A stretch of 64,000 bases of DNA, taken from assembly GCA_945902075.1 (NCBI GenBank), contig CAMDMA010000015.1, positions 1-64,000 of the forward strand, written 5' to 3'. Below are positions 1-64,000 of this stretch, one piece after another (position 1 is the stretch's first letter; each line of letters opens with the position of its first letter). The stretch comes from Candidatus Kuenenia stuttgartensis. GTDB taxonomy: Bacteria > Planctomycetota > Phycisphaerae > Phycisphaerales > SM1A02. The notes beneath the pieces are model-generated. The model was given only the letters and a program-made list of their open reading frames with translations, made no database searches and was not told the DNA's origin. Both the position numbers and the translations under genes were made by a program.

Positions 1-1638
1 CATGTCGCTCCTGACACAACGAAGGCTTGGAAGACCCTCACGAAACTCGCGAAGCAGGCGAAGTCTGCGGACCTTCGCTCGATGTTTGCGAAAGACTCCT
101 CGCGCGGTCGCAAACTTGCCACCGAAGCACTTGGCATGTATCTCGACTACTCAAAGAATCTTGTCGACTCTGCCACCCTCGACGCGCTCTTTGAGCTCGC
201 GTCGGAGTGCGGCGTCGCGCGTCATACGAAGGCGATGTTTGCAGGAGAGCACATCAATGTGAGTGAAAATCGTGCGGTTCTCCACATCGCACTCCGCGCA
301 CCGAAGGGAACGGTCATCAAGGTCGATGGCCACAACATCGTCCCCGGTGTTCACGAAGTACTTGACCGAATGGCTTCGTTCGCTAATCGCGTCCGAAACG
401 GAACATGGCGCGGACACTCGGGAAAGCGCATCCGCACCGTCGTCAACATCGGAATCGGCGGCTCCGATCTCGGGCCAGTCATGGCCTACGAGGCTCTCCG
501 TGATTTCACCGAACGCTCTATCGACTGTCGTTATGTCTCCAACATCGACGGCGAAGACTTCTACGAAAAGACCCGTGATCTCGACCCCGCGGAGACGCTC
601 TTCATCGTGAGTTCGAAGACGTTCACCACGCTCGAGACTATGACGAACGCCAACACCGCGCGTGCGTGGGTGCTTCGAACTTTGAAGAGCCCAGCCGCAA
701 TCGCAAAGCACTTCGTCGCCGTTTCAACCAACGCGGAAGAGGTCTCCAAGTTCGGCATCGACACCGCGAACATGTTCGGATTCTGGGATTGGGTCGGCGG
801 TCGCTATTCGATGGACTCCGCCATCGGGCTCTCGACCATGATTGCGGTTGGACCCGATGGCTTCCGTGAACTGCTTGCGGGCTTCCACGACATGGATGAG
901 CACTTTCGCACCGCCGCGCCGCGCAAGAACCTCCCCTACATCCTCGCCCTCATCGGCATTTGGAACCGCGAGTTTCTCGGGTGCCAAACCGTGGCCGTGC
1001 TCCCCTATTGCCAGTACCTCCATCGTCTCAGCGCCTATTTCCAACAGCTTGAAATGGAGTCAAACGGAAAGCATGTCCAACTTGACGGTCGGCCATGCCG
1101 ATGGGAAACGAGCCCGATCATCTGGGGAGAACCCGGAACCAACGGTCAACATGCCTTCTATCAGATGATTCACCAGGGCACTTCGCGGGTTCCCTGCGAC
1201 TTCATCGCCTTCGCCCAACCGCGACACGAGCCCGGCGAGCACGAAGGTGCGAGTCACCAGGACATTCTCCTCGCAAACCTCTTCGCACAAGGCGAGGCGC
1301 TTGCATTCGGTAAGACGCCCGCCGAGGTCCACGCTGAGGGCTCGCCGAACTGGTTGGTTCCGCACCGAACCTTCGAGGGGAATCGGCCTTCCAACACGCT
1401 GCTCTGTGAGAAACTCTCCCCACGGATGCTCGGTCGAATCATCGCGCTCTACGAGCACAAGGTCTTCGTCCAAGGTTCAATCTGGCGCGTCAACAGCTTT
1501 GATCAGTGGGGTGTCGAACTGGGCAAGGTCCTCGCGAAGCGGATTATTCCCGAACTCAGTGGTCCAAAGTCGCGACCCACGCACGATAGTTCGACCTCAT
1601 CGCTCATCGAGAAGTATCGCGTGTGGCGTGGACGGTAG
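1..1638 (+). CDS. pgi: Glucose-6-phosphate isomerase (5' end cut by window edge)
   Basis: Interconverts glucose 6-phosphate and fructose 6-phosphate in cytosolic glycolysis/gluconeogenesis. The reading frame is open from base 1 ([10 protein letters not shown]...), so the true start lies before the window; 545 residues are visible against a usual 530-560, so only the first few residues are missing. Family motifs seen: the sugar-phosphate-binding SKTFTTLET (near base 612), [13 protein letters not shown] (near 807), QLEMESNGK (near 1045) and the C-terminal [10 protein letters not shown]. It is followed after 67 bases by an unrelated exported protein, so an operon link is doubtful. Identification is secure. 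Confidence 0.96.
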
Positions 1639-1705
1639 ACGCGACTTCGAACTTCTCTCTGCGCAACGGCGAACTTTGGTTTCCCGCCGCTGATATCATG
1701 CAGAA

Positions 1706-3100
1706 ATGACCGGATCGATCACCTGCGCACTCTCCGTTGGCCTCGCTCTCAGCGCGGCTTCGACGTCAAATCTGCTCCCAGCTCTGATCACGGGTTCACT
1801 CGCCCGATCGGAGTCGGCCGCTGCTATGACTCTCCAACCGCTTGCGTCGCTTCAACAAGAGATCGGTACGCGAAGTCAGACCACGGTGCAGCAGTTCATG
1901 CAGTCGTTGCTTGCCTACGGAACATGGATGTCGCATCCACAGTTCGGATGGGTTTGGCAACCGCATGATGTGCAGCCGTGGTGGCAGCCGTTCTCCGTTG
2001 GTGAGTGGATCGTCACCCGCGACGGCTCGCCCTATTGGCGCTCGGGGCTTCCCTTCGGCTGGGCAACCGAGCATTACGGTTCATGGACCTATGACGAGAA
2101 CAGAGGTTGGCTCTGGGTTCCATCGAATGATTGGTCGGCTGCGCCTGTCTCGTGGCGTGCCCGTGAAGGCGTCATCGGTTGGGCACCGCGCATCGCAACA
2201 ACTGCGAACACGCAGCCCAGCGACTGCCCGCAGCCATCGTGGGCGTGGCTCTTCATCGCATCAAACCGCCTCATGACGACAAGCAACTTTGCGGTTGCTG
2301 AACAAGACCTCATGTCGCGCGACACCCATGGAACATGGGGGTCATGGGCGCACGAATCAGATGGGCTCGCAGCCGCTCGTATGCCGGAGCCACGCAACGC
2401 AAATCTCCTCGAGGCGACGCAGTGTCTCTCCGCTGCCGATGCGAAATCAATGTTCGGCGCGGCGGTACTTGCGCGCGGAGGAACCACCAACGGCCCGCCG
2501 ATCAGCTGGGTACTCAGGCGATCTGAAATGGGTTCGGGCCGCGTCCTCAATGGGCGCCTGCCGGTCTACGCTCCGATCTTCACGGGCTCTCCGCCGCCAC
2601 CTGGTGATCGGCTTCTCGTCAATCCGCCAGCACCCACCGTTCAGCGCGCCATGCCACTCACCCGCGCACAGCCGATTCCCCGATCAGCCCCCCGCGGAAC
2701 GAACACACCGGCAACCCCCCGCCCTTCCGTACAACCGGTGCCGCCTGCGCTACGGACGCCGGCGGTTGTACCGGCAACGCCGCTGACACCATACGAAGCC
2801 TTCACCTATCAGCAGGAGGCACTCGACGAACATCACGCGAGCCAGTTTGAGGCACTGCGGAAGTTGCAGGCCGCGGACGACACCGCCCCGCCCTATCCGG
2901 GATTCGATATGTCGAAGCTTCCTGCGTGGAAGCAACGTGAGATGCGCGAAATGCAGCGGATGGCTGCTCGTCAGCGAAAGCTCCTTGATGCCCGACAATC
3001 CGCGTACAACGAATCCGACGCGTCGGCCCCCGTCACTGAGCCGACTTCCACGCCGACTTCTACGCCTAGTTCCACACCCGAATCGCCTGCGAAGCCGTGA
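1706..3100 (+). CDS. Exported Trp/Tyr-rich protein, DUF6600-like, with Pro-rich linker
   Basis: 464 residues of unknown function. Residues 1-26 look like a signal peptide. Residues about 68-160 hold repeated Trp/Tyr/Gly motifs (YGTWMSHPQFGWVWQP, YGSWTYDENRGWLWVP, GWAPR) of the kind found in DUF6600-type periplasmic proteins; the family name is my reading of the pattern, not a search result. Residues about 300-360 are Pro/Thr-rich, then a charged, probably helical segment (about 370-440) and a Ser/Pro/Thr tail. Its TGA overlaps the GTG start of the next gene in the sequence GTGA, so the two are probably translationally coupled even though their functions look unrelated. Confidence 0.8.
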   Translation: MTGSITCALSVGLALSAASTSNLLPALITGSLARSESAAAMTLQPLASLQQEIGTRSQTTVQQFMQSLLAYGTWMSHPQFGWVWQPHDVQPWWQPFSVGEWIVTRDGSPYWRSGLPFGWATEHYGSWTYDENRGWLWVPSNDWSAAPVSWRAREGVIGWAPRIATTANTQPSDCPQPSWAWLFIASNRLMTTSNFAVAEQDLMSRDTHGTWGSWAHESDGLAAARMPEPRNANLLEATQCLSAADAKSMFGAAVLARGGTTNGPPISWVLRRSEMGSGRVLNGRLPVYAPIFTGSPPPPGDRLLVNPPAPTVQRAMPLTRAQPIPRSAPRGTNTPATPRPSVQPVPPALRTPAVVPATPLTPYEAFTYQQEALDEHHASQFEALRKLQAADDTAPPYPGFDMSKLPAWKQREMREMQRMAARQRKLLDARQSAYNESDASAPVTEPTSTPTSTPSSTPESPAKP

Positions 3101-4287
3101 GTCCCGACGTGATCTATCTCGATGGGAACGCGACCACGCGTCCTGCGCCAGCGGTACTTGATGCCGTTGTTGCAGCGATGCGCGATGGCTGGGGCAACCC
3201 TTCAAGCGTCCATCGCGCGGGAGGAGAGGCCAAACGCATCGTGGAGCTCGCACGCGAGTCGGTGGCGCAACTCGTCGGCTGCCAACCCCGCGAGATTACC
3301 TTCACATCTGGCGGAACGGAGAGCGTCAACCTCGCAATTTGCGGTTCGCTCCAGCATCTAATGGCAGCCGATGCCCGACGGCGGGTGATCGTCACGACGC
3401 GATTCGAGCACAGCGCGGTTCGCGAGACGGCCGAGCAACTCGAACGGAGCGGCGCAGAAGTCGTTTGGCTTGAGGGGGATCCGCTACGCCCTGGCACGCC
3501 GGATCTCAATTCACTTGCCGTTCTCTTGCGTACCCGTCATCCGGAGATTGCGGTTGTCAGCTTCATGTGGGCAAACAATGAAACTGGTGCAATCACCGAT
3601 ATCGCGCGCGCTGGATCACTCTGTCGTGAATACGGCGTGCGTTTTCATACTGATGCGACGCAATGGGTCGGCAAGATGCCGACGGATTTCGCGTCGCTAC
3701 AGCTGGATCTCGCCTCGTTTGCAGCCCACAAGTTTCATGGACCAAAGGGCGCTGGTGCGCTTTACACGCGACGCGGGATTCGCATCACGCCACAGTTGAT
3801 CGGGGGACCGCAGGAGCGCGAGCGCCGCGGGGGAACAGAGAATGTTCCCGCGATTGCCGGGTTCGGCGTCGCCGCCGAACTTGCGCGCCAGTGGCTTGAA
3901 TCCGGGGCCTCGCTTACGGCAGCATTGCTTCGGGATAACTTCGAACAACGCGTGACCTCATCGACTGGGTCTGTGGCGCACGCAGCAAGCACACCGCGAC
4001 TTTGGAACACCACGAATATTGGATTCGCTCGACTCGAGGCTGAGGCGATTCTCTTGGTTCTGTCTGAGCGCGGAGTTTTCGCCTCGGCCGGAGCTGCATG
4101 CTCTTCAGGATCCCTCGATCCATCACCCGTGCTCCTTGCCATGAACATCGCGCCAGTTGTCGCGCATGGATCGATTCGATTCAGTCTTTCGCGCGACTCC
4201 ACGGCCGATGAGTGCATGCGAGGCGCGGAAATCGTCACTGCGGCGATCCGAAAACTTCGCACGTCCTCCGCCGATGTGCTTCCTTGA
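3097..4287 (+). CDS. Cysteine desulfurase (NifS/IscS family)
   Basis: PLP enzyme that takes sulfur from cysteine for Fe-S cluster or thio-cofactor assembly. 396 residues, normal length. Seen: N-terminal YLDGNATTRP, the GNPSSVH region, FTSGGTESVN, the PLP lysine in SFAAHKFHGPKGAG, and the active-site cysteine in GAACSSGS near residue 334. The active-site loop is the long type of group I (IscS/NifS). The GTG start overlaps the preceding stop by 4 bases. No iscU, iscR or tRNA-thiolation gene adjoins it, so which sulfur pathway it serves cannot be told from context. Confidence 0.93.
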   Translation: MSPDVIYLDGNATTRPAPAVLDAVVAAMRDGWGNPSSVHRAGGEAKRIVELARESVAQLVGCQPREITFTSGGTESVNLAICGSLQHLMAADARRRVIVTTRFEHSAVRETAEQLERSGAEVVWLEGDPLRPGTPDLNSLAVLLRTRHPEIAVVSFMWANNETGAITDIARAGSLCREYGVRFHTDATQWVGKMPTDFASLQLDLASFAAHKFHGPKGAGALYTRRGIRITPQLIGGPQERERRGGTENVPAIAGFGVAAELARQWLESGASLTAALLRDNFEQRVTSSTGSVAHAASTPRLWNTTNIGFARLEAEAILLVLSERGVFASAGAACSSGSLDPSPVLLAMNIAPVVAHGSIRFSLSRDSTADECMRGAEIVTAAIRKLRTSSADVLP

Positions 4288-4314
4288 GCTCTTTTCGTGT
4301 GGTCATGCCGCCGC

Positions 4315-4379
4315 GCCATGTCCGCGCGCCATGCCCGCGCGCCATGTCCGCGCGCCATGTCCGCGCACCATGTCACCGC
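4315..4379. repeat. Tandem repeat, five 13-bp units
   Basis: Five head-to-tail copies of a 13-bp unit, GCCATGTCCGCGC, at 4315, 4328, 4341, 4354 and 4367; copies 1, 3 and 4 are identical, copy 2 has one change and copy 5 is degenerate. A further decayed copy may precede at 4302. It lies just after the cysteine desulfurase stop, in non-coding DNA. Confidence 0.85.
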
Positions 4380-4490
4380 ACGTCTCGCTCCCGTGCGGCC
4401 ATGAGTCGTGACATCCTGATGGGAGACATGTCGGCCACCTGGACACGAATCCCCTTCTGTTGGCAACCACAGAAAGCAGCGAGCCACAAC

Positions 4491-4520
4491 GAAAGCGGAC
4501 CCGGCAAATGCCGGGTCCGC
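4491..4520 (-). terminator. Rho-independent terminator of tRNA-Leu
   Basis: Perfect 12-bp inverted repeat (4495-4506 with 4509-4520, GCGGACCCGGCA arm) separated by two bases. Read on the minus strand it starts 5 bases after the tRNA 3' end and is followed by TTTC, so it closes the tRNA-Leu transcript. Confidence 0.8.
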
Positions 4521-4525
4521 CTCAA

Positions 4526-4606
4526 TGCGGTCGAGAGGACTTGAACCTCCACGGGTTGCCCCACTAGTACCTGAAACTAGCGCGTCTGCCATTTCGCCAC
4601 GACCGC
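4526..4606 (-). tRNA. tRNA-Leu (anticodon CAG)
   Basis: On the minus strand the 7-bp acceptor stem GCGGTCG/CGACCGC is intact. The D-arm follows, then an anticodon stem CTAGT/ACTAG with loop TTCAGGT (anticodon CAG), a type II variable arm GGGGCAACCC and a T-arm with GTTCAAGTC. The discriminator is A, as expected for leucine. The 3' CCA is not encoded. It has its own promoter (4617-4645) and terminator (4491-4520), so it is a single-gene unit. Confidence 0.95.
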
Positions 4607-4616
4607 ATGGGCTTCC

Positions 4617-4645
4617 AGTGTACGGCGAAGAGAAGTTCGCTTCAA
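4617..4645 (-). promoter_or_regulatory. Sigma-70-like promoter of tRNA-Leu
   Basis: On the minus strand, TTGAAG (4640-4645) and TACACT (4617-4622) are separated by exactly 17 bases. The -10 ends 10 bases before the tRNA 5' end. Spacing and match are good for a housekeeping promoter. Confidence 0.65.
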
Positions 4646-4691
4646 GCACATCAAACTACGAAGCGGTCAACAAGTCTGAAGTCCGACGTTG

Positions 4692-4734
4692 AAAAACGCA
4701 GTCAGAGCGGGAGGAGCCTCGCCGCTCTGACTGC
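4692..4734 (-). terminator. Rho-independent terminator facing leftward, downstream of recA
   Basis: Perfect 12-bp stem GCAGTCAGAGCG/CGCTCTGACTGC (4698-4709 and 4723-4734) with a 13-base loop. On the minus strand it is followed by GTTTTT (4697-4692). It would stop transcripts running leftward from recA or from an unannotated RNA between 4735 and 5109. Confidence 0.8.
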
Positions 4735-5109
4735 GCTACGCGAATGGACTGTGCCTGTCGCACCGTTGGGGATCTACACCAGTCACCCGCACGGCATGAT
4801 GGAGTCATGAGAATGCGAAGTTTGAACTGTGTGGACCGAGCTCCTGAGAAGTGTTCCTGTGCAGCACTCTCGTGATGTGCAGGGTCGGCTCGCTCTTCAG
4901 ATAAGCATTGCAACTCGCAATCACATCAACTCCACAAGACTTGCGTTCGCTGCTAGAACCAAACCACCTGCACCGACTTCGCCTTCGCGCCCCACACGCG
5001 CGATCACGGACGCGCGATCACGGACGCCGCTCCGACACGGCGATTCCCGTGATCATTCATACGATTACTCGCATGATCGATCGCACGCCTCACAGGCGCT
5101 ATTGCAAAA
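4735..5109. other. Non-coding stretch between recA stop and leftward terminator
   Basis: No convincing coding frame on either strand. Contains a short direct repeat, GCGATCACGGAC twice near 5000-5025. It is either a long recA 3' untranslated region or the site of a small RNA ending at the terminator at 4692-4734; no clear promoter was recognised. The pieces between 4607 and 4697 hold the tRNA promoter and nothing else recognised. Confidence 0.5.
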
Positions 5110-6468
5110 TCACTCGTCGTCTTCGCCTTCGGCTTCATCCTTAGGAGGAGGAGTCCGCCCACCCTTGGCAAATGCTTCGTTTGCTGCAAGCCGCTTTTCG
5201 ATGACCCGCTGGCGAATCTCAGCAAACATCGCTGGATTCTCCTTAATGAAGGCCTTGGCGTTCTCACGGCCCTGCCCGATACGCGTGGTCTTGTAGCTAA
5301 ACCACGCACCGGCCTTATCAATAATGTTGTCCTCAACCGCAAGATCCACCAGATCTCCCGTTGTGGAAATGCCTTCGTTGAACATGATGTCAAACTCAGC
5401 CTCGCGGAACGGCGGCGCAATCTTGTTCTTGACAACCTTCGCGCGAACGCGGTTCCCGACGTTTCGATCGCCATCCTTGATTGCGCCGATTCGGCGGATA
5501 TCGATACGGACCGACGAATAGAACTTGAGCGCTTTTCCGCCTGTCGTTGTCTCTGGCGAGCCGAACATGACGCCGATCTTCTCACGCAACTGGTTAATGA
5601 AGATGACGATGCATTCGCTCTTTGCGATTGCTCCAGTGAGCTTTCGAAGCGCCTGCGACATGAGTCGGGCCTGCAGACCCATCTGCGACTCACCCATCTC
5701 TCCTTCAATCTCGGCCTTGGGAATCAGTGCTGCAACCGAGTCGATGACGATGATGTCGACCGCGTTTGAGCGGACAAGCATTTCGCAGATCTCAAGCGCC
5801 TGTTCGCCGGTGTCCGGCTGAGAGACCAACATTTCGTCGAGGTTTACGCCGATACGCTTCGCCCATGATGGATCAAGCGCATGCTCTGCATCGATAAAGG
5901 CCGCAACGCCACCCGTCTTTTGGGCATTAGCGACCACAGTGAGAGCAAGCGTCGTCTTTCCTGAAGACTCAGGGCCAAAGATCTCAATCACACGGCCACG
6001 CGGCAGGCCGCGGCCTCCAAGAGCGAGATCAAGACTGAGGGCACCCGTAGGGATCGCTGGAATCGGAGTAAGCGAATCTCCATCGAGCTTCATGATCGAG
6101 CCCTTGCCGTAGGCCTTTTCGATCTGGCTCATGGCACGCTCGATCGCTGCGATCTTGCCCTTCTGCTGCTCAACTTTCGCGGCATCGAGCTTGGCCTGCG
6201 CGGCAGGAGCAATCCGGGGCTTCTCCTCAACCACTGAAGACCGCACAGCAGACGATGCCGCCTGCGGCGAGCCGGAACCAGATCCTCCCGCTGACGGGGA
6301 TGACCCACTGGAGGCGATTCGGTTTGCAGTCGGACTATTGCCGGCACCGTTGGAGGAAGTAGCCATCGTGTTCGGTCCTGTTGGGTTGGAGCTTGCGCCG
6401 GACTTGGTTCCGGCGACTGTCGTTGCCTTGTTCGTGGTATCTGCCGTGTTCGTCGTGTTTGCGACCAT
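5110..6468 (-). CDS. recA: Recombinase RecA with long low-complexity N-terminal extension
   Basis: ATP-dependent strand-exchange protein of homologous recombination and SOS co-protease. 452 residues against the usual ~350. The core is intact: [11 protein letters not shown], Walker A GPESSGKT (about 165-172), the MAW-like region, [22 protein letters not shown] (loop L2 area) and an acidic C-terminus ending EDDE. The first ~100 residues are rich in Ser, Thr, Asn, Gly and Ala and have no counterpart in standard RecA. The start at 6468 is chosen because AAGGGG lies 8 bases upstream; the frame stays open further but without a ribosome site. LexA-like sites lie about 190 bases upstream. Confidence 0.95.
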
Positions 6469-6877
6469 CTGTAACCCCTTGTCAGTCAAGTTGGAAGTGT
6501 CGGAGACTGAAATCACGCACTTTATGCGCATCTGGGCGGCGAAGTCCGACTTCGAAGAATCGGAAACACCGCTTGCTTGCAACCGCCGATGCTGCGTGAT
6601 TTGCGGATCCATCCACCAGGCCCCGGCGGCCCTATCCCGAACAAAGTCCGCCCTTTTGTTCGGTCTATGTTCGCACATTACCACATCGGCTCAACCTGCA
6701 AGCCAGTACCTACCTTTTTCCGAACAAATTTCTTCAAATCAAAAATCCGTGATCACGAGACAACAAGCGACGCATGAACTTGCGCGTGAACTTGGGCGCA
6801 AACCTACGCGCAATCATGATCCTTCCGCTTGCGAACCGGAGACTGCTTCATTGCGCGGAAAGAGCGGCAAGTGCCAG
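6469..6877. other. recA upstream region, no gene recognised
   Basis: 409 bases between recA and the preceding same-strand UDP-xylose synthase gene. The frame is partly open into recA, but no conserved protein is seen. It contains the GTTC-based sites at 6638-6672 and another CCGAACAAA copy near 6718. The recA promoter probably lies near these but no strong -35/-10 pair could be fixed. Confidence 0.55.
6638..6672 (-). promoter_or_regulatory. Putative LexA/SOS operator upstream of recA
   Basis: Two overlapping signals are visible. GTTC-N7-GTTC (6658-6661 and 6669-6672) matches the form known for alphaproteobacterial LexA boxes. CGAACAAA/TTTGTTCG (6638-6645 and 6655-6662) is a perfect 8-bp inverted repeat with a 9-base spacer. 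SOS control of recA is the rule in bacteria, so a LexA site is expected here; which of the two is bound is inference. lexA itself is not in the window. Confidence 0.5.
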
Positions 6878-7849
6878 TTAGAAGTTCGGCGTCGGCGCAC
6901 GAAACTTCGCCAGATCGATCGACCTGAAATAGGCGATCGTTCGGGCCAGACCCTCGCGGAGTTGAACGCGCGGCGCCCATCCCAGCCGTGTCTGCGCGAG
7001 CGTGATGTCTGGACATCGCTGGAGCGGATCGTCCGCGGGAAGTGGCTTCGCATTGATGATCGGCGACGATCCTCCGCAAAGTTCCACCGTCATTTCGGCG
7101 AGTTCGCGAATGGTGAATTCTACGGGGTTGCCGATATTGACTGGTCCGGGGAGATCATCCGGCGCGTTCATCAATGCAAGGAAGCCGTCGAGCAAGTCAT
7201 CGACGTAGCAAAACGAACGAGTCTGCGTCCCAGCTCCATAGATGGTGATCGGCTCACCCGCGAGAGCCTGACGAATGAAATTGCTGACGACACGACCGTC
7301 ATAGGGATGCATCCGCGGGCCGTAGGTGTTGAAAATGCGCACCACACGAATGTTGACCTTGTTCTGGCGGTGGTAGTCGAAGAAAAGCGTCTCTGCAGCG
7401 CGCTTGCCTTCGTCGTAACACGCGCGCGGACCGATGGGATTGACGTTGCCTCGGTAGCTTTCAGGCTGCGGGTGCACATCAGGATCCCCGTAGACCTCGC
7501 TCGTCGATGCGTGGAAGATCTTCGCGCGAACGCGCTTCGCAAGTCCTAGCACATTGATCGCGCCGAGCACGCTCGTCTTCATCGTCTTGATCGGGTTGTA
7601 CTGGTAGTGACCGGGAGCCGCCGGACATGCGAGATTAAAAATCTCGTCGACCTCGAGCATAATGGGCTCCGTGATGTCGTGACGAACAAACTCGAAGTTC
7701 TTTTGTCCGAGTAAGTGCTCAATGTTCGACTTCTGGCTTGTGAAGAGATTGTCGAGGCAAACGACGTCATGCCCCATTGAAACAAGCCGATCGCAAAGAT
7801 GCGAGCCAAGGAAACCTGCACCGCCAGTTACGAGAATGCGCTTCACCAT
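6878..7849 (-). CDS. UDP-glucuronate decarboxylase / UDP-xylose synthase (SDR family)
   Basis: Converts UDP-glucuronate to UDP-xylose using bound NAD+, for surface polysaccharide or glycoconjugate. 323 residues, typical. N-terminal Rossmann motif [21 protein letters not shown], catalytic STSEVYGDP and YDEGKRAAE (YxxxK), [10 protein letters not shown] and RSFCYVDDL are all characteristic of the UXS subgroup of extended short-chain dehydrogenases. The start at 7849 ([10 protein letters not shown]) is preferred over an upstream in-frame ATG because it sits just before the Rossmann fold. Transcribed toward recA; divergent from anmK. Confidence 0.92.
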
Positions 7850-7943
7850 GTGTCCGAGAGTGTAGCGAAATGAGAATCGCATTCAGAAACGCCCCGCTGC
7901 CACTCGACTTGCAGAGGCGAAGACTCGCGAGCACCATGCACGG

Positions 7944-9119
7944 ATGACCGAGGCGTCCCAACAATTGCTCGCGAAGCCGAGATTCGTGGTCGGAACGATG
8001 ACCGGGACAAGTATCGATGGAGACCTCGACGCTGCGCTCGTGGAAATCCATGGATATGGCGTCGAGATGCGGGGCAAAATCGTGGCAACACGATCCTGGC
8101 CGCTCGGAGATCTTGCAGCCGATCTGCGTCGAGTCGCCGCGCAAGAACCGATGGCTGCGGCTGCATTCGCGCGGATTGCGAGGACATTCGGTGAAGCGCA
8201 CGCAGAAGCTCTTGCAGCAGTCTGCGCCGATGCGGGCATCCAGCCCGACCTCGCGGTGCTTCATGGACAGACCGTCTTTCACGCGCCTCCGCTCACTTGG
8301 CAGCTCATCGATCCTTGGCCCGTGGCCATCCAGCTCCGGTGCCGAGTGCGGTACGACCTCCGCAGTGCGAACGTCGCGAGCGGCGGCCAAGGCGCACCGA
8401 TCACCCCTCTCGCGGACTTCGTGCTGTTCGCGCATGAAGAAGACACGCGGACGGTTGTCAATCTTGGCGGCTTCGTCAACGCGACGGTTCTTCCAGCACG
8501 ACCACGCGGCGTGGAATTGATCCGCGGGTTCGATGTTTGTGCATGCAATCATTTGCTTGATCGTGTTGCACGCGATCGGTTGGGCGTCGCATTTGATGCA
8601 GACGGTGAAGCTGCGAGCCGAGGACGCATCCACCACGAGATTGCCGCCTCGATCGCACGAGGGATCATCGGCGGGTCTGACGGTTCGACGAATCCCCGCT
8701 CACTTGGAACTGGCGATGAGGCTGCAAAGTTCGTCGATCAAACAGCGCATCTCAGCCCCGAAGATGCCTGCCGTACGGTTGTCGAGGCGATCGGTGCAAG
8801 CATCGTTGATTCGCTCAAGCGCGTTGGTAAGTCCGGGCATTCCGACGCGAATCGCGACATCAAAGCCGAAGCTGGCCCGCTTTTGATTGCGGGCGGTTCT
8901 GCTCGAAATCGCGCACTCCGTCGGTCCATTGCCGATCGCTGGAGCCACCCGGTTTGGACGACCGAAGAGTCGAACGGCATCCCGGTCGGTATGCGGGAAG
9001 CTGCTGAAATGGCGATTCTCGGTGCGCTCGCGGATGACTGGGTTCGCTATTCGCTCCCGGCGGTGACCGGCGCACCCTCGCTGGTGCCAGAGTCGGCGAT
9101 CGTTGGCGGTTTTGCCTGA
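7944..9119 (+). CDS. anmK: Anhydro-N-acetylmuramic acid kinase
   Basis: Hydrolyses and phosphorylates 1,6-anhydro-MurNAc to MurNAc-6-phosphate in peptidoglycan recycling. 391 residues. GTMTGTSIDGDLDAAL near the N-terminus is the family signature; LHGQTVFHAPP, NLGGFVN and GGSARNRALRRS further on are also conserved ASKHA-fold elements. The C-terminus reads GMREAAEMAILGALA, the usual AnmK ending (typically EAxAFAxLA). Divergent from the UDP-xylose synthase gene with 94 bases between starts. The usual partner murQ is not adjacent. Confidence 0.93.
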   Translation: MTEASQQLLAKPRFVVGTMTGTSIDGDLDAALVEIHGYGVEMRGKIVATRSWPLGDLAADLRRVAAQEPMAAAAFARIARTFGEAHAEALAAVCADAGIQPDLAVLHGQTVFHAPPLTWQLIDPWPVAIQLRCRVRYDLRSANVASGGQGAPITPLADFVLFAHEEDTRTVVNLGGFVNATVLPARPRGVELIRGFDVCACNHLLDRVARDRLGVAFDADGEAASRGRIHHEIAASIARGIIGGSDGSTNPRSLGTGDEAAKFVDQTAHLSPEDACRTVVEAIGASIVDSLKRVGKSGHSDANRDIKAEAGPLLIAGGSARNRALRRSIADRWSHPVWTTEESNGIPVGMREAAEMAILGALADDWVRYSLPAVTGAPSLVPESAIVGGFA

Positions 9120-9148
9120 ATTGTCAGGGTATCGCCCCTCTCTGAACC

Positions 9149-9170
9149 CATTCTTCAACCATTCTTGACA
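9149..9170 (+). promoter_or_regulatory. Putative Pho box of phoB
   Basis: Two adjacent 11-bp direct repeats, CATTCTTCAAC (9149-9159) and CATTCTTGACA (9160-9170). The 11-bp period (7-bp half site plus 4-bp spacer) is that of PhoB binding sites; the reverse complement begins CTGTCAA, close to the enterobacterial half-site CTGTCAT. It overlaps a -35-like TTGACA (9165-9170), with TAGCCT at 9190-9195 as a weak -10 at a long 19-base spacing. Confidence 0.45.
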
Positions 9171-9202
9171 GAGGCGCCCCGGGGTTTCGTAGCCTACGCG
9201 CC

Positions 9203-9928
9203 ATGACAACTGCAAAGGCTGAAGTTCTGATTGTCGAAGACGAGCCCGAGATCGCGGAGCTCATCGAGTTTCACGCAGAACGCGCGGGAATGAGAGCGCG
9301 CACGATTCATAGCGGTAAGCTTGCACTGGAGTTGATTCGTCGAGAAAAGCCGGACGTCATTGTGCTTGACCTCATGCTTCCCGATCTCGACGGACTTGAA
9401 GTTTGTCGTCGGCTGAAGCAGTCTGATGACACCCGCGGCATTCCGATCGTGATGGTCACGGCGAAGGGTGAGGAAGCTGACATTGTTGCTGGCATCGAAC
9501 TCGGTGCCGACGATTACGTCACGAAGCCGTTTAGCCCGCGCGTGCTGATGGCCCGGCTGCGCAACGTGCTTCGGCGCAACGGCGCAGTCGATGAAGCCTC
9601 ACCAAAGAACGATCGCATGATTTTGCTTGGCGGGAAGATTGTGATTGATCTCGACCGACACGAGACGGTCGTGGAATCACGGAAGGTCGAACTCACGCTG
9701 ACTGAGTTTGGCATCCTTCACTACCTCGCGGGTCGACCGGGCTTCGTGCGCACGCGCGATCAGATCATCGGCGCCGTCCACGGAAAGAGCACCGTGCTTT
9801 CGAGCCGGACAGTCGACGTCCACATCACCGCACTTCGCCGCAAACTTGGCGACATGGCTGACTGTGTGGAAACCGTGCGTGGCGTGGGATATCGGTTCGC
9901 TGACGCAAGCACCAGCGATGATGATTGA
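9203..9928 (+). CDS. phoB: Phosphate regulon response regulator PhoB
   Basis: DNA-binding response regulator that activates phosphate-starvation genes. 241 residues: receiver domain about 6-122 with acidic pocket EDE (12-14), phosphoacceptor Asp56 in VIVLDLMLPDLDG and the conserved Lys in TKPFSP; OmpR-type winged helix from about 140, including TLTEFGILHYLAGRPG, SRTVDVHITALRRKLG and RGVGYRF. It stands directly before phoR and the pst genes, which supports PhoB over other OmpR-family members. The 11-bp repeats upstream suggest autoregulation. Confidence 0.93.
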   Translation: MTTAKAEVLIVEDEPEIAELIEFHAERAGMRARTIHSGKLALELIRREKPDVIVLDLMLPDLDGLEVCRRLKQSDDTRGIPIVMVTAKGEEADIVAGIELGADDYVTKPFSPRVLMARLRNVLRRNGAVDEASPKNDRMILLGGKIVIDLDRHETVVESRKVELTLTEFGILHYLAGRPGFVRTRDQIIGAVHGKSTVLSSRTVDVHITALRRKLGDMADCVETVRGVGYRFADASTSDDD

Positions 9929-10007
9929 GACGGTCATCGTCAGGGGCACGCTTCATACCTCGTTCGCCTGAGATAATCGGCAGTCGGTTTCACTTGAGTC
10001 TCGTACG

Positions 10008-11360
10008 ATGCCGGCAGAAATGCCCCCTGCGCTCTTTCTTCAACTCGAATCGTCACAGCCGCGCGAGTGGTTGGTCGGATGGGTTGTTGCTGCGCTCCTT
10101 GCGATCGCGTGGATCGCGACATCGCTGATCCGTGCACGGAGCCGTCTTCGACTTGAGCGTACGCTTCAGGAGGACGCCATCACCGGCCGCGAGGAGTCTT
10201 CGTTTCCGCTTCTTGAACCGATCGCGAGCGCCTCGATCCGTCGCATCCGTGTGGAGCGCGAGCGACAATTACGACTCGCCGATCGACTCGGCGAAATCGA
10301 GCGAGTGCTTCGTGCGACACCGATCGCAGTCATCGCACTCGATCACCTTCAGCGGGTTGTTTCGGCGAACCCAGCTGCAGAGCGCCTGCTCGGCTTCGAT
10401 GAGCGCACCGCACGAGGTCGGCTGCTTCAGGAGAGCGTGCGGCAACCTGGCTTAAATCGAGCTGTGTCCAAAGCCTTCGGTGGCGATGGACGCATGACTG
10501 GTGAGTTACACCTTGACCTTGATCCGCCGCTTGAAGTGCAGGTGTCCTGCGAACCGCTTCACACAGACGGCCAACCTCCCGGACTCGTACTTAGCCTCGT
10601 CGATGTAACACGGATGCGGCGACTTGAGTCGATGCGAAGTGAATTCGCCGCGAATGTCTCCCACGAGCTTCGAACGCCGATCACAAATATCAAGGGTTAT
10701 GTCGAGACGATGCTGCAAGTGGACGTGACGGATCCCGCTCAGAGTCGTCGATTTCTTGAGATTGTGCACCGGAACACCGTTCGGCTTTCAGGCATCGTTG
10801 AGGACATCCTCACGCTCGCCTTTCTTGAGGAGCCAGAGGCGAAGCAGACCTTGGTCAAGCTTCCGCTTGATGCTGAAGAGGTCGTGCGCCAAGTGATTGA
10901 AGACCTTGGATCCGTGGCCAGTGCCAAGAAGATGACGCTGATTGCCAATGCGGACATCAGCATGCGCATCCTTGGGAATCGATCTCTCGTCGAGCAGGCC
11001 TTGGCGAATCTCATTTCCAACGCCATCAAGTACTCAAGCGAAGGAACATCCATCGACGTTTGTGTCAGCAGTGAAGATGGCTTCATCCGGCTTGCAGTCG
11101 CCGACAGTGGGCCGGGAATCTCGCCAAAGCACCTCCCTCGTATCTTTGAACGCTTTTACCGCGTCGATAAGGCTCGCGCGCGAACGCAAGGTGGTACCGG
11201 ACTTGGACTTGCGATCGTGAAACATATCGCGACGATCCATGGTGGAAAAGTCGAGGTGACCAGTCGGATCGGCGAAGGGAGCCGCTTTAGCCTGCTGCTT
11301 CCTGCCACTTCTGCGATGGTGGATTCCAATCCCGAACGGGTGCAGAAACAAACCTATTGA
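10008..11360 (+). CDS. phoR: Phosphate regulon sensor histidine kinase PhoR
   Basis: Inner-membrane kinase that phosphorylates PhoB when phosphate is scarce. 450 residues: one N-terminal membrane segment (about 21-41), a PAS domain (about 95-200), HisKA with phosphoacceptor His219 in VSHELRTPITNIKGY, and an HATPase domain with LISNAIKYS (N box), DSGPGIS (G1), FERFYRVDKAR (F box) and GTGLGLAIVKH (G2). The single membrane segment with no large periplasmic loop is normal for PhoR, which senses through PstSCAB/PhoU. 79 bases after phoB; the Pho box of pstS begins at the base after its stop. Confidence 0.93.
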   Translation: MPAEMPPALFLQLESSQPREWLVGWVVAALLAIAWIATSLIRARSRLRLERTLQEDAITGREESSFPLLEPIASASIRRIRVERERQLRLADRLGEIERVLRATPIAVIALDHLQRVVSANPAAERLLGFDERTARGRLLQESVRQPGLNRAVSKAFGGDGRMTGELHLDLDPPLEVQVSCEPLHTDGQPPGLVLSLVDVTRMRRLESMRSEFAANVSHELRTPITNIKGYVETMLQVDVTDPAQSRRFLEIVHRNTVRLSGIVEDILTLAFLEEPEAKQTLVKLPLDAEEVVRQVIEDLGSVASAKKMTLIANADISMRILGNRSLVEQALANLISNAIKYSSEGTSIDVCVSSEDGFIRLAVADSGPGISPKHLPRIFERFYRVDKARARTQGGTGLGLAIVKHIATIHGGKVEVTSRIGEGSRFSLLLPATSAMVDSNPERVQKQTY

Positions 11361-11389
11361 ACATGATCTTTACATGATCTTTATGTGAG
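11361..11389 (+). promoter_or_regulatory. Putative Pho box of pstS (three 11-bp units)
   Basis: ACATGATCTTT occurs twice head to tail (11361-11371, 11372-11382), followed by a degenerate third half site ATGTGAG (11383-11389). Read on the other strand the units are 7-bp half sites (CTCACAT, ATCATGT, ATCATGT) separated by AAAG, exactly the 7+4 layout of PhoB boxes. It begins directly after the phoR stop and about 110 bases before the pstS start. Confidence 0.65.
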
Positions 11390-11501
11390 TCCGGGACTGT
11401 GCTCGCCGTTATCCCCGTCCAAATGCCACGCTCTCCGGGCAAACTCGATGGCACCCGAATGCAGCCCTAGAAACGCTGCAGCACAGACTCTGGAACGAAA
11501 C

Positions 11502-12512
11502 ATGAACACATTCCTGAAGACCGCCGCACTCGGAATCCTCGCATCGACCGCAATGATTGCAGCCTCCGCGCCGCAAGGCCAAACGGAAACCCCGAACCTG
11601 AAGGCACTCAAGGGCGCCATCAAGATCGACGGCTCTTCCACGGTCTATCCCATCACGGAGGCCGTCGCTGAGGAATTCAACAAGGTCGCCGGAAAGGTGC
11701 GCGTCACCGTCGGGATCTCTGGAACCGGCGGCGGCTTTAAGCGCTTCAGCGCGGGCGAGATCGACATCGCTGATGCGTCCCGCCCAATCAAGCAGGCCGA
11801 GTCGGACGCGGCATCGAAGTCGAAGATCGAATTCGTGGAACTACCCGTCGCCTACGACGGGCTCACGATTGTCGTGAACCCGAAGAACACCTGGTGCGAC
11901 TCTCTCTCGGTCGACCAGATCACCAAGCTTTACTCCGCCTCCGGTGGAATCAAGACGTGGAAGGACCTCAACCCAGCATGGCCGGAGAAGGCGATCAAGG
12001 TCTACTCGCCGGGCACAGACTCGGGGACTTTTGATTATTTCAAGGAAGTGACCGTCGGAAAAGAGGGCTCTATCCGCAGCGATATGAGTGTTTCCGAAGA
12101 CGACAACGTGCTCGTCCGCGGCGTCTCGGGCGATGAGGGAGCCATTGGCTTCTTCGGATGCGCGTACTACTTTGAAAATAAAGACAAGGTGAAGGCACTT
12201 TCAGTGGATGGCGGCAAGGGACCCATCATGCCGAGTACCGCGACGATTGAGGATGGTTCCTACGCGCCGTTTAGCCGGCCGCTCTTTATCTATGTGAATA
12301 AGGCCAGCGCTGCGAAGCCCGAAGTGATTGCGTTTATCGACTTCTACCTGAAGAACGCACCAACCCTTGTGAACGAAGTTGGCTTTGTAAAGCTTCCAGA
12401 GACGATTGGATCGAAAGTGGCAGCGAACTGGGCGCGCCGGCGGCTGGGTACGCAGTTCACGTCGTCCACTGGCGGGGCTGTGAAGGGATCTCTCGCAAAC
12501 GTTTACGAATAA
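11502..12512 (+). CDS. pstS: Phosphate ABC transporter, substrate-binding protein PstS
   Basis: Exported phosphate-binding protein that feeds the PstCAB importer. 336 residues; residues 1-23 form a signal peptide (MNTFLKTAALGILASTAMIA). The binding-site motifs are visible: IDGSSTVYPITEA, ISGTGGGFKRFSAGEIDIADASRP, and PGTDSGTFDYFKE. The ATG at 11502 is chosen over an in-frame GTG at 11385 because it opens directly into the signal peptide and because the GTG lies inside the Pho box. A strong hairpin follows at 12538, which may give pstS more transcript than the permease genes. Confidence 0.95.
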   Translation: MNTFLKTAALGILASTAMIAASAPQGQTETPNLKALKGAIKIDGSSTVYPITEAVAEEFNKVAGKVRVTVGISGTGGGFKRFSAGEIDIADASRPIKQAESDAASKSKIEFVELPVAYDGLTIVVNPKNTWCDSLSVDQITKLYSASGGIKTWKDLNPAWPEKAIKVYSPGTDSGTFDYFKEVTVGKEGSIRSDMSVSEDDNVLVRGVSGDEGAIGFFGCAYYFENKDKVKALSVDGGKGPIMPSTATIEDGSYAPFSRPLFIYVNKASAAKPEVIAFIDFYLKNAPTLVNEVGFVKLPETIGSKVAANWARRRLGTQFTSSTGGAVKGSLANVYE

Positions 12513-12537
12513 TCGCGCGACCTCTATAAATGAGTTT

Positions 12538-12567
12538 GCACCGCGGCGGCGAAAGCTGCCGCGGTGC
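12538..12567 (+). terminator. Strong hairpin between pstS and pstC (attenuator or partial terminator)
   Basis: GCACCGCGGC (12538-12547) pairs perfectly with GCCGCGGTGC (12558-12567), with part of the GGCGAAAGCT loop able to extend the stem. It is followed only by CTTTC, so read-through is likely. In many bacteria a similar hairpin after a binding-protein gene raises the ratio of binding protein to permease. Confidence 0.6.
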
Positions 12568-12605
12568 CTTTCACGGTTTCCTCTCGCATTCCTCGCCCAA
12601 GATTC

Positions 12606-13607
12606 ATGGGCATCCGGGTACGTTGCCCGGCTCGTGAACCAGCCGTGACCGCCCTTCCCACCACTTCTTCGACGCAACAGCGCGACCTACGACGACTCGG
12701 GACTCCGAAGTCAGTCTCCGCGCGTGCCTTCCGCGAGCGATTGATCGTCGCATGCCTCGCCGTCGCGGCAACTTTTTCAATTCTTGTCACGACGACGATT
12801 GTCGTGGTCCTCGCGAAGGAGACCGTCGGTTTCTTTGCCTTTCCCGATGTCACGGTTGGTGAGTTTTTCGGGAGCACCGAGTGGAACCCGCTCCTCGGAG
12901 CTGAGAAGCACTTCGGTATCTGGCCACTCATTTCAGGGACCGTGCTGGTCACCGTCATTGCCGGGTCGTTTGCGCTGCCGATTGGCCTCATCGCTGCGCT
13001 CTATCTCAGTGAGTACGCGAGCCCACGAATTCGCGCAACGCTGAAGCCCGCGCTCGAAATCTTGGCGGGTATTCCCACCGTTGTCTACGGATTTTTTGCT
13101 CTGACGGTCATCACGCCCGCACTGCAGAAACTGAGCCCGGCATTCGGCAACTACAACGCCATGAGCGCTGGTCTCGCGACGGGAATCATGATCCTTCCGA
13201 TCGTGTGTTCACTCTCAGAAGATTCGCTGCGCTCGGTGCCGCGCAGCCTGCGTGACGGAGCGTTCGCGCTTGGCGGAACCCGCTTCGATGTCTCCGTGAA
13301 AGTTGTGCTTCCGGCTGCACTTTCTGGCATTGTTGCCGCGTTTCTTCTCGCAATCTCGCGCGCGATCGGCGAGACGATGATCGTGGCGCTCGCTGCTGGC
13401 GGAATTGCACAGATCACGGCAAACCCAGCCGCCGAAGTGCAGACCATGACCGCCTACATGGTGCAGATCTTTCTTGGCGACGCACCGGCAACCGGTGTGG
13501 AATACAAGTCAAGTTACGCGGTGGCCGCGATGCTCTTCGTAATGACATTCGTCCTCACGATGATTGGCCAAGCGATTCTCAGGCGATTCCGCGAGGAGTA
13601 CGACTGA
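12606..13607 (+). CDS. pstC: Phosphate ABC transporter permease PstC
   Basis: Membrane subunit of the phosphate importer. About 333 residues with six membrane segments; the permease signature EAA-like loop reads SLRDGAFALGGTRFDVSVKVVLPAA and the typical ILAGIPTVVYGFFAL and ISRAIGETMIVALAAGG are present. The start is uncertain: ATG 12606 is used here; GTG 12564 (inside the hairpin) and GTG 12645 are also in frame and none has a clear ribosome site. The stop and the pstA start share a base (TGATG). Confidence 0.92.
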   Translation: MGIRVRCPAREPAVTALPTTSSTQQRDLRRLGTPKSVSARAFRERLIVACLAVAATFSILVTTTIVVVLAKETVGFFAFPDVTVGEFFGSTEWNPLLGAEKHFGIWPLISGTVLVTVIAGSFALPIGLIAALYLSEYASPRIRATLKPALEILAGIPTVVYGFFALTVITPALQKLSPAFGNYNAMSAGLATGIMILPIVCSLSEDSLRSVPRSLRDGAFALGGTRFDVSVKVVLPAALSGIVAAFLLAISRAIGETMIVALAAGGIAQITANPAAEVQTMTAYMVQIFLGDAPATGVEYKSSYAVAAMLFVMTFVLTMIGQAILRRFREEYD

Positions 13608-14545
13608 TGGCGACCACCCGCTCCACCGCGTCGAGAGTTTTCTCGGATCGCGCCTTTCTGTGGACCTGCCTGATCGCGACGAATGTCGCGGTGGTCGTGC
13701 TTGCAGTTCTACTCGTTTCCATCTTTTGGCAAGGATGGGGAACACTTGAGTGGAGCTTCATCACAAACTTTGCCTCAAGAAAGCCTGCCGAAGCTGGGAT
13801 CCGCGCGCCGCTCATGGGATCAATCTGGGTCTGCACGATTTGTGGGCTTGTCGCACTCCCGCTTGGTGTCGGAACCGCGATATTCCTTGAGGAGTTCTCG
13901 CGAAAGTCGCGCTTCACGCGCATCGTCCAAACCAACATCATGAATCTCGCCGGTGTTCCGTCGATCGTCTACGGAATTCTCGGCCTCACCGCGTTTGCCC
14001 GGATGTTTGGAGCGTTCGGAACCAATACCGATGAGGCGATCACCTTCGGCAGTGAGGAAAGCTTCTGGTATCTGCGTATTCCGTTTGGTTCAAGCGTGCT
14101 CGCCGGTGGCCTCACGCTGATGCTTGTCATTCTTCCGGTTGTCATCATCGCGACACAGGAAGCGCTTCGCGCAGTTCCATCGTCGCTCCGCTCCGGCGCA
14201 ATGGCACTAGGAGCCACTCCGTGGCAAACGGTGTGGGGAATCACACTGCCCGCCGCGGTTCCCGGGATCATGACCGGCGCGATCTTGGCCATGAGCCGCG
14301 CGATCGGCGAGAGTGCGCCGCTGCTCGTCCTCGGGGGACTCCTCTTCGTCCTCAACACTCCAGAAAATCTCATGAGTGATTTCGCGATCCTTCCCCTCCA
14401 AATCTACAACTGGGCAGGGCGACCACAGGATGACTTTCATCTGATCGCAGCGAGTGCGATCATCGTTCAGCTTGCAGTCCTGTTTCTCTTCAACGGCATC
14501 GCTGTCCTGATTCGCCAAAAACTGCAGAAGCCGTTGCAGTATTGA
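13607..14545 (+). CDS. pstA: Phosphate ABC transporter permease PstA
   Basis: Second membrane subunit of the Pst importer, pairing with PstC. 312 residues with six membrane segments. Conserved stretches: [29 protein letters not shown], and the ATPase-contact loop [25 protein letters not shown] followed by [16 protein letters not shown]. The ATG overlaps the pstC stop by one base, so translation is coupled. A conserved amphipathic insert (about 105-165) separates the second and third helices, as usual for PstA. Confidence 0.93.
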
Positions 14546-14564
14546 CACGGAATTGAGCACCAAC

Positions 14565-15467
14565 ATGCAGTCCGATGCCTCAACCACTCCGCCGTCGAGC
14601 CCCGCGCACAAGCCTGGTCACTCATTTGCGACCGCTCAAGGAAATTCCGATCAAGGAAAATCCGATCTGGGTGGACCGATGCCCTCGAAAATGGGCGAAA
14701 AGATCAGCGCTACAGAAGTTGCGATCACCGTTCGAGGATTCTCGAGCTGGTATGGATCGTTCCACGCGCTGAAGAATCTCGATCTCGATATCGACGCACG
14801 GCATGTCACCGCACTCATCGGACCTTCTGGCTGCGGAAAGAGCACCTTTCTGCGGTGGATGAACCGCATGAACGACACAATTCCGGGCGCACGCGCGGAG
14901 GGTTCGATACAACTCGATGGAATGGACCTTCTGGCGAAGTCGGTGGATGTCGTCGACCTTCGCCGACACGTCGGGATGGTGTTTCAGAAGCCGAATCCGT
15001 TCCCAAAGTCGATCTTCGATAATGTCGCATTTGGACCGCGGCTCCACAAGACATACTCGCGCGCGGAGCTCGATGAGCTGGTCGAACAGAGCCTCCGCCA
15101 AGCATCGATTTGGAATGAAGTCAAGGACCGCCTGCATTCGTCTGCCTTGGGTCTTTCCGGCGGGCAGCAGCAGCGGCTTTGCATTGCCCGAGCCATCGCC
15201 GTCGGACCTGAGGTCCTCTTGATGGATGAGCCGTGCTCCGCACTCGACCCCAAGTCAACCCTCGCGATTGAGGAGTTGATCGAGAGCCTTGCCGACCGCT
15301 TCACCATTGTCATCGTGACTCACAACATGCATCAGGCTGCACGGGTTTCCGACAAAACTGCTTTCTTCTTTGAGGGCAAACTCATCGAATCTGGCGCGAC
15401 TGAGTCGATCTTCACTACTCCGAAAAACAAGCAGACTGAGGACTATGTGACAGGACGCTTCGGCTGA
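14565..15467 (+). CDS. pstB: Phosphate ABC transporter ATP-binding protein PstB
   Basis: ATPase that powers PstCA. 300 residues, with about 50 extra N-terminal residues (Ser/Pro/Lys-rich) before the ABC domain. Walker [10 protein letters not shown], PstB-specific [11 protein letters not shown]-loop [11 protein letters not shown], signature LSGGQQQRL, Walker [14 protein letters not shown] and the switch histidine in VIVTHNM are intact. It ends with the usual PstB tail [13 protein letters not shown] 14565 is preferred to an in-frame TTG at 14553. It follows pstA after 19 bases. Confidence 0.94.
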
Positions 15468-15514
15468 CCACCGGAGAGCGAACTTCGCGTGAAGCCTCGT
15501 GATAGGATTGGGAG

Positions 15515-16171
15515 ATGCCTGTGAATCTTCAGTCGCGCGTGATCGATCTCCGAAGAAACTTGCTCGCGCTCGGCGCGCTCGTTGAGCAGCGCGTTGGCGC
15601 GGTGATTGAAGTCATCCGCGACGGAGATATCGATCTCGCTCGAAAAGTTCGTTCGGGTGATGCTGAAATCGACCAGATGCAGATCGATCTCGAGACTGAA
15701 TGCATGCGACTGCTTGCACTCGGTAGCCCGGTTGCGAGCGACCTTCGATTGATTCTCACTGCGATGCGCGTCTCGAATGAGCTTGAGCGCATCGCTGATA
15801 TGTGCAAAGGCATCTCGAAGCGTGTCATCCGACTTGTTGAGTCGGGTAACTACCGCTATCCCCCGCTGCTTGTTCAAATGGCCGAGGCTGCGAACGTGAT
15901 GCTTCGCGACGTACTCGTCGCCTTCTCGAATGAAGATATGGATCTCTGTCGGGAGATTCGTCGTGCCGACAGTTACATCGACGACCTCAATCGCGAGGTT
16001 GTCGCTTGGACACGCGAGTGGATTGCACAGGATGTCGAGAAGACTGGCGCTGCGATTGAACTCCTCGCCATCAGCCAACGGATCGAGCGACTCGCCGACA
16101 TCGTGACAGCGATCGCGGAAGACACCGTCTTTCTCGTCGAGGGCCGATTGATCCGCCACGGCGTTGAGTGA
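15515..16171 (+). CDS. phoU: Phosphate signalling protein PhoU
   Basis: Metal-binding helical protein that connects the Pst transporter to PhoR and represses the Pho regulon when phosphate is ample. 218 residues comprising two tandem three-helix PhoU repeats (about 8-95 and 115-205). Conserved elements: LIEQRVGAVI-like first helix, DAEIDQMQIDLE, RLILTAMRVSNELERIADMCKGI in repeat one and AISQRIERLADIVTAIAEDTVFL in repeat two. 47 bases after pstB; last gene of the regulon. Confidence 0.93.
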   Translation: MPVNLQSRVIDLRRNLLALGALVEQRVGAVIEVIRDGDIDLARKVRSGDAEIDQMQIDLETECMRLLALGSPVASDLRLILTAMRVSNELERIADMCKGISKRVIRLVESGNYRYPPLLVQMAEAANVMLRDVLVAFSNEDMDLCREIRRADSYIDDLNREVVAWTREWIAQDVEKTGAAIELLAISQRIERLADIVTAIAEDTVFLVEGRLIRHGVE

Positions 16172-16338
16172 GTGCGGCGCAGTTCATGCCGAATTTGCTT
16201 TGTGCCGGCAGGTCCGGTTGGGTTCTCTGCGAAAAGGTTCAAGTTCGTTCGCACTTCGATGATTGCGTCGTAGACTCGGCTCCGTCTGCGGACACTGTTG
16301 TCCCGCGGTCGTATCTCCATTCGTAGATGTAGCCATCC

Positions 16339-16857
16339 GTGCGTCCGACTGCATCCCGCCGCCAAAAATCGATCGGCCCAAAGCTGATCCTCGACGCGCG
16401 TCCCCGCCGGGATGTGGGGCTAGAACCTCGTACCGAATCGGTCTTCCGAAAGGCCGTGGCGTATGAGATGCTGCAGGCTCGCGAGTCAGCTCGAGATCGG
16501 ACCTTCGATCCGACCGATGCTCGCTGGAGGCTCGCAACGGAAACACAACAAGCGCTGCAGGGCGCTGTCCTCGCGTTCGAAGATCGAAGAGAACTGCTTG
16601 CGCTCGCGAACCGTCTCGGCATTCGTTCTTTTGATGCGAATCTAATTGTGGCACTTGTCCAAGATCGCGCCCGTCGCGGCGAGCCGCTTCAAAGTGCTGC
16701 TGCGACGATTGCAATGCTCCCAAATCCGCAGGGAAAGTGGCCAAAGGACACCGTGCACGCGCAAGGAGAACGCGGACTTGCTTGGATTTGGATTGCGGCG
16801 ATGGTGACAGCAGTCGCTGTGGACGCACTTCTCGTCGGCTGGCTGATGTTCAGCTGA
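16339..16857 (+). CDS. Tail-anchored protein of unknown function
   Basis: 172 residues, GTG start. Residues 1-145 are soluble, rich in Arg and Ala, with a helical, charged stretch around 40-95 (AVAYEMLQARESARDRTFDP, TQQALQGAVLAFEDRRELLALA). Residues about 146-168 form a single membrane segment (AWIWIAAMVTAVAVDALLVG) at the extreme C-terminus, giving a tail-anchor layout. No motif recognised. It lies 167 bases after phoU and converges with rnc. Codon usage resembles its neighbours, so it is likely a real gene. Confidence 0.6.
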   Translation: MRPTASRRQKSIGPKLILDARPRRDVGLEPRTESVFRKAVAYEMLQARESARDRTFDPTDARWRLATETQQALQGAVLAFEDRRELLALANRLGIRSFDANLIVALVQDRARRGEPLQSAAATIAMLPNPQGKWPKDTVHAQGERGLAWIWIAAMVTAVAVDALLVGWLMFS

Positions 16858-16932
16858 GCGTGATTTGCGTAGCGACTACTGTGAAACTTCGATTTCTATC
16901 ATCGCCGAGGCATAGAACTTTACTCTTGTGCC

Positions 16933-17661
16933 TCACGCTGTGGGAACGAGCCGGACTTCACCGCCGTCCGCGCGCTCGGCGAACCCCAACTCAACCAACG
17001 CTTCGAGCGCCGCGAGTTGCTCCGCAGTCTTCTTACTCATGCCCCAACACCCCTTGAAGCGACGACCGCCGAGTTCGACACAGATCTCGAAAGACTTCGC
17101 GTGATCCGGCCCTTGCTCGTCAAGTATCACATAGGTCGGGGTGCCAAGATCTTTGCGCTGCAGTGATTGCTGAAGCACGCTTTTAAAGTTTTGCTGGTGT
17201 CCGAGGCGCGCCGAGTCCTCAATGCGCGCACACACACAGCGGAGGATGAAATCTCGCGCGGGATCCATGCCTCCGTCGAGGTAGATCGCGCCCACAACCG
17301 ACTCGAACAACGCTGCAAGGAGCGACTGCGGCAACTGGGAACGGTCACCCATTCCCTTTCCGAGTTGCACCGCATCGGCGAGCCCAAGATCGATGGCGAT
17401 CTCGGCGCAGACGCGGCGGCTCACCGCGTTTGACTTGATCTTCGTGAGTTCACCCTCAAGCTCTTCGGGGAAGCGCCGGTAGAGGTGCTCACAGACGACC
17501 GCTCCCAAAATGGCGTCGCCGAGAAACTCCAAGCGCTCGTTACTCGCGACGCGCGAACTTGCGACGGACGCATGAATGAGCGACTGCGCGAGAAGCGCGC
17601 CCGTCTGAAACCGATAATCAATGCGTTGCTCGATGATTTCGAGCGAAATCGCCTCGTCCAT
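16933..17661 (-). CDS. rnc: Ribonuclease III
   Basis: Double-strand-specific endoribonuclease for rRNA and mRNA processing. 242 residues from the start chosen. RNase III domain: NERLEFLGDAILG signature, ELEGELTKIKSNAVSR, and ALFESVVGAIYLDGG with the second catalytic acidic site. The C-terminal dsRNA-binding domain (about 165-232) contains TPTYVILDEQGPDHAKSFE and GMSKKTAEQLAALEAL. An in-frame ATG at 17730 would add 23 residues (MFGAAGARAS...); 17661 is preferred because it places the usual ~8 residues before the first helix. Convergent with the tail-anchored gene. Confidence 0.93.
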   Translation of the reverse strand: MDEAISLEIIEQRIDYRFQTGALLAQSLIHASVASSRVASNERLEFLGDAILGAVVCEHLYRRFPEELEGELTKIKSNAVSRRVCAEIAIDLGLADAVQLGKGMGDRSQLPQSLLAALFESVVGAIYLDGGMDPARDFILRCVCARIEDSARLGHQQNFKSVLQQSLQRKDLGTPTYVILDEQGPDHAKSFEICVELGGRRFKGCWGMSKKTAEQLAALEALVELGFAERADGGEVRLVPTA

Positions 17662-17852
17662 GGTCGTTGGGGCCGAGATCGGCCACTCCTTGCGTGTGGT
17701 CGAGGCTCGTGCTCCAGCCGCCCCGAACATCGCGGCGGCTGGAGGACTCGCGTCGACTCATCAAACTGTACCTCGACTATCGGCGGTTTGAATCCTCGAT
17801 TGAGGCGGACTGAGAAAACCGGGATCACATTGATCGACCGTGCGTCAACGCC

Positions 17853-17881
17853 TTGCGGGAGCGCAGCTGACCTGCTACCTT
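17853..17881 (+). promoter_or_regulatory. Promoter of rpmH
   Basis: TTGCGG (17853-17858), 17-base spacer ending in TGC, and TACCTT (17876-17881), giving an extended -10 layout. It would start a transcript about 20 bases before the rpmH ATG, which has GAGGG 6 to 10 bases upstream. Confidence 0.55.
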
Positions 17882-17906
17882 TGCCGTCCCTCCAGAGGGT
17901 CTCACT

Positions 17907-18041
17907 ATGCATTACCCGCACAAGATCAGCCGTATCAAGAAAATCCGCGCCACTGGCTTTCGCAAGCGAATGTCGACGCGCAAGGGTCGCAAGATCATCA
18001 ACTCGAAGCGCGCGCTCGGTCGTGCGATTCGCGTCCGCTGA
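17907..18041 (+). CDS. rpmH: 50S ribosomal protein bL34
   Basis: 44-residue basic protein read directly from the sequence: after MHYPHKISRIKKIRA comes TGFRKRMSTRKGRKIINSKR, which matches the bL34 core (HGFRxRMxTxxGRxVLxxRR). The typical N-terminal KRTYQPSxxKRxR is replaced by a different leader, so the first ~12 residues are divergent. It has a good ribosome site (GAGGG), its own promoter (17853-17881) and a hairpin terminator at 18230. In most bacteria rnpA (RNase P protein) follows; nothing resembling rnpA is found in the next 340 bases. Confidence 0.85.
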   Translation: MHYPHKISRIKKIRATGFRKRMSTRKGRKIINSKRALGRAIRVR

Positions 18042-18071
18042 CTTTGACGGATCCGTCGCGTAGCACGGACT

Positions 18072-18107
18072 CGTGAGTTTTCGTGAGGCCGCGTGAGTTT
18101 TCGTGAG
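18072..18107. repeat. Direct repeat, 2 x 16 bp with 20-bp period
   Basis: CGTGAGTTTTCGTGAG occurs at 18072-18087 and again at 18092-18107, in the 3' untranslated region of rpmH. Each copy itself contains two CGTGAG hexamers. Confidence 0.8.
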
Positions 18108-18229
18108 TTCTCGGGGTCTCTCGGGGCTTCTCTTAGCTCTTCGAGATCGACCCGGATTCCGCGAAATCCCTCGCGATCTAACATTTGTCCTTCGGTTTCC
18201 GAAGACCACGGTATCGAGATATGACTTCC

Positions 18230-18260
18230 AGCGCCGCGCTCGTTGCGGCGCTTTCTATTT
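18230..18260 (+). terminator. Terminator of rpmH transcript
   Basis: 8-bp perfect stem AGCGCCGC/GCGGCGCT (18230-18237 and 18245-18252) with a 7-base loop, followed by TTCTATTT. It lies about 190 bases after the rpmH stop. Confidence 0.65.
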
Positions 18261-18381
18261 GCGTATTGCGTACGTTGTGGAACCTTCGCGCCACAAGTGC
18301 TCTCCGTTGAGCGCGCACTTCACAAAGATCACGACGGCCTTCCTACTGCGCCCCTGTCGCGGCACCCGATACCCTAACGGT

Positions 18382-18903
18382 ATGAAGCGGCACATCGTGT
18401 TCATTGGGCTCCGCGGGTCGGGAAAGTCGACCGCGGCCGCCGCTCTGGCGAAGATTCTTGGCGTCGAGTTTGTTGACCTTGATGACCGGACACTTCAAGT
18501 GCTCGGTGCTGAAAGCGTGCGTCACGCGTTTCGCGAGTTTGGCGAACACACGTTTCGCGAAGCAGAATGCGATGCAATGGTCGAGGTCTTGCGCGGGACG
18601 CCAAGTGTGGTCGCGCTCGGCGGTGGAACCCCTACTGCACCTGGCGCAGCGACCGCCCTCGAAGCTGAACGCGCCGCAGGCCGAGCAGTCGTCGTGTTTC
18701 TTGATCCGCCGATTGAAACACTTGAAGCGCGGCTTTCCCATGATCCCGGCGATCGGCCGAGTATCACCGGCGTTGGCGTTGTCGACGAGATTCGACGACT
18801 CGCGGTGATCCGAAGGCCGCTTTACGCAGCGCTCGCCGACCTCGTAGTCGAGGAGACGGTGGATGCTTGTGTAATTGCGGAACGCATCGCACGACTGGGT
18901 TGA
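18382..18903 (+). CDS. aroK: Shikimate kinase
   Basis: Phosphorylates shikimate in aromatic amino-acid synthesis. 173 residues, normal. P-loop GLRGSGKST (residues 9-17), shikimate-binding DLDDR, the adenine-lid-adjacent FREAE, the Walker B-like GGGTPT (family GGG motif) and a Leu/Arg-rich lid region LSHDPGDRPS are visible. ATG 18382 opens directly into the P-loop fold (MKRHIVFIGLRGSGKS). Its last 82 bases are overlapped on the other strand by the PilZ gene. No other aro gene adjoins it. Confidence 0.9.
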   Translation: MKRHIVFIGLRGSGKSTAAAALAKILGVEFVDLDDRTLQVLGAESVRHAFREFGEHTFREAECDAMVEVLRGTPSVVALGGGTPTAPGAATALEAERAAGRAVVVFLDPPIETLEARLSHDPGDRPSITGVGVVDEIRRLAVIRRPLYAALADLVVEETVDACVIAERIARLG

Positions 18904-19271
18904 GCAGGCTCGACTGGCGCGCGTCGAAGCCACTTTTGTCCGAGATATCGCTCAAGCATCGCCTTCGAGCCAGCGGCAAACGTCTCGAACTCAACCGCCA
19001 TCCTTCGAGGGCCTGGGTCGTCGATGCGGTCAAAAACGCGCACGACGCGCGCCTTGGCACAGATCGCATCCGTGCAGCCTGGAAGTTGGATCTCAACATC
19101 GATCTCCGCGCCCTTTGGTACGGCCCGATCGAGCTCGAAGCGCATTCCTCCAAGACTCACGTCGTAGACATGTCCGTCAGTCCGGCGCGTCCCCCGCGAC
19201 ACGGCGACCGAGCTGTACATCGGATCGACCGTGAAGCGCTCGTGGCGCCTGCGCTCGCTTTGGTTCGCCAT
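18822..19271 (-). CDS. PilZ-domain protein (probable cyclic-di-GMP binding)
   Basis: 149 residues. The PilZ signature is present in both parts: RRRHERF near residue 7 (RxxxR) and YDVSLGGMRFEL near residue 36 (D/NxSxxG). This suggests c-di-GMP-dependent control of an unknown target. The PilZ barrel ends near residue 115; the last ~26 residues are a low-complexity Ser/Thr/Ala tail lying entirely opposite the 3' end of aroK, which looks like a stop-codon loss that extended the gene. Convergent with aroK and divergent from ilvC. Confidence 0.87.
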   Translation of the reverse strand: MANQSERRRHERFTVDPMYSSVAVSRGTRRTDGHVYDVSLGGMRFELDRAVPKGAEIDVEIQLPGCTDAICAKARVVRVFDRIDDPGPRRMAVEFETFAAGSKAMLERYLGQKWLRRAPVEPAQPSRAMRSAITQASTVSSTTRSASAA

Positions 19272-19455
19272 CCTTGAAACTCCAACAAAATCGTGACCGA
19301 AAATCAGCCACCTCGACTGGTGGTTGTGTTGGTGCCATCGGCTGAGTGAGCCGGAAACTTCAGGAAAATCGTCAGAACCCGTAGGATCGTTGCAGACCCA
19401 CCACGAGCCGCAGTCGCGAGGAGCGTGGCTCAGGTGCTGCTATCTTCGCTGCACC

Positions 19456-20481
19456 TTGACGAACAACCCTTCCACGACCGCGCAGGAAAGTCGGATTCTT
19501 GGTTCGGGCGACGTCTCGATTGACGCGCTGCGTGACCGCACGATCGCCGTACTGGGCTACGGAAACCAAGGCCGCGCGCACGCCTTAAATCTGCGCGACT
19601 CCGGGCTGTCCGTCGTGGTCGGAGGGCGTGAGGGCTCGGCTCGAGTCGCTCTCGCCGCAAGCGAAGGGTTTGATGCAATGACGCTCACCGAGGCAGCTGC
19701 GCGCGCGGACCTCGCCGTTGTGGCGCTGCCCGATCAGGCTCAGCCCGCTGCATGGGTCAGATGGATTGAAGACGCGCTGCCGACCGGCGCGGTCGTCGGA
19801 TTCGTACACGGTTTTTCGATTCGGTTTGGTTTCATCACTCCTCGAAGCGACCTCGGCATCGTACTCGTCGCACCGAAGGGGCCTGGTGCGACTGTGCGGG
19901 CTCGATACGAGGAAGGCCGCGGAATTCCCGCGCTTTATGCAGTCGAGCGAGAGAACGCGGCCCGCACTGCGCGCGAGTTCGCGCTTGCGTGGGGCGCAGG
20001 AATTGGCTGCGCACGCAGTGGTCTGATCGAGGCGAGTTTCGCGGCAGAGGCGGAGAGCGACCTCTTTGGAGAGCAGGCCGTCTTGTGCGGCGGATTGATG
20101 GCACTCGTCCATGAGTCCTACGCGATGTTGGTCGAGGCGGGCTACGCCCCCGAAGTGGCGTACATCGAATGTTGCCACGAGGTCAAGCAAGTCGCCGATC
20201 TCCTCTATGCGCGTGGACCAGACGGCATGCGACGCGCCATCTCAGACACCGCAGAGTTCGGAGCGTTCGTCGCAGAGCGCAAGCTTGTCGACGAGCATCT
20301 TCGGACATCGCTGCGATCCCTGCTTGCGGATATCCGCAGCGGCTCGTTTGCTCGGCGATTCATGACGGACTTTGAAGATGGACACCGGGAGTTTGCCGCT
20401 TGGCGTCGTGCAGCGTCCACGCATCCCATTGAGGCCGCGAGTGCGCGGGTGCGGGCGCTGATGCCGTGGCTTCACGATTGA
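19456..20481 (+). CDS. ilvC: Ketol-acid reductoisomerase (class I)
   Basis: NADPH-dependent second step of valine and isoleucine synthesis. 341 residues from a TTG at 19456, the usual class I length; the open frame runs further upstream but without homology. Rossmann motif VLGYGNQGRAHALNL, substrate/Mg region HGFSIRFG, APKGPGATVR, ESDLFGEQAVLCGG and YIECCHEVKQVADLLY (metal-binding Asp and Glu), then GMRRAISDTAEFG. TTG as start is inferred from length; no ribosome site is visible. ilvB/ilvH are not adjacent. Confidence 0.92.
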   Translation: MTNNPSTTAQESRILGSGDVSIDALRDRTIAVLGYGNQGRAHALNLRDSGLSVVVGGREGSARVALAASEGFDAMTLTEAAARADLAVVALPDQAQPAAWVRWIEDALPTGAVVGFVHGFSIRFGFITPRSDLGIVLVAPKGPGATVRARYEEGRGIPALYAVERENAARTAREFALAWGAGIGCARSGLIEASFAAEAESDLFGEQAVLCGGLMALVHESYAMLVEAGYAPEVAYIECCHEVKQVADLLYARGPDGMRRAISDTAEFGAFVAERKLVDEHLRTSLRSLLADIRSGSFARRFMTDFEDGHREFAAWRRAASTHPIEAASARVRALMPWLHD

Positions 20482-20584
20482 ACGAGGCTCAAGAATCGGT
20501 CTCCCATCGGCCACGGTACGCATCCAAAAACGATCTGCCAACGCTGCGTGATGTCCAGCAAGGGCAAGCGCCGATAGATCGAGC

Positions 20585-21445
20585 GTGAACATTCTCCAAG
20601 CGATCATTCTCGGTCTCGTCGAAGGTATCACTGAGTACCTGCCAGTCAGTTCCACGGGACATCTCATCATCACTGCGTGGCTCCTTGGGCTGACATCGGA
20701 CGCGGCACAAAAGTCTGCGATCGACGACTTCAGCATCATTATTCAGGGCGGTGCGATTCTTGCGGTGCTCGGACTGTATCGAAGCCGTGTCGCTGCCATG
20801 ATCCGTGGAGTCGCGGGGCGCGATGCTGCTGGACGAACACTCTTCTTGAAGATCGTGATCGCGTTCATGCCCGCGGCCGTTCTTGGACTTCTCTTTGATG
20901 ATTGGATTGAGGAAAAACTCTTCCATCCTGTTCCCGTACTCATCGCGCTTGGTGGCGGCGGCGTGCTCCTACTTGTGCTCTCGCCGTGGATTCGAACCCT
21001 CACCGCGCGTGAGAAAACGGAAAGCGATGACTTCACGAACCTCTCCTACCGCGCGGCACTCGCGATCGGCTTCATGCAGTCGCTTGCGATGTGGCCGGGC
21101 ACATCGCGCTCCATGGTTACGATTCTCGGTGGAATTCTCTTTGGCCTTTCGCCCCGGCGAGCTGCGGAATTCAGCTTCCTACTTGGGCTCCCGACGCTCG
21201 GCGCGGCGTGCGCGTACAAAATTCTGAAGGCGGGCAAGGACGATCCTGCGGCGTTTCTCGCATCACTTGGAGGCCCAACTCCAGTCATCGTCGGGATCGT
21301 CGTCGCTGCGCTTTCCGCGGCGCTTGCTGTCAAATGGCTGGTCGCATATCTCTCGCGCGGGGGATTCGCGGCGTTTGGCTGGTGGCGCGTTGTCGTTGCA
21401 ACGGCGCTTGGCGTTGGCCTGATGACGGGAAAGATCGCGCTCTGA
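20585..21445 (+). CDS. uppP: Undecaprenyl-diphosphatase UppP (BacA)
   Basis: Membrane enzyme that removes a phosphate from undecaprenyl diphosphate to recycle the lipid carrier for cell-wall synthesis. 286 residues, polytopic, GTG start. The two signature regions are present: GLVEGITEYLPVSSTGHLII near the N-terminus and WPGTSRSMVTI in the middle, with the catalytic Glu/Ser and Arg. 103 bases after ilvC; converges with the CYTH gene, 19 bases apart. Confidence 0.95.
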   Translation: MNILQAIILGLVEGITEYLPVSSTGHLIITAWLLGLTSDAAQKSAIDDFSIIIQGGAILAVLGLYRSRVAAMIRGVAGRDAAGRTLFLKIVIAFMPAAVLGLLFDDWIEEKLFHPVPVLIALGGGGVLLLVLSPWIRTLTAREKTESDDFTNLSYRAALAIGFMQSLAMWPGTSRSMVTILGGILFGLSPRRAAEFSFLLGLPTLGAACAYKILKAGKDDPAAFLASLGGPTPVIVGIVVAALSAALAVKWLVAYLSRGGFAAFGWWRVVVATALGVGLMTGKIAL

Positions 21446-21464
21446 GGATTGCTTGTTCAGACCG

Positions 21465-22004
21465 CTAGAGATCCGCGTAGGACCCGCTCACTGGCTCGCC
21501 GAGCGTGGGGCGGAATTTCTCGATGAGTGTTTCGACCTTGAGCTTCGCCTCGGCAGGATCGTCTGAGATCCCGCAGATTCCCTCGAGTTCGAAGTAGTTG
21601 CCAAGCCCAACAACAGTATCGAGGTGAATGCGAATATTCTCGATCTGCCAGAGTTCGCGGCGCTTCATGATGATGCGCGTGACGGTTCGATCGAGATCCG
21701 ACCACCGCACAGAAACCTGCGCGTCGTCGAGCCGAGTCCAGCGCGATGCGCGCGCGTTGCTGCGATCTGCGCGGTCGTACCAGATCCACTCAGCTCGGCT
21801 TAGACCGCTGAGTTCGTCGCGCTCCGTGCGCCGCTTGAGTCTTCCATCGGGTACCGACACATACTCATCGGTCTGGATGAGCACCGCCACGCGACGCGCG
21901 CGCAAGATCGCGCATGTGGCGCGCGCGAGTTCGATATCGCGTAATTCTGACTTGAATTCAATGTTCTTCACGCGCATCCCCGCGGTGAATGGCTCATTGC
22001 GCAT
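21465..22004 (-). CDS. CYTH-domain protein (CyaB / triphosphatase-like)
   Basis: 179 residues. The CYTH fold of class IV adenylate cyclases and thiamine-triphosphatase-like enzymes is suggested by NIEFKSELRD near the start (the ExExK-like strand), YVSVPDGRLKRR, alternating basic strands RIIMKRRELWQI and the late acidic strand YFELEGI. It probably hydrolyses or cyclises a triphosphate, but the substrate cannot be read. Its ATG overlaps the stop of the upstream gene by 11 bases, so it is translationally coupled as the last gene of the ligA operon. An alternative start at 21977 (MRVKNIEFK) fits the family better. Confidence 0.75.
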   Translation of the reverse strand: MRNEPFTAGMRVKNIEFKSELRDIELARATCAILRARRVAVLIQTDEYVSVPDGRLKRRTERDELSGLSRAEWIWYDRADRSNARASRWTRLDDAQVSVRWSDLDRTVTRIIMKRRELWQIENIRIHLDTVVGLGNYFELEGICGISDDPAEAKLKVETLIEKFRPTLGEPVSGSYADL

Positions 22005-22542
22005 CGCCAGCTTTCAAGACCGCATCACGCGCACCAGATGCGACCTCGGCGGTCTGTACGGCCAATCCGCTCGCGATCCGCGCGAGTTGGCGTTCGGCCT
22101 CGAGCCGATCGATGAAACTCGCCTCCGCAACTGGCCGCGAAGCGTAAGGACCCATCGTGTAGATCGTCCATGCATCGGAACCCGGGGCTCGACCTGCGAA
22201 CCAAATGCATGGATGGACGCCAACTTTCGCATCGATCATGCGCGTTGTCTCAGCAAACGCATCTTGCCCTTCACACGGCTGCCATCGCCCAAAATTTTGC
22301 TTGAGCTCGACGCGCCACGACACACGATCGCTTTGCAGGAGGTCGATGGGGTCAACCGCTTGGACCAGTCGGACCTGCGCCTCACCCTCTCCCGGTGAGC
22401 CGATGACATGTGCCTCGCTCGCGACAATCACCTGCTTGGGAAGCAGATTTCCACCCAGAAACCAGACAAGGACCGCGGCGAGTGCAACAAAGACCGCGAT
22501 GCGGAGCGTCAGATTTCGAACGCCGAGGAGGACCTGTGACAT
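21994..22542 (-). CDS. Membrane-anchored protein of unknown function
   Basis: 182 residues with one membrane segment at about 13-31 (RIAVFVALAAVLVWFLGG), then an exported or periplasmic domain with no recognised motif. It contains WRVELKQNFGRWQPCEGQDA and a Cys pair (CEGQ, HPCIWF) that could form a disulfide. The last 40 residues are predicted helical and Ala/Arg-rich. It starts 12 bases after ligA and overlaps the CYTH gene, so the three form one operon. Confidence 0.65.
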   Translation of the reverse strand: MSQVLLGVRNLTLRIAVFVALAAVLVWFLGGNLLPKQVIVASEAHVIGSPGEGEAQVRLVQAVDPIDLLQSDRVSWRVELKQNFGRWQPCEGQDAFAETTRMIDAKVGVHPCIWFAGRAPGSDAWTIYTMGPYASRPVAEASFIDRLEAERQLARIASGLAVQTAEVASGARDAVLKAGDAQ

Positions 22543-22554
22543 GGGAGGAGAAGT

Positions 22555-24747
<2,193 letters not shown>

Positions 24748-24749
24748 CT

Positions 24750-25043
24750 ATGCCAACGTACGTTTATGCGGTCGTGAAGCCCGACGGCTCCTTGGGAGAG
24801 CACTTCGAAGTGTCTCAGAAGATGAGCGATTCCGCTCTCGAGCGACACCCGGAAACAGGCGCGCCCGTACGGCGGGTTCCGCAGATTCCCATGCTTGGCG
24901 GCCAACATTCAACCGCCGCCGACAAGCGCAAAATCAGCGACTCGAATCTTGATCGGATGGGTTTCACCAAGTACCAAAAGGTTGGAGACGGCAAGTACGA
25001 GAAGACTGCGGGCGAGGGCCCAAAGTCGATCTCGAGAGATTGA
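24750..25043 (+). CDS. FmdB-family-like small protein lacking zinc cysteines
   Basis: 97 residues. The N-terminus MPTYVYAVVKPDG followed by EHFEVSQKMSDSALERHPETGAPVRR closely tracks the FmdB zinc-ribbon pattern (MPTYEYRCxxCG, FExxQxMSDxPLxxCPxCGxPVRR), but every one of the four ribbon cysteines is absent. The second half (DSNLDRMGFTKYQK) is basic and unknown. Its role is unclear; the family is usually described as putative regulators. Start 24750 is chosen for the family-typical MPTY. Divergent from ligA. Confidence 0.75.
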   Translation: MPTYVYAVVKPDGSLGEHFEVSQKMSDSALERHPETGAPVRRVPQIPMLGGQHSTAADKRKISDSNLDRMGFTKYQKVGDGKYEKTAGEGPKSISRD

Positions 25044-25123
25044 AGCGGTCCACGGCGTGATGCAGCACGGCCTTCACACTGCGAAGGCCCACGAAAATTT
25101 GCACCGAATCCGTAGGTACAGCC

Positions 25124-25957
25124 TTAATTTTCGCGCTTCGCCGCATCGAGTAGTTCAAGCGCAGCGCGGATGTCGCCGACTCGGTCTTCTCCAGCCTCGC
25201 GTTCAACTGCAAGTCGAATTGTTGCGGGAACCTCGAGGAGCGACGAGAGAAACGCATTCCAATCGACTGCACCCGTTCCGACACGCACCTCACTCCCCCA
25301 CGTGCCCAACACCTTCGTCGGTTGCGCATCCTTGACGTGGACCTGCGCAATACGTGGGGCGAGCACTTTGACCGCGGCAACCGGATCGCCCATGCCATAC
25401 AGGATCATGTTCGCTGGATCGAAATTGACGCCGATGGAATCATCACCAAGCGCATGCAGCGCGTGTGCGAGGGTGTCGGCGGATTCTTGACCCGTCTCGA
25501 AAGCGATGCGCGCACCTTCCGCGCGAAAGAGCGCGGCGATTTCGCGGAGCCGCGTGAAAAGACGATCGCGCTCGGTGCCTGCCTCGTGCGGGATGAAGCC
25601 CGCATGAAATGTGACAAGTCGGATTCCATGCTGTCCCGCGATTTTTGCCACCTTCGTGGAGCGTGCGCGGGTCGCCTCCCACGTCACATCGGGAACGACG
25701 CCACCGGTCGCGCGAATCGCATCGAGCGTGGAGTAGTCTTCACCGACAGTTTCAAGCATGCCACTCGCGACCTCAATGCCGGCGGTCGAGAGCATGCGCA
25801 CACAATCGCCCCAAATTTCCGGGTGCTCGGCCATCGGTGTGAGCGCGAGCTGCACCGCGCGTGCACCGGTTCTCTGCACACGCTCAACGAGTTGTGCGGG
25901 TGAATCGGCTTGCAAACTCCAGGAACAAACCGCGACCGGCGCAGAAGAAATGGGCAT
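25124..25957 (-). CDS. Sugar phosphate isomerase/epimerase-like TIM-barrel protein
   Basis: 277 residues of the xylose-isomerase-like TIM-barrel superfamily (AP endonuclease 2 / IolE-like). Seen: VTFHAGFIPH (metal His), FETGQESADTLA (metal Glu), INFDPANMILYG-like VNFDPANMILYGMGDP (metal Asp), and VHVKDAQPT (metal His, Asp). A second family member lies at 37869. The substrate cannot be read. Convergent with the FmdB-like gene; expression appears independent. Confidence 0.85.
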   Translation of the reverse strand: MPISSAPVAVCSWSLQADSPAQLVERVQRTGARAVQLALTPMAEHPEIWGDCVRMLSTAGIEVASGMLETVGEDYSTLDAIRATGGVVPDVTWEATRARSTKVAKIAGQHGIRLVTFHAGFIPHEAGTERDRLFTRLREIAALFRAEGARIAFETGQESADTLAHALHALGDDSIGVNFDPANMILYGMGDPVAAVKVLAPRIAQVHVKDAQPTKVLGTWGSEVRVGTGAVDWNAFLSSLLEVPATIRLAVEREAGEDRVGDIRAALELLDAAKREN

Positions 25958-26073
25958 ACCGGCACTCTACCTCTAGAGCTGTCCCATAGGTTTGGGGACA
26001 GACCACGCTTCATCTGCAACCCCGCAACTTCACAGTGAACTCCCGTCTCCAATCTGGTTCGTTCGCGACTAGG

Positions 26074-26811
26074 ATGCATGATCCCGAGAAGTACTTGAAC
26101 GACCTGATGAACGAATCCGACCTCACCCCCATTTCAGCGAGCCCGCACGCGGGTGGTGGCGGCACAGGACCAATTCAGACGGGGCCTTCCGTACGCGCAT
26201 CGACGCGAGAAAAAACGTGGACGGAAAAACTTGAAGCGTGGGCCAGTCGGCTCTCGATCAAGAACAATTTCTTCCATTGGATCTTCTCGCTTGTCTGGCT
26301 ACCGTTCGCTGCTCGATCGGGAATCAAGATGTATTCGAAGCGCGCGCTGTCGCGTGAGCGCTTCGCAGCGATTCTCCCCTTTCGCCGTTTCAATCGAAAC
26401 TTTTATGACGCAATGGCTGGTGCCGCACTCCTCGGCAACTCCGAAGTTGCAGCGGGTATGTATCTCTTTTCTGTGTGCGGCGGCGACTCCCCCGTCGTGT
26501 GTAAGGAGATGAAGTATCGATTCCTTCGTCCGTGTCTTGGGCCCGCGATTTACCGTGTTGTCAAGAGCGAGGATGTGGAAGAGAAGGTTCAAAAGGGCGG
26601 CGAATTCAACGTCACACTTGAGCTTGAGGTGTATCAACAACAGATCGTAAAAAGGGTGGGCGAAACGCTGGTCGGCCGCTGCGACATTACTTTCCACTGC
26701 ACACCGAAGGCGATGGTCCGCGAGCGCGGTGAGCGGCGAAAGGCCCGCCTCGAGAAGAAGGCTGCGCTTGCCCGCGACGCGGAAGCCCAGACGCCGGACG
26801 CGCCGCGTTGA
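26074..26811 (+). CDS. Hotdog-fold protein, DUF4442-like (putative thioesterase-related)
   Basis: 245 residues. Residues about 50-215 resemble DUF4442 hotdog proteins: RRFNRNFYDAMAGAALLGNSEVAAGMYLF corresponds in position to the NHxxSxHxxAxxxLxExA element, followed by strands typical of the fold. The usual active-site residue layout is not clear, so enzyme activity is doubtful. The first 50 residues are Gly/Ser/Thr-rich and the last 30 are a Lys/Arg/Ala helix. ATG 26074 is used; a GTG at 26035 is in frame. Stop and next start share one base (TGATG), so it is coupled to the membrane protein. Confidence 0.62.
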   Translation: MHDPEKYLNDLMNESDLTPISASPHAGGGGTGPIQTGPSVRASTREKTWTEKLEAWASRLSIKNNFFHWIFSLVWLPFAARSGIKMYSKRALSRERFAAILPFRRFNRNFYDAMAGAALLGNSEVAAGMYLFSVCGGDSPVVCKEMKYRFLRPCLGPAIYRVVKSEDVEEKVQKGGEFNVTLELEVYQQQIVKRVGETLVGRCDITFHCTPKAMVRERGERRKARLEKKAALARDAEAQTPDAPR

Positions 26812-27935
26812 TGGACTTACGCGCCCGCACCCTGCTCTCGGGCTTCGCCCTTGCAACCAGTTGGACCTGGTGCATCGGAATGTTCGCGCCATTCGTGCTC
26901 TACGGCATGTTCGGCTGGCCAGGCATTCTCGCGTTTGCGATTCCAAACATCCTTGGCTGTGCGCTGTTTGGGTTTTTTCGTTCGCGCGAGCGTTCCATCA
27001 CCGAAACACGCGACCACGCCATGGCGATGTCTGTCTTTTCGGCCGCAACCGTCGGGTACCAGATCTTCTTCGCAGGAAGCAAGATGGGACCGATCATCGA
27101 GGAAGAATCGAGATTTGGATCAGGCTCGGCGAAGGCAATCGCCGCAGGCAGCGTCTTCGCGGCAGCAGTGCTCCTTGCGCTCGTGCCTCGTCGCGCGCTT
27201 TGGTTGATCGCGGGCCTTGGATTCCTCGCAAGTTTGACAACATTTGCTTTTATCCCGTGGGGCGAGCTGAACGCGCTGCAATCGACGGGCTATTGGACGC
27301 ATGCACAACTCTGGCTCGTGCTGCCGACGATTGTGTTTGGCTTTGCACTCTCGCCAAATCTTGATTTGACGTTTCATCGTGCCCGTCAGGAGTCGCCGAA
27401 CCCTGCCTTTCCTGCAAATTTCATCGTGTTCGGCCTTGCGTTCGCCTCGATGCTCGCGCTCACAACCTGCTATCTCGCGAGTCCACAGGGTCTCACGATT
27501 CCGGCGGTGCGCGCCCATATCGTGCTCCAACTTGTACTCACTTGCGCGCTCCATCTTTCGGAACTCCGCACGGCGTCGATCGCGCCAACCGCTCGGGCGC
27601 TGCTTGGCGTTGGCTCTGGGCTTGTCGGCGTGACGGCGGTGATCCTCGCGGATCATCAAGACACTTACTTGCGGTTTCTCGGCCTTTATGGGCTCCTCTT
27701 TCCCGCATACGCCGTGCTTGCCCTCCGGACCGTCGGTCGGCCCACGCCTGTGGGGTTGCTGGCACTTGCGTTGTCGGTCGCGATCGCGACTCCAATCATC
27801 TCGAAGAGCTTCCTCGATGGCCCATCGCTCACCGCGCCGCTCGCCGTGGTACTTCCAATCGCGGCGGTCCTTCTTGTTTCTCGAAAGCCGGGAGCACCAA
27901 GTGCTGCCGATACTCCGAAAAATCCCGGTTTCTAG
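26811..27935 (+). CDS. Polytopic membrane protein, unknown transporter-like
   Basis: 374 residues with about ten membrane segments. The beginning (SWTWCIGMFAPFVLYGMFGW, then FAIPNILGCALFGFF) resembles the first two helices of sodium:solute symporters of the LeuT/SSS type, but the rest shows no clear family motif, so substrate and even transport are inference. A sequence around residue 95 (GPIIEEESRFGSGSAK) is hydrophilic. Coupled to the hotdog gene by a one-base overlap. Followed by the DUF1800/DUF1501 pair after 81 bases. Confidence 0.65.
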   Translation: MDLRARTLLSGFALATSWTWCIGMFAPFVLYGMFGWPGILAFAIPNILGCALFGFFRSRERSITETRDHAMAMSVFSAATVGYQIFFAGSKMGPIIEEESRFGSGSAKAIAAGSVFAAAVLLALVPRRALWLIAGLGFLASLTTFAFIPWGELNALQSTGYWTHAQLWLVLPTIVFGFALSPNLDLTFHRARQESPNPAFPANFIVFGLAFASMLALTTCYLASPQGLTIPAVRAHIVLQLVLTCALHLSELRTASIAPTARALLGVGSGLVGVTAVILADHQDTYLRFLGLYGLLFPAYAVLALRTVGRPTPVGLLALALSVAIATPIISKSFLDGPSLTAPLAVVLPIAAVLLVSRKPGAPSAADTPKNPGF

Positions 27936-28016
27936 CGACGAACGCTGAGGAAATCGATGACCTGAACCGTACGCTGTCTTTGGATCTGCAGCGGGCGACG
28001 CCCGTGAGGCCTCTCG

Positions 28017-29504
28017 ATGGACGCTCCATTCCAACCGCTCCTCAAGAAAGACTTCGACTTTGCTGCCGCGCAGCATCTTCTTGCTCGTGCTGGTTTCGGT
28101 GGCACGCCCGCGCAGGTGCGCGGACTCGTCGAACGAGGACTTGACGGGTCACTTGAGATCATCGTTGACTTTCGTGGCGAGGCCGAGCTCGCTGCCGAAG
28201 CGAATCTTCGCAGCGATCTCCTCCGCGCCGACACTCCAGAGGAGCGCGAAGCAGTACGCCTTGCTCGCGCCGCAGGTGATGAGGAGACGATCGCGCGACT
28301 TCAGGCACTTCGACAGCAGCGCGAGCGCGACGACCGCGCGCAGATCGCCGAGATGCAAAAGTGGTGGCTCCGTCGCATGATCGAGACACCGCGGCCGCTC
28401 GAGGAAAAGCTCACGCTGTTCTGGCACAGTCACTTTGCCACGGGATACCGCACGATTGAAAACAGTTGGCACATGGCGATGCAGAACGCGCTTCTCCGTC
28501 GCGAATGTGCCGGGAGTTTTGAACGCCTCGCACGCGGGATCATCTCGGATCCTGCCATGCTCAAGTATCTCGACAACGACGAAAATCGCCGTCGTAGCCC
28601 CAATGAGAACCTCGCGCGCGAACTCCTAGAGCTTTTCACGCTCGGCGAGGGGAACGGCTACGGCGAGAACGACATCAAGGAAGGCGCCCGAGCGCTCACC
28701 GGCCGAACCTTTCGCGGCAACGAGTACTACTTTGACAAGAATCAGTTTGACACAGGAACGAAGCAAATCTTTGGGCGAACCGGCGTCTTCTCTGGCGATG
28801 ACTTCGTCTCCATGATCCTCGCGCGGCCGCAATGCTCGCAGTTCCTTGCGCTCAAGCTCTATCGCTACTTTGTGAACGACGCACCGAAGCTGTCGCGTGA
28901 CGGAACCGAAACCGTCCTACGCCTCGCCACAGAAATTCGCGAAAACAACTATCAATTGCGACCTGCACTGCGTGCGCTGTTCCGATCGCGCCACTTCTAC
29001 GCACCTGAGAATCGACTTGCGGTTGTCAAGAGTCCAGCGCAACTTATGGTGCAAACGATTCGCAGCCTCGGCACGCCACCACGCGAGATGAAGTCACTCG
29101 TCGATGCGGGTGACCTGATGGGACAACAGCTCTTTCAACCGCCGAGTGTGAAAGGCTGGGATGGTGGACGTGCGTGGATCAACACAGCGACCCTCTTTGT
29201 GCGTCAAAATATCGTGGTGTACCTCGTCACTGGCCGCCGTCCGCAAGGCTTTGATTGGAGTGAGTCGGAGATGTCCTACGACTCATCACACCTTGTCGAG
29301 CACCTACGCGATGCGACTGGAGCTCTCGACCCACGCGAAGCGGTGCGGAGCCTCGCGTCTTTTGCGCTAGGTGGGACCGTTGCGCCTGAACGTACCGCGC
29401 AACTTGATTCATTCCTCGAAAGCCTCGGCGGCACGGTCACCGATGATCGCGTCAAGGCAATCCTTTGTCTTCTCGGGGCGATGCCCGAGTACCAGCTCTG
29501 CTGA
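28017..29504 (+). CDS. DUF1800 domain protein
   Basis: 495 residues. The family pattern is clear: AQHLLARAGFGGTPAQV near the N-terminus, WWLRRMIETPRPLEEKLTLFWHSHFATGY, NENLARELLELFTLGEG, a DUF1800 core with GREWTGWT-like GARALTGRTFRG, and VKSPAQLMV and PSVKGWDGG near the end. Function is unknown; the genes usually pair with DUF1501, and the following gene is one, so the pair is probably co-translated (8 bases between stop and next start). Unlike many relatives no signal peptide is visible. Confidence 0.92.
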   Translation: MDAPFQPLLKKDFDFAAAQHLLARAGFGGTPAQVRGLVERGLDGSLEIIVDFRGEAELAAEANLRSDLLRADTPEEREAVRLARAAGDEETIARLQALRQQRERDDRAQIAEMQKWWLRRMIETPRPLEEKLTLFWHSHFATGYRTIENSWHMAMQNALLRRECAGSFERLARGIISDPAMLKYLDNDENRRRSPNENLARELLELFTLGEGNGYGENDIKEGARALTGRTFRGNEYYFDKNQFDTGTKQIFGRTGVFSGDDFVSMILARPQCSQFLALKLYRYFVNDAPKLSRDGTETVLRLATEIRENNYQLRPALRALFRSRHFYAPENRLAVVKSPAQLMVQTIRSLGTPPREMKSLVDAGDLMGQQLFQPPSVKGWDGGRAWINTATLFVRQNIVVYLVTGRRPQGFDWSESEMSYDSSHLVEHLRDATGALDPREAVRSLASFALGGTVAPERTAQLDSFLESLGGTVTDDRVKAILCLLGAMPEYQLC

Positions 29505-29512
29505 ACTTCACC

Positions 29513-30799
29513 ATGCACCACGCCGCCTACACCCGACGACTCTTCCTTCAGCGCGGCTGCGCGCTTGCCTCGCTTGCGGCGACGGTGCCCTACTTCGTTG
29601 AGCGCAGCGCGCTCGGCATGTTGGGCGACCCTGCGCTTTCATCGAACCCGGGGGTTCCGGAAGACCGCGTACTCGTGGTTGTCCAACTCGGCGGCGGCAA
29701 TGACGGACTCAACACCGTCATTCCTTATGGCGATCCTGAGTACTTTCGCGCGCGTCCGCAGATCGCCGTGCGCGCGCCAGGTGCGACGGGCACTGCACCG
29801 ATCGCGCTCGAACTTGATCCGTCTGTCGGACTCGGTCTGCATCCTTCGCTTGTCGGCTTCAAGGATTTGTACGACGCCGGAATGCTCTCGGTGGTTCAGG
29901 GCGTCGGCTACCCGAATCCGAATCGATCGCACTTCATGTCTATGGATGTCTGGCAAACCGGTCGTGCCGATGCGAAGGGAAACGGCTGGATTGGCCGCTA
30001 TTTCGACAATGTTTGTAACGGCACACCGATCCCTGAGGGTGCCATCGCCGTTGGTCGTAACGCGCCGCTCGCGATGCAGGGCGATATCCAAAAGCCCATT
30101 TCCTTCGAGAATCCTGCGTTGTTTCGCTGGCTCGGCGAGGATCTGCACGGCGCGCTCAAAGATCCTTACGACGCAATCAACCGCGCGGGCGCGCTCGCTG
30201 GTACCGGAGAGGACACACAGAAAGCGTTCTTGATGCGCACGGCACTCGACGCACAGGTGGCGAGTGCGCGCATTCTGGCTGCGGTCGCCAAACAGCCACT
30301 CGTACGCTACCCAGATCACGCGCTCGCCCGGCAACTTCGAACTGTGGGCGCGATGATCCGCGACGGCATGCCGACGCGTGTGTATTACGCATCGATGGGC
30401 GGCTTCGACACGCACGGCGGGCAGGTTGGCTCGCACACCAATCTCCTGCGGCAACTGAGCGAATCGATCAAGGCGTTTCAAGACGATCTCAAAGCGCAAG
30501 GCAATGAGTCGCGCGTGGTGACGATGGTGTTTAGCGAATTCGGTCGTCGCGTGAAACAGAATGGTTCGAATGGCACAGATCATGGCACGGCGGCACCAGT
30601 GTTTGTGATCGGGCCGCGCGTGAAGCCGGGCATCATCGGACGGCATCCGTCGCTCACCGACCTTGATCAAGGCGATCTGAAGTTTGGCGTTGATTTTCGC
30701 TCGGTCTACGCGTCGCTCCTAGGGGATTGGATGGGCGCGCCAGCAGAGGTCATCCTGCGCGGAAACTTTGCAAACGCCGGGGTGATTGCGCGGCCGTAA
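29513..30799 (+). CDS. DUF1501 domain protein with Tat-like signal
   Basis: 428 residues. The N-terminus MHHAAYTRRLFLQRGCALAS looks like a twin-arginine signal (TRRLFLQ then a hydrophobic core ending near residue 28), so export of a folded protein is likely. The alkaline-phosphatase-like DUF1501 pattern is seen in VVVQLGGGNDGLNTVIPYGD, GFKDLYDAGMLSVVQGVGYP, GFDTHGGQVGSH and NGSNGTDHGTAAPVFVIG. Enzymatic role of the family is not established. Paired with the DUF1800 gene immediately upstream. Confidence 0.92.
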   Translation: MHHAAYTRRLFLQRGCALASLAATVPYFVERSALGMLGDPALSSNPGVPEDRVLVVVQLGGGNDGLNTVIPYGDPEYFRARPQIAVRAPGATGTAPIALELDPSVGLGLHPSLVGFKDLYDAGMLSVVQGVGYPNPNRSHFMSMDVWQTGRADAKGNGWIGRYFDNVCNGTPIPEGAIAVGRNAPLAMQGDIQKPISFENPALFRWLGEDLHGALKDPYDAINRAGALAGTGEDTQKAFLMRTALDAQVASARILAAVAKQPLVRYPDHALARQLRTVGAMIRDGMPTRVYYASMGGFDTHGGQVGSHTNLLRQLSESIKAFQDDLKAQGNESRVVTMVFSEFGRRVKQNGSNGTDHGTAAPVFVIGPRVKPGIIGRHPSLTDLDQGDLKFGVDFRSVYASLLGDWMGAPAEVILRGNFANAGVIARP

Positions 30800-30893
30800 C
30801 CTCCGTTTTTGCGCGCAGTGTTCGAAGCATTTTTGAGAACACCGCGGGTGAAAAGGCGCGGACGGCCAACCGACCAGGGCGTATGCTCACGCC

Positions 30894-31226
30894 ATGCGCG
30901 TATCACGACTCTTCGTTGCCCTCCTCCCACTCCTCACGCTCGCTGCATGCAATGGCGAATGCGCGAGCGGAACTCCAGAGTCATCGAGCGCGGCTGCGGC
31001 CGCGACGACTGCCGCACTCACGATGCCGGTTTCGATGCGTCTGGCGGTGAAAGGCATGCACTGCGAAGGTTGCGAAGGAGCGATTTGTGGCAAGGTCGAA
31101 CAAATCGCGGGCGTGACGGCGGTCAAAGCGAGCCACACGGATGAGGCGGTTGATGTCACAGCACCCGCGGAGCAGCGAGACCAAATCGTGTCAGCGATTA
31201 AGAAACTTGGCTACACGGTTGAGTGA
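30894..31226 (+). CDS. Lipoprotein with heavy-metal-associated (HMA) domain
   Basis: 110 residues. Signal peptide with lipobox LAAC (Cys19), an Ala/Ser/Thr linker (about 22-42), then an HMA domain from about 45: VKGMHCEGCEGAICGKVEQIAGV and GYTVE. The metal pair CxxC (HCEGC) is intact, so copper or another soft metal is likely bound outside the membrane. No copper ATPase is adjacent. Independent short gene, 94 bases after the DUF1501 gene. Confidence 0.85.
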   Translation: MRVSRLFVALLPLLTLAACNGECASGTPESSSAAAAATTAALTMPVSMRLAVKGMHCEGCEGAICGKVEQIAGVTAVKASHTDEAVDVTAPAEQRDQIVSAIKKLGYTVE

Positions 31227-31296
31227 CCGCCAATCGATAGATCTCCGCAAGTGTTTGCGTATGTGAGGTTCTCTCGCCGCGCGAACTCACGCGTTT

Positions 31297-32331
31297 TCAC
31301 GCGAGGTGCGCGAGTGAAACGCGCAACAATTCGATCACTTCATCAACGGTGCCCGTTTGCTTCGCGCCTGCTGCGTGTACATGGCCGCCTCCGCCGAAGC
31401 GCGCCGCGAGTTCATTCACATCGATGAAATTGCCATGCGCGTCCGCGGGCTTTGATCGGAAACTGAGTTTGGTGATACCCGCAGCCATGTCTTCCACAAC
31501 CAGCACCGCCGCTCGTACCGCAGAGATCTCCATCGGGATGTTCACGACACCTGAGGTTTCCTCAATGAGTGCCCCGGTTTCGACGAAGTCAGACGCCCGG
31601 AGACGCATGAGCGCGATGCGTCCACCGATGATCTCCATGCTCGACAGTGCACGGCCCTGAAGCATGACTCGTTCGGCTCGGCTCGATTGTTCGAGTTGTT
31701 GGTACATCGCGTTCTTGTCGACGCCTGCCGTAAGAAGTCGCGCACCCAGCGCGTACTCCGGAGCGCGTGCGTTTGAAAATCGGAACCAACCGGTATCAGT
31801 GGCGAGACCCATGAACAACGCTTCTGCGATCGAGTATCGACCGTTGGCATCTGCGCCAAAAGCGAGATCAACACCCATTGCGTCGACGAGCCCGACGATG
31901 AGCGCCGTGCATGATCCGCACGAAACATCGACGATTCGCCGCGCTGCGACCAGATCGCCTCGCGCATGATGATCGATGCCGACAACGCGCTCGACGCGCT
32001 CGACGAGCCACGGCGCGATGACCTCAAGTTGCGTCCACGCTCCCGTATCGACGACGACCGCGAGATCAAAGTCGCCGACGGGAAGCGCTGGCTGGCGCGG
32101 GCGAACATGCGTGACTGGGGTTGAACCTTCGAATGCGCGGAGATTCCCCTCGCATGGATCGACGACCCAACCTTCCGCATGAACTCCGACCGCTGCGCAC
32201 GCGCGCACTGTTGCCAGCACGGAGCCCATCGCGTCGCCATCGGGCTTTTGGTGCGTGGTCACGAGCACCCTGTGGGCGCCTCGCAATTCGCGGGCGAGGG
32301 CGTCAATGGTGGTGTTGGTGGTGTATTTCAT
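31297..32331 (-). CDS. DHH/DHHA1 phosphoesterase (NrnA-like)
   Basis: 344 residues. Motifs of the DHH family: THQKPDGDAMGS, VVVDTGAW, GIDHHARGD (the DHH triad) and, in the DHHA1 domain, KLSFRSKP and FGGGGHVHAAGA. Relatives (NrnA) degrade nano-RNAs or pAp, or cyclic dinucleotides, in the cytosol; which applies here is not visible. ATG 32331 is chosen over an upstream in-frame GTG at 32370. It lies 51 bases after ribF on the same strand, a neighbourhood seen widely (ribF with DHH genes in rbfA-truB-ribF regions). Confidence 0.9.
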   Translation of the reverse strand: MKYTTNTTIDALARELRGAHRVLVTTHQKPDGDAMGSVLATVRACAAVGVHAEGWVVDPCEGNLRAFEGSTPVTHVRPRQPALPVGDFDLAVVVDTGAWTQLEVIAPWLVERVERVVGIDHHARGDLVAARRIVDVSCGSCTALIVGLVDAMGVDLAFGADANGRYSIAEALFMGLATDTGWFRFSNARAPEYALGARLLTAGVDKNAMYQQLEQSSRAERVMLQGRALSSMEIIGGRIALMRLRASDFVETGALIEETSGVVNIPMEISAVRAAVLVVEDMAAGITKLSFRSKPADAHGNFIDVNELAARFGGGGHVHAAGAKQTGTVDEVIELLRVSLAHLA

Positions 32332-32382
32332 CGGGGGTGCGCGGCCTGGGCGCAATTGCGTGAGGCGCACGTGCGAAGGATG

Positions 32383-33309
32383 CTACCGCAAGCGCTCGGC
32401 CACTTCTGCCACTGCGACGATCGCCGCACGATCGCCCTCCATCGCAGAGAGGAGCGCCTCAAGCCCGTCAAAACGCACCATGCCGCGAATCCGCGCAAGA
32501 AATCGAAGCCGCAGCGGCCAGTCGTACCAATCGAGCGGAAGTTCGATGGGGGTGCCATCGGGGGCGAGCAGCGTCGCTTCGCAGGTACGCGCACTTTCAC
32601 CAAATGTCGGCTTCGTACCAACAGAGATCGCGGCAATCGCTTCGCGCCCATCCGGGACCAACGCTCGGCCTGCATAGACGCCGTCCGCAGGCAACACTCG
32701 GCCATGGGCGTCGAGATTTGCTGTTGGCCAACCGATCGTGCGGCCGCGTTGGTCGCCGCGCGTGGTGTTGCAGCGAAGTTCGTACGGCCGACCAAAGACG
32801 CGTGCCGCGTCGGCCACACGGCCTTCGCCAAGCAGCCGGCGGGCCACAGAACTCCGCGCCTCGACAGACGATCCATCGGAGAGTTCGACGCGCAATGTCG
32901 GCGCTTCGACGACGCGAAATCCGTAGAGCGCGCCGAGTGCGCGCAAGGTGTCAAGCGATCCCGCCCGTCCCTTCCCGAACCGGAAGTCCGCGCCCTCCAC
33001 CACGACATCGAAGCGGATGCGTCGGCGGAGGTCGGCGATGAACGCCTCAGGCGTGCGTCCGAGAAGTTCCGGCGTCGGTTCGAGTTCGAGTACCTCCGCT
33101 GCACCGCAGACCGAACGAAGCAACTCCGCTCGCTCCGCGGCTGAGGACAAGCGTCCCATGGGAATTTCAGGCCGAAGGACCGCTCCGGGAAGCGGCTCGA
33201 ATGTCACCGCGGCAACAGCGCCACCGTTGACCTCGGCCGTCGCCACGGTGAACAAGTGCCGATGTCCGCGATGGACTCCGTCGAAATTGCCGATGACGAT
33301 GGCCTGCAT
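32383..33309 (-). CDS. ribF: Bifunctional riboflavin kinase / FAD synthetase
   Basis: Makes FMN and FAD from riboflavin and ATP. 308 residues, normal. The N-terminal nucleotidyltransferase begins GNFDGVHRGHRHLF and includes VVVEGADFRFGKGRAG; the C-terminal kinase contains GDQRGRTIGWPTANL and PADGVYAGRALV. It is first on the minus strand, 100 bases from the divergent glutamate dehydrogenase gene; the DHH phosphoesterase follows 51 bases after its stop. Confidence 0.94.
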   Translation of the reverse strand: MQAIVIGNFDGVHRGHRHLFTVATAEVNGGAVAAVTFEPLPGAVLRPEIPMGRLSSAAERAELLRSVCGAAEVLELEPTPELLGRTPEAFIADLRRRIRFDVVVEGADFRFGKGRAGSLDTLRALGALYGFRVVEAPTLRVELSDGSSVEARSSVARRLLGEGRVADAARVFGRPYELRCNTTRGDQRGRTIGWPTANLDAHGRVLPADGVYAGRALVPDGREAIAAISVGTKPTFGESARTCEATLLAPDGTPIELPLDWYDWPLRLRFLARIRGMVRFDGLEALLSAMEGDRAAIVAVAEVAERLR

Positions 33310-33409
33310 TCGGTCCTGCCTGCGTGTGACCCGCCCGAAATGTGAGCGGCAGGGTCGGGGGCTTGGCTATCCTGCACCCCTTCACCTTTACCGACGGAAC
33401 ATACACGAA

Positions 33410-36343
<2,934 letters not shown>

Positions 36344-36460
36344 TGGAAACGAGCAACAAACCACCGCGCGAAGCACGCCGAAAATCACGAGCGTGGCGGA
36401 GCGCGCGCAGGGATCTGATGGAAACGAGCATGACCGCCGACGCGTCGATTGATCCGTCGA

Positions 36461-37843
36461 CTACTCCCCCGCCTTCCTCCCGGCGACCTTCGCGCGGAGA
36501 GATGCGGTGAGTTGGGCGTATTCGCGGGCGAGGACGGTCTGTTCGCCGATCACTCGCGCGTCCTCGCGGATTCGAGGCTGTTCGAGGGTGGCGAGTGCGG
36601 CTTCTGGGGAGCCCGTTTGGTCCATCGCTCGGGCGAGCCAGAGAATCGCCTCCAAGCGCTCGCGGAAGCGTGTGTCGTCGGTCTTGTAGTAGGCGACTGC
36701 GCGTGAAAGTACGTCGTACGCCACTGCCGGTCGCCCGAGTTGCGCCAACACGCGGCCGAGGGCCAGGCGCTGCTCCATTGCAGCAGATTCATCATCGGTC
36801 GAGAGCAGCGAGACGAGTAGCGTGCGAATCTCCAGCTCGCGCTCATCGCCAAACGGATAGACCGCCGCGAGTCGTTCACCCTGCGTTCGGAGAAGCGCGA
36901 GCGCGTCGGCGCGGCGCCCAACATCAAGCAGCGCCGTCGCGAGATGGAGCGCAATCGTTGCGCGATCGCGCGCATCAGCGTCCTCGCCGAGCGCGCGAGT
37001 TGCGTCGATATGCAGGTCGATCGCACGAGCCGCATCACCAACGATTCGGGCAAGCTCACCCTGGAGGTCGAGCGTGCGCGCGTATGCCCGCCCGCCGCGC
37101 TCGCGAAGGAGCGGTGCCGCAAGTTCCGCGCAGGTCTGCGCATTCTCCTGAAGCGTTACGCGTGCTGGTTCATCCAGTCCCGAAATCGCCTGGTAGGCGA
37201 TACACATTTCGGCTACGGCGAGGAGCGCGTCGCCCATCAACACGCTGCCCGGTTCGTAGGTCTTCTGAGCTTCTGCCAGCATCTCTTTCGCAAAGTCAAA
37301 GTCGATGCGCACGCGCGCGTGATCACGGGGGCGAACATCGCGCGCCATGGCCTGAACGGTCGCGCGGACAAGCTCGAGATACCGCTCGCGCGGCATGCGC
37401 GACTGCAGTTTGAGGAGCACATCACCGCGGAGGAGTTCGTGCAGTGCTGGCGGCGGAAGCGACGGCGTTCCCGCTGCCCAAACCGTGACGACACCGCGCA
37501 AGAGATCACCGACTTCGTAGGCGTCCGCAATCGCGTTTTTCGTGCGTTCAACCGTTGCTTGTGCGAGCACCTGCGCATCCAAAACCTGCTGCTCGGCCTG
37601 CACCACCTGCGCGAGTGCCGCATCTCGCTCGGCGATCGCCGTCGTCCGCGCGGCGACAGCATCCGCGCGCGCAGCCTCAGCCTCTACACGCGACGCATTC
37701 ACGCGTTGTACGCCCCATGCACCGAGCACGCCGAGCACGCCGACCACAATCACCAACGAAATCGTGATCCACACGAGCGTTCGGCGCGGCTCGCCCCCGC
37801 GCTCGGGATCGCCGAGTAGTTGGCGCGACTCTTCGTAACTCAT
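36461..37843 (-). CDS. Membrane-anchored coiled-coil/TPR-like protein, unknown
   Basis: 460 residues. Residues about 20-45 are a membrane segment (TLVWITISLVIVVGVLGVLG), followed by an Ala/Glu-rich coiled coil (about 46-110, AEAARADAVAARTTAIAERD) and a long helical-repeat region like tetratricopeptide repeats (for example RALGEDADARDRATIALHLA, ALLRTQGERLAAVYPFGDER). The layout matches the C-terminal half of planctomycete Ser/Thr kinases that carry TPR domains, but no kinase domain is present, so it may be a free-standing relative. ATG 37843 is used; the frame is open to 37951. 25 bases separate it from the upstream isomerase gene on the same strand. Confidence 0.65.
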   Translation of the reverse strand: MSYEESRQLLGDPERGGEPRRTLVWITISLVIVVGVLGVLGAWGVQRVNASRVEAEAARADAVAARTTAIAERDAALAQVVQAEQQVLDAQVLAQATVERTKNAIADAYEVGDLLRGVVTVWAAGTPSLPPPALHELLRGDVLLKLQSRMPRERYLELVRATVQAMARDVRPRDHARVRIDFDFAKEMLAEAQKTYEPGSVLMGDALLAVAEMCIAYQAISGLDEPARVTLQENAQTCAELAAPLLRERGGRAYARTLDLQGELARIVGDAARAIDLHIDATRALGEDADARDRATIALHLATALLDVGRRADALALLRTQGERLAAVYPFGDERELEIRTLLVSLLSTDDESAAMEQRLALGRVLAQLGRPAVAYDVLSRAVAYYKTDDTRFRERLEAILWLARAMDQTGSPEAALATLEQPRIREDARVIGEQTVLAREYAQLTASLRAKVAGRKAGE

Positions 37844-37868
37844 TGAGGGACAAACTCCGAAAACCGCA

Positions 37869-38861
37869 TCAGCACCACCACGGCTTCGCTGCAGGTTCAC
37901 TGATGATTGCTTCTGAGAGAAAAGCAGCGGCGCGCTCGAGGCCTTCCTCAACCGACATCAGCGCATCCTCATGCTCAATCGACAGCACATGGTCGTAGCC
38001 ATGTCGACGCAGCATCGAGACAAAAGGCTTCCAGAACTCGTGGCCATGACCGTATCCGCAGGTCCGGAAGTTCCACGCGCGATTCTTTAGATCGCCATAC
38101 GAACGCGCGTCGTTGTAGCCATTGACGCGACCTTCGTGCGTGTGCAGTTCCGTGTCCTTCGCGTGGCAGTAAAAGAGAAGGCCCGCCTCGCCGAGTACAC
38201 GCGCGCTTTCGATAGGATCGATTCCCTGCCAGAAGAAGTGCGATGGATCGAGGTTTGCGCCGAGCACCGGCTTGCCCTTCAAGCCTGAAGCTTTCATCGA
38301 CGCCTCACTCAGTCGAATCAGCGTGTCCGGGTTGTAAACACAGAACCCCGGATGCGCTTCCCATGCGACCTTGACTCCATGCTGCGCACACAGCCGCGCC
38401 TGTGTCGACCAGTAGGGAATGAGCACATTCTTCCACTGGTAGTCGAGGATCGCGCGATAGTCCGGCGGCCAGGCGCAGGTCACCCAATTTGGAGTCTTGT
38501 CGGCCTTCGAGCCGCCCGGACAGCCCGAGAACGTGATTACGACATCGGTACCGAGAAGCGGCGCGAGTTTCACTGCGTTGACGAAATCGCGGTGATCGTT
38601 TGTTGCGTGGCGCTTGTCTGGATGCACGGGATTTCCGTGCACGGCGAGACCGGAGAGCGTGAGCTCATGATCCTTCAGAATACCCTTGATGCGCTCCTGC
38701 TCCTTCTTCGATGCAAGCACCTTGGCCGGATCGAAGAATGGCTTTCCCGGATACGCCCCGACCGGAAGTTCGATCGCATCGAGGCGAATCTCCGCGCAGT
38801 ATGCTGCGACGTCTTCGAGTTTGCGGCCAGCAAAAAGTGCGGCCATTACGCCAAGCTTCAT
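37869..38861 (-). CDS. Sugar phosphate isomerase/epimerase-like TIM-barrel protein
   Basis: 330 residues of the xylose-isomerase-like superfamily. Metal ligands and barrel strands are visible: SGLAVHGNPVHPD, TFSGCPGGSKADKTPNW, VAWEAHPGFCVYNPDTL, NLDPSHFFWQGIDP, HAKDTELH and SIEHEDALMS. The pattern is typical of planctomycete and Verrucomicrobia catabolic isomerases, substrate unknown. The start at 38861 has GGAGG 8 bases upstream (ACCGGAGGTTTCTATG), one of the few perfect ribosome sites in the window. Divergent from the CX4CH protein gene. Confidence 0.9.
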   Translation of the reverse strand: MKLGVMAALFAGRKLEDVAAYCAEIRLDAIELPVGAYPGKPFFDPAKVLASKKEQERIKGILKDHELTLSGLAVHGNPVHPDKRHATNDHRDFVNAVKLAPLLGTDVVITFSGCPGGSKADKTPNWVTCAWPPDYRAILDYQWKNVLIPYWSTQARLCAQHGVKVAWEAHPGFCVYNPDTLIRLSEASMKASGLKGKPVLGANLDPSHFFWQGIDPIESARVLGEAGLLFYCHAKDTELHTHEGRVNGYNDARSYGDLKNRAWNFRTCGYGHGHEFWKPFVSMLRRHGYDHVLSIEHEDALMSVEEGLERAAAFLSEAIISEPAAKPWWC

Positions 38862-38985
38862 AGAAACCTCCGGTTCGTGTGATCGATCGCGAGGCCCGGA
38901 AACTACCACCGATCGCCCATCGCTGCGGACAGAAACAGGCGCATCTCTGAGAGTGCTCCCGGCGGCCGGGGAAATCCGTCGTACC

Positions 38986-40449
38986 ATGACCTCCCCGATG
39001 TTCCTCGCAACCTTTGCGGCACTCCTCTTTCTCCAAGGCGAACCTGCGCAGCCGGTGGTCGCACCACCGCCAGCTCCCGCGCAAGTTCCCCCGCAAGTTC
39101 CTCCGCAAGTCACGCCAACTTCGCCGACCGAATCTGCGACTCCCGCGGTCGAGAGCGTGCTTACCGAACCGACTGAGCCACAGAAGCGCGCCTACATCGT
39201 GGTTGACCGGGTTTCGACGGCGGCGGGTGTCATTGAGAGTGACGACGAAAACTTGATTGTGCTTCGCGACGAGAAAAATCGTCTGAAGACTTTCACGAAG
39301 AATCGCGTGATCTCCATCACATACCTTCTTGAAGGCCCAGCCGGTCGACGCGTTCGCGTCGTGTTGAACGATGGCCGAGTGCTCGTCGGAAAGCTCGTCG
39401 AAGATGGCTTTGAAAATGTGCTGCTCGAGATTGAAGGCATCCAAACCAAGTACGCGCGCGCCGCTGTGACGGAAGTGCTTCCGTATCCGACTGACCAAGA
39501 GTTGTATGAGCGCTTCCGCGACGGGCTCGAACCCGATCAATACACCGCACGCTACACGCTCGCGCTTTGGCTTTACAACAAGAAGATGTACACCGATTCG
39601 AAGCGGGAACTTGAAAGCCTTCGTGAAGCAACGAATCACTACGAAGCCAAGCAACTACTTATCGAAGTCAATGCGCAACTCGCGCTCATGGCACCGCGAC
39701 CAGAGGGCGAAACTCCCAACAAGCCAACGAAGCCGGTAGACGGCACAGAACTCCCGACAAGGTTGCTCACGGATGCGGATGTCAACATCATCAAGGTCTA
39801 TGAAGTCGAGTTGGCCGATCCGCCACGGATGCAGGTTTCGGTCGATGGCATTCGGACGCTCCTTGAGAAGTACTCAGATAGCCCGCTGATTCCCGCGAAG
39901 GCGTCGGAAAAACAGGCGTATTTCTCGAAGGATCCTGCAGAGATCGTCAAGACGCTCTTTGCACTCAAGGCACGCGAGCTCTACCCAGAAATCGAAGTGC
40001 TCGGCGAGCCGGGCTCACTCAATCTGTTTCGCCAACGCGTCCACAATGCGTGGCTCATCAACAACTGCGCAACGAGTCGGTGCCACGGCGGGCCGGATGC
40101 TGGCCGACTGATGCTCTACAACCGCGACTTCAAGGACGACAACGTTCGGTACACCAACTTGTTGATTCTCACTCGCTCAAAGATCAATACGCTGCCGCTG
40201 GTGGACTTTGACAAACCCACGGACAGCCTGATTTTTCAATACGCGCTTCCCACGACCGAGGCGCGTCGCCCGCATCCCGATGTCCGCGGTTGGACTCCGG
40301 CACTCACGTCCTCGCGTCGTGGGCTGATGGAAGATTTTGTCGCTTGGGTCCGCTCCATGCGTGTGCGGGATGGTGATTACCCCGTGGACTACACGCCCGC
40401 CGCGATGAAGTCGCCGGACGCTCCCGCTGCGAGCGGCCCCGATCGCTGA
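38986..40449 (+). CDS. Exported protein with CX4CH heme-like motif
   Basis: 487 residues. Signal peptide residues 1-16 (MTSPMFLATFAALLFL), Pro-rich linker (about 21-60) and a soluble domain containing VVLNDGRVLVGKLVEDG (Sm-like/DUF-type strand). Near residue 365 lies NNCATSRCHGGPDAG: a Cys-x4-Cys-His motif, close to but longer than the classical CXXCH heme c site. Such variant motifs occur in planctomycete cytochrome-like proteins, but heme binding here is inference. The C-terminus (HPDVRGWTPALTS, FVAWVRSM) resembles the ends of such proteins. Confidence 0.7.
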   Translation: MTSPMFLATFAALLFLQGEPAQPVVAPPPAPAQVPPQVPPQVTPTSPTESATPAVESVLTEPTEPQKRAYIVVDRVSTAAGVIESDDENLIVLRDEKNRLKTFTKNRVISITYLLEGPAGRRVRVVLNDGRVLVGKLVEDGFENVLLEIEGIQTKYARAAVTEVLPYPTDQELYERFRDGLEPDQYTARYTLALWLYNKKMYTDSKRELESLREATNHYEAKQLLIEVNAQLALMAPRPEGETPNKPTKPVDGTELPTRLLTDADVNIIKVYEVELADPPRMQVSVDGIRTLLEKYSDSPLIPAKASEKQAYFSKDPAEIVKTLFALKARELYPEIEVLGEPGSLNLFRQRVHNAWLINNCATSRCHGGPDAGRLMLYNRDFKDDNVRYTNLLILTRSKINTLPLVDFDKPTDSLIFQYALPTTEARRPHPDVRGWTPALTSSRRGLMEDFVAWVRSMRVRDGDYPVDYTPAAMKSPDAPAASGPDR

Positions 40450-40581
40450 GGCCCCCACTGAAAGGCCTGCGCCGCCCAGACCGCGCCAAGGCACAGGCAT
40501 CGATCCATCGTTACACTGCCCCGCCCTCGGCAACCGCCGGGATTTGGCTCCTTTCACAGCACTCCGGCAGGTCTTCATCCG

Positions 40582-42759
40582 ATGACGAACCGCTTCTCGA
40601 ATCGCTTCTCGCCACGCACGCTCATCTCGCTTGCGAACGCTTCCCGCACTGGACTCCGCACCGCTTGCGTCGCCACTGCGTGCATCGCCGCGGGCGTGCT
40701 CAGCGGGTGCGCGGATCCAGAACTTGAGAAGCAATTGAAGTTCGAGCGGGAGTATTTCACGGTCGCGAACGCATACGTCGCCACCGTCACCGGCAACACC
40801 ACCCTGCTCTCCGACCAGCCGCCTGCGGAGTCGTTGTCGGCCTTGCGCGCGATCGCGGAGCAAGCGAAGGGAATCTCTGGAGGCACCGCCGCCCAGCAAG
40901 AGTCTGCGCAGCAACTCGCCGGAAGCATCTATCGCGTCGCAGGCGCGATCGAGTTGGCGCGCGCGAGCCGACTTGAGTCTGAGCAGGAACTCCTTCGAAG
41001 CGTCGTGATCGGCGCCTCCGGCCTTGCATCCGACCTCGAAGCGATCGCAACTGCAGCCGAGACAATCGACCTCGCATCTGCTCGCAGCGAGCCGCAAGTA
41101 GACAAGGATGCTGCATCGCGAGACGCGCGGGAACTACAGGAATCCGTGCGCGGAATCGAACGGCCGCTTGGCAAACTCGTCGACAAGATTTCCTCGAGCA
41201 ATGCGCGCGTTTCGCAACTTGACCAAGAGGCTGCGCTTCTTCTTCGGAAGGCCCGCGAGTCTAGTCCCGCTGCGGGCTTCGCCTTCGTGGAAGAGGCCGC
41301 GAAGATCCAAGCCGACGCTCGCGCAGAACGTAAGGATCTCTCGACAAACGAGATCGACGCCGTGGAGCAGAAGTCGCAGCTTGAACTTGCGCGCGTCAAC
41401 CTCAACTCTGCGGAAGCGCTCCTCTCGGCAGCCAACAACGCACTTGAGTTTGTCAGCAACTTTGAAGCCGAAGTCGATGGCCAAGCCGCGAAGTGCCGTG
41501 CGATGGCCACAGAACTCCGCAACACCGCCAGTGGGCTTCTGAAGTCCATTACCGAAGAGCGTGATGGTGCGCTCAAGGCGGCCTATGACGCGGCTGCCGC
41601 AGACTTCGCGAACGCCGCGAACGGCATCGGCTCTGGGCCCGCGGCAGAAACGCTGCGTACGACGCTCATGTGCGAGGAACTTCGTCTGAAGTCGAGCACA
41701 ATCTTCGGTCTCGGCGCGCAGGGGCGCATGCTGATGCTGACGGGAGGCGCGTCTGCAGCAGGATTGTCCGATCTGAAAGCGGCGGCCGAGTCGGCAATCG
41801 CGGCGTTGAAAGAGCAAGCTGCAACTGCAAGCGACGCGATGGCCTCCGTAGGCGACGATCCAACAGCGGGCGACGCAGTTGTAAGCCTCAAGAGTTACGT
41901 CGACGGCATGAAGAAGATGGCGGACGGCCTTTCGGTCGACACGCTGCTCACTCCACCGACACCTGTCAGCGTTTCGACAACCTCCTCGACAGCGTCAGCA
42001 GGTGGCACTGGAAAGAACTCAGCCGCCGCGTCGTCTGGCCGTTCGATGGCTGGTGCTGGAAACGGAATCTCCGACATCGAAGCATGGGTCGCCGAGACCA
42101 ATTCCATCATCGAGTCGAATCCCGGGGAAGCCGCCAAGCGGATGGCCGACGCGATGGATGGCTCGACCGCCGCTGGCAAGGCGATGAAAGACATGTCGCT
42201 GCAGATGGCCGCAGTCATGGCGCCGCTCTATGACGCGATGCTGGAGAAGTTTGGTTCGGCCAAGCTCGACATGGCCAGCGGAGGCGCGGGTGGCGGTGCA
42301 GGCGCGGGTATGAGCGCCATCAGCGGAGGCGGTGCGAGCTTGCTCGAACTGGCATCCAACGACGGTAGCCGCGCAGTATTCAACGACGAAACCGGTAAAG
42401 AAGTTGTGTTTGCCAAGGGACCCAACGGCTGGACGCTCGACATGAGCGGAATGCTTGGGCAGCTTGGTATGTCAGAGGAGCAACTTGAGCAGATGGCTCC
42501 GATGATGACCATGGCGATGGCACCGATGATGAACGCGATGAAGTCGGGCGTGAAGGAGATTTCGGACAAGATTCGCTCGGGCGAGATTGCCACTTCGGAA
42601 GAAGTCGGCGCGGCACTTCAAGCGGCGATGACCAAGGGAATTGGCGGCGCCATGGGCGGCACCATGGGCGGCACGATGGGCGGCACGGGGCGCGGCGCGA
42701 GAGGTGGCGCAGGGCGCGGTCCGGGCTCGGGCTCGGGCTCGGGCTCGGGCGAAAAGTAA
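40582..42759 (+). CDS. Large Ala-rich lipoprotein of unknown function with Gly-Ser tail
   Basis: 725 residues. Lipobox GVLSGC (Cys44) after a long, Arg-containing signal. Residues about 45-430 are helical, Ala/Glu/Ser-rich, and probably coiled coil (LDQEAALLLRKARESSP, AERKDLSTNEIDAVEQ). From about 470 to 560 it is Ser/Thr/Gly-rich; from about 640 a Met/Gly-rich region (MAPMMTMAMAPMMNAMK), then GGT repeats (42643-42690) and a GS4 tail. No family recognised. A perfect terminator follows at 42858, so it is probably the last gene of its unit. Low-complexity ends suggest surface exposure or phase-separating/cell-envelope role, but this is inference. Confidence 0.65.
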   Translation: MTNRFSNRFSPRTLISLANASRTGLRTACVATACIAAGVLSGCADPELEKQLKFEREYFTVANAYVATVTGNTTLLSDQPPAESLSALRAIAEQAKGISGGTAAQQESAQQLAGSIYRVAGAIELARASRLESEQELLRSVVIGASGLASDLEAIATAAETIDLASARSEPQVDKDAASRDARELQESVRGIERPLGKLVDKISSSNARVSQLDQEAALLLRKARESSPAAGFAFVEEAAKIQADARAERKDLSTNEIDAVEQKSQLELARVNLNSAEALLSAANNALEFVSNFEAEVDGQAAKCRAMATELRNTASGLLKSITEERDGALKAAYDAAAADFANAANGIGSGPAAETLRTTLMCEELRLKSSTIFGLGAQGRMLMLTGGASAAGLSDLKAAAESAIAALKEQAATASDAMASVGDDPTAGDAVVSLKSYVDGMKKMADGLSVDTLLTPPTPVSVSTTSSTASAGGTGKNSAAASSGRSMAGAGNGISDIEAWVAETNSIIESNPGEAAKRMADAMDGSTAAGKAMKDMSLQMAAVMAPLYDAMLEKFGSAKLDMASGGAGGGAGAGMSAISGGGASLLELASNDGSRAVFNDETGKEVVFAKGPNGWTLDMSGMLGQLGMSEEQLEQMAPMMTMAMAPMMNAMKSGVKEISDKIRSGEIATSEEVGAALQAAMTKGIGGAMGGTMGGTMGGTGRGARGGAGRGPGSGSGSGSGEK
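42643..42690. repeat. 12-bp tandem repeat, four copies, within coding sequence
   Basis: GGCGGCGCCATG, GGCGGCACCATG, GGCGGCACGATG and GGCGGCACGGGG run head to tail at 42643, 42655, 42667 and 42679. They encode Gly-Gly-(Ala/Thr)-Met units near the lipoprotein C-terminus. Confidence 0.85.
42723..42750. repeat. 6-bp GGGCTC tandem repeat encoding Gly-Ser
   Basis: Four perfect copies of GGGCTC plus a partial copy. Being in frame and a multiple of 3, it can change length by slippage without a frameshift, lengthening or shortening the GS tail of the lipoprotein. Confidence 0.8.
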
Positions 42760-42857
42760 GTGCGCGCGACAGTCGACTCGACGCCGAGCGCAACACGCGC
42801 AAGAACTCGGGCTTCGTAATCAGGATTCACCAGCCTGACTGTGACCTTCAAATTCTC

Positions 42858-42891
42858 GCGCGGCCCCGTTTCGACGGGGCCGCGCTCTTTT
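42858..42891 (+). terminator. Rho-independent terminator after the lipoprotein gene
   Basis: Perfect 12-bp stem (GCGCGGCCCCGT/ACGGGGCCGCGC, 42858-42869 and 42874-42885) capped by a stable TTCG tetraloop, followed by TCTTTT. The best terminator in the window. Confidence 0.9.
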
Positions 42892-42908
42892 GGGCTACGC
42901 TTTCACCT

Positions 42909-43355
42909 ATGACCGCGCCCCCGCCACCGCCACCACCGCCGTCGCGTCGGCAGCAAACGCCGCGTGCACCGACGACACGCTCCACCCCGGTTGCGTCAGG
43001 CGCTTGGTCGCAAGGGTTCACCGTCGTAGGTCGCGTGAAAGGCGCGCTCCTTGTCTTCACAATCCTTGCGCTCACCGCTGGCTCCCTCTTCATCGGACCG
43101 CTGGTGCGCGGAACGCTTCGTGAGCAAGGTATTGAGCCCACGGGACTTCCCAAAATCTACTTCGACATGCCGTGGCTTACTGCGGTCCTGTGCATTCCCG
43201 CACTGATCGCGGCGATCGCACTGATGCGCGGCGTGGCGCGGCCCTTCCTCTGGATGACCCTCTCCACGCTCCTCCTCCTCCCGGCACTGGCGTTCTTTCT
43301 GCTGGGCGCGGCAGGTGGCGTCGCGATGATCTATGAGCGCGCATTCGAGCTATGA
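42909..43355 (+). CDS. Small three-helix membrane protein, unknown
   Basis: 148 residues. Residues 1-28 are Pro/Thr/Arg-rich (eight consecutive prolines begin at residue 4), followed by three membrane segments (about 45-65, 90-108 and 118-140). No motif recognised. It begins 18 bases after a strong terminator, so it must have its own promoter, though none is clear. Its TGA overlaps the ATG of queG in the sequence ATGA, so the two genes are coupled. Confidence 0.6.
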   Translation: MTAPPPPPPPPSRRQQTPRAPTTRSTPVASGAWSQGFTVVGRVKGALLVFTILALTAGSLFIGPLVRGTLREQGIEPTGLPKIYFDMPWLTAVLCIPALIAAIALMRGVARPFLWMTLSTLLLLPALAFFLLGAAGGVAMIYERAFEL

Positions 43356-44440
43356 ACTCGTCAATCGACCGAGTGCATTTTCGCGAGCGGATTGAAGCGA
43401 GAGCACATGAGCTTGGCTTTGCACTGGTTGGGGTGGCGCGGGCTGAAGCAAGCTCGCGCACAGATGCGCTGCGACGCTGGCTTGATGATGGCAAGCACGG
43501 AGAGATGGGATGGCTGGCAGATTGCGCTGCGACACGCGCGGATGTGCGGTTGATGCTCAAAAATGCGCGGAGCGTGATTGCAGTTGGTGACCGCTATCAC
43601 GACGGACGGCCTGACCGCGTCATCGCAGGTGCCGCGCGTGGCCGCATCGCGAGGTACGCGCGTGGAAAGGATTACCACGACATCATTCGTGATCGACTTC
43701 GCAAACTAGGCCGTTTCGTGCGCGAGATTGCGCCCGGTACCTCAACGCGGCTCACTGGCGATATTCATCCCATTCTTGAACGCGAACAGGCCGCGCGCGC
43801 CCTCGTCGGAGCCATTGGCAAACACACGCTCCTGATTCGTCCCGCGCTCGGCAGTTACTTTCTGCTTGGCGAAATCGTGACCGACGCCGATATCGCCGCG
43901 AGTGACGAAGCGCCGCGCACCGAAGCGAGCGACCTCTGCCGCAGTTGCACGCGTTGCATCGATGCCTGTCCGACGAAAGCCATCACTCCCTACTCAGTCG
44001 ACGCGACCCGTTGCACCGCGTACCTCACTATTGAACATCGGAGCGCGATCGCCGCTGAATTTTTTGGCTCTACGGGTGACTGGTGGTTCGGCTGCGATAT
44101 CTGCCAGGAAGTGTGTCCTCACGCACAGTCGACGCGTGCATCTCGGCGCGTCGGCATCAATCCGCAGTACGCACCACGCCTCGAAAGCGTGGATTTACTC
44201 GAGGTTCTCGGTTGGAACGAAGCGGATCGCGCGCGCCTCGTCGTTTCTAGTGCACTCAAGCGCGCAACGCTTGCGATGATGAAGCGCAACGCTCTACTCG
44301 CCTTGGCGTCCATCGCGCGAACAGACGCAGCGCTCGCGTTGCGTGTGCGGGCAAGGTGCGCGACGATTGCAGAGAGTGTCGAAGAAGACGAGATTGTTCG
44401 CCTTGCGGCGGCAAACTGTGCACGCACACTTTCATCGTGA
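43352..44440 (+). CDS. queG: Epoxyqueuosine reductase QueG
   Basis: Last step of queuosine synthesis: reduces epoxyqueuosine to queuosine on tRNA using cobalamin and two [4Fe-4S] clusters. 362 residues. N-terminal domain DxxP-type GDIHPILEREQAARAL and IGKHTLLIRPALGSYFLLGEI; ferredoxin motifs CRSCTRCIDACPTKAI and CDICQEVCP; a C-terminal HEAT-like helical repeat. The segment before IGKHT (ARALVGA) differs from the usual ARAGLGW. Start overlaps the preceding stop by 4 bases. The last 9 bases overlap hpnE on the other strand. No other que gene is near. Confidence 0.93.
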   Translation: MNSSIDRVHFRERIEARAHELGFALVGVARAEASSRTDALRRWLDDGKHGEMGWLADCAATRADVRLMLKNARSVIAVGDRYHDGRPDRVIAGAARGRIARYARGKDYHDIIRDRLRKLGRFVREIAPGTSTRLTGDIHPILEREQAARALVGAIGKHTLLIRPALGSYFLLGEIVTDADIAASDEAPRTEASDLCRSCTRCIDACPTKAITPYSVDATRCTAYLTIEHRSAIAAEFFGSTGDWWFGCDICQEVCPHAQSTRASRRVGINPQYAPRLESVDLLEVLGWNEADRARLVVSSALKRATLAMMKRNALLALASIARTDAALALRVRARCATIAESVEEDEIVRLAAANCARTLSS

Positions 44441-45847
44441 CAACGCCCGCGCAAAGCGCACAAGCACCGCAGGAGGAAGATCGGCGACCACGCCCACGCC
44501 GCCCGTCATCGCGGCCGCTGCGGCGTAACCGGATCGCGCAGCGCCCTCCATCGTCGACGGCCATCCGTTGTCCGTCCACTCACCGGCGAGAAACAAGTTT
44601 GCAACTCCACCGCGAAGATCGCCTGCCTCTGCGCGCGCACGCGGGCGAATCGCGTCAACACCGGGCACACTCGCAAAGGTCGCACGCTTCTCAAGGACTG
44701 GTCGGGACCACAAAATATCTTCCCGCCGAAAATCTGGGATCGCCCACGAAACATCCGCTGAGACACGTGCGATCGTCTCAGCTTCCGTGAGTCCGATCCA
44801 ATCATCTGCTGCCGAAACAACTGCCTCAAGACGCTGCGGAAAACCTGCATTTTCGTGCATTTCGTGCGCGAACAACCAGTGGGTCGCTCGGCCCGGGAGC
44901 GCGAGGTTTGCTGTTTGCATCACGCGGCGGCGTACGGCAATGTGCACGCCAAGGATCGGTGAGAACGTGAATGAATCAATCCCCATGAGTCTGCGGTCTT
45001 GCGCGCGCAACGCATCCGAACACAGTCGTGTGAGGCGATCAGGCGGAACGGCGGAGATACACGCTTGCGCCGTCACAACTCCATCATCACAAACAACGCC
45101 GGTGATACGAGTTCCGTCGAAGGCGAGTGCTTTCGCGCTGGTACGAAGCCGAATCTCACCGCCAGCCTTCGCAATGATTCTCGCAGCAGCTTCGTAGAGC
45201 CGCGCAAGGGGAACGCGCGCGGTCCCAACCACGCCCGCAAACCGATGCGCAAGCATGCCTTCGTCGAACACTTTCAACGCATGCGTCGCCTCACAACGTG
45301 CACTTGAAAGATTGCAGGCAGAGAGGACAACGGGATCCCAGAACAACTCGATCACGCGCGCGGGCTGGCGGCACGAGCGAAGAAACGCAGCGAAGTCCCG
45401 GCCACTCCAGCGCACACGTCCTTTGGGGCCCATGCGAAGAATCGCGTGAAAGGCGCGCGCAATTGCAACTTTTTCGGCAAGTGAGAAGAGTTTCATCCGT
45501 GCGAAACTTGCAGCGTAGTGAAGCGGTGCAGGCAAGCGACCCACCGTAAGCGCGTCAACCGCACCGCCTCCGCGCGCAAAGAAAAGTGTCTCGTGCCAAT
45601 CAAACGCATCGAGCACGCCGAGGCGCTCATACAAGTCAAGGATATTTGTACAACAGCCCATCACAACATGCTGGCAGTTGTCGAGTTCAAGCCCACTGCG
45701 CACATCATCAAAACTCGTCGCGCGACCACCGAGCTTGGTGCGCGTCTCAATCAACACCGGACGCCAACCCGACTCAGCCGCACGTACCGCGGCCGCGATT
45801 CCAGCGACCCCACCGCCGACGATCGCCACCGTGCGCACCACACTCAC
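44432..45847 (-). CDS. hpnE: Hydroxysqualene dehydroxylase HpnE (FAD-dependent)
   Basis: Converts hydroxysqualene to squalene, last of the HpnC-HpnD-HpnE steps. 471 residues, amine-oxidase/desaturase fold: FAD-binding VAIVGGGVAGIAAAVRAAE, ETRTKLGGRATSF, DNCQHVVMGCC, and the C-terminal FAD motif NLFLAGEWTDNGWPSTMEGA. The GTG start at 45847 overlaps the hpnD stop (GTGA) and has GGGGGGAG just upstream. Order hpnC-hpnD-hpnE is the usual operon, which supports the function over general carotenoid desaturase. Converges with queG (9-base overlap). Confidence 0.9.
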   Translation of the reverse strand: MSVVRTVAIVGGGVAGIAAAVRAAESGWRPVLIETRTKLGGRATSFDDVRSGLELDNCQHVVMGCCTNILDLYERLGVLDAFDWHETLFFARGGGAVDALTVGRLPAPLHYAASFARMKLFSLAEKVAIARAFHAILRMGPKGRVRWSGRDFAAFLRSCRQPARVIELFWDPVVLSACNLSSARCEATHALKVFDEGMLAHRFAGVVGTARVPLARLYEAAARIIAKAGGEIRLRTSAKALAFDGTRITGVVCDDGVVTAQACISAVPPDRLTRLCSDALRAQDRRLMGIDSFTFSPILGVHIAVRRRVMQTANLALPGRATHWLFAHEMHENAGFPQRLEAVVSAADDWIGLTEAETIARVSADVSWAIPDFRREDILWSRPVLEKRATFASVPGVDAIRPRARAEAGDLRGGVANLFLAGEWTDNGWPSTMEGAARSGYAAAAAMTGGVGVVADLPPAVLVRFARALSR

Positions 45848-46791
45848 GCGCTCCCCCCGGAAAACGCGCGTCCGCCGAGGAACCCAAAGCGTGCACGCAG
45901 CGCTATCCAAGATTTCGCAAGTGCCGAGAGTCGCGCTCTCTGCGTCATCGCACGAGCAGGACGACGAGCGATTTCACGCAGAATCCCGCTGTAAATCGCG
46001 CTCATCGCCGCGATGGTCGCATGCGAATCACGCGCCACCAACCCATCAAGTGGCGCACTTTCGGCGAAGATGCGTTGCGCCCGCGCACACTGCACGTGCA
46101 TGAATCGCGCGCAAGCTTCCGGATTCTCCCACCGCACCAAGCTCGCAACATCAAGACCCGCGTTGACCAACTCGTCCGCCGGGAGGTAACAGCGTCCGCG
46201 TGCGAGATCCTCGGAGATATCGCGCAAAATATTGGTCAGTTGGAAGGCTACGCCGCGCAGCGTGGCCAATCTGCGCGCGCGGATGACCGTCTCTTCGTCG
46301 AGCTCTGTCGAAGCGGCCACATCATCACGAAGTCCCCAGACATCGAGACAAATCCGCCCCACGGTAGAAGCCACACGGTCGCAGTAGAGCGTGACTTCAT
46401 CAAAATCTGCGTACACGCGCGGCGCGAGATCCATGCGTTGGCCCTCGATCGCGGCGAGAAAGTCGTTTGGTTGCATCGCGTAAGAACGGACAACACTTTG
46501 TAGCGCCGACATCACCGCTGTTTCGCGCGGATCTCCACCCCGAACTGGCTCAACACTCCACAACGCCCGAGTGCGCGTCTCAAATGCATCGAGCGCTGCG
46601 CGCCGCATCTCAAGCGCAACGCCGGGCTCGTCCGCGATATCGTCAGCGATCCGCATCCACGCATACACCGCGTACAGCGCGCTTCGCTTGGGCTCGGGGA
46701 GCAAGCGGAGTCCGTAATAAAAGTTCTTCGCTTCTTTTCGCGTGATTTCAGCGCATGCCGCAAACGCGGGATCCATTGACGACGCGGTCAT
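45844..46791 (-). CDS. hpnD: Presqualene diphosphate synthase HpnD
   Basis: Condenses two farnesyl diphosphates to presqualene diphosphate. 315 residues of the squalene/phytoene synthase family. The two aspartate-rich Mg sites are present: YAWMRIADDIADEP and QLTNILRDISEDLARGRCYLP. HpnD is named by its place between HpnC and HpnE; the enzyme alone could be taken for a phytoene synthase. Its ATG overlaps the hpnC stop by 4 bases and its stop overlaps hpnE by 4 bases. Confidence 0.9.
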   Translation of the reverse strand: MTASSMDPAFAACAEITRKEAKNFYYGLRLLPEPKRSALYAVYAWMRIADDIADEPGVALEMRRAALDAFETRTRALWSVEPVRGGDPRETAVMSALQSVVRSYAMQPNDFLAAIEGQRMDLAPRVYADFDEVTLYCDRVASTVGRICLDVWGLRDDVAASTELDEETVIRARRLATLRGVAFQLTNILRDISEDLARGRCYLPADELVNAGLDVASLVRWENPEACARFMHVQCARAQRIFAESAPLDGLVARDSHATIAAMSAIYSGILREIARRPARAMTQRARLSALAKSWIALRARFGFLGGRAFSGGSA

Positions 46792-47861
46792 GGCTCGCGG
46801 GACTCCGAAAATGCCGTGCCGACTTCGCCAAGTTCGACCCGCGGACGACGTGGAAACGCGTCCGCATCTCGATCCGGCTCAGGATCCACGATCCACTGCG
46901 ACGGACCGGGAAGCACAGGCAAACCAAATCCGAAACGCGCGGCGAGCGCAGCGCGCAGAACGAGGCCGAGCTTTCGCGGCTTCGATAATTTTGGTCGCAC
47001 GAGAACTGTCTCGCAATTCCAGCGTTCGATGTTGCGGAGCACGCTGCGCCCACCTGCGGCGAACAGCCAGATCAGGGGTTGCGATCGCTGCGACAGTGAA
47101 GCGATCAGTGGCTCACCCTTTTCAAACTCGTCCCAGGTCCGCGCGACAAGCCTTCGGACGAGCCTCCGAGATTCGCCGAAGAAGCGTTCATCGCACGACC
47201 ACCCGCGATCAATCGTTTGTGCGAGGCGATTCTCGAAATCCTCAATGTCGTGCATGTCGCGCGGAACATAGATGCGCCTGCGCTCAATCCAGTCGCGCTT
47301 GATGTCCTGCCAGTGATTGGTCAGTTGAAGGGCGGTGCACACGGCATCACTCGCAGCAAGTTGCGTATCGTCACACCGCTCGCCAAGGATCGCGAGCACG
47401 ATGCGTCCCACGGGATTCGCGCTCAATCGGCAATACTCAATCACCTCGGACCAAGTTTCGTACCGCGTTTTTACCTGATCAAGTTCAAATGCTGCAATCA
47501 GATCGGCAAACGGCTCAAGCCGAAGCCCACGCGCCGCGATCGTCGCTCGCAGCGCGACGAAGACCGGGTGCCGCGCCTCACCGGCCGCGAGGCGCTCAAA
47601 CTCGCTCCGCCACCAAGCGAGCAACTCGGTCGCACGCTCGGGGGATCCCGCCTCATCACCGATATCGTCGGCCCAGCGGGCAAACGCGTACACAGCGGCA
47701 AAGTCGTCACGTCGATCGATCGGCACAAGCGGACTGAGAACCGAGAAGTTTTCGTAGTGACCCAGTGCAAGTTTGCGGCAATAGGTCCGAGCGGCCTCAA
47801 GCGAGACGACTTCCGTCTGCGTAGGCCCAAACCGGGAGATGTCAGAAAGCAAGACAGACAC
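46788..47861 (-). CDS. hpnC: Hydroxysqualene synthase HpnC
   Basis: Converts presqualene diphosphate to hydroxysqualene. 357 residues of the squalene/phytoene synthase family: YCRKLALGHYENFSV at the N-terminus is typical of HpnC; Mg sites FARWADDIGDEA and QLTNHWQDIKRDWIERRRIYVP. A ~60-residue C-terminal extension is Arg/Pro-rich. First gene of the operon; 62 bases from the divergent ispH gene, so isoprenoid genes face away from each other across a short promoter region. No squalene-hopene cyclase is in the window, so end product (hopanoid, sterol or carotenoid) is open. Confidence 0.9.
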   Translation of the reverse strand: MSVLLSDISRFGPTQTEVVSLEAARTYCRKLALGHYENFSVLSPLVPIDRRDDFAAVYAFARWADDIGDEAGSPERATELLAWWRSEFERLAAGEARHPVFVALRATIAARGLRLEPFADLIAAFELDQVKTRYETWSEVIEYCRLSANPVGRIVLAILGERCDDTQLAASDAVCTALQLTNHWQDIKRDWIERRRIYVPRDMHDIEDFENRLAQTIDRGWSCDERFFGESRRLVRRLVARTWDEFEKGEPLIASLSQRSQPLIWLFAAGGRSVLRNIERWNCETVLVRPKLSKPRKLGLVLRAALAARFGFGLPVLPGPSQWIVDPEPDRDADAFPRRPRVELGEVGTAFSESREP

Positions 47862-47923
47862 GCGGCGCTCGTTGCGAAAGGTACCGCGCGAAAGGCCTCC
47901 GGTGGGCGTATCATCCCGATCCC

Positions 47924-49003
47924 ATGAAGATCCTCCTCGCGAACCCCCGCGGCTTCTGCGCCGGCGTCTACATGGCGATCGACGTCGTTGACCAGTTGCT
48001 TGACATCTGCGGCGCTGACAAGGTCTTCGTCTACCACGAGATCGTGCACAACCGTCATGTGGTCGACCGTTTCCGCAACCGAGGCGTCACGTTTGTTGAG
48101 TCGATTGCCGAAGTTCCTCGCGATTCGATCGTTGTGTTTTCCGCGCATGGGGTGAGCCCCGCTGTTCGCAGCGAGGCGCGGGCGAAAAACCTCACCGCGA
48201 TTGATGCGACCTGTCCTCTCGTGATGAAAGTGCATGCCGAAGCGATCCGCTTTGCGAAGCGTGGCTGGCAGATTCTTCTTGTTGGCCACAGAAATCACCA
48301 GGAAGTTGTGGGAACGCTCGGCGAAGCACCGGAAGCGATCCAAGTTGTCGAGAAGCCCGAAGACATTCCGAATCTGAAGATTATTGACGCGGAGAAATTG
48401 ATCTATCTCACGCAGACGACCCTCTCGCTTGACGACGCGAACATCATCATCAAAGCCTTGAAGAAGGCATTTCCGAAGATGCACGAACCTCCGTCGAGCG
48501 ACATCTGCTATGCGACCACCAATCGGCAAACCGCTGTGCGTGCCATTGCACCTGAGGCAGAGTTTGTCCTCGTCGTCGGAAGCAAAAACAGCTCAAACTC
48601 TGTTCGTCTCACAGAGATCTCTGAGAATGACGGCACTCCGTCAAGACTCATCGACGACAAGAGCGAGATCGATCCTGATTGGTTTGTCGGCGTGAATACG
48701 GTGCTCGTCACTTCTGGAGCCAGTGTGCCGGAAGATCTCGTCCACGGCGTACTTGAATGGCTCATCGATCGCTTTGGCGGCGAGGTAGAGCAGCGTGATG
48801 TGTACGATGAACGTGTCGAATTCGGTCTTCCCGGAACGCTGCGTGAACTGATGCGAAACCGCGGTGTCGACCCTGATTCGCGTCGCATTCGGATCGATCG
48901 TGAGGCCGACACCACCGCTTGGCTCGAGCGCAAGCACATTCCAAACCGCACAGTGCAAGTCTCCATTCGTGAGACTGAGGGCGGACACCAACCCCATGAC
49001 TGA
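47924..49003 (+). CDS. ispH: 4-hydroxy-3-methylbut-2-enyl diphosphate reductase IspH
   Basis: Last step of the MEP pathway, giving IPP and DMAPP; [4Fe-4S] enzyme. 359 residues, slightly long. Cluster cysteines: PRGFCAGVYMAI, DATCPLVMKVH and DICYATTNRQ. Conserved EIVHNRHVV, FSAHGVSP and VVGSKNSSNSVRL (substrate pocket). The C-terminus (EVEQRDVYDERVEFGLP onward) has extra residues beyond the usual ~310. ATGACTGA at 48996 makes its last 8 bases overlap the start of rlmN. Confidence 0.95.
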   Translation: MKILLANPRGFCAGVYMAIDVVDQLLDICGADKVFVYHEIVHNRHVVDRFRNRGVTFVESIAEVPRDSIVVFSAHGVSPAVRSEARAKNLTAIDATCPLVMKVHAEAIRFAKRGWQILLVGHRNHQEVVGTLGEAPEAIQVVEKPEDIPNLKIIDAEKLIYLTQTTLSLDDANIIIKALKKAFPKMHEPPSSDICYATTNRQTAVRAIAPEAEFVLVVGSKNSSNSVRLTEISENDGTPSRLIDDKSEIDPDWFVGVNTVLVTSGASVPEDLVHGVLEWLIDRFGGEVEQRDVYDERVEFGLPGTLRELMRNRGVDPDSRRIRIDREADTTAWLERKHIPNRTVQVSIRETEGGHQPHD

Positions 49004-50156
49004 ACCTCACGACGCGCTCGACGCCGACGCCAGCATCGACGCCAGCATCGACGTTGGAAGGCGCGGCACCGGCCGAACCTCACTTTTCGAATTCGACCTT
49101 GCATCACTCGTGGGTGAGATCGAGGCGATGGGCCTCCCGCGCCGCACCGCGCCGCAACTTCTCAAGTGGATCTACGAGAAGGGCGTGGTCGACTTCGAAC
49201 ACATGACCGATCTCTCGAAGAATGCGCGCGCTCAGATCGCAGCGCGATTTTCGACGCTTCAGGGCGCGGTCGTCCGTCACCAGATCGCAACAGACGACAC
49301 ACAAAAGTTACTCATCGAATGGGGCGAGATTGAGGCTCCACCCGCGGAAAGCGCGCTTCGAATCACAGGGGCAATGCGCAGCGAGAAGCAAACTGAAACA
49401 GTGATGATTCCAACCGAAGACCGCAAGACTGCATGCGTCTCGAGCCAGGTTGGCTGTCCCGTCGGCTGCAAGTTTTGTGCCTCGGGTATTGGCGGACTCG
49501 ACGGAAATCTCACGGCTGGCCGAATCGTTGAGCAAGTTTGGCGCATGTCGAGACTCGATGGCGTGAACCGAATCTCGAACGTTGTCTTCATGGGGATGGG
49601 TGAACCGCTCGCGAATTTCAATAATGTCACGCAGGCAATTCGTATCCTCAACGCCGCGTGGGGAATGGGTATCGGCGCTCGGAAGATCACTGTCTCGACC
49701 GTGGGGTTACCTGCGGCGATCCGCAAACTCTGCACGTTTGACATTCCCGTCACGCTCGCGCTTTCGCTGCACGCGCCCTTTGATGAACTCCGTCGGAAGA
49801 TCATTCCATGGGCCGAGTATTCGACGATCGCTGAACTCCTCGATGCCTGCCAAGAATGGTTTCGGAAGACTGGCCGCGAGATTACGCTCGAATACATCTT
49901 GCTCGGTGGCGTGAATGACCGTGCCGAACACGCAGAAGAACTTGCCCGGCTTGCGCGTTCGATGCGTGCGAATGTGAATCTCATTCGCTACAACGAGGTT
50001 CGAGGCATGCCTTTCCTTCGACCGACCAACGACGATGTTCATGTGTTCCAGGAAATTCTTCGCGAACGCGCGGTGAATTCGCACATCCGCGCGAGTCGTG
50101 GTCGCGACATCGCTGCGGCCTGCGGACAACTCAGGCACGAAGCACGCACTCTATAA
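48996..50156 (+). CDS. rlmN: 23S rRNA (adenine-2503-C2) / tRNA methyltransferase RlmN
   Basis: Radical-SAM methyltransferase. 386 residues. Cluster motif CPVGCKFC, the methyl-carrying Cys in ACVSSQVGC, NVVFMGMGEPL, TVSTVGL and the resolving Cys in the C-terminal GRDIAAACGQL are all present. The N-terminal 25 residues are a repeat DASIDASID encoded by an imperfect 15-bp DNA repeat (49021-49055). The start overlaps the ispH stop, so the two are coupled, as in some other phyla. Its last 6 bases overlap the oxidoreductase-like gene on the other strand. Confidence 0.95.
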   Translation: MTEPHDALDADASIDASIDVGRRGTGRTSLFEFDLASLVGEIEAMGLPRRTAPQLLKWIYEKGVVDFEHMTDLSKNARAQIAARFSTLQGAVVRHQIATDDTQKLLIEWGEIEAPPAESALRITGAMRSEKQTETVMIPTEDRKTACVSSQVGCPVGCKFCASGIGGLDGNLTAGRIVEQVWRMSRLDGVNRISNVVFMGMGEPLANFNNVTQAIRILNAAWGMGIGARKITVSTVGLPAAIRKLCTFDIPVTLALSLHAPFDELRRKIIPWAEYSTIAELLDACQEWFRKTGREITLEYILLGGVNDRAEHAEELARLARSMRANVNLIRYNEVRGMPFLRPTNDDVHVFQEILRERAVNSHIRASRGRDIAAACGQLRHEARTL

Positions 50157-53100
50157 ACCTTCCACACTGGCGCGAAGTTCCGCGGCGGTGAGCGAGCGAA
50201 GTCCACCGTCAGTCGCCAGCATCGCGAAGCGGCGCATGCACATTGACCACTGCGCGGAGTCGCGATCAAAACCCGATGCTGCTCGCTCCGCAAGTGAGAT
50301 CGCGTAGGCGCGAACCTCGCGGGCCCGCAGATCGCCGCGGATTGCCCACGGAACAAGCGGTCGTGTAAGGCGCACGATTTCCGCAGGCCAGTCGCTTGAT
50401 CGGAAGTCGAGCCGGAATCGACGCGTTCCAATGAGTAACTCGAAGCGACTGAGGAACCGTCGCTCGAGCGTATCACCGTGCGATGCGCGCACGCCAAGCC
50501 GCTCGCGAATACGCCGGCGCTGTTCAAGACTCGTCGACATCGAAAGAACATAAAGAATGTCGCGCACGAGTATCGCGTCAGCGAGCGGCTCGACAGCGAC
50601 AAGCGCGAGTTCCCCTGATGGATCGGCTCGAAGCAGCGCGGCAATCAGCGACTCGTACTGCCGCATCATGCGCGTCCCGCCCCAAACAATCGCACGATGA
50701 AGTGCAGTCACCACGGCGCGCGTCGCGCGATCCACATCATCACCATCACCGAGTCGTGCAAACGACGCGAGCATGCCCGATGCGCTTAGCGCGTAGCGTT
50801 CGGCACGTCGCCTTCCGCCGAAACGCTCCCGCACGAGTTCGAGCGCAAGTCGTCGCACGAGACGCTCGACAGGCTCGCGCTCTTCAACTGTGCGCCGGAC
50901 AACTGCACCAGCTTCAAGTCGGCGACCAAAAGTGAATGCCTCAAAACTCCGGCCAAAACCGGCGATTTCCGCCCTTCGTACCGCGCCTTCGATCGCTTCT
51001 TGTGAAACGGGAATCAGTCCACGCTGAAAGGCAACTCCGAGCATCGCCACATCAAGAAGTCGCTCACTGAGCAGATTGGTTCGGCAAAGCGATGCGTAAT
51101 CATCGACCGACGAATAGGTCGCCTGTGCGCAACGCTCCACAACACCTTCAAGCATCGCACATGCTTCGAGGCGCGCGTCATCGAATTGATCTTCGAGCGG
51201 CCCGTCGTTCGCGACCACCGATGTACGCGCTGGACCGGCCACGCGAAGCGCAGGATCAGGCCCGAGTGCGCGAAGTGTTTCGACTGCGTCGGCACCGAGC
51301 ACGAGATCAGCCTCGCCGTAAGGAATCATCGCGGTGCGCGGCGCACGCGTATCTCCTGGACGCGCGCGAACCCAGAGCACCTGCGCCCACGCCCGACGAC
51401 CGCGGCCGCAGGGGTCGTCGGAAGAGAGGACTTCGACGCGATATCCCATCGCGCGCCCGGCATCCGAGAGGACGCGCGCAACAACGCCAGGAACCAAACC
51501 GCGACAGCCTGCAAGATGAACGCGATACGTCCCACTCTCCGCGTGGATCGGGCGCGGCGGCATGATTCCGGCGGAGCCACGCGAGTAGGCCGTCATCGGC
51601 GGCTTCGTGCGCACGACCTCAACTTGCTCCGAGAGCGCGATCGCCCGAAACTGCATGTTTTCCACGCGCATTCCGAGTTCCTCGTTTGTGAAACTTCCCT
51701 GAATGGGCGTAGACCCCTGCTCTTCAGCGTCGTCGAGCAAACCCGCGAGTGCAGGTGGCCGGAGTTCGCAGGCGATATCTGCACTCCAAACCAATCGCTG
51801 CTGTGGTAGGTAGCCGAGCCGATCGCGTTCCACAAATGTTCGCTCAATTGACTCGGCGTCAAGTCGCGCCGGAGGGCCGTCCGACAGAACGAGGATCGTG
51901 ACACCGTCGCCAAGTATCTCGGAGAGAATCCGCTCACGCACCGCGATTCGATCATTCAAATCGACGCGTACTACACGCGTGCGAGCGGCAGCGCCTGCAG
52001 GAATCGCGGCATCAGCGAGTCGAGCGAGATCGACCTCACCCGCGCCTCCAACATCTACGGCGATGATGAGCCTCCGAAACGGATCACGCGCCGCCTGACG
52101 CACGACCTCGGGCCCTTCGAGCAGAAACCGCTCGCGTGGATAGATCTCAGCAACAACGAAACTCTGCGCGTCGATGCGCGGTGGAAGCGCGTCAATCACG
52201 AGAATTCTTGGCCGAGGCTCCGATTCGGGCAGTTCAGGACGCGCGCGAAGTTCCTGATCGATCTCGACAAGCATCTGTCGCGCGAGGCGCATCGCTGCAT
52301 CGACGCCGATGTCTTCACCCCGCGACGGCAACTGTATGGACTCCAGCGCTTCATCGGCGCTGAGTAGTTTCGTGGCGACGGAGAGCGACGGGCGTACCGC
52401 GTGAAGGAGGTGCACGATGCGGCGCACGAGTACCGAAGGGCGCGTGGCGTCATTGAGCCGGAGGAATTCCGCCGCCTTGCCCGGCGCGGTGGGAAGTTCG
52501 TGGAATGAAATCGTTGGAACGCGCGCACTACGGCGGCGCATTTGATCGGCGGCGGCGAGGACGACACCAGCGACCGATCCTGGTCGCGGCTCAAGCACAA
52601 CAGCGTGTTGGACGCGATCGAGAAATCGTTGCAGCGCCGACTCGTCGATCGGTGAAATCAATCCGAGTCGAAGGACGGGAACGCGCCCAGTCAAACCCAA
52701 CTCGCCGAGCACATCGACGAGCGCACGCTCACATGCACCGATTGCGATAAAACCGACGACCTCGCGCTCGCCCGGACTCGGTAGGCTCACCGCAACATTT
52801 AACTCAAGCCGACGCGCGACGCGCAAGAGGTCACCAACATCTGCAACACCAAGGCCTGCGCGCGATTTCCGCTGAAGAATAAGTTCATCGACGCTGGTGA
52901 CCACGCGGTTGGGCCGCGCCTGCAACGTTTCGCTCGCGGCAAGGAGCAGTCGGTGCACGACAATCGCGACCGGAACGACACCCGCGCGCGAAAGCCGCAG
53001 CGACTGCTCGACGGCATCGCGCAGCGACGAAAGATCTGTTGGCTCGACAATCGGTAATCCCGCATCAATCGCGAGTCGTCGCGGACAGAGCATCGGTGCG

Positions 53101-53564
53101 CCGTCGGGATCATCCTCGAGAATCAGCGCGACCCCGTGCCCCGGACTCATGAAAGACGCGCGTGCGCCACGCAATGCGGCGACCGCGGCCACAAGATCCG
53201 ATGCGGGTACGAGTGCGATCGCACTCCTTCCGCCGCGCATCGCGCCGAGCGCGAGCGAGACCGCGCGCGCGCCGTCACCGCCGAGATGAATTTCAGTTTG
53301 GTGACGCGCAAGCAGCCGCTGCGCTGGCTCCGATTGCGCGATGCGCGACAGTCCGGCGAAGCGTGTCACCATCGGCGCTGCGATGACCTCGACCGGAACC
53401 TGCGATTCGAGCGCGCCCTTCACAATCGCGTCGCACGCATCCATCAACACGAGCCCATCTGCCGCATGGAGCGGGGTCAGGAAAGTGGGCTGGTTTGCGA
53501 CGGGCACGACGCAATTGTAAAGCCGCGCACGACCCACGGCGGCCAACCAATCGCGCGCTACCAT
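50151..53564 (-). CDS. Degenerate indolepyruvate:ferredoxin-oxidoreductase-like fusion protein
   Basis: 1137 residues. The first ~190 residues follow the pyrimidine-type domain of IOR/2-oxoacid oxidoreductases (ADGLVLMDACDAIVKGALES, AVSLALGAMRGGRSAIALVP, GHGVALILEDDPDGAP), then the transketolase-C-like domain (VGFIAIGACERALVDVL, VPVLRLGLISPIDESAL, VVLEPRPGSVAG). The TPP-binding domain with its GDG...N motif and all clustered Fe-S cysteines are missing. In their place are ~300 residues of unknown sequence. From about 750 there is a beta-subunit-like part (CRGLVPGVVARVLSDAGRAMGYRV, MIPYGEADLVLGADAVETLRAL) and a tail like that of fused proteobacterial IORs (AMLGVAFQRGLIPVSQEAIEGA). Start ATG 53564; active as a standard oxidoreductase is unlikely. 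Confidence 0.72.
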   Translation of the reverse strand: MVARDWLAAVGRARLYNCVVPVANQPTFLTPLHAADGLVLMDACDAIVKGALESQVPVEVIAAPMVTRFAGLSRIAQSEPAQRLLARHQTEIHLGGDGARAVSLALGAMRGGRSAIALVPASDLVAAVAALRGARASFMSPGHGVALILEDDPDGAPMLCPRRLAIDAGLPIVEPTDLSSLRDAVEQSLRLSRAGVVPVAIVVHRLLLAASETLQARPNRVVTSVDELILQRKSRAGLGVADVGDLLRVARRLELNVAVSLPSPGEREVVGFIAIGACERALVDVLGELGLTGRVPVLRLGLISPIDESALQRFLDRVQHAVVLEPRPGSVAGVVLAAADQMRRRSARVPTISFHELPTAPGKAAEFLRLNDATRPSVLVRRIVHLLHAVRPSLSVATKLLSADEALESIQLPSRGEDIGVDAAMRLARQMLVEIDQELRARPELPESEPRPRILVIDALPPRIDAQSFVVAEIYPRERFLLEGPEVVRQAARDPFRRLIIAVDVGGAGEVDLARLADAAIPAGAAARTRVVRVDLNDRIAVRERILSEILGDGVTILVLSDGPPARLDAESIERTFVERDRLGYLPQQRLVWSADIACELRPPALAGLLDDAEEQGSTPIQGSFTNEELGMRVENMQFRAIALSEQVEVVRTKPPMTAYSRGSAGIMPPRPIHAESGTYRVHLAGCRGLVPGVVARVLSDAGRAMGYRVEVLSSDDPCGRGRRAWAQVLWVRARPGDTRAPRTAMIPYGEADLVLGADAVETLRALGPDPALRVAGPARTSVVANDGPLEDQFDDARLEACAMLEGVVERCAQATYSSVDDYASLCRTNLLSERLLDVAMLGVAFQRGLIPVSQEAIEGAVRRAEIAGFGRSFEAFTFGRRLEAGAVVRRTVEEREPVERLVRRLALELVRERFGGRRRAERYALSASGMLASFARLGDGDDVDRATRAVVTALHRAIVWGGTRMMRQYESLIAALLRADPSGELALVAVEPLADAILVRDILYVLSMSTSLEQRRRIRERLGVRASHGDTLERRFLSRFELLIGTRRFRLDFRSSDWPAEIVRLTRPLVPWAIRGDLRAREVRAYAISLAERAASGFDRDSAQWSMCMRRFAMLATDGGLRSLTAAELRASVEGL

Positions 53565-53570
53565 CGCCGC

Positions 53571-54452
53571 GTGCCGCGCTTTCGACTCCTTGTCACCGAC
53601 CTCGACGGAACGCTCCTCAACCGCAAGGGACAGGTCAGCGAGAGCAACCTCTCGGCGATCCGCCGACTGCAGGATTCTGGCGTGGAAGTCATTCCCGCCA
53701 CCGGCCGCGCCCTGCGCGAGTGCGGACACGTGCTCGACTTCATCAATCACGCTGGCCACGCGATCACCGCCGGGGGCGCGCTGGTCCATGATGCGCGCGA
53801 TGGTTCGGTCGTTATCCGCCGAGGTCTCTCGTCCGAACTCGCGCGCGCAATCAGCGAAATTCTCGGAGAGCACGGTCACCTCGCGCAGCTTCTCCAGGAC
53901 CACACGCAGACCGGTTTCGACTACGTGATGGTCGGCGACCATCCCCTCGATCCGGCGACCGAATGGTGGTTTAACCATCTCCCGGTGACCTATCGGCGGG
54001 TCATGACGATCGCCGAACACACCGACGACGGCCACACGATGCGGGCCGGTACGGTCGCCCACGGCGCGCTGCTTGAGCCGATCGTCGAGCGCCTTCGACA
54101 GAAGCTTGGGGATCAGATTTTTGTACAGCATTGGTCCGCCCTCACCGCTGAGGCCGCGACCGGCTCCCCCACGCACCTCCTCGAGGCGTTTGGTGCTGAT
54201 GTCAACAAGTGGACAGCGATTGAAGCGCTCTGCGCCGACTATGGGATCGACCCCGCGGAAGTTGCGACGGTGGGTGACGGCCTCAACGACCTCGAGATGA
54301 TCCGAAGCGCAGGCCTTGGAATTGCCATGGAAAACGCAGATCCCCGCATCGCGGCCGTCGCCGGTGCCCGTGCTGGCCACCACGACCGGGACGGCTTTGC
54401 CACCGCAGCGGAGCTTGTTCTCGCGGCCAACCGTTCCGCCGCCAACCACTGA
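53571..54452 (+). CDS. HAD-family phosphatase (Cof type)
   Basis: 293 residues. Motif I LLVTDLDGTLLN, motif II and VIPATGRALRECG, and the C-terminal GDGLNDLEMIRSAGLGIAMENA (motif III/IV) followed by GFATAAE mark the Cof/YbjI subgroup, acting on sugar phosphates or similar small phosphates in the cytosol. The GTG at 53571 gives a start only 6 bases from the divergent oxidoreductase-like gene. No ATG lies nearby; substrate unknown. Confidence 0.9.
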   Translation: MPRFRLLVTDLDGTLLNRKGQVSESNLSAIRRLQDSGVEVIPATGRALRECGHVLDFINHAGHAITAGGALVHDARDGSVVIRRGLSSELARAISEILGEHGHLAQLLQDHTQTGFDYVMVGDHPLDPATEWWFNHLPVTYRRVMTIAEHTDDGHTMRAGTVAHGALLEPIVERLRQKLGDQIFVQHWSALTAEAATGSPTHLLEAFGADVNKWTAIEALCADYGIDPAEVATVGDGLNDLEMIRSAGLGIAMENADPRIAAVAGARAGHHDRDGFATAAELVLAANRSAANH

Positions 54453-54550
54453 GCCCCAATTCCGCGATTCTTTGGGCAACGCACCGTCTGTCGATTTCAC
54501 CGACCTTTGCTTTGGCACAGCGACGAAAGAACCGATAGATTGTGCGACCT

Positions 54551-55378
54551 ATGGATCCAAAGGCAACCGACAAGCGCAGACTGCAGCAAGTGCAGACCCA
54601 AGACCTCACCGAGAGCCGTCTCAATGACGACTTTGTGTACTGGCTCAAGAAGAATGGGTCGAACTACTTGCTCGTCGTGCTTCTCGCTGCGTGCGCGGCA
54701 CTTGGCTACAACTTCTGGCAGCGAAAGAATGTCGAGAAGAGTTCAGTCGCCTGGAGCGAGCTCGCGCAAGCGACGCTTCCGGAAGCGCTTGAGCAACTTG
54801 CGAAGGACCACGCGGAGGTGCCGCAGATGGCAATGATCGCGCTCTTGAGCGCGGCCGATCGACGACTCGCACAAATCCGCTCTGGAGAACTCACGCCAAA
54901 GCTCGGCGATACACCCGCCGTCATGCTTGATGACGCGTCGCGGAAGATCGCCCAAGACGCAGCCGACGAGGACTATGTGAAGAGTGCTGAACTTGCCATT
55001 CAGGTTGCAGGCGGCAAGCGTGAGAATGCCATCGCCATCGTGCTGCCAACCCTCTTCGGTCGCGCGGCAATTTGCGAGAGCCGCGGAGATTTCACTGGCG
55101 CCAAGAACTTCCTCGACGAAGCTGCCAAGCTTGCGGGCGACCGCTGGCCCGACTTCGCGAAGCTCGCTGAATGGCGCGCTGCTGAGACACTCACGCTTGC
55201 GACGCCGGTGCAAATGCCAAGCGCCGCGCAACTTCCGGCGAAGCCCACCCCAGCCACACCGGTTGCGCCCACGGGAGATGACCTCTTCCAGCAGTTGATC
55301 CAAGAGCAGACGACAACCACTCCTGCGAGCGGTGACGCCCCTGCGAGCACATCGCCTGCGCCTGGGAACGGCGGATAA
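54551..55378 (+). CDS. Membrane-anchored YfgM-like tetratricopeptide protein
   Basis: 275 residues. One membrane segment (about 36-54, SNYLLVVLLAACAALGYNFW) after a cytosolic start, then helical repeats resembling YfgM/BamD-type TPR (AWSELAQATLPEALEQLAKD, IVLPTLFGRAAICESRGD) and a Pro/Thr-rich tail. Relatives act at the Sec translocon as chaperone-like proteins, but that is only a loose match. Its stop is 34 bases before the RluD start. ATG 54551 is used rather than the GTG at 54542. Confidence 0.68.
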   Translation: MDPKATDKRRLQQVQTQDLTESRLNDDFVYWLKKNGSNYLLVVLLAACAALGYNFWQRKNVEKSSVAWSELAQATLPEALEQLAKDHAEVPQMAMIALLSAADRRLAQIRSGELTPKLGDTPAVMLDDASRKIAQDAADEDYVKSAELAIQVAGGKRENAIAIVLPTLFGRAAICESRGDFTGAKNFLDEAAKLAGDRWPDFAKLAEWRAAETLTLATPVQMPSAAQLPAKPTPATPVAPTGDDLFQQLIQEQTTTTPASGDAPASTSPAPGNGG

Positions 55379-55412
55379 ACCCCCGCTCGTCGCTGCGGCG
55401 TACCCAAATTCC

Positions 55413-56588
55413 GTGGCCGAGTCACCCAACGAACGCATCGAACGCACCGCCGCACTCCTCGGCGCGGGTGGCGCTGTAGACCGCGATGCACTGTTTGCGA
55501 TCTACGAGGAAAACGCGACCAAGGACGATGAGTCGCCGGTCACGGTGGAGTTTGAGCTGCTCAAGGATCTTGAGAAGCGCCTCGACCGCTACATGGTCGA
55601 CCGGGTGCCGTTCCTCTCGCGCACGCAAATCCAGCGGCTGATCGATGAAGAGGCCATCACGGTGAACGGGCGCGTGCCCAAGAGTTCGACCAAACTTCGC
55701 AAAGGGGACCGCATCGTCGCGACGCTTCCGCCGCCGCCGTCGGGAGCGATTTCGCCTGAAGACATTCCGCTCGATGTGATTTACGAAGACGACGCCATCA
55801 TCGTTGTCAACAAGCCCGCGGGACTCATTGTTCATCCGGCACGAAGCCACAAATCGGGCACGCTTGTGAATGCGCTTGCGTGGCGGTTCAAAAACATTTC
55901 GGGAGGCGAGCTGTCGAAGGTCGGCGAAGAGTTTGCGCGACCAGGCATTGTCCATCGACTCGACAAGTTCACCTCGGGCGCGATCGTGAGTGCAAAGAAC
56001 GACACCGCGCACTGGCGACTCGGCAAGCAGTTTGAAATGCGGCGCACAGACAAACGCTACCTCGCGCTTGTCCACGGCAGCCCAGAGCGCGATGTCGAAA
56101 CGATCGACCTACCGCTCGGAAAACATCCGACCATCAAAGAGAAGTACGCGGTTCGCCACGATGAAACCGGTAAGGCCTCACTCACGATCGCGCGTGTGCG
56201 TGAGCGATATCTCGGCCCCGGCGGGGCGAGATATGCGCTGGTTGAGCTCGAACTCAAGACCGGCCGAACCCACCAAATCCGCGTGCACCTTTCCTACCTC
56301 GGCCATCCGATTGTCGGTGATGACATGTACGGCGGTAAACACTCGACGGAGCGCGACCTCGGAGGCGAAAGCGACGCGATGCTTCTTGCGCGGCAGGCCT
56401 TGCACGCGACCACGCTCGGGATCCGTCACCCAATGACTGAAAAACCGATGTCGTTTACCGCACCGATTGCCGCAGACCTCCGGCGCGCGGTCGAACTGCT
56501 ACGCACTTCCACCCTAGCCGCCGGCGCGCAACCAACCGTTGTCGCCCCAGGGACGACAATCGATCTCGCAGCTGCTGGAATTGGGTGA
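55413..56588 (+). CDS. rluD: Ribosomal large-subunit pseudouridine synthase, RluD/RluA family
   Basis: Makes pseudouridines in 23S rRNA. 391 residues. S4 RNA-binding domain at about 50-110 (RLDRYMVDRVPFLSRTQIQRL, VNGRVPKSSTKLRKGDRI). Catalytic domain: HRLDKFTSGAIV with the catalytic Asp, DDAIIVVNKPAGLIVHPA, RYLALVHG and TGRTHQIRVHLSYLGHPIVGD. GTG 55413 is chosen because it lies past the previous stop; the frame is open further. The C-terminal ~30 residues are not part of the fold. RluD versus RluC substrate not decided by sequence alone. Confidence 0.92.
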   Translation: MAESPNERIERTAALLGAGGAVDRDALFAIYEENATKDDESPVTVEFELLKDLEKRLDRYMVDRVPFLSRTQIQRLIDEEAITVNGRVPKSSTKLRKGDRIVATLPPPPSGAISPEDIPLDVIYEDDAIIVVNKPAGLIVHPARSHKSGTLVNALAWRFKNISGGELSKVGEEFARPGIVHRLDKFTSGAIVSAKNDTAHWRLGKQFEMRRTDKRYLALVHGSPERDVETIDLPLGKHPTIKEKYAVRHDETGKASLTIARVRERYLGPGGARYALVELELKTGRTHQIRVHLSYLGHPIVGDDMYGGKHSTERDLGGESDAMLLARQALHATTLGIRHPMTEKPMSFTAPIAADLRRAVELLRTSTLAAGAQPTVVAPGTTIDLAAAGIG

Positions 56589-56602
56589 GCGACACGCGTC
56601 GC

Positions 56603-57136
56603 CTACTCGTCGCCTACATCATCATGCACCAATGCGTAAAACCCGCCGCCCTCGCGACGCAGTTTTCCAGCGGCAACCAGCGCTTCCCAGATCGCAACCG
56701 GAAACTCGCGCGGCGCGATGATGGCGTCGATTTCGTTCTTCTTGCCGCTTGACATCGGCCCCACGCCAAGGCGGCTTTCGGCGTCGAGCCGCGAAAATTT
56801 GAGTCGCTTGCGGAACGCACGCAACGCACTTTTCACCATCTCAGGGTCAACCGGCTCCGAATGCGTCTCGGGTGGCGCGACCACTGCGACTTCCTCACCA
56901 CGAAGCCAACGCACGAGGATCGCAAGCCCCGATGCGTCGCGGTTGGCGACGAGCCGCATGATCACAGCCGGATCCACTTTCGCCTTCAGCAGAAGTTTGT
57001 GCATCGCGCCCCACTGCGGGCCCGCCGCCGAAACCTCGCACGCCATGAGCGCAGCGGACTTGTTGGCGATCTCCTCAAGGAGCGACGCGGGAATGGACGC
57101 GGGTCGTCGACCGAAGGGTGCATTGACATCAGACAT
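56603..57136 (-). CDS. Conserved-looking protein of unknown function
   Basis: 177 residues, no signal peptide or membrane segment. Mostly helical, with an internal SALRAFRKRLKFSRLDAESR basic patch (about 105-125) and an ending KLRREGGGFYALVHDD resembling a short winged-helix. The stretch GVGPMSSGKKNEIDAIIAPR precedes it. No family recognised; DNA or RNA binding is a guess. Single gene on the minus strand between rluD and the pullulanase gene. Confidence 0.6.
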   Translation of the reverse strand: MSDVNAPFGRRPASIPASLLEEIANKSAALMACEVSAAGPQWGAMHKLLLKAKVDPAVIMRLVANRDASGLAILVRWLRGEEVAVVAPPETHSEPVDPEMVKSALRAFRKRLKFSRLDAESRLGVGPMSSGKKNEIDAIIAPREFPVAIWEALVAAGKLRREGGGFYALVHDDVGDE

Positions 57137-57186
57137 ATCGCAAAGGTATCGATCAACGCCGTCTATGAAGGCAGTAAACTCGCGCT

Positions 57187-59784
57187 ATGGGCCGATTCCG
57201 CAGCAATTTCATCGTTCATGTGACCGTGCTTGCGACCGTTCTCGCCAGCGTCCTGCCCGCCGTCGCATCGCCGACGCGCGCCGACGACGTGCCCGCGCTT
57301 GCGAAGAAGCTCAAACCTCGCGAGTTTAGCGTCAACGGCGAACCCGCCGACGCCATTCTCGTCGTCCACTATCACCGACCTGGCAAGGACTACACGGGCT
57401 GGAATCTTTGGGTCTGGCCCGAGGGCGGCGAAGGCGCGCAGTCGAACTTTGGCGGCGAGGATGCATTTGGTCGCTACGCCATCGTGCCATTTGCGAAGGG
57501 TGTGACGCGCGCGGGATTCCTCATCCGCCGCGGAAACTGGGAAGAAAAAGACTTCGATCAAGATCGCTTCGTGCCGCTTCTGAAGGGTGCAGTCGCCGAG
57601 ATTTGGGTGAAGTCCGGCGAGGATGGCTACACGACAGATCCCAAGAAGATCGACACCAGTCTGCGTGTCGCGGGCGCGTTTCTTGATGCTGACGATCGTA
57701 TCACGCTCGCAGTGACTGCTGATCTCAATCAGAAGCAAACGAAGTCGATCGACGTGATCGACGCGCGCGACCCTGCGCGAAAGTTTCGCACGAAGAGCGT
57801 GAAAAAGTCGGCATCGATCGGCGGCAAACAAATCTATGACATTCTGCTCGTCAAACCAGTCGAGCCCAAAGATGTCGGACACCTCCGCCTCGCGTTTGAT
57901 GAAAAAGCGTTTGATGGAGCCGCGCCCGCGACGGTCTATGCGCGCGATGTTCTCGACGGCGATGCGTTTTGCGCGCTCGACGCAGATTTTGGCGCGTTTT
58001 GCACCGCGAGCTCGACGAAGTTTTCCACCTGGTCGCCCGTCGCTGAGTCGGTTGAGCTCCTCCTCTATGACGACGCTACGAAGCCCGAACCAACACGCAC
58101 CATGACACTTGCAAGTGGCGCTGGAGGGCGATGGGAAACCACCGTCGATGGCGATCTCCACGGAATCCCCTACTGCTACCGCTTTCTGGTCTACGGTGCG
58201 GCGCATGAAGCTGCAGATATGCATGGCTTCGCCGCAACCTCAGACTCGAAGCGCACCGTCGTCGTCGACCTCGCGCGGCTTGAGCCTGAGGGCTTCACGA
58301 CGACAGCGGTGCCGACCATCGCACAGATCACCGATGAGGTGATCTACGAGGTCCATGTGCGCGACTACTCCATCCGCGACAACGCGGCGCGACCGACCGA
58401 GCGCGGAACGTATCTCGGTCTCGCGCATGAATCGCCCGCGAAGGGCGCTCGGCCCTCAAGCGGACTTACGCACTTCAAGGATCTCGGCGTGACCGCGGTG
58501 CACCTCCTTCCCGTTCACGACTTCACCGCTGCGGTCGACGAGTACAACTGGGGCTACTGGACAACGCTCTTCAATGTTCCGGAGTCAAACTACGCAACCA
58601 ATCCGAACGATCCAACGAGCGCCATCCGTGACTTGCGCGCATCAATTACTGCACTCCATCGCGCCGGAATTCGCGTGATTCTTGATGTGGTCTACAACCA
58701 CACATCGAACGCCGGACCGGACTCACCTCTGGGTGCACCCGCGCCCTACTACCTCTTCCGCACGACGCGCGACGGTCGACTGATGAACGACTCTGGCACC
58801 GGCAACGCAATCGCTGACGAGCGGCCGATGATGCGCAAATACATCCTCGATAGTTTGTCGTTCTGGCTGCGCACATACAAGGTGGACGGCTTTCGCTTTG
58901 ATCTACTCGGTACGCATGAGCCCGACACTGTGCGCGCGGTGTGTGAGCGGGTGAAAGCGATTCGCCCCGATGCGACGCTTTACGGCGAACCCTGGACGGG
59001 CGGTGGAACCACGCGCTTCGCAAAGGGTGCGCAGAAAGGACTCCCAATCGCCGTCTTCAACGATCATCTTCGGAACGCCATCCGCGGTGACCTCGACGGA
59101 TCGACAATCGGATTTGCAACGGGCGCGGGTGGCGACGATGGCGCGATTCGCCGAGGCATTGCGGGCGCAATCGATGATTTCACCCGCGAACCTGGCGAGA
59201 CGATCAACTACGCCAGCGCGCACGACAACCTCTGCCTCTGGGACAAGATTGAAAAGACGCAGCCCACCGCCGATGACGCGACGCGACGCATGATGCAGAA
59301 ACTCGCACTTGGGATCGTGCTCACGAGTCAGGGCGTGCCATTTCTTCATGGCGGCTGTGATTTCGCGCGCACAAAACAAGGGCAGCACAACACCTACAAC
59401 GCAGGCGATGAGGTCAACCTCTTCGATTGGTCACGCAAGCGACAGTACGACGACGTGTTCGCCTTTTCTGCCGGGCTTGTCAAGCTCCGTCGCGCACACC
59501 CGGCGTTTCGAATGGCCGATGACGCCGACGTGCGCCGCGCGCTCGCGTTTGTCGAACGCGGCCGCACGGTGGCGTTTACCCTTGACGGACAAGTCGCGGG
59601 CGACACCTGGCCGCGCATTTTCGTTGCCTACAACGACGAGCCGACTCCACTTGAACTCGATCTTCCTGCCGGTGCGTGGACGATCGTTGTCGATGCCACG
59701 CGCGCTGGAACCGAGGCGCTTGGTACCGCCTCGCCCCGCGTCACCCTGCCGCCCTACTCGATGCTCGTTGCTCATGCGAAATGA
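57187..59784 (+). CDS. pulA: Exported type I pullulanase (GH13)
   Basis: Debranches starch, glycogen or pullulan at alpha-1,6 bonds. 865 residues with a signal peptide (about 1-32). N-terminal starch-binding PUD/CBM41 domain (HYHRPGKDYTGWNLWVWPEG, GGEDAFGRYAIVPF), a CBM48-like domain (FSTWSPVAESVELLLYDD), then the GH13 barrel: VYEVHVRDYSI, YNWGYWTTLFNVPESNYATN, ILDVVYNHTSN, nucleophile Asp in VDGFRFDLLGTH, acid Glu in TLYGEPWTGGG and NYASAHDNLCLWDKI. All catalytic residues are intact. Probably secreted to the periplasm. Confidence 0.94.
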   Translation: MGRFRSNFIVHVTVLATVLASVLPAVASPTRADDVPALAKKLKPREFSVNGEPADAILVVHYHRPGKDYTGWNLWVWPEGGEGAQSNFGGEDAFGRYAIVPFAKGVTRAGFLIRRGNWEEKDFDQDRFVPLLKGAVAEIWVKSGEDGYTTDPKKIDTSLRVAGAFLDADDRITLAVTADLNQKQTKSIDVIDARDPARKFRTKSVKKSASIGGKQIYDILLVKPVEPKDVGHLRLAFDEKAFDGAAPATVYARDVLDGDAFCALDADFGAFCTASSTKFSTWSPVAESVELLLYDDATKPEPTRTMTLASGAGGRWETTVDGDLHGIPYCYRFLVYGAAHEAADMHGFAATSDSKRTVVVDLARLEPEGFTTTAVPTIAQITDEVIYEVHVRDYSIRDNAARPTERGTYLGLAHESPAKGARPSSGLTHFKDLGVTAVHLLPVHDFTAAVDEYNWGYWTTLFNVPESNYATNPNDPTSAIRDLRASITALHRAGIRVILDVVYNHTSNAGPDSPLGAPAPYYLFRTTRDGRLMNDSGTGNAIADERPMMRKYILDSLSFWLRTYKVDGFRFDLLGTHEPDTVRAVCERVKAIRPDATLYGEPWTGGGTTRFAKGAQKGLPIAVFNDHLRNAIRGDLDGSTIGFATGAGGDDGAIRRGIAGAIDDFTREPGETINYASAHDNLCLWDKIEKTQPTADDATRRMMQKLALGIVLTSQGVPFLHGGCDFARTKQGQHNTYNAGDEVNLFDWSRKRQYDDVFAFSAGLVKLRRAHPAFRMADDADVRRALAFVERGRTVAFTLDGQVAGDTWPRIFVAYNDEPTPLELDLPAGAWTIVVDATRAGTEALGTASPRVTLPPYSMLVAHAK

Positions 59785-59953
59785 GTCTGCGGCGGTTGAG
59801 AGCGCACGACCGACATAGGGCGTTCGCCTCATTGGGGAGTTTGAACGGCGGGGTTAGCCTTCGCAACCATCGAATTTTCCTCGTCACCGAAGATTCGATA
59901 GGCGAAGCCGAAGAGGCAAGACGCGTTCGCTCAATGTATTGGAGCACAGCCTG

Positions 59954-62854
59954 ATGTCCCTGGCGAAGCCTTCGTCCGCATCTGACGCCCACCAACCATG
60001 CTCGCTCAACGAGCGTGAGCTCCGCGATCCCATCGATGGGGTCGACGAACTCGTTCAATGGGCAAGTCCAGACGGCCGCATCCGCTTCGCAAACAGCGCG
60101 TGGCTCCAACGGCTTGGATATGCAATGTCCGAGGTCGACGGGCGCCACATCGTTGACATCTTGCATCCCGAGAGTCACGAGTACTGTCACGGCATCCTCG
60201 CGCGGCTGTTCCGCGGCGACGACGTTGGGCTGGTGGAACTCACCTTTCTCTCGCGCGGCGGCGACCCGGTCCAACTCGAGGGCTCTCTGACGATTCGGTT
60301 GAAGGACGGCACGCCAAGCTCTATCCGCGGGGTATTCCGTGAAATCGCCCAGTGGCCCGCGGGCGACTCCGCTTTAAAGCGCCTTCGTGAGCAGCGACGG
60401 CTCTTTCAATCAGTGCTTTCGATTCTTCGCGCCAACACGTCGAAGGACCGCGGCACATTTCTCGAACTTGCGATGCGCAAAGTTGCAGACTCGCTGCATG
60501 TCGCGCGCGCGAGTACTTGGCTCTTCGACTCTTCCGGCAATGAACTGCACTGTGAGTGCCTCGTCGCGAACGATGTTTGCGAAGGACAAACTGGTCAAAA
60601 GCTGCAGCGAACCGATCACCCAGCGTATTTCGAGGCGATCGAAAGCAGACTCCCCGTGCGCGCCAATGACGCCCACGTGCACATCGCGACGCGCTCGTTT
60701 GTCGAGAGCTATCTGCGCCCGTTTGGTATCACCTCGATGCTCGACACACCCATTCGCCTCGGCGAAGAGTTCGCGGGCGTCGTCTGTTGCGAACATGTCG
60801 GCACGCCGAGGTGCTGGACCAACGACGAAGAGGAGTTTCTCCTTGCGGTTTCGGCGATCGTTCTGATCTTCCTCGAGAACAAGCGGCGGCTACGCGTAGA
60901 GGCCGAACTGCATGCGCTAAACCAACGGCTTGAGCGCATGGTCGAGAATCGCACAGCCGACCTCAATCGAAGCGAGAAGCGGCTCCAGTACCTGATGACG
61001 TCAAGCCCCGTCGTGATCTACTCCTGCGAGCCATTCGGCGATTTCCGCGGAACCTACGTCAGTCCCAACATTGAATCGCTGCTCGGCTATCCGGCCTCGT
61101 GCTACCTCGAGCATGCGACATTTTGGTCCGATCGCATTCATCCCGACGATGCGCCGCATGCCTACGACCGATTGCGGGAGGCGCTCCACTCGGGTCAGTC
61201 GAGTTACGAGTACCGCATCCGTGATGCGCGCGGAAACTATCGATGGATGCGCGACGCGTTTCTTCTCATTCACAACACCGACGGAAGCCCGCGCGAGATT
61301 GTCGGTTCGTGCATCGACATCGACGACCGACGCCGCGCCGAGCACGCCGCGCAGGTGGCGGCGAATGACATGCACCGACTGATCGAGACGGCCAACGCCC
61401 CAATCTTCGGCAAGGATCTTCTCGGAAAGGTCAACGAGTGGAACCGCAGTGCGGAACGGCTCACCGGGTTTTCGAAACATGAAGTGCTCGGTCGCGAACT
61501 CGTTGACTTTGTCAGCGCCGGATACAAGCGCGCCGTAAAGGAAGTGCTCGATCGCGCGCTCACCGGAATCGAAACGGCGAACTTCGAGTTCCCGCTTGTC
61601 ACGAAGGACGGCCGTCAGGTCACAGTGCTCCTCAACGCCGGGACACGACGCGACGCGAGCGGAGAAATCTGCGGAATGGTCGGCGTCGGGCAGGACATCA
61701 CCCAGTTGCGTCAAGCAGATCAGCGAAGCCTCCGTGCGAAGCGGCTTGAGAGTCTTGGAACGCTCGCTGGCGGCGTCGCCCATGACATCAACAATGCGCT
61801 CGCACCGATTCTCCTCGCGAGCGGGTTGCTGCGGCGACAAGCGCCAACGTGTGCAAATCTGATCGACATCCTCGAATCGAGCGCGCGTCGCGGAGCGTCG
61901 ATGGTGCAGCAACTCCTCACCTTCGCAAAGGGCGTCGATGGCGAGCGGGCAGCCGTCGAGTCGCGGCCACTCCTCAAGGAACTGGAGCACATCGTCACCA
62001 GCACGTTCCCGAAAAACATTGCCTTCGAGTTACAGATCGCAGACGAGCTCCTGCCCGTGGTCGGCGACGCAACGCAACTCCATCAGGTGCTGCTCAACCT
62101 CTGCGTCAATGCGCGCGACGCCATGCCGCGTGGTGGACGGATCGTGGTCGAGGCCATGAGCACGGAGATCAGCGTCGCCGACGCCGACACCCATGAAGAT
62201 TGCGCGTCGGGAACCTATGTGGTCTGGCGAGTAACCGACACCGGCAGCGGCATCGCCGCCGAGATTCTTGATCGAATCTTCGAGCCTTTCTTTAGCACGA
62301 AGAGCCCCGACCAAGGCACCGGCCTTGGCCTCTCAACGGCGCTCGGCATTATTCGAAGCCACGGAGGTTTCATGCGGGTCGCGTCTCGGCCGGGCGTAGG
62401 AACAACGTTCTCCGTGCACATTCCCGCAGCGCGCGAACAGGGCCTCCCCGCCGCGATCACGGAGCCGACGGTGGAGTTCCGCGGGCGGGGCGAAACCATC
62501 CTCGTGGTGGAAGACGAGCCCGCGGTGCGAGAGGTCTTCCGCCAGATTCTGACGGCACTTGGCTTCAAGGTTCGCACCGCGCAGGACGGCGTTGCGGCGC
62601 TCGCGATTCTCGCCAATCCGAACACGCCGGTTGATGGCGTGATCACCGACCTGCACATGCCGAATATGGACGGACTCGACCTGACGCGTGAGATCCGAAA
62701 AACGCGGCCTGAACTTGGCGTAATCCTCTCCAGCGGGCGCATTGATAAGTCGGAGAACGCTGTGCTCAACGACCTGGGATTCGTGGCGCAACTCGAGAAA
62801 CCCTTCAGTATCGAACGATTGTCGGATGCGTTACGGCTTCTTCTGCGCCGCTAG
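59954..62854 (+). CDS. Hybrid sensor histidine kinase (PAS-GAF-PAS-PAS-HisKA-HATPase-REC)
   Basis: 966 residues, no membrane segment, so a soluble sensor. PAS (about 30-145), GAF (about 165-310, FLENKRRLRVE end), PAS (about 345-460) and PAS (about 470-590). HisKA has the phosphoacceptor His in GGVAHDINNALAPILLASG; HATPase has LNLCVNARDAMP, DTGSGI and GTGLGLSTALG. C-terminal receiver (about 845-960) holds Asp in VITDLHMPNMDG and acidic VVEDEPA. The GAF domain may bind a ligand, but none is visible. ATG 59954 preferred to TTG 59939. The cognate output regulator is not adjacent. Confidence 0.92.
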   Translation: MSLAKPSSASDAHQPCSLNERELRDPIDGVDELVQWASPDGRIRFANSAWLQRLGYAMSEVDGRHIVDILHPESHEYCHGILARLFRGDDVGLVELTFLSRGGDPVQLEGSLTIRLKDGTPSSIRGVFREIAQWPAGDSALKRLREQRRLFQSVLSILRANTSKDRGTFLELAMRKVADSLHVARASTWLFDSSGNELHCECLVANDVCEGQTGQKLQRTDHPAYFEAIESRLPVRANDAHVHIATRSFVESYLRPFGITSMLDTPIRLGEEFAGVVCCEHVGTPRCWTNDEEEFLLAVSAIVLIFLENKRRLRVEAELHALNQRLERMVENRTADLNRSEKRLQYLMTSSPVVIYSCEPFGDFRGTYVSPNIESLLGYPASCYLEHATFWSDRIHPDDAPHAYDRLREALHSGQSSYEYRIRDARGNYRWMRDAFLLIHNTDGSPREIVGSCIDIDDRRRAEHAAQVAANDMHRLIETANAPIFGKDLLGKVNEWNRSAERLTGFSKHEVLGRELVDFVSAGYKRAVKEVLDRALTGIETANFEFPLVTKDGRQVTVLLNAGTRRDASGEICGMVGVGQDITQLRQADQRSLRAKRLESLGTLAGGVAHDINNALAPILLASGLLRRQAPTCANLIDILESSARRGASMVQQLLTFAKGVDGERAAVESRPLLKELEHIVTSTFPKNIAFELQIADELLPVVGDATQLHQVLLNLCVNARDAMPRGGRIVVEAMSTEISVADADTHEDCASGTYVVWRVTDTGSGIAAEILDRIFEPFFSTKSPDQGTGLGLSTALGIIRSHGGFMRVASRPGVGTTFSVHIPAAREQGLPAAITEPTVEFRGRGETILVVEDEPAVREVFRQILTALGFKVRTAQDGVAALAILANPNTPVDGVITDLHMPNMDGLDLTREIRKTRPELGVILSSGRIDKSENAVLNDLGFVAQLEKPFSIERLSDALRLLLRR

Positions 62855-62867
62855 GGCGCAAGAGGGT

Positions 62868-64000
62868 TCAACTCCGCTTGATCGCGTGTGACCCGTGCAT
62901 CAAAAGCGACATGACAAGTGGCACGACCACGATCGTAAAGATTGTTGAGACAAGTAATCCGCCCGCCACCACCGCCCCGAGCCCGCGGTAGAGCTCGCTG
63001 CCAGCGCCGGGCGCGAGAATGAGCGGCAACAAACCCATCACGCTGGTCAGGCTCGACATGAGGATCGGCCGAATACGTGTGCGAACGCTCTCTGCGATTG
63101 CGGCGCGCGCTGGCATCGGCATCCCCCGAGCAACGATCGGCGCACCGGGAAGCCCACGAAATGCGAGATCAGATGGAACCTCGTCGCCCTCGCCACGCAT
63201 GAAGTTTCGCGCTTGGTGCACGATGAGAATCGCATTATTGACGACGACACCGATCAGAATCACGAAGCCAAGCATCGTGAGCACATCAAGCGTCTGCATG
63301 GGCATGAGTGGAACGCTGAGGCTCCAGATGAAGACGGCCATCAGCGCCGCGAATCCACCCACGCAGGCAAGCGGCACGCTAAAGAGAATGACAAGCGGCA
63401 GGGTAAAGCTCTGGAAAAGCACCACCATCACGAGGTAGCACACGAGGAGTGCGAGAAACATCGAGCTCCCGATGAGTCCGATGACTGTGCCGTCGCCGAG
63501 GAGCGTCCGTTGGATTTCCCCAAGTTTGCTCGCACTTCCCGCGACTTCGGTACGGACCGATGCAGGAATCGCGCCGGACGCGCGACCTTCGGCAAGCGCC
63601 GCGTCAATCGCTGCGATGGCTTCGTCGAGCGCCATCGTTTGCGGGGCCGTGATCTGAAGGCTCACCGCGCGCTGGCGGTCCACATGGTTGATTTGCGTCG
63701 GCGCGGTGCCGCGCTCGATCGCCGCAAGTGCCGAGAGTTGCACCGTTCGCCCCGATGGCGTGGCGACGGGGGTGTCAGGCAATGTTCCAAGGTCGCGCGA
63801 CGCGACATCCGCCGCCGCAAGCGCGGCGAAGCGCTCAACAACCTTCATATCAATCGACTCACCGCCGAGGCGGTACTCGCCAACGATCGCGCCGTCACCC
63901 GCGGCAAGCACCGCGGTCGCCAGTTGCGACGGCATGAGCCCCGCTTCCGCAAGCGCTCGGTAATCGGGGACGAGCCGCACTTCTGGACCAGGGAGATTGA
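62868..64000 (-). CDS. RND-family efflux pump, inner-membrane subunit (C-terminal part; 5' end beyond window)
   Basis: Frame is open at the right edge, so the start lies outside; 377 residues are visible. The AcrB/HAE1 pattern is clear: NLPGPEVRLVPDYRALAEAG (porter domain with docking-loop side), DMKVVERFAALAAADVASRD, and the last membrane helices with VILIGVVVNNAILIVHQ, SLTSVMGLLPLIL and VAGGLLVSTIFTIVVVPLV. Drug, metal or lipid substrate unknown. Convergent with the hybrid kinase gene, 13 bases apart. Confidence 0.92.
   Translation of the reverse strand, partial: NLPGPEVRLVPDYRALAEAGLMPSQLATAVLAAGDGAIVGEYRLGGESIDMKVVERFAALAAADVASRDLGTLPDTPVATPSGRTVQLSALAAIERGTAPTQINHVDRQRAVSLQITAPQTMALDEAIAAIDAALAEGRASGAIPASVRTEVAGSASKLGEIQRTLLGDGTVIGLIGSSMFLALLVCYLVMVVLFQSFTLPLVILFSVPLACVGGFAALMAVFIWSLSVPLMPMQTLDVLTMLGFVILIGVVVNNAILIVHQARNFMRGEGDEVPSDLAFRGLPGAPIVARGMPMPARAAIAESVRTRIRPILMSSLTSVMGLLPLILAPGAGSELYRGLGAVVAGGLLVSTIFTIVVVPLVMSLLMHGSHAIKRS

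Follow-up and report, generated by a model that had tools for sequence, protein, structure and literature searches.

Indolepyruvate:ferredoxin oxidoreductases (IORs) are enzymes that oxidize keto acids with two cofactors, thiamin diphosphate (ThDP) and Fe–S. ThDP-family pseudoenzymes, for example the transketolase-like TKTL1, have a ThDP fold whose cofactor site is lost or damaged. For the POR/IOR superfamily we know of no described case in which both the ThDP and the Fe–S sites were lost and the gene was nonetheless retained in the core genome, and a literature search for cofactor-stripped POR/IOR core genes, its coverage excluding most subscription papers, found none. In the 64,000-nucleotide stretch of DNA analyzed here (the window), one gene encodes a protein that, at a probability we put near 0.7, descends over its whole length from a fused IOR and has become a retained pseudoenzyme. 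Its cofactor site would be gone from a ThDP fold as in TKTL1, but it belongs to an unrelated subfamily, its family has lost the Fe–S ligands as well, and a whole bacterial family carries only the stripped form.

The gene occupies 50151..53564 on the minus strand, as do all its features listed below, and reading-frame inspection finds 1137 codons and a stop open from 53564 to 50151, undamaged as the earlier note had described it. The first ATG lies 6 bases from the point where a divergent HAD hydrolase probably starts with GTG, so the gene's own start is not certain and may be somewhat downstream, perhaps by up to about 30 codons; conservation sets in near residue 31, and residues 1–27 have a pLDDT below 50 in the AlphaFold model. 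At the other end, the last 6 bases of the gene are shared with the end of the rlmN frame.

Searches with the protein itself returned no Pfam match at E up to 10 and, by phmmer, no match among PDB sequences. The NCBIfam fused-IOR model PRK13030 matches residues 669–957 (E 1.1e-18) and the IOR alpha model residues 268–331 (E 3.6e-4). The protein reaches 66 bits on the fused-IOR model, against a curated cut-off of 816, a shortfall that on its own says little, because canonical relatives within the order do not reach the cut-off either (best 469 bits). When the profile of the homologues from the window's family was compared with that of canonical fused IORs of the same order, the two aligned end to end over 1066 columns (E 2e-113), and separate segments matched the canonical IOR in canonical order by hhalign. 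These are the pyr domain (residues 35–240, 52845..53462; E 2.6e-18), the transketolase-C-like domain with the family motif RRLELN...LPSPGERE (residues 241–395, 52380..52844; E 2e-26), a middle slice discussed below, the POR gamma-like domain (residues 669–885, 50910..51560; E 9.6e-32), which keeps most conserved columns and has the new conserved residues H683, R688, G722, R723, W726 and E751, and a C-terminal DUF6537-like helical domain (residues 915–1115, 50220..50822; E 3.7e-27 for slice 930–1137), where a canonical relative has PF20169. That relative (L070) carries Pfam POR, DUF6537, TPP_enzyme_C and, weakly, POR_N. Most of the 68 positions common to the window's family and canonical IOR fall in the gamma and C-terminal parts.

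The predicted structure points the same way. The AlphaFold model (pLDDT 86.5, pTM 0.84) has pyruvate:ferredoxin oxidoreductase (PFOR) as its top Foldseek match (E 1.6e-11), and a structural aligner places both PFOR and OGOR on the pyr, transketolase-C and gamma parts at Z 23–27, with Z 27 over residues 36–388. Compared with PFOR (PDB 1b0p, 2c3y, 6cin, 7plm), these parts share the fold at Z 22.7–26.6 over some 490–500 residues, whereas the domain order differs, identity is 11–13%, and the window protein is without the ThDP or Fe–S sites. Compared with fused IOR (PRK13030/PRK13029), it is alike in domain order, overall length and the gamma and DUF6537 parts: pyr, transketolase-C, ThDP-binding, Fe–S, gamma and DUF6537 segments follow one another in one chain, the Fe–S segment being counted as a remnant only and placed by its flanks and C599. 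As judged from the profiles and the model, the 1137-codon frame is thus derived over its full length from a fused IOR. The earlier note had held that the IOR domain order can be followed, and the PRK13030 match and the 1066-column alignment agree; the segment-by-segment profile comparison that it proposed ties the pyr, transketolase-C, 440–600, gamma and C-terminal slices to IOR.

The middle of the chain departs from that earlier description, according to which the TPP-binding domain is absent and about 300 unrelated residues sit in the gap. Taken by itself, slice 440–600 aligns with the C-terminal half of the ThDP domain of canonical IOR (E 5.8e-10), and the shorter slice 520–600 aligns with that domain too (E 4.7e-8), while slices 400–520 and 590–660 alone give no significant hhalign alignment to canonical IOR and the stretches 400–445 and 600–645 are not individually alignable to it. 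The middle part predicted separately (pLDDT 75) has ThDP enzymes as all 50 of the 50 PDB matches listed for it (Z 9.2–10.7), with borderline Foldseek E-values of 1e-3. Given the profile match and the exclusively ThDP-type structural matches, the ThDP-binding domain (residues 400–600, 51765..52367) is, on alignment and predicted fold, present, yet shortened and stripped of its cofactor site. The profile and structure checks suggested for this segment therefore do place a ThDP domain there, though not a complete one, and the supposedly unrelated residues resolve into an eroded ThDP domain at about 445–600 followed by the former Fe–S region. The latter (residues 599–665, 51570..51770) is a putative remnant, assigned over residues 590–660 by position, C599 and flanks, and a motif resembling EQVEVVRTRPP is conserved in it.

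What separates the protein most clearly from a working IOR is the loss of its cofactor sites, in every f1, f4 and g60 sequence compared (families are coded f1–f9, with f1 the window's family and g60 a genus of f6). Canonical L070 has GYPGSP, SNEALA, CPGCPHRD, HGDTGCY, GMGLGG, MGDGTFFHSG, ENQTTAMTGHQ, CEYCLEC and WCVDDGACARIHACP, and this whole set, WCVDDGACARIHACP included, is absent from the window protein and its family save for one cluster Cys. In the pyr domain, the YPGSP ThDP loop is lost along with the catalytic Glu: E76 of L070 aligns with G98 (53271..53273), the family has Gly, Ala, Ser or another residue in that column, and no f1 sequence has Glu, although L032 has one a residue earlier. 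In the eroded ThDP domain the CPGC, HGDTGCY, MGLGG and GDG..N elements are gone and the loop after the N is deleted. YPRERFLLEG (residues 475–484, 52113..52142) stands where the canonical sequence has MGDGTFFHSG, V505 is found in place of the GDG...N motif's ending, none of 24 f1 sequences has the motif, and N539 is lost family-wide. Among the eight Cys of the two [4Fe–4S] clusters seven are gone, and C599, the first Cys of CxxCxxC, is the sole survivor. The absence of GDG...N and the probable absence of the catalytic Glu, both remarked on before, hold across the family; the claim that the CxxCxxC clusters are absent holds for seven Cys and fails for the one kept as C599. Because the ThDP activator Glu, the ThDP/Mg motif and the [4Fe–4S] ligands are lost, IOR chemistry is, from the residues left, impossible by any known mechanism in this family.

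The gene has nevertheless been kept. Of the family's 151 genomes, 142 carry it, as do 96 of the 98 good ones and 44 of 45 genera, nearly always once per genome and with its frame open; several of the additional matches are fragments at the ends of contigs. For the closest pairs dN/dS is 0.04–0.10 (dS up to 1.7), all domains being constrained and the ratio somewhat higher in the ThDP remnant only. Clear descent, lost catalytic residues and purifying selection thus coincide, as expected of a pseudoenzyme, and two views of the earlier note stand: near-universal retention under such selection argues against a decaying pseudogene, and family-wide loss of both cofactor sites makes the protein catalytically dead as an IOR. 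The window's genome has no match to POR gamma or POR_N (PF01558, PF01855), and the f1 genomes of the order sample have no canonical IOR. Automatic annotation of such genes as "indolepyruvate ferredoxin oxidoreductase" would credit genomes with a ferredoxin-linked pathway that they lack. The surrounding block (window 44432–56588) is syntenic over the family and comprises hpnE, squalene-synthase-like hpnC/hpnD, ispH, rlmN, the window gene, the HAD hydrolase, in many members an APH-like kinase, a TPR protein and an RluD-like synthase. This locus is constant in f1, no conserved operon partner emerging beyond the vertical synteny, and since the gene is the only one on its strand there, flanked by convergent and divergent neighbors, no partner can be named.

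The earlier note also proposed to follow the distribution across Planctomycetota; within the order, sister families hold stripped, canonical, eroding or no IOR. In an order sample of 151 genomes (f1 46, f2 45, f3 1, f4 6, f5 9, f6 44), all 46 f1 and all 6 f4 genomes have the stripped form, the 9 of f5 a canonical one, and f2 and f3 no fused IOR, while f6 divides into 21 counted intact, 5 stripped (genus g60) and 18 without; motifs were read in 21 of the f5/f6 sequences and in one f7 sequence. Because plasmid-borne outgroup IORs and family f7 of the same class have the canonical motifs, the ancestral state was a canonical IOR. Among the IORs counted as intact, L078 (genome G206) has GDG changed to GQG and L082 (G155) to GDA, each keeping the catalytic Glu and all cluster Cys, and these two are candidate living intermediates of cofactor loss; L077 shows milder damage, an altered pyr loop, with Glu and cluster Cys kept. 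The order preserves a series (intact, eroding, stripped, stripped beside a replacement, replaced) that makes directly testable how an enzyme becomes a pseudoenzyme and what keeps it. Whether the stripped forms of f1, f4 and g60 go back to a single stripped ancestor, and not to two or more erosions, is a question on which we lean somewhat to the latter. They form one clade (SH-aLRT 98) in a tree built without the ThDP and Fe–S columns, but branches are long, a topology that puts g60 next to the canonical IORs scores 8.9 log-likelihood units better and survives the AU test (p 0.646), and the g60 gene sits at the same locus as the canonical f6 IOR.

Another ThDP enzyme able to make acyl groups probably released the IOR from catalytic duty, after which its cofactor sites could be lost. 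The best evidence for such a release comes from the f6 locus, in a sister family and not in the window itself. The canonical f6 arrangement is thymidylate kinase, methyltransferase, ketoacyl synthase and a divergent IOR. In g71 and g57 (and g66 by coordinates), a fusion of E1alpha, E1beta, lipoyl and beta-ketoacyl-ACP synthase III (KASIII) domains of about 1170 residues adjoins the ketoacyl synthase and there is no IOR, whereas in g60 a stripped IOR and then the fusion occupy the place beside the ketoacyl synthase. Twelve f6 genomes have the fusion: seven without IOR, four of g60, and one (G155, g50) with an IOR counted intact but eroding. From gene order the IOR appears to have been replaced in place in f6, with substrates only surmised. 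The fusion (L074:9288-12809 (+); also L152, L153, L155 and L158) might tie 2-oxoacid decarboxylation directly to the start of fatty-acid synthesis, and a literature search for an E1–lipoyl–KASIII fusion found none. The ketoacyl synthase of the f6 locus has no match in the window's family at the threshold used, so the f6 replacement need not apply there. In f1 a PDH-type E1 is present, and its tie to IOR loss is correlative only. PDH-type E1alpha (TIGR03181, best E 1e-115 or better) occurs in 46/46 f1, 44/45 f2, 1/1 f3, 6/6 f4, 0/9 f5 and 0/44 f6 genomes, that is, in none of 30 intact-IOR against 52 of 57 stripped-IOR genomes, the remaining five being g60, four of them with the fusion. With aceE in f5, PFOR in many f6 genomes, and in f1 no aceE match and PFOR in 2/46, pyruvate oxidation differs between the same families; E1alpha as a specific IOR replacement in the window's family was for this reason demoted to a correlation, which pyruvate oxidation and shared ancestry may confound and which rests on few independent events.

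How the present function is to be imagined depends on which explanation of retention one prefers. That the gene is a decaying relic heading for loss would fit its faster evolution than canonical IOR (longer branches), its drifted, Lys-poor composition, the losses in f2 and in the f6 genera g57, g66 and g71, and a split frame in G165; intact frames over 44 of 45 genera, dN/dS of 0.04–0.10 and constraint on every domain already largely refute it, and we give it very little credence. Equally improbable is complementation in trans, in which separate subunits would bring the ThDP and Fe–S functions to the window protein: split IOR/POR systems are established, but the pyr-domain Glu and ThDP loops are lost on this chain too, and neither a POR_N nor a POR gamma family match turns up in the genome.

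A less remote, though still unlikely, alternative is a neofunctionalized enzyme whose gamma/DUF6537 or transketolase-C part catalyzes a cofactor-independent reaction at a site made of the new conserved Arg, His and Glu. Besides the strong purifying selection, it draws on 45 positions at least 90% conserved in the window's family and not in canonical IOR, 36 of which differ from the canonical majority residue, 15 of these 36 being Arg, and on the share of Arg, which is 26% in conserved columns and 12% over all residues. A new active site could just as well be built from the newly conserved residues, but no known catalytic motif, Pfam match or, in the window's family, conserved operon partner accompanies them, and drift in composition (Lys about 1%) may account for part of the Arg enrichment. 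Returning to the retained pseudoenzyme, its job is probably different from that of an IOR, perhaps non-enzymatic, because almost every family genome keeps the gene intact. Scaffolding or ligand binding seems to us more economical than new chemistry, and the protein might then be, more tentatively, a cofactor-free folded binding or scaffold protein acting via its gamma and DUF6537 parts. A broader proposal, that in a whole planctomycete family a redox enzyme with several cofactors became a core protein that has none and carries a new activity or serves an essential structural purpose, sister lineages still holding the steps (GQG/GDA sites, stripped beside replacer, replaced), is one we consider rather doubtful.

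Two minor observations concern the sequences themselves. In the f4 genome G165 the stripped IOR (L081) is seemingly split into two frames. The window protein is low in Tyr and Asn and high in Arg and Ala. Avoidance of pupylation as a cause of its Lys scarcity was ruled out for the lineage, no Pup ligase being found in the f1 genomes tested; the protein has 5 Lys in 1137 residues, with a family mean of 0.9% and 0.6% in f4, beside 1.9–4.0% in neighboring genes and 4.4–4.5% in the canonical f5/f6 IORs.
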